Assembly: GCA_016215705.1 (NCBI GenBank)
Contig: JACRIR010000232.1
Coordinates: 1-8,271, forward strand
Origin: Candidatus Poribacteria bacterium
GTDB lineage: Bacteria > Abyssobacteria > SURF-5
Direction of reading: 5' to 3'
Length of the DNA stretch: 8,271 nucleotides
Each line of letters opens with the position of its first letter. The first letter of the stretch is position 1. Made by a program: the position numbers and the translations under genes. The notes beneath the pieces were generated by a model that saw nothing but the letters and a program-made list of their open reading frames with translations, ran no database searches and was not told where the DNA came from. Positions 1 to 8,271 of the stretch are shown piece after piece.

Positions 1-84
1 CAGCACCAAAGACAGCACGTGTTGGGGATTAAAGGGAAATCGTCTCAAGAGCGGGTTATCGGAGGACTGCTGCTCTTCTGCCAT
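1..84 (-). CDS. 5' end of an unidentified leftward gene (partial)
   Basis: An ATG at 84 (reading left) opens a frame that stays open to the window edge, giving 28 residues that begin MAEEQQSSDNPLLRR. I do not recognise the protein. The fragment is hydrophilic, then turns basic and hydrophobic (RRFPFNP, then HVLSLVL), which could lead into a membrane segment; that is a guess. The ribosome site is weak (a GGA about 8 nt upstream). The main support is a good sigma70-like promoter at 147-175 on the same strand, which would give a leader of about 55 nt. Both forward frames are also open here but yield unconvincing Cys/Ser-rich peptides, so a non-coding explanation remains possible. Confidence 0.4.
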   Translation of the reverse strand, partial: MAEEQQSSDNPLLRRFPFNPQHVLSLVL

Positions 85-146
85 GTTGAAATCCGTCTTG
101 CTCAAAACTGTGAATTCTTTTCCTGTCCGGTCTCATACAAAAGATA

Positions 147-175
147 ATGATATCATAACCGGGCCTCATTGTCAC
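147..175 (-). promoter_or_regulatory. sigma70-like promoter of the leftward gene
   Basis: Read on the minus strand, GTGACA (170-175; 5 of 6 match to TTGACA) is followed by a 17-nt spacer and TATCAT (147-152; 5 of 6 match to TATAAT). Transcription would begin near 140, about 55 nt before the ATG at 84. It is back-to-back with the rightward promoter at 290-319, making 150-320 a divergent control region. Confidence 0.4.
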
Positions 176-256
176 TTTTTGCAGCGCATTATGGTTGTTG
201 GAAACACATCGGCGCGGTCGAGCTTCTTAACACATTGAGACTTCACCGGTTGCATC

Positions 257-287
257 GGGCGCTTGCGAATGCGCCTCCGTTATTTTT
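257..287 (+). terminator. terminator-like hairpin upstream of the leader promoter
   Basis: GGGCGC (257-262) pairs with GCGCCT (271-276), one pair being G-U. A GCGA tetraloop closed by U-A sits inside, and the T-rich run TTATTTTT follows at 280-287 after three bases. The form is that of a weak rightward intrinsic terminator, but I see no convincing rightward gene ending before it. The T-run lies just ahead of the -35 box at 290, so it could simply be an AT-rich upstream promoter element. Confidence 0.25.
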
Positions 288-289
288 GC

Positions 290-319
290 TTGACTTTTGG
301 TGTATCACGACCTTATAAT
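290..319 (+). promoter_or_regulatory. strong sigma70-type promoter for the rny leader / candidate 6S RNA
   Basis: TTGACT (290-295) and a perfect TATAAT (314-319) are separated by 18 nt, with an AT-rich stretch (TTATTTTT, 280-287) just upstream that resembles an UP element. The predicted start is around 325-327, nearly 200 nt before the rny start codon. It is the best promoter match in the window, and its strength fits an abundant small RNA as well as an mRNA leader. Confidence 0.75.
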
Positions 320-325
320 TATGCT

Positions 326-493
326 AGCTAACGTGTGACTGGCGACGACACTTTTGTACATTGTGGAGTCTTTTGAAGAAGGGGTAGCCAATTGGGACAA
401 CCTATTGAATCCACAAGGACTATGGAAGTCCTGAATGGCTGTCCATTTTCCGGGGCAGGAGCGAAGGGTCCGCTGATCGGGCGTCGCTCCGTT
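326..493 (+). ncRNA. ssrS: candidate 6S RNA (or structured rny leader)
   Basis: From the predicted start at about 326 the transcript can form one long rod. AACG 330-333 pairs with CGTT 490-493, and GCGACG 342-347 with CGTCGC 482-487. A large open region follows (348-374 against 452-481), whose 3' side holds a small CCG/CGG hairpin (470-472 with 478-480). A terminal stem pairs 375-390 with 436-451 with two mismatches, and an apical hairpin pairs 416-421 with 427-432. Closing stem, central bubble with a 3'-side mini-hairpin and terminal stem-loop is the 6S RNA architecture, and the length (about 170 nt) is close to the usual 180. From memory, 6S genes lie beside rny in some deltaproteobacteria. 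I did not identify conserved primary sequence, and competing hairpins exist (361-367 with 410-416; 458-464 with 484-490). A cis-acting rny leader is the alternative. Confidence 0.45.
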
Positions 494-524
494 TACATAT
501 TTCGGGGGGTGAAGGAAAACAGTG

Positions 525-2117
525 ATGACAGATTTTATGAATCGCCTCTCAAGTGGCGACCTTTGGCTGTTCCTTCTTTTAGGGATTGGTCTGGGAGTCA
601 TTTTAGCGGGCTTAGGCATTGGCATATGGGTTCTGATGGGAAGACGCCGATTGAATTCGGCGAAAAAAGCTGCCGAGAAGATTACTGCAAGCGCACAGAA
701 GGAGGCGAATTCGATAATTAAGGAGGCGCTCCTTGAGATAAAGGACGAGCGCCTCAAGATGCGGACAGAATTCGAGAAGGAGATTTGGAAGCGCAAACAA
801 GAGGTTCTTGAGATTGAGAAGCGCCTGATTCAAAGAGAAGAAAACCTTGACAAAAAGGTAGAGCTTCTCGAAAGAAAAGAAGCCGACCTCGTCGCCAGAG
901 AAAAAGAGACGGCAGCGCATGACAAGAAGGTTACACGCATGCGCGAAGAGCTCCAGGGCTTGCTCGATCAACAGCGAGAGAAACTTCAGAGTCTGTCGGG
1001 TCTGACTGCCGCTGACGCCAGGAAGTTTCTGCTCTCGCAAGTCGAGGAGCAAGTCAAGCATGAAGCCGCCCTGAAGATCAAGCGAATCGAAGATGAGACG
1101 AAGGAGACCGGTGAGAAGAAGGCTAAGGAGATCATCTGCGCGGCAATCCAGCGGTGCGCGGCTGACTATGTCGTAGAATCTACAGTATCAGTTGTCTCCC
1201 TCCCCAGCGATGAAATGAAAGGCCGCATCATCGGAAGGGAAGGGCGCAACATCAGGGCTCTTGAAAACGCCACGGGCATCGACATCATCGTCGATGACAC
1301 GCCCGAGGCCGTTATTCTTTCGGGTTTCGACCCGATTCGCAGAGAAATCGCCCGCATAGCGCTCGAAAGACTGATAACGGACGGACGCATCCACCCGGCG
1401 CGCATCGAAGAGGTCGTCGCAAAAGTCCAGGAGGAAATGGACACATCCATCCGCGAGGAAGGCGAAAACGCCGCACTCGAGCTCGGCGTGCACAGCCTGC
1501 ATGCTGAAGAAATCAAGTTGATTGGCCGCCTCAGGTACCGCACAAGCTACGGCCAGAACGTCCTCCAGCACTCGAAAGAAGTATCGTTCATCTGCGGAGT
1601 GATGGCCGCTGAACTCGGCCTGAATGTTCAGCAGGCCAAACGCGCAGGCTTCCTCCATGATATCGGCAAGGCGGTAGACCACGAAATCGAAGGCAGCCAC
1701 GCGCGCATTGGCGCGCAGTTGGCCAAGAAGTTCAGCGAGAGCGACCTTATCGTCAATGCAATCGAGGCCCACCATAGCGATGTAACGCCGACTTCGTTGA
1801 TTGCAATCCTGACGCAGGCGGGTGACGCCGTTTCAGCGGCAAGGCCCGGCGCCAGGCGCGAAACTCTTGAGACTTACGTCAAGAGGCTCGAGAAACTCGA
1901 ACACATAGCGGATAGCTTCGTCGGTGTCGAGAAGACCTACGCCATCCAGGCGGGCCGCGAAATACGCGTGATAGTCATGCCGGAAAAGCTGAGCGACGCC
2001 GAAATGGCGGCGCTCGCGCGCGACATAACGAAGAAAGTCGAACAGGAGCTCGAGTATCCCGGCCAGATCAAAATAACGTGCATCCGTGAAACTCGCGCAG
2101 TCGAATACGCTAAGTAA
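525..2117 (+). CDS. rny: ribonuclease Y
   Basis: RNase Y is a membrane-anchored endoribonuclease that begins mRNA decay and processes structured RNAs. The 530-aa product has the full architecture. A single N-terminal membrane helix (about residues 13-36, rich in L/I/G) is followed by a long charged coiled coil (about 45-205, Glu/Lys-rich). A KH RNA-binding domain (about 220-290) carries the [10 protein letters not shown] signature at 233-242. The HD phosphohydrolase domain has H349, the HD pair H378-D379 in [15 protein letters not shown] at 415-417 and D434 in [14 protein letters not shown]. Length matches the family (about 510-530). ATG 525 is preferred because AAGGA (512-516) lies 8 nt upstream; GTG 522 would add one residue. 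The gene follows the strong promoter and structured leader, ends just before an intrinsic terminator, and is paired with ymdB as in many bacteria. All catalytic motifs are intact. Confidence 0.97.
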
Positions 2118-2132
2118 TCCTTGAGAAAGGTG

Positions 2133-2165
2133 GCCCCTCCCCGCACAGGGGAGGGGCTCTTTTTT
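2133..2165 (+). terminator. intrinsic terminator between rny and ymdB
   Basis: GCCCCTCCCC (2133-2142) and GGGGAGGGGC (2148-2157) form a perfect 10-bp GC-rich stem around the 5-nt loop GCACA, followed at once by TCTTTTTT (2158-2165). It begins 15 nt after the rny stop codon. Its T-run ends only 18 nt before the proposed ymdB start, so ymdB needs readthrough or a promoter inside rny. Confidence 0.85.
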
Positions 2166-2183
2166 CATAGAAAGGCCTTCCCT

Positions 2184-2975
2184 TTGCGCATCCTCTTTAT
2201 TGGCGACGTAATTGGCGGGGTTGGCCGCCGCATACTGCGGGATCATTTGCCGGCCCTGAAGCAACAGTATCAGCCCGATTTGACTATTGTGAACGGCGAG
2301 AACCTCGCTGGCGGGCTCGGCGCCACCTCAAAACTTCTCCACGAAATCACGACCTATGGGGCGCAGGTCATCACCATGGGCAACCACACATGGAAGAGGT
2401 CGGAACTGATAAAGGACATCGACACTCTCGACAATGTTGTGCGCCCGGCCAATTTCCCTCCCGGAACTCCTGGAAAGAGAACCGTGATTCATGAAATCGG
2501 CGACGGCAGGCGCGCGGCGGTATTCAATCTCGTGGGTCGGATATTCATGGAAAAGAACGATTGCCCGTTCCGTGCAGGAGTCGAAATCGCCAGACAACTG
2601 AGGGAACAAACGCCCGTCGTCATACTCGACATTCATGCGGAGGCCACGTCAGAGAAGATCGCGATGGGATGGTATCTGGACGGAAAAGTGTCGGCTGTGC
2701 TCGGCTCGCATACGCACGTGCAGACTGCCGATGAACGGATTCTGCCCAATGGAACAGCATTCATAACTGACGTTGGCATGACAGGGCCGCACGACGGCGT
2801 GATCGGAATGAAAAACCGGCAGGTGCTGACGAAATTCGTTATTGGCGTTCCGTCACGCTACGAAGTCTCCGATGGCGATCCGCAGCTTCACGGCGTATTC
2901 GTAGAAGTGAACGACTCAACGGGACGCGCCACCGGCATCGAGCGCATTTCACTGAAATTCGACCAAGCCGTTTAA
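2184..2975 (+). CDS. ymdB: YmdB-family metallophosphoesterase
   Basis: This is a TIGR00282/YmdB-type calcineurin-like phosphoesterase; in Bacillus YmdB hydrolyses 2',3'- and 3',5'-cyclic nucleotides and affects biofilm and motility decisions. The start is set at TTG 2184. It gives MRILFIGDVIGG and 263 aa, essentially the family length, and AGAAAGG (2169-2175) lies 8 nt upstream. A longer frame from TTG 2121 would translate straight through the terminator hairpin and is rejected. Metal ligands fall at the expected positions: D8, E39 and N40 (NGEN), N67 and H68 (GNHTW), H151 (DIHAEATSEK), H176 and H178 (GSHTHVQTAD). The sequence TDVGMTGPHDGVIGM is also typical. The gene is the conserved partner of rny and is presumably fed by the same transcript past the terminator. 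No defect is visible. Confidence 0.94.
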   Translation: MRILFIGDVIGGVGRRILRDHLPALKQQYQPDLTIVNGENLAGGLGATSKLLHEITTYGAQVITMGNHTWKRSELIKDIDTLDNVVRPANFPPGTPGKRTVIHEIGDGRRAAVFNLVGRIFMEKNDCPFRAGVEIARQLREQTPVVILDIHAEATSEKIAMGWYLDGKVSAVLGSHTHVQTADERILPNGTAFITDVGMTGPHDGVIGMKNRQVLTKFVIGVPSRYEVSDGDPQLHGVFVEVNDSTGRATGIERISLKFDQAV

Positions 2976-3028
2976 GTAAACAAAGGGGCCGGCTGCCTCT
3001 GAAAAAAGCGTCAAAAAAGGAGATTAAC

Positions 3029-3259
3029 ATGCCGCTGATCCAAATCAAAGTCTTTGAGGGCGTCCTGACCGAAGAGAAGAAAAGCGAAATGATCACTCGA
3101 GTGACCGAGGTAGTCGCCGAGATCGAAGCCAGGCCTTATCCGAAAGAGAAATTGCAGCCCTACACGTGGTGTGTTATCGAGGAAGTGCCTGCCGCAAATT
3201 GGGGCATTGGAGGGGCGCCCTCAAGCCTCGAACTGCTGAAGGCTTTGCTCGAAAGCTAA
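3029..3259 (+). CDS. 4-oxalocrotonate tautomerase-like small protein
   Basis: A 76-aa protein of the tautomerase superfamily, whose members use an N-terminal proline (exposed after Met removal) as the catalytic base and assemble as oligomers of beta-alpha-beta units. It starts MPLIQIKVFEG with Pro2. An amphipathic helix follows (about 14-33), and a second strand ends in the NWGIGG signature (57-62) that closes the 4-OT active site. It is longer than classical 4-OT (62 aa) because of an insertion around RPYPKEKLQPYTW (35-47) and a C-terminal helix. The arginine that usually follows the EG dipeptide (Arg11 of 4-OT) is Val12 here, and I see no equivalent of Arg39, so the substrate probably differs. 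AAAGGAG lies 6 nt before the ATG, a strong ribosome site. It sits 53 nt after ymdB and 12 nt before the ASKHA gene. Confidence 0.85.
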   Translation: MPLIQIKVFEGVLTEEKKSEMITRVTEVVAEIEARPYPKEKLQPYTWCVIEEVPAANWGIGGAPSSLELLKALLES

Positions 3260-3271
3260 ACCGATGGTCGA

Positions 3272-4864
3272 ATGAATTCGCCTTTACCCATCTCGCCCTC
3301 CGACCTTGATCCGATGGCGAGAAAATATCCCCTCACGCTCCCTGCTCCGAGCCTGACGAATGCATCTGGAGACATTGACCGACTCATGTCGGCGCTGAAA
3401 GGCGTTCTGCCAGCAGGCAAAACGGCCGTAGAGATAACCGTCCCTCTCGACCTCGTGCGGCGGGCAAGCAGCATCATGCGCGAAGTCGCATACCATGTCA
3501 CAGCAGTCGTCGCGCAAAAAGACGAATCGCTCGAACTGATCGATCTCATCGCGGGCCACAACCCTGTGGACTGCTATGGCGTCGCGGTCGACGTCGGGAC
3601 CACCACAGTCAGCCTCTACCTGGTAAACATGACCAAAGGTGAGATCGTCGGCAAACTGGCCGTGGACAATCCTCAAGTCATCCACGGCGAGGATATCCTC
3701 TCCAGAATCCATTTTGCTCAACAACGGCGCGGCCTCCAAACCCTTCAAGACCTGATTGTGTCCTGCATCAACGAGGCCATAACAATACTCGCCGAGAAGC
3801 AAAGGCTCCGCCCCAGTGATATCTGCGCCGTGAGCATTGCAGGCAATCCGACGATGACACACCTCCTGTTGGGGCTTAGTCCTTATCACCTGTGCCGCGA
3901 GCCCTACATCCCTGTGATCAATCAACCCCTTCAGATCAAAGCCGAAGAACTCATGATAAACACGCATCACGAAGCACCGGTGTACGTGTTCCCGAACACG
4001 GGCAGCTATTTCGGCGGCGACGTGGTGGCGGGCATTCTTGCCTCGGGAATGCACCGCCAGAGCGGCGTCTCGCTCTTGACGGACGTGGGAACCAATGCCG
4101 AGATCGTGCTCGGCAACCGCGACTGGCTCGTCGCATGCGCGGGCGCAGCAGGGCCGGCGCTCGAGGGCGGCGGCGCAAAGACAGGGATGACCGCGCGTGA
4201 GGGCGCAATCGAGCGAGTGCGCATCGACAGGCGGACTCTCGAGCCCGTGATCGAGGTAATCGGTGGCGGCCCGGCCAGAGGCATCTGCGGATCGGGCCTG
4301 ATTGACCTTGTAGCCGAACTGTTTCTTGCCGGCGTGATCGACCCGAGGGGACGCATCAGCGACGGCAAGCAGACGCGCCGGATTATGACAAGTGGCGACG
4401 TGAAGGCGTACGCTGTTGCGCTTGCGGAAGAGCGAGAGGCTTCTCAAGACATCCTTGTGGATGAACTCGATATCGGCAATCTTATTAGAGCAAAGGGAGC
4501 CATGTATACAGCGCTCAGCCTGATAACGGAGAGGCTCGGCGTCAGATTCAAAGACCTCGACACATTCTTTGTCGCCGGCAGCTTCGGGGAACATATCGAC
4601 CCGAAGAGCGCTATCGCCGTTGGGATGCTGCCGGACATTCCGTTGGAACGTTTCAAGGTCATAGGCAACAGCGCCGGCATTGGCGCATGCATGATGCTCG
4701 TGTCGTACAAGCTTCGAGAGGAAGTCGAATACATTCGAAGCAAAAGCGCCTATCTTCAATTGAACGTAGAGAACGAATTCATGAACCGGCTCAACGCCGC
4801 TCTCTTCATCCCACACACCGACAGAGAGCTTTTTCCAAGCATTCGTCCATCGACGTCATTCTGA
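3272..4864 (+). CDS. RACo/RamA-like ASKHA (DUF4445) protein lacking the [2Fe-2S] domain
   Basis: Members of this family use ATP to reduce Co(II) corrinoid proteins back to the active Co(I) state in methyltransferase systems. The 530 aa cover the linker (KYPLTLPAPSL, about 18-28), the middle domain (to about 100) and the C-terminal ASKHA ATPase fold. The fold shows phosphate-1 DVGTTTVSLYL (107-117), phosphate-2 TDVGTNAEIVLG (270-281), ICGSGLIDLV (338-347), and the adenosine-site motifs AGSFGEH (435-441) and GNSAGIGA (465-472). Typical family members are about 600-650 aa because of an N-terminal plant-type ferredoxin domain with four cysteines. That domain is absent, and an in-frame TAA (3257-3259) blocks any extension. 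The ribosome site is poor, so translation is probably coupled to the tautomerase 12 nt upstream. The family C-terminus (LFIPHTD..LFPSI) is intact, but the last six residues RPSTSF and the stop come largely from a dispersed repeat. The corrinoid role is inferred; no corrinoid protein is in view. Confidence 0.9.
   Translation: MNSPLPISPSDLDPMARKYPLTLPAPSLTNASGDIDRLMSALKGVLPAGKTAVEITVPLDLVRRASSIMREVAYHVTAVVAQKDESLELIDLIAGHNPVDCYGVAVDVGTTTVSLYLVNMTKGEIVGKLAVDNPQVIHGEDILSRIHFAQQRRGLQTLQDLIVSCINEAITILAEKQRLRPSDICAVSIAGNPTMTHLLLGLSPYHLCREPYIPVINQPLQIKAEELMINTHHEAPVYVFPNTGSYFGGDVVAGILASGMHRQSGVSLLTDVGTNAEIVLGNRDWLVACAGAAGPALEGGGAKTGMTAREGAIERVRIDRRTLEPVIEVIGGGPARGICGSGLIDLVAELFLAGVIDPRGRISDGKQTRRIMTSGDVKAYAVALAEEREASQDILVDELDIGNLIRAKGAMYTALSLITERLGVRFKDLDTFFVAGSFGEHIDPKSAIAVGMLPDIPLERFKVIGNSAGIGACMMLVSYKLREEVEYIRSKSAYLQLNVENEFMNRLNAALFIPHTDRELFPSIRPSTSF
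4855..4864 (+). repeat. fragment of GTCATTCTGA dispersed repeat overlapping the ASKHA stop codon
   Basis: GTCATTCTGA here matches the beginning of the copy at 7477 (GTCGTTCTGAGCGAAGCGAA) apart from one base, after which the match ends. It provides the Ser-Phe-stop codons of the gene ending at 4864. A degenerate piece of the same unit lies at 4949-4970. Confidence 0.5.
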
Positions 4865-4871
4865 GTAACCG

Positions 4872-4888
4872 ACCTGTCTGCGACAGGT
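4872..4888. repeat. small perfect hairpin
   Basis: ACCTGTC (4872-4878) and GACAGGT (4882-4888) are perfect inverted copies around TGC. The hairpin abuts the 45-nt palindrome that follows, so the two probably form one composite repeat. No T-run follows, so it is not a canonical terminator, though the stacked hairpins may still slow transcription after the ASKHA gene. Confidence 0.7.
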
Positions 4889-4933
4889 GCTTAATTCGGG
4901 GACACGATGCGGCATCGTGTCCCCGAATTAAGC
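4889..4933. repeat. 45-nt perfect palindrome (REP-like, GGGGACACGATGC core)
   Basis: The left arm 4889-4910 and right arm 4912-4933 are perfect 22-base inverted copies around a single G at 4911; the core is GGGGACACGATGC. A decayed copy with different outer arms lies at 7534-7576. From memory, TTAATTCGGGGACA-type palindromes occur next to REP-associated Y1 transposases (RAYT); no transposase is present here, so mobilisation in trans is an inference. Confidence 0.85.
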
Positions 4934-4948
4934 GAAACAGTCGTGGGG

Positions 4949-5022
4949 TTCTTAGCAGCGAAGCGAACATGCTCGTCTTACCGCCCTGGGTTTCATTCGC
5001 GCCACTCGTCTTGCATTCGTAA
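4949..5022. repeat. degenerate dispersed-repeat segment
   Basis: GTTCTTAGCAGCGAAGCGAA resembles the GTTCTGAGCGAAGCGAAG unit at 7480-7496. Further on, ATTCGCGCCACTCGTCTTGC (from 4995) resembles CTTCGTGCGCCAGTCGTTTT (from 7600), with GGGGACACGATGC-type palindromes nearby at both places. The two loci therefore seem to hold related, rearranged composite elements. Open frames across this segment (for example one with GHDAASCPRIK) are repeat translations, not genes. Confidence 0.45.
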
Positions 5023-5035
5023 TTCATGTTACAAC

Positions 5036-5062
5036 TTGACTAGCGAGGCTGAATCTGATAAA
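5036..5062 (+). promoter_or_regulatory. possible promoter of the 136-aa gene
   Basis: TTGACT (5036-5041) and GATAAA (5057-5062, 4 of 6 match) are 15 nt apart, shorter than ideal. The predicted start would be near 5069, about 45 nt before the ATG at 5114. It lies just beyond the repeat block, so the gene may have its own promoter. Confidence 0.3.
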
Positions 5063-5113
5063 TAAGACATGCGGATTCAATGACCCGAGAACAGCAACAC
5101 GGAGGAAACGACA

Positions 5114-5524
5114 ATGGAAGAAGCAACGCGTGAAATGGCAAAGAGCATGATCGGCATCAGCGACCAGGAACTCGACAAGCTTTCGCCGGGCATCCAACAA
5201 CTGCTCGATAACAGCGCGGCGCTCATGGGTTACAGGATCGTCGCCGAGGTCATCGAGGCTGCGAACTGCTTCGCATTCTATAAACCCGGCGACAAACTCG
5301 TGTTCAACGCCACCATGCTGAACAAGGACGAAACGACCGCAGCCAATATTTGCACCGATGCGATCACACCGCTGAACACGGCCATACGGGCGATGCTCTC
5401 GGCAATTGTGAACGGCCAAGACCCGAACAAATACATTTTCAATAACGTCCAGTGCCTCGACACCGGCGCATTACATGGCGGGCTCGGCCGCGTGCTGTTC
5501 AAGGTTTACGCAGAGCAAGTGTAG
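5114..5524 (+). CDS. conserved-looking hypothetical protein, 136 aa, three cysteines
   Basis: I do not recognise this protein with certainty. GGAGG (5101-5105) 8 nt before the ATG and good codon structure make it a real gene. Residues 1-40 look helical and polar (MEEATREMAK, DQELDKLSPG). A second part (about 40-135) follows with NCFAFYKPGDKLVF (51-64), ANICTDAITPLNTAIRAML (77-95) and VQCLDTGALHGGLGRVLFKV (112-131). The pattern of a Cys before a 'GDK' turn, a mid-protein Cys next to a helix and a late Cys in a beta hairpin is loosely like the TIGR04076 family. That family is shorter (about 90 aa) and the resemblance is weak. C52, C80, C114 and H121 could form a metal site. No membrane segment or signal peptide is seen. 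It lies about 250 nt after the ASKHA gene on the same strand and converges on the acyl-CoA synthetase gene. Confidence 0.85.
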   Translation: MEEATREMAKSMIGISDQELDKLSPGIQQLLDNSAALMGYRIVAEVIEAANCFAFYKPGDKLVFNATMLNKDETTAANICTDAITPLNTAIRAMLSAIVNGQDPNKYIFNNVQCLDTGALHGGLGRVLFKVYAEQV

Positions 5525-5548
5525 GAGAAGGTCACTTCCAGAAGAAAC

Positions 5549-5570
5549 GGCGAATGAAGGCGCCCCTACA
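5549..5570. repeat. half copy of the GTAGGGGCGC palindromic repeat
   Basis: GGCGAATGAAGGCGCCCCTA (from 5549) matches the right side of the unit at 5640-5664 (GATGAATCGCGCCCCTACA), with the left arm damaged. It is the first of at least six related units before 5836. Confidence 0.6.
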
Positions 5571-5586
5571 AAATGGCGCGTCAGCC

Positions 5587-5610
5587 TGTAGGTGCGAATT
5601 TATTCGCACA
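5587..5610. repeat. palindromic repeat, variant TGTAGGTGCGAAT
   Basis: GTGCGAAT (5592-5599) and ATTCGCAC (5602-5609) are perfect inverted arms around TT, preceded by TGTAG. It is a sequence variant of the neighbouring GTAGGGGCGC units that keeps its pairing. Confidence 0.75.
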
Positions 5611-5639
5611 GCAGCAGAACCGCAGCCTATGACCGGATT

Positions 5640-5664
5640 GGGCGCGATGAATCGCGCCCCTACA
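5640..5664. repeat. palindromic repeat GGGCGCGAT/ATCGCGCCC
   Basis: Perfect 9-bp arms (5640-5648 and 5651-5659) surround GA and are followed by CTACA (5660-5664). This places the unit opposite in orientation to the next one at 5683, which starts GTAGGGGCGC. Confidence 0.8.
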
Positions 5665-5682
5665 AAGTCCTAATATATGGCC

Positions 5683-5706
5683 GTAGGGGCGCAATTCATT
5701 GCGCCC
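5683..5706. repeat. palindromic repeat GTAGGGGCGCAAT
   Basis: GGGCGCAAT (5687-5695) and ATTGCGCCC (5698-5706) are perfect inverted arms around TC, preceded by GTAG. The same head-to-tail family as at 5640-5664, inverted relative to it. Confidence 0.8.
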
Positions 5707-5732
5707 TTGCAGTCGCCAAATAATTCTCACAG

Positions 5733-5821
5733 GATTGGTTCCCCACATGCAGGGGCGCATGGTGTCTTTCTACGTGCATGTTCATCGCCTAGATTGGTTC
5801 CCCACATGTAGGGGCGCACGG
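5733..5821 (+). repeat. two 30-nt direct repeats, 59 nt apart
   Basis: Units at 5733-5762 and 5792-5821 begin GATTGGTTCCCCACATG and end GGGGCGCA.GG; they agree at 28 of 30 positions. The 29 nt between them (5763-5791) are unrelated. Only the second copy continues into its inverted partner. Two copies and no further spacing regularity rule out a CRISPR array. Confidence 0.8.
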
Positions 5822-5836
5822 CCGTGCGCCCCTGCA
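5807..5836. repeat. 30-nt loopless palindrome, TGTAGGGGCGCACGG core
   Basis: Arms 5807-5821 and 5822-5836 are complementary at 14 of 15 positions, the exception being a T-G pair. It is the largest palindrome of the cluster and ends 30 nt before the stop codon of the leftward acyl-CoA synthetase gene, so it could act as a transcript-end hairpin for that gene. Confidence 0.8.
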
Positions 5837-5865
5837 TATCTGCTCTCCCGCAACAACTTTCGCAA

Positions 5866-7272
5866 TTATCGAAATGTGCGCTCAATCTCTGCCCTGCGCA
5901 CCAGTCCCTTAAGCGCTTTGACCGCTCGCTCAGGCAGCGGGTAAACCGCAATTCCATTTTCATGGAATCTCGCGAGCCCTTGTTCTGTCTCCGGTGTTGA
6001 CAGCTTCACGGGAAAATTCACGCAAAGGACAATCGGCTTCGCTGCTTGCGTTGCCAGCGGAATCAACTGCTCTGATATCGCGGCGGTGAAGAATGACATC
6101 ACATCGAGATAGAAAACGATAACGGCGTCTACATTCGCATCCTCCAGCACAAGCTTCGCAGCTTTGCCGAACACGTCCATATCACTCACGAATGCGAGGT
6201 CGACGGGATTGCAGCGAATCGTAAGGTCGGGCCAGAGTTCTTTCAGACCGTTGACCGTCTCGCCGGAAAACTGCGCCATTTCGAGGCCGTGACTCACACA
6301 CAGGTCCGTGAGCATAATACCGGGGCCGGCCTGGAACGACATGACCGCCACCTTGTTGCCGCCAGGGCGCGGAGCTATATTGAGTATCTTGGCTATGTCG
6401 AGAAGCTCGACGGTATCGTATGCGGGAACAATGCCTGCTTGCTCGAAGGCTGAATAATACAGGCCGTACTTCCCCGAGAGCGAGCCTGTATGAGATTGCA
6501 CTGCCCGCGAGGCTGCGTCTGATTGCCCGACCTTCAGCCCCACAATCGGTTTGCGCCGCATCACCCTTCTCGCTGCTTCCATGAACGCGCGCGGCTCCTC
6601 GATGCCTTCGAGATACAATATGATTGTGCGGGTCTCAGGATCATCGCCGACGTAGTCAATCAATTCCGGAAAACCCAGATTGCACCGATTGCCGAGCCCG
6701 ACTATCTTGTTCATGCCCACGCCTTCGTCAATCGCCTGAAAACCAACCAGGTGGCACACACCGCCGCTCTGCCCGAGCATGCTGATGGTTCCGCTTTTGA
6801 GATGCGAAAAAGGCGGAGTGAACGAGGCGTTGAGCTTCGCGCCAATGTTGACCATGCCAAACGTGTTCGGCCCGATTATCTTGATTCCGGCGCCATCTGC
6901 GATTCGCGTGATCTCGGTCTGAAGCGCTGCCCCGGTCCGGTCCTCGATCTCCTTGAAACCGGCGGTAATAATGACAGCGCCCGCTGCATGTTTCTTCGCC
7001 GCCACTCTGAGCGCCTCAGGCACATACGTCGCGGGAACAACAATTATGACAAGGTCCACGTCGCCGGGCGCGCCCATTAGTGTCGGATATGTCCGCAGCC
7101 CGCAAATGGAATCCACCTTGTTATTAATAGGATAAATCTGTCCCTCGAAACCTATCTCGACAAGGCTGAGCACGCATCTATGCCCCATCTTGAACAGATT
7201 ATCCGATGCGCCAACTATCGCCACCGATCCGGGGTGAAAGATGCGGTCTAATGTGTCCTTTGAATAGCTCAT
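5866..7272 (-). CDS. ADP-forming acyl-CoA synthetase, alpha-subunit-like (CoA-binding) protein
   Basis: Members of this family (ADP-forming acetate-CoA ligase, related to succinyl-CoA synthetase alpha) interconvert acyl-CoA + ADP + Pi with acid + CoA + ATP. The 468 aa match the length of a free alpha subunit. The N-terminal Rossmann CoA-binding domain has VAIVGASDN (17-25), IYPINNK and VDLVIIVVPA. The ligase-CoA part has GPNTFGMVN (134-142) and GQSGGV (167-172). The phosphohistidine motif SHTGSLSG (260-267) has its His at 261. A third alpha/beta domain follows with CNPVDLAF (354-361). ATG 7272 is chosen because GGAGAG (7279-7284) lies 6 nt upstream; ATG 7299 in the same frame lies inside a heptamer repeat and has no ribosome site. 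No ATP-grasp beta subunit is in the window, and downstream there are only repeats, so the partner must be elsewhere or the protein has another role. Confidence 0.92.
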   Translation of the reverse strand: MSYSKDTLDRIFHPGSVAIVGASDNLFKMGHRCVLSLVEIGFEGQIYPINNKVDSICGLRTYPTLMGAPGDVDLVIIVVPATYVPEALRVAAKKHAAGAVIITAGFKEIEDRTGAALQTEITRIADGAGIKIIGPNTFGMVNIGAKLNASFTPPFSHLKSGTISMLGQSGGVCHLVGFQAIDEGVGMNKIVGLGNRCNLGFPELIDYVGDDPETRTIILYLEGIEEPRAFMEAARRVMRRKPIVGLKVGQSDAASRAVQSHTGSLSGKYGLYYSAFEQAGIVPAYDTVELLDIAKILNIAPRPGGNKVAVMSFQAGPGIMLTDLCVSHGLEMAQFSGETVNGLKELWPDLTIRCNPVDLAFVSDMDVFGKAAKLVLEDANVDAVIVFYLDVMSFFTAAISEQLIPLATQAAKPIVLCVNFPVKLSTPETEQGLARFHENGIAVYPLPERAVKALKGLVRRAEIERTFR

Positions 7273-7292
7273 CGTCGTCTCTCCGGAAGGAC

Positions 7293-7334
7293 GGTTCATG
7301 GTTTATGGTTCATGGTTCATGGTTTATGGTTAAG
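7293..7334. repeat. heptamer tandem repeat (GGTTYAT), about 6 units
   Basis: GGTTCAT and GGTTTAT units alternate at 7293-7299, 7300-7306, 7307-7313, 7314-7320 and 7321-7327, with a last degraded GGTTAAG at 7328-7334. The array lies 20 nt before the ribosome-site-supported start of the leftward gene, within its leader. On that strand it reads ATGAACC/ATAAACC and supplies several ATG triplets in different frames. Confidence 0.9.
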
Positions 7335-7414
7335 TCTCAGAGAAGTTGACGCTCCACATCAGTCACGCGAAGACAGGAACCCATTTGAGATGCAAGAACC
7401 GCAAAAGAGAATGG

Positions 7415-7457
7415 ATTCCCGCTCCCCGATCAGGTTGAGGACACACTTAGCGGGAAT
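7415..7457. repeat. inverted repeat ATTCCCGCT/AGCGGGAAT
   Basis: ATTCCCGCT (7415-7423) and AGCGGGAAT (7449-7457) are perfect 9-bp arms around 25 nt. The flanks (GGATTCCCGC and GCGGGAATGA) look like a short interspersed element seen in several bacterial genomes, from memory. No reading frame in it looks coding. Confidence 0.7.
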
Positions 7458-7476
7458 GATAAGCTTGATGCAGCTT

Positions 7477-7502
7477 GTCGTTCTGAGCGAAGCGAAGAAT
7501 CT
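7477..7502. repeat. dispersed repeat GTCGTTCTGAGCGAAGCGAA
   Basis: This unit continues to AGAATCTC at 7502. Its reverse translation gives the peptide ILRFAQND, which I recall as a common hallmark of spurious open frames in repeat-rich genomes. Partial copies lie at 4855-4864 and 4949-4970. Confidence 0.7.
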
Positions 7503-7533
7503 CCATTTTCATTCGTCGACGAAAGTCCTCTTC

Positions 7534-7576
7534 GGAAAATAGGGGCCACGATGCGGCATCATGTCTCCGATTTTCC
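7534..7576. repeat. decayed second copy of the GGGGACACGATGC palindrome
   Basis: The core 7542-7570 matches 4898-4926 at 26 of 29 positions. The arms 7534-7554 and 7556-7576 pair around G7555 with three mismatches and one G-U. Its outer arms (GGAAAAT/ATTTTCC) differ from those of the first copy but still pair with each other. It lies downstream of the methyltransferase stop, on the side where its transcript would end. Confidence 0.8.
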
Positions 7577-7638
7577 CGTGCCTGCCCATCTTCGTATTGC
7601 TTCGTGCGCCAGTCGTTTTTTCGTCTACTCACCATTCA

Positions 7639-8271
7639 TCATTCAACGCAAAACTCCAGCACCAATTCCGATCCCTCACCGTAGGGCTCGCCCTCATATC
7701 CGCCCCAGCGATTCAAAATCCGAAACCCATGGCGCGTGACTGTGGCCTCGAATTCTTCCGCATAATAATAGCGCATGAGAATCTTCATAACGGCCTCGTC
7801 TTCCAATTCCTCGCCGCGATACCGGCGGAAGATGAGTTCAGGATAAATTATCTGCCGTTCGCGGTCAATCCGAAGCCGACGCTCGCAAAAATCCAGGCGC
7901 CCTCCTTCAATAGGCATTCTCCACACAAGCATTTCGCCCTCGAACAGCCATTTTGTGGCCATGTCTTCCTTGCTTAGGAACGGATCGAAGACATTCAGGA
8001 CGCAAGTTCCTGTCTCCTTGAGGCTCAACCTGACAGTTTCAAAAAAGCCGTCAATCTCCTCGTCGGTCTCCAGGTTTTGAAACACGCGAAAGGGAGCGGT
8101 TATCAAATCGAATGTGCGCTCCAGTTTCAGGCTCGTTATGTCACCAAAAAGAACCTCAGCTTTCTCGGAAGGAATCCTCGCCCCTCTCAGCTTGTTTCGG
8201 CAGACAGTCAACATCGCCTCGGAACTATCTACCCCAAGTATATGGCCGCAGTGACGCGCGAGTTGCACGAG
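7639..8271 (-). CDS. class I SAM-dependent methyltransferase (N-terminus beyond the window)
   Basis: The frame enters from the right edge and ends at the TGA at 7639-7641, giving about 210 residues. The visible part starts in the first Rossmann unit, just after the expected glycine-rich SAM loop, with ILGVDSSEAMLTVCR. The acidic residue of VDSS would bind the SAM ribose. LFGDITSLKLERTFDLITAPFRVFQNL then covers the usual motif II/III region. The rest (FLSKEDMATKWLF, RYYYAEEFEATVTRHGFRILNRWGGYEG) resembles the C-terminal half of small-molecule methyltransferases of the Methyltransf_25 type. The substrate cannot be told. The GTG at 8268 is not a likely start, because a methyltransferase without its SAM loop would be non-functional; the true start lies outside. 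Confidence 0.85.
   Translation of the reverse strand, partial: LVQLARHCGHILGVDSSEAMLTVCRNKLRGARIPSEKAEVLFGDITSLKLERTFDLITAPFRVFQNLETDEEIDGFFETVRLSLKETGTCVLNVFDPFLSKEDMATKWLFEGEMLVWRMPIEGGRLDFCERRLRIDRERQIIYPELIFRRYRGEELEDEAVMKILMRYYYAEEFEATVTRHGFRILNRWGGYEGEPYGEGSELVLEFCVE

Follow-up and report, generated by a model that had tools for sequence, protein, structure and literature searches.

The closest described system is the leader of rny in B. subtilis, where RNase Y cuts its own 164-nt leader and the early part of the open reading frame, and where the ribosome-binding site can sit in secondary structure (PMC10303841). The sites cut by RNase Y are AU-rich and single-stranded, and they lie near structure (PMC3997798). 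In E. coli, the 5' UTR of rne contains a stem-loop that is bound by RNase E, and the gene is autoregulated (discussed in PMC10303841 and PMC3997798). A different RNA precedes rny in several other bacterial groups: 6S RNA (RF00013) was located upstream of the gene in 7 of 20 rny loci of other bacteria, mostly deltaproteobacterial MAGs together with a Nitrospirae MAG.

The window, by which we mean the whole stretch of 8,271 nucleotides analysed here from a Candidatus Poribacteria bacterium, contains the gene for ribonuclease Y (rny) at positions 522-2117 of the + strand, with GTG 522 or ATG 525 as the start codon. The product contains the Pfam domains RNase_Y_N, KH_1, and HD, and matches TIGR03319 with 739.7 bits, which is above the cut-off, while its best named relatives are only about 60% identical. 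The gene is followed by an intrinsic terminator at 2132-2158 (+ strand; an 11-bp stem and then a T run), downstream of which lies ymdB. Upstream of rny is a sigma70-type promoter, TTGACT-N18-TATAAT, at 290-319 (+ strand), in which 11 of 12 bases agree with the consensus. Judging from the position of the -10 box, the transcript probably starts near 326, which would give an rny mRNA made from its own strong promoter with a 5' leader of about 196 nt (326-521, + strand). The layout resembles that of the 5' UTR in B. subtilis, which also has its own promoter of the housekeeping-sigma type and a long leader directly before rny, and the likeness is one of layout, with no sequence similarity claimed. 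No protein-like gene was found in 320-520, where a minus-strand open reading frame has no Pfam match, and the terminator scan flagged no intrinsic terminator on the + strand between the promoter and rny. The near-consensus promoter and the roughly 200 nt without a plausible gene that the initial annotation had described were thus both borne out. Just 5' of the promoter, at 257-276 on the + strand, there is a terminator-like hairpin with no + strand gene seen ahead of it. Elsewhere in the window, short repeated elements of the type GTAGGGGCGCAATTCATTGCGCCC, spotted by eye, are located between two genes at 5580-5830.

The leader was compared with that of G002, which represents another genus of the same bacterial family and encodes an RNase Y that is 83% identical. 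The promoter hexamers and the 18-nt spacer are the same upstream of rny in G002, and the leader is of similar length. About half of the positions between the promoter and the 3' end of the leader differ, whereas a block that runs from CGCUCC through UUUACAUAUU and GGGGGGUGAAGG is nearly identical. The first of these segments, UUUACAUAUU, is an invariant AU-rich tract at 492-501 (+ strand), and the second, GGGGGGUGAAGG, at 504-515 (+ strand), is identified as the Shine-Dalgarno region by its position relative to the rny start and is identical in G002; the exact pattern used for the 16S 3' end had no match in the source assembly. The last 60 nt before rny were the most conserved of 30 intergenic-like upstream regions (score 53; next 38; 95th percentile 35), in a ranking that is only rough, given the small sample and the rule-based choice of start codons. 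The ranking covered about 0.8 Mb of the source genome and 1.2 Mb of G002, with genes paired as reciprocal best open reading frames at a protein identity of at least 60%. CGCUCC and UUUACAUAUU belong to the conserved part, which reaches about 20 nt 5' of the Shine-Dalgarno region. The conserved block had no match in IMG/VR or in G001, a third genome of the family that is 98% complete. G001 contains RNase E/G, and it has no RNase Y over the cut-off and no YmdB match, which may mean that rny and ymdB were truly lost as a pair or that they fall in a gap in the assembly. With two leader sequences to compare, from the source genome and G002, covariation is thin, and the switch discussed below is put forward as a proposal.

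A hairpin, here called P1, can form immediately 5' of the AU-rich tract at 458-490 (+ strand), with an outer stem GGAGCGA/UCGCUCC (458-464/484-490) and an inner stem GUCCG/CGGGC. Its predicted stability is -17.5 kcal/mol (z -2.5), which was equalled by 7 of 200 shuffles. The outer stem had been proposed in the initial annotation and is indeed present, with positions 484-487 common to it and to the closing stem suggested there for a 6S RNA. The counterpart in G002 (L003:3154-3122) has the same length and is predicted at -20.3 kcal/mol (z -3.4), so that P1 is retained despite differences at 16 of 33 bases. Six of the seven pairs in the outer stem are kept in G002; four pairs are invariant, one has a one-sided change, one has a two-sided change, and one is broken. 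The inner stem is offset by one position between the two genomes. When only the differing letters were permuted, the observed stability was reached in 1.3% of cases for the copy in G002 and in 11% for the copy in the window.

The 3' arm of P1 can also pair downstream. In the alternative hairpin at 484-512 (+ strand), the invariant AU-rich tract UUUACAUAUU lies in the loop, and UCGCUCC (484-490) is base-paired to GGGGUGA (506-512), by which the G-rich ribosome-binding site is masked. It is predicted at -8.2 kcal/mol (z -1.7) in the window and at -9.6 kcal/mol (z -2.8) in G002, and is thus weaker than P1, yet in both genomes it surpasses most shuffles. All six pairs at 485-490/506-511 are kept in G002 and all are invariant, which leaves this pairing without support from covariation. 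The two hairpins have the arm 484-490 in common and are mutually exclusive. The initial annotation had suggested that the RNA switches between two folds, and this stands insofar as one arm has two possible partners; the 6S closing stem, which it had named as the other fold, does not, as the alternatives kept in G002 are P1 itself and the pairing of its 3' arm to the ribosome-binding site. When 450-530 was folded as a whole, P1 was not part of the minimum fold in the window and the stability was no better than that of shuffles, whereas P1 is the minimum fold of the corresponding segment in G002, and for this reason P1 is referred to below as the putative default state.

Across 88 rny loci, pairing of the ribosome-binding site was not enriched relative to 110 control starts (p = 0.71), and any such element is therefore a feature of the lineage and not a universal property of rny. 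Hairpins of the CTCCAG...CTGGAG type, with an AU-rich loop and covering the Shine-Dalgarno sequence, were observed upstream of rny in four proteobacterial, mostly deltaproteobacterial, loci (L066, L067, L089, and L111). Upstream of rny in two Syntrophorhabdaceae loci (L086 and L096), there are hairpins of the CCCC-UUUUACAUACAA-GGGGG type at the ribosome-binding site, which resemble the alternative hairpin in the window.

The initial annotation had read 290-520 as a candidate 6S RNA, to be checked with the Rfam covariance models and by the conservation of a closing stem (342-347/482-487) and an apical stem (375-390/436-451) on either side of a large bubble. The guess was understandable, given the 7 of 20 rny loci of other bacteria with a 6S RNA ahead of the gene, and a diverged second copy of 6S might also be considered at this site. 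However, the Rfam search of the window gave no match at the gathering thresholds, and at E<=10 the segment 200-600 gave only two chance-level matches to eukaryotic families and no 6S RNA. As 6S upstream of rny is real elsewhere, we also built a covariance model from ten 6S RNAs, three from this bacterial family and seven from upstream of rny. With filters off and E<=10, this model found nothing at 290-520, while it gave 132-155 bits to four true 6S RNAs (the three family members L001, L117, and L118, and L064), all four of which belong to its training set. The stems were not kept in G002 either, where 3 of 6 pairs of the closing stem and 9 of 16 pairs of the apical stem remain, counted on the one pairwise alignment that also underlies the pair counts given above for the two hairpins. 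The minimum free energy lies within the range of shuffles both for 325-510 (z -0.86; 34 of 200 shuffles as good) and for 325-521 (z -0.62), and 341-488 folded alone has a z of -1.84. The 6S-like fold was not confirmed. The genome has a single bona fide 6S RNA on another contig (RF00013, 88.4 bits), as does each of the other two family genomes, so that the gene is single-copy in all three. A 13-nt string, UUUGAAGAAGGGG(U)AGCC, is common to the leader, at 372-389, and the genome's own 6S RNA (L001), and none of 1000 shuffles scored as high; it falls mostly in a part of 6S that varies among the three genomes and is absent from the leader in G002, and is therefore treated as chance or, at most, as an unexplained similarity. 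The lack of a flagged terminator before rny also argues against a discrete 6S RNA. With no model match, no conserved fold, and a genuine 6S RNA elsewhere in the genome, we reject the 6S identification at 290-520, which is now very improbable also in the form of a second copy, and the region is very probably the leader of rny. A 6S-like layout in a plausible genomic position is hence insufficient to call a 6S RNA.

Among the other readings of the region, a leader peptide encoded in frame 392-721 has about as little to recommend it. The frame is also open in G002, but it begins with TTG, the two genomes share it in stretches of general DNA conservation and of overlap with rny, and in 395-520 the codon differences are 27 nonsynonymous against 5 synonymous, a pattern on which we reject such a peptide. 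Somewhat less improbable, although still quite unlikely, is a transcription attenuator in which P1 and the following UUU(U)AC serve as a weak, regulated terminator. The stability of P1, the U-rich sequence after it, and a terminator-like site flagged at the corresponding place in G002 are all in its favour; however, there are only three to four consecutive U, broken by A and C, the site in the window was not flagged by the terminator scan, and the tract is conserved as UUUACAUAUU and not as a U run. The most serious competitor is a plain leader that lacks dedicated regulation, has a strong and conserved ribosome-binding site, and forms the hairpins only incidentally. The ordinary folding energy of the whole leader (z -0.6 to -0.9) fits this well, as does the fact that the most conserved piece takes in the Shine-Dalgarno region and that ribosome-binding sites are paired equally often at control genes. 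It does not readily explain why conservation reaches about 20 nt 5' of the Shine-Dalgarno region, to a level above all 29 other upstream regions, or why, in each of the two genomes, few shuffles are as stable as P1. We regard the plain leader as a realistic possibility that probably does not apply. An rny leader that combines an element next to the ribosome-binding site with a regulatory mechanism is, taken as a whole statement, somewhat better placed, at slightly short of an even chance. The object is ordinary in kind, an rny leader with a lineage-specific conserved element at the ribosome-binding site, for which a regulatory role is no more than plausible. The initial annotation had offered, as an alternative, a long structured leader of RNase Y with a possible part in autoregulation, and this reading agrees with the evidence.

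If the rny leader is regulatory, its functional part would be the last 65 nt, where P1 is placed directly 5' of UUUACAUAUU and the G-rich ribosome-binding site. P1 would be the most likely default local fold and would leave the ribosome-binding site open. The tract UUUACAUAUU is a candidate cleavage tract for RNase Y, or for RNase E/G, with P1 as its neighbouring structure; a published leader site, CCG^UUUAUUC (PMC3997798), is close to CUCCGUUUACAU in the window, while G002 lacks the G. At high levels of RNase Y, cleavage at this tract would shorten or inactivate the enzyme's own mRNA. Once P1 had been melted or removed by cleavage, the arm UCGCUCC on its 3' side could pair with GGGGUGA instead and so shut the ribosome-binding site. 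The strict form of this scheme, a two-state switch in which the invariant arm UCGCUCC chooses between the upstream hairpin and the Shine-Dalgarno sequence according to cleavage by RNase Y in the AU-rich loop, is speculative, and we consider it unlikely.

Such a scheme would have several elements in common with the rny 5' UTR in B. subtilis, including a G-rich Shine-Dalgarno sequence, a ribosome-binding site that may be able to pair (here through hairpin 484-512, which is possible in both genomes, with such pairing equally common at control genes), and AU-rich segments suited to RNase Y. It differs in that the structure reaches codon 13 in B. subtilis, while it is located upstream of the start codon here. 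Furthermore, no RNase J (TIGR00649) over the cut-off was found in the three genomes of the family, which are incomplete drafts, while RNase E/G is present in these genomes. Trimming from the 5' end by RNase J1 thus appears to have no counterpart, so that the steps assigned to RNase J in B. subtilis cannot take the same form here, and later steps must differ. The likeness to the rne 5' UTR in E. coli is that of a structured leader in front of a gene for an endoribonuclease that initiates decay, but both the enzyme and the RNA are different, and the stem-loop in E. coli is bound by the enzyme and is not a hairpin at the ribosome-binding site.

In B. subtilis, RNase Y has already been shown to regulate itself by way of its leader. 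If the switch were real, the state of this RNA would be set by the very enzyme that its mRNA encodes, in a lineage with RNase Y and RNase E/G and apparently without RNase J. A conserved element near the ribosome-binding site of rny in such an unrelated lineage would suggest that endonucleases that initiate RNA decay have repeatedly come to use their own leaders as sensors.
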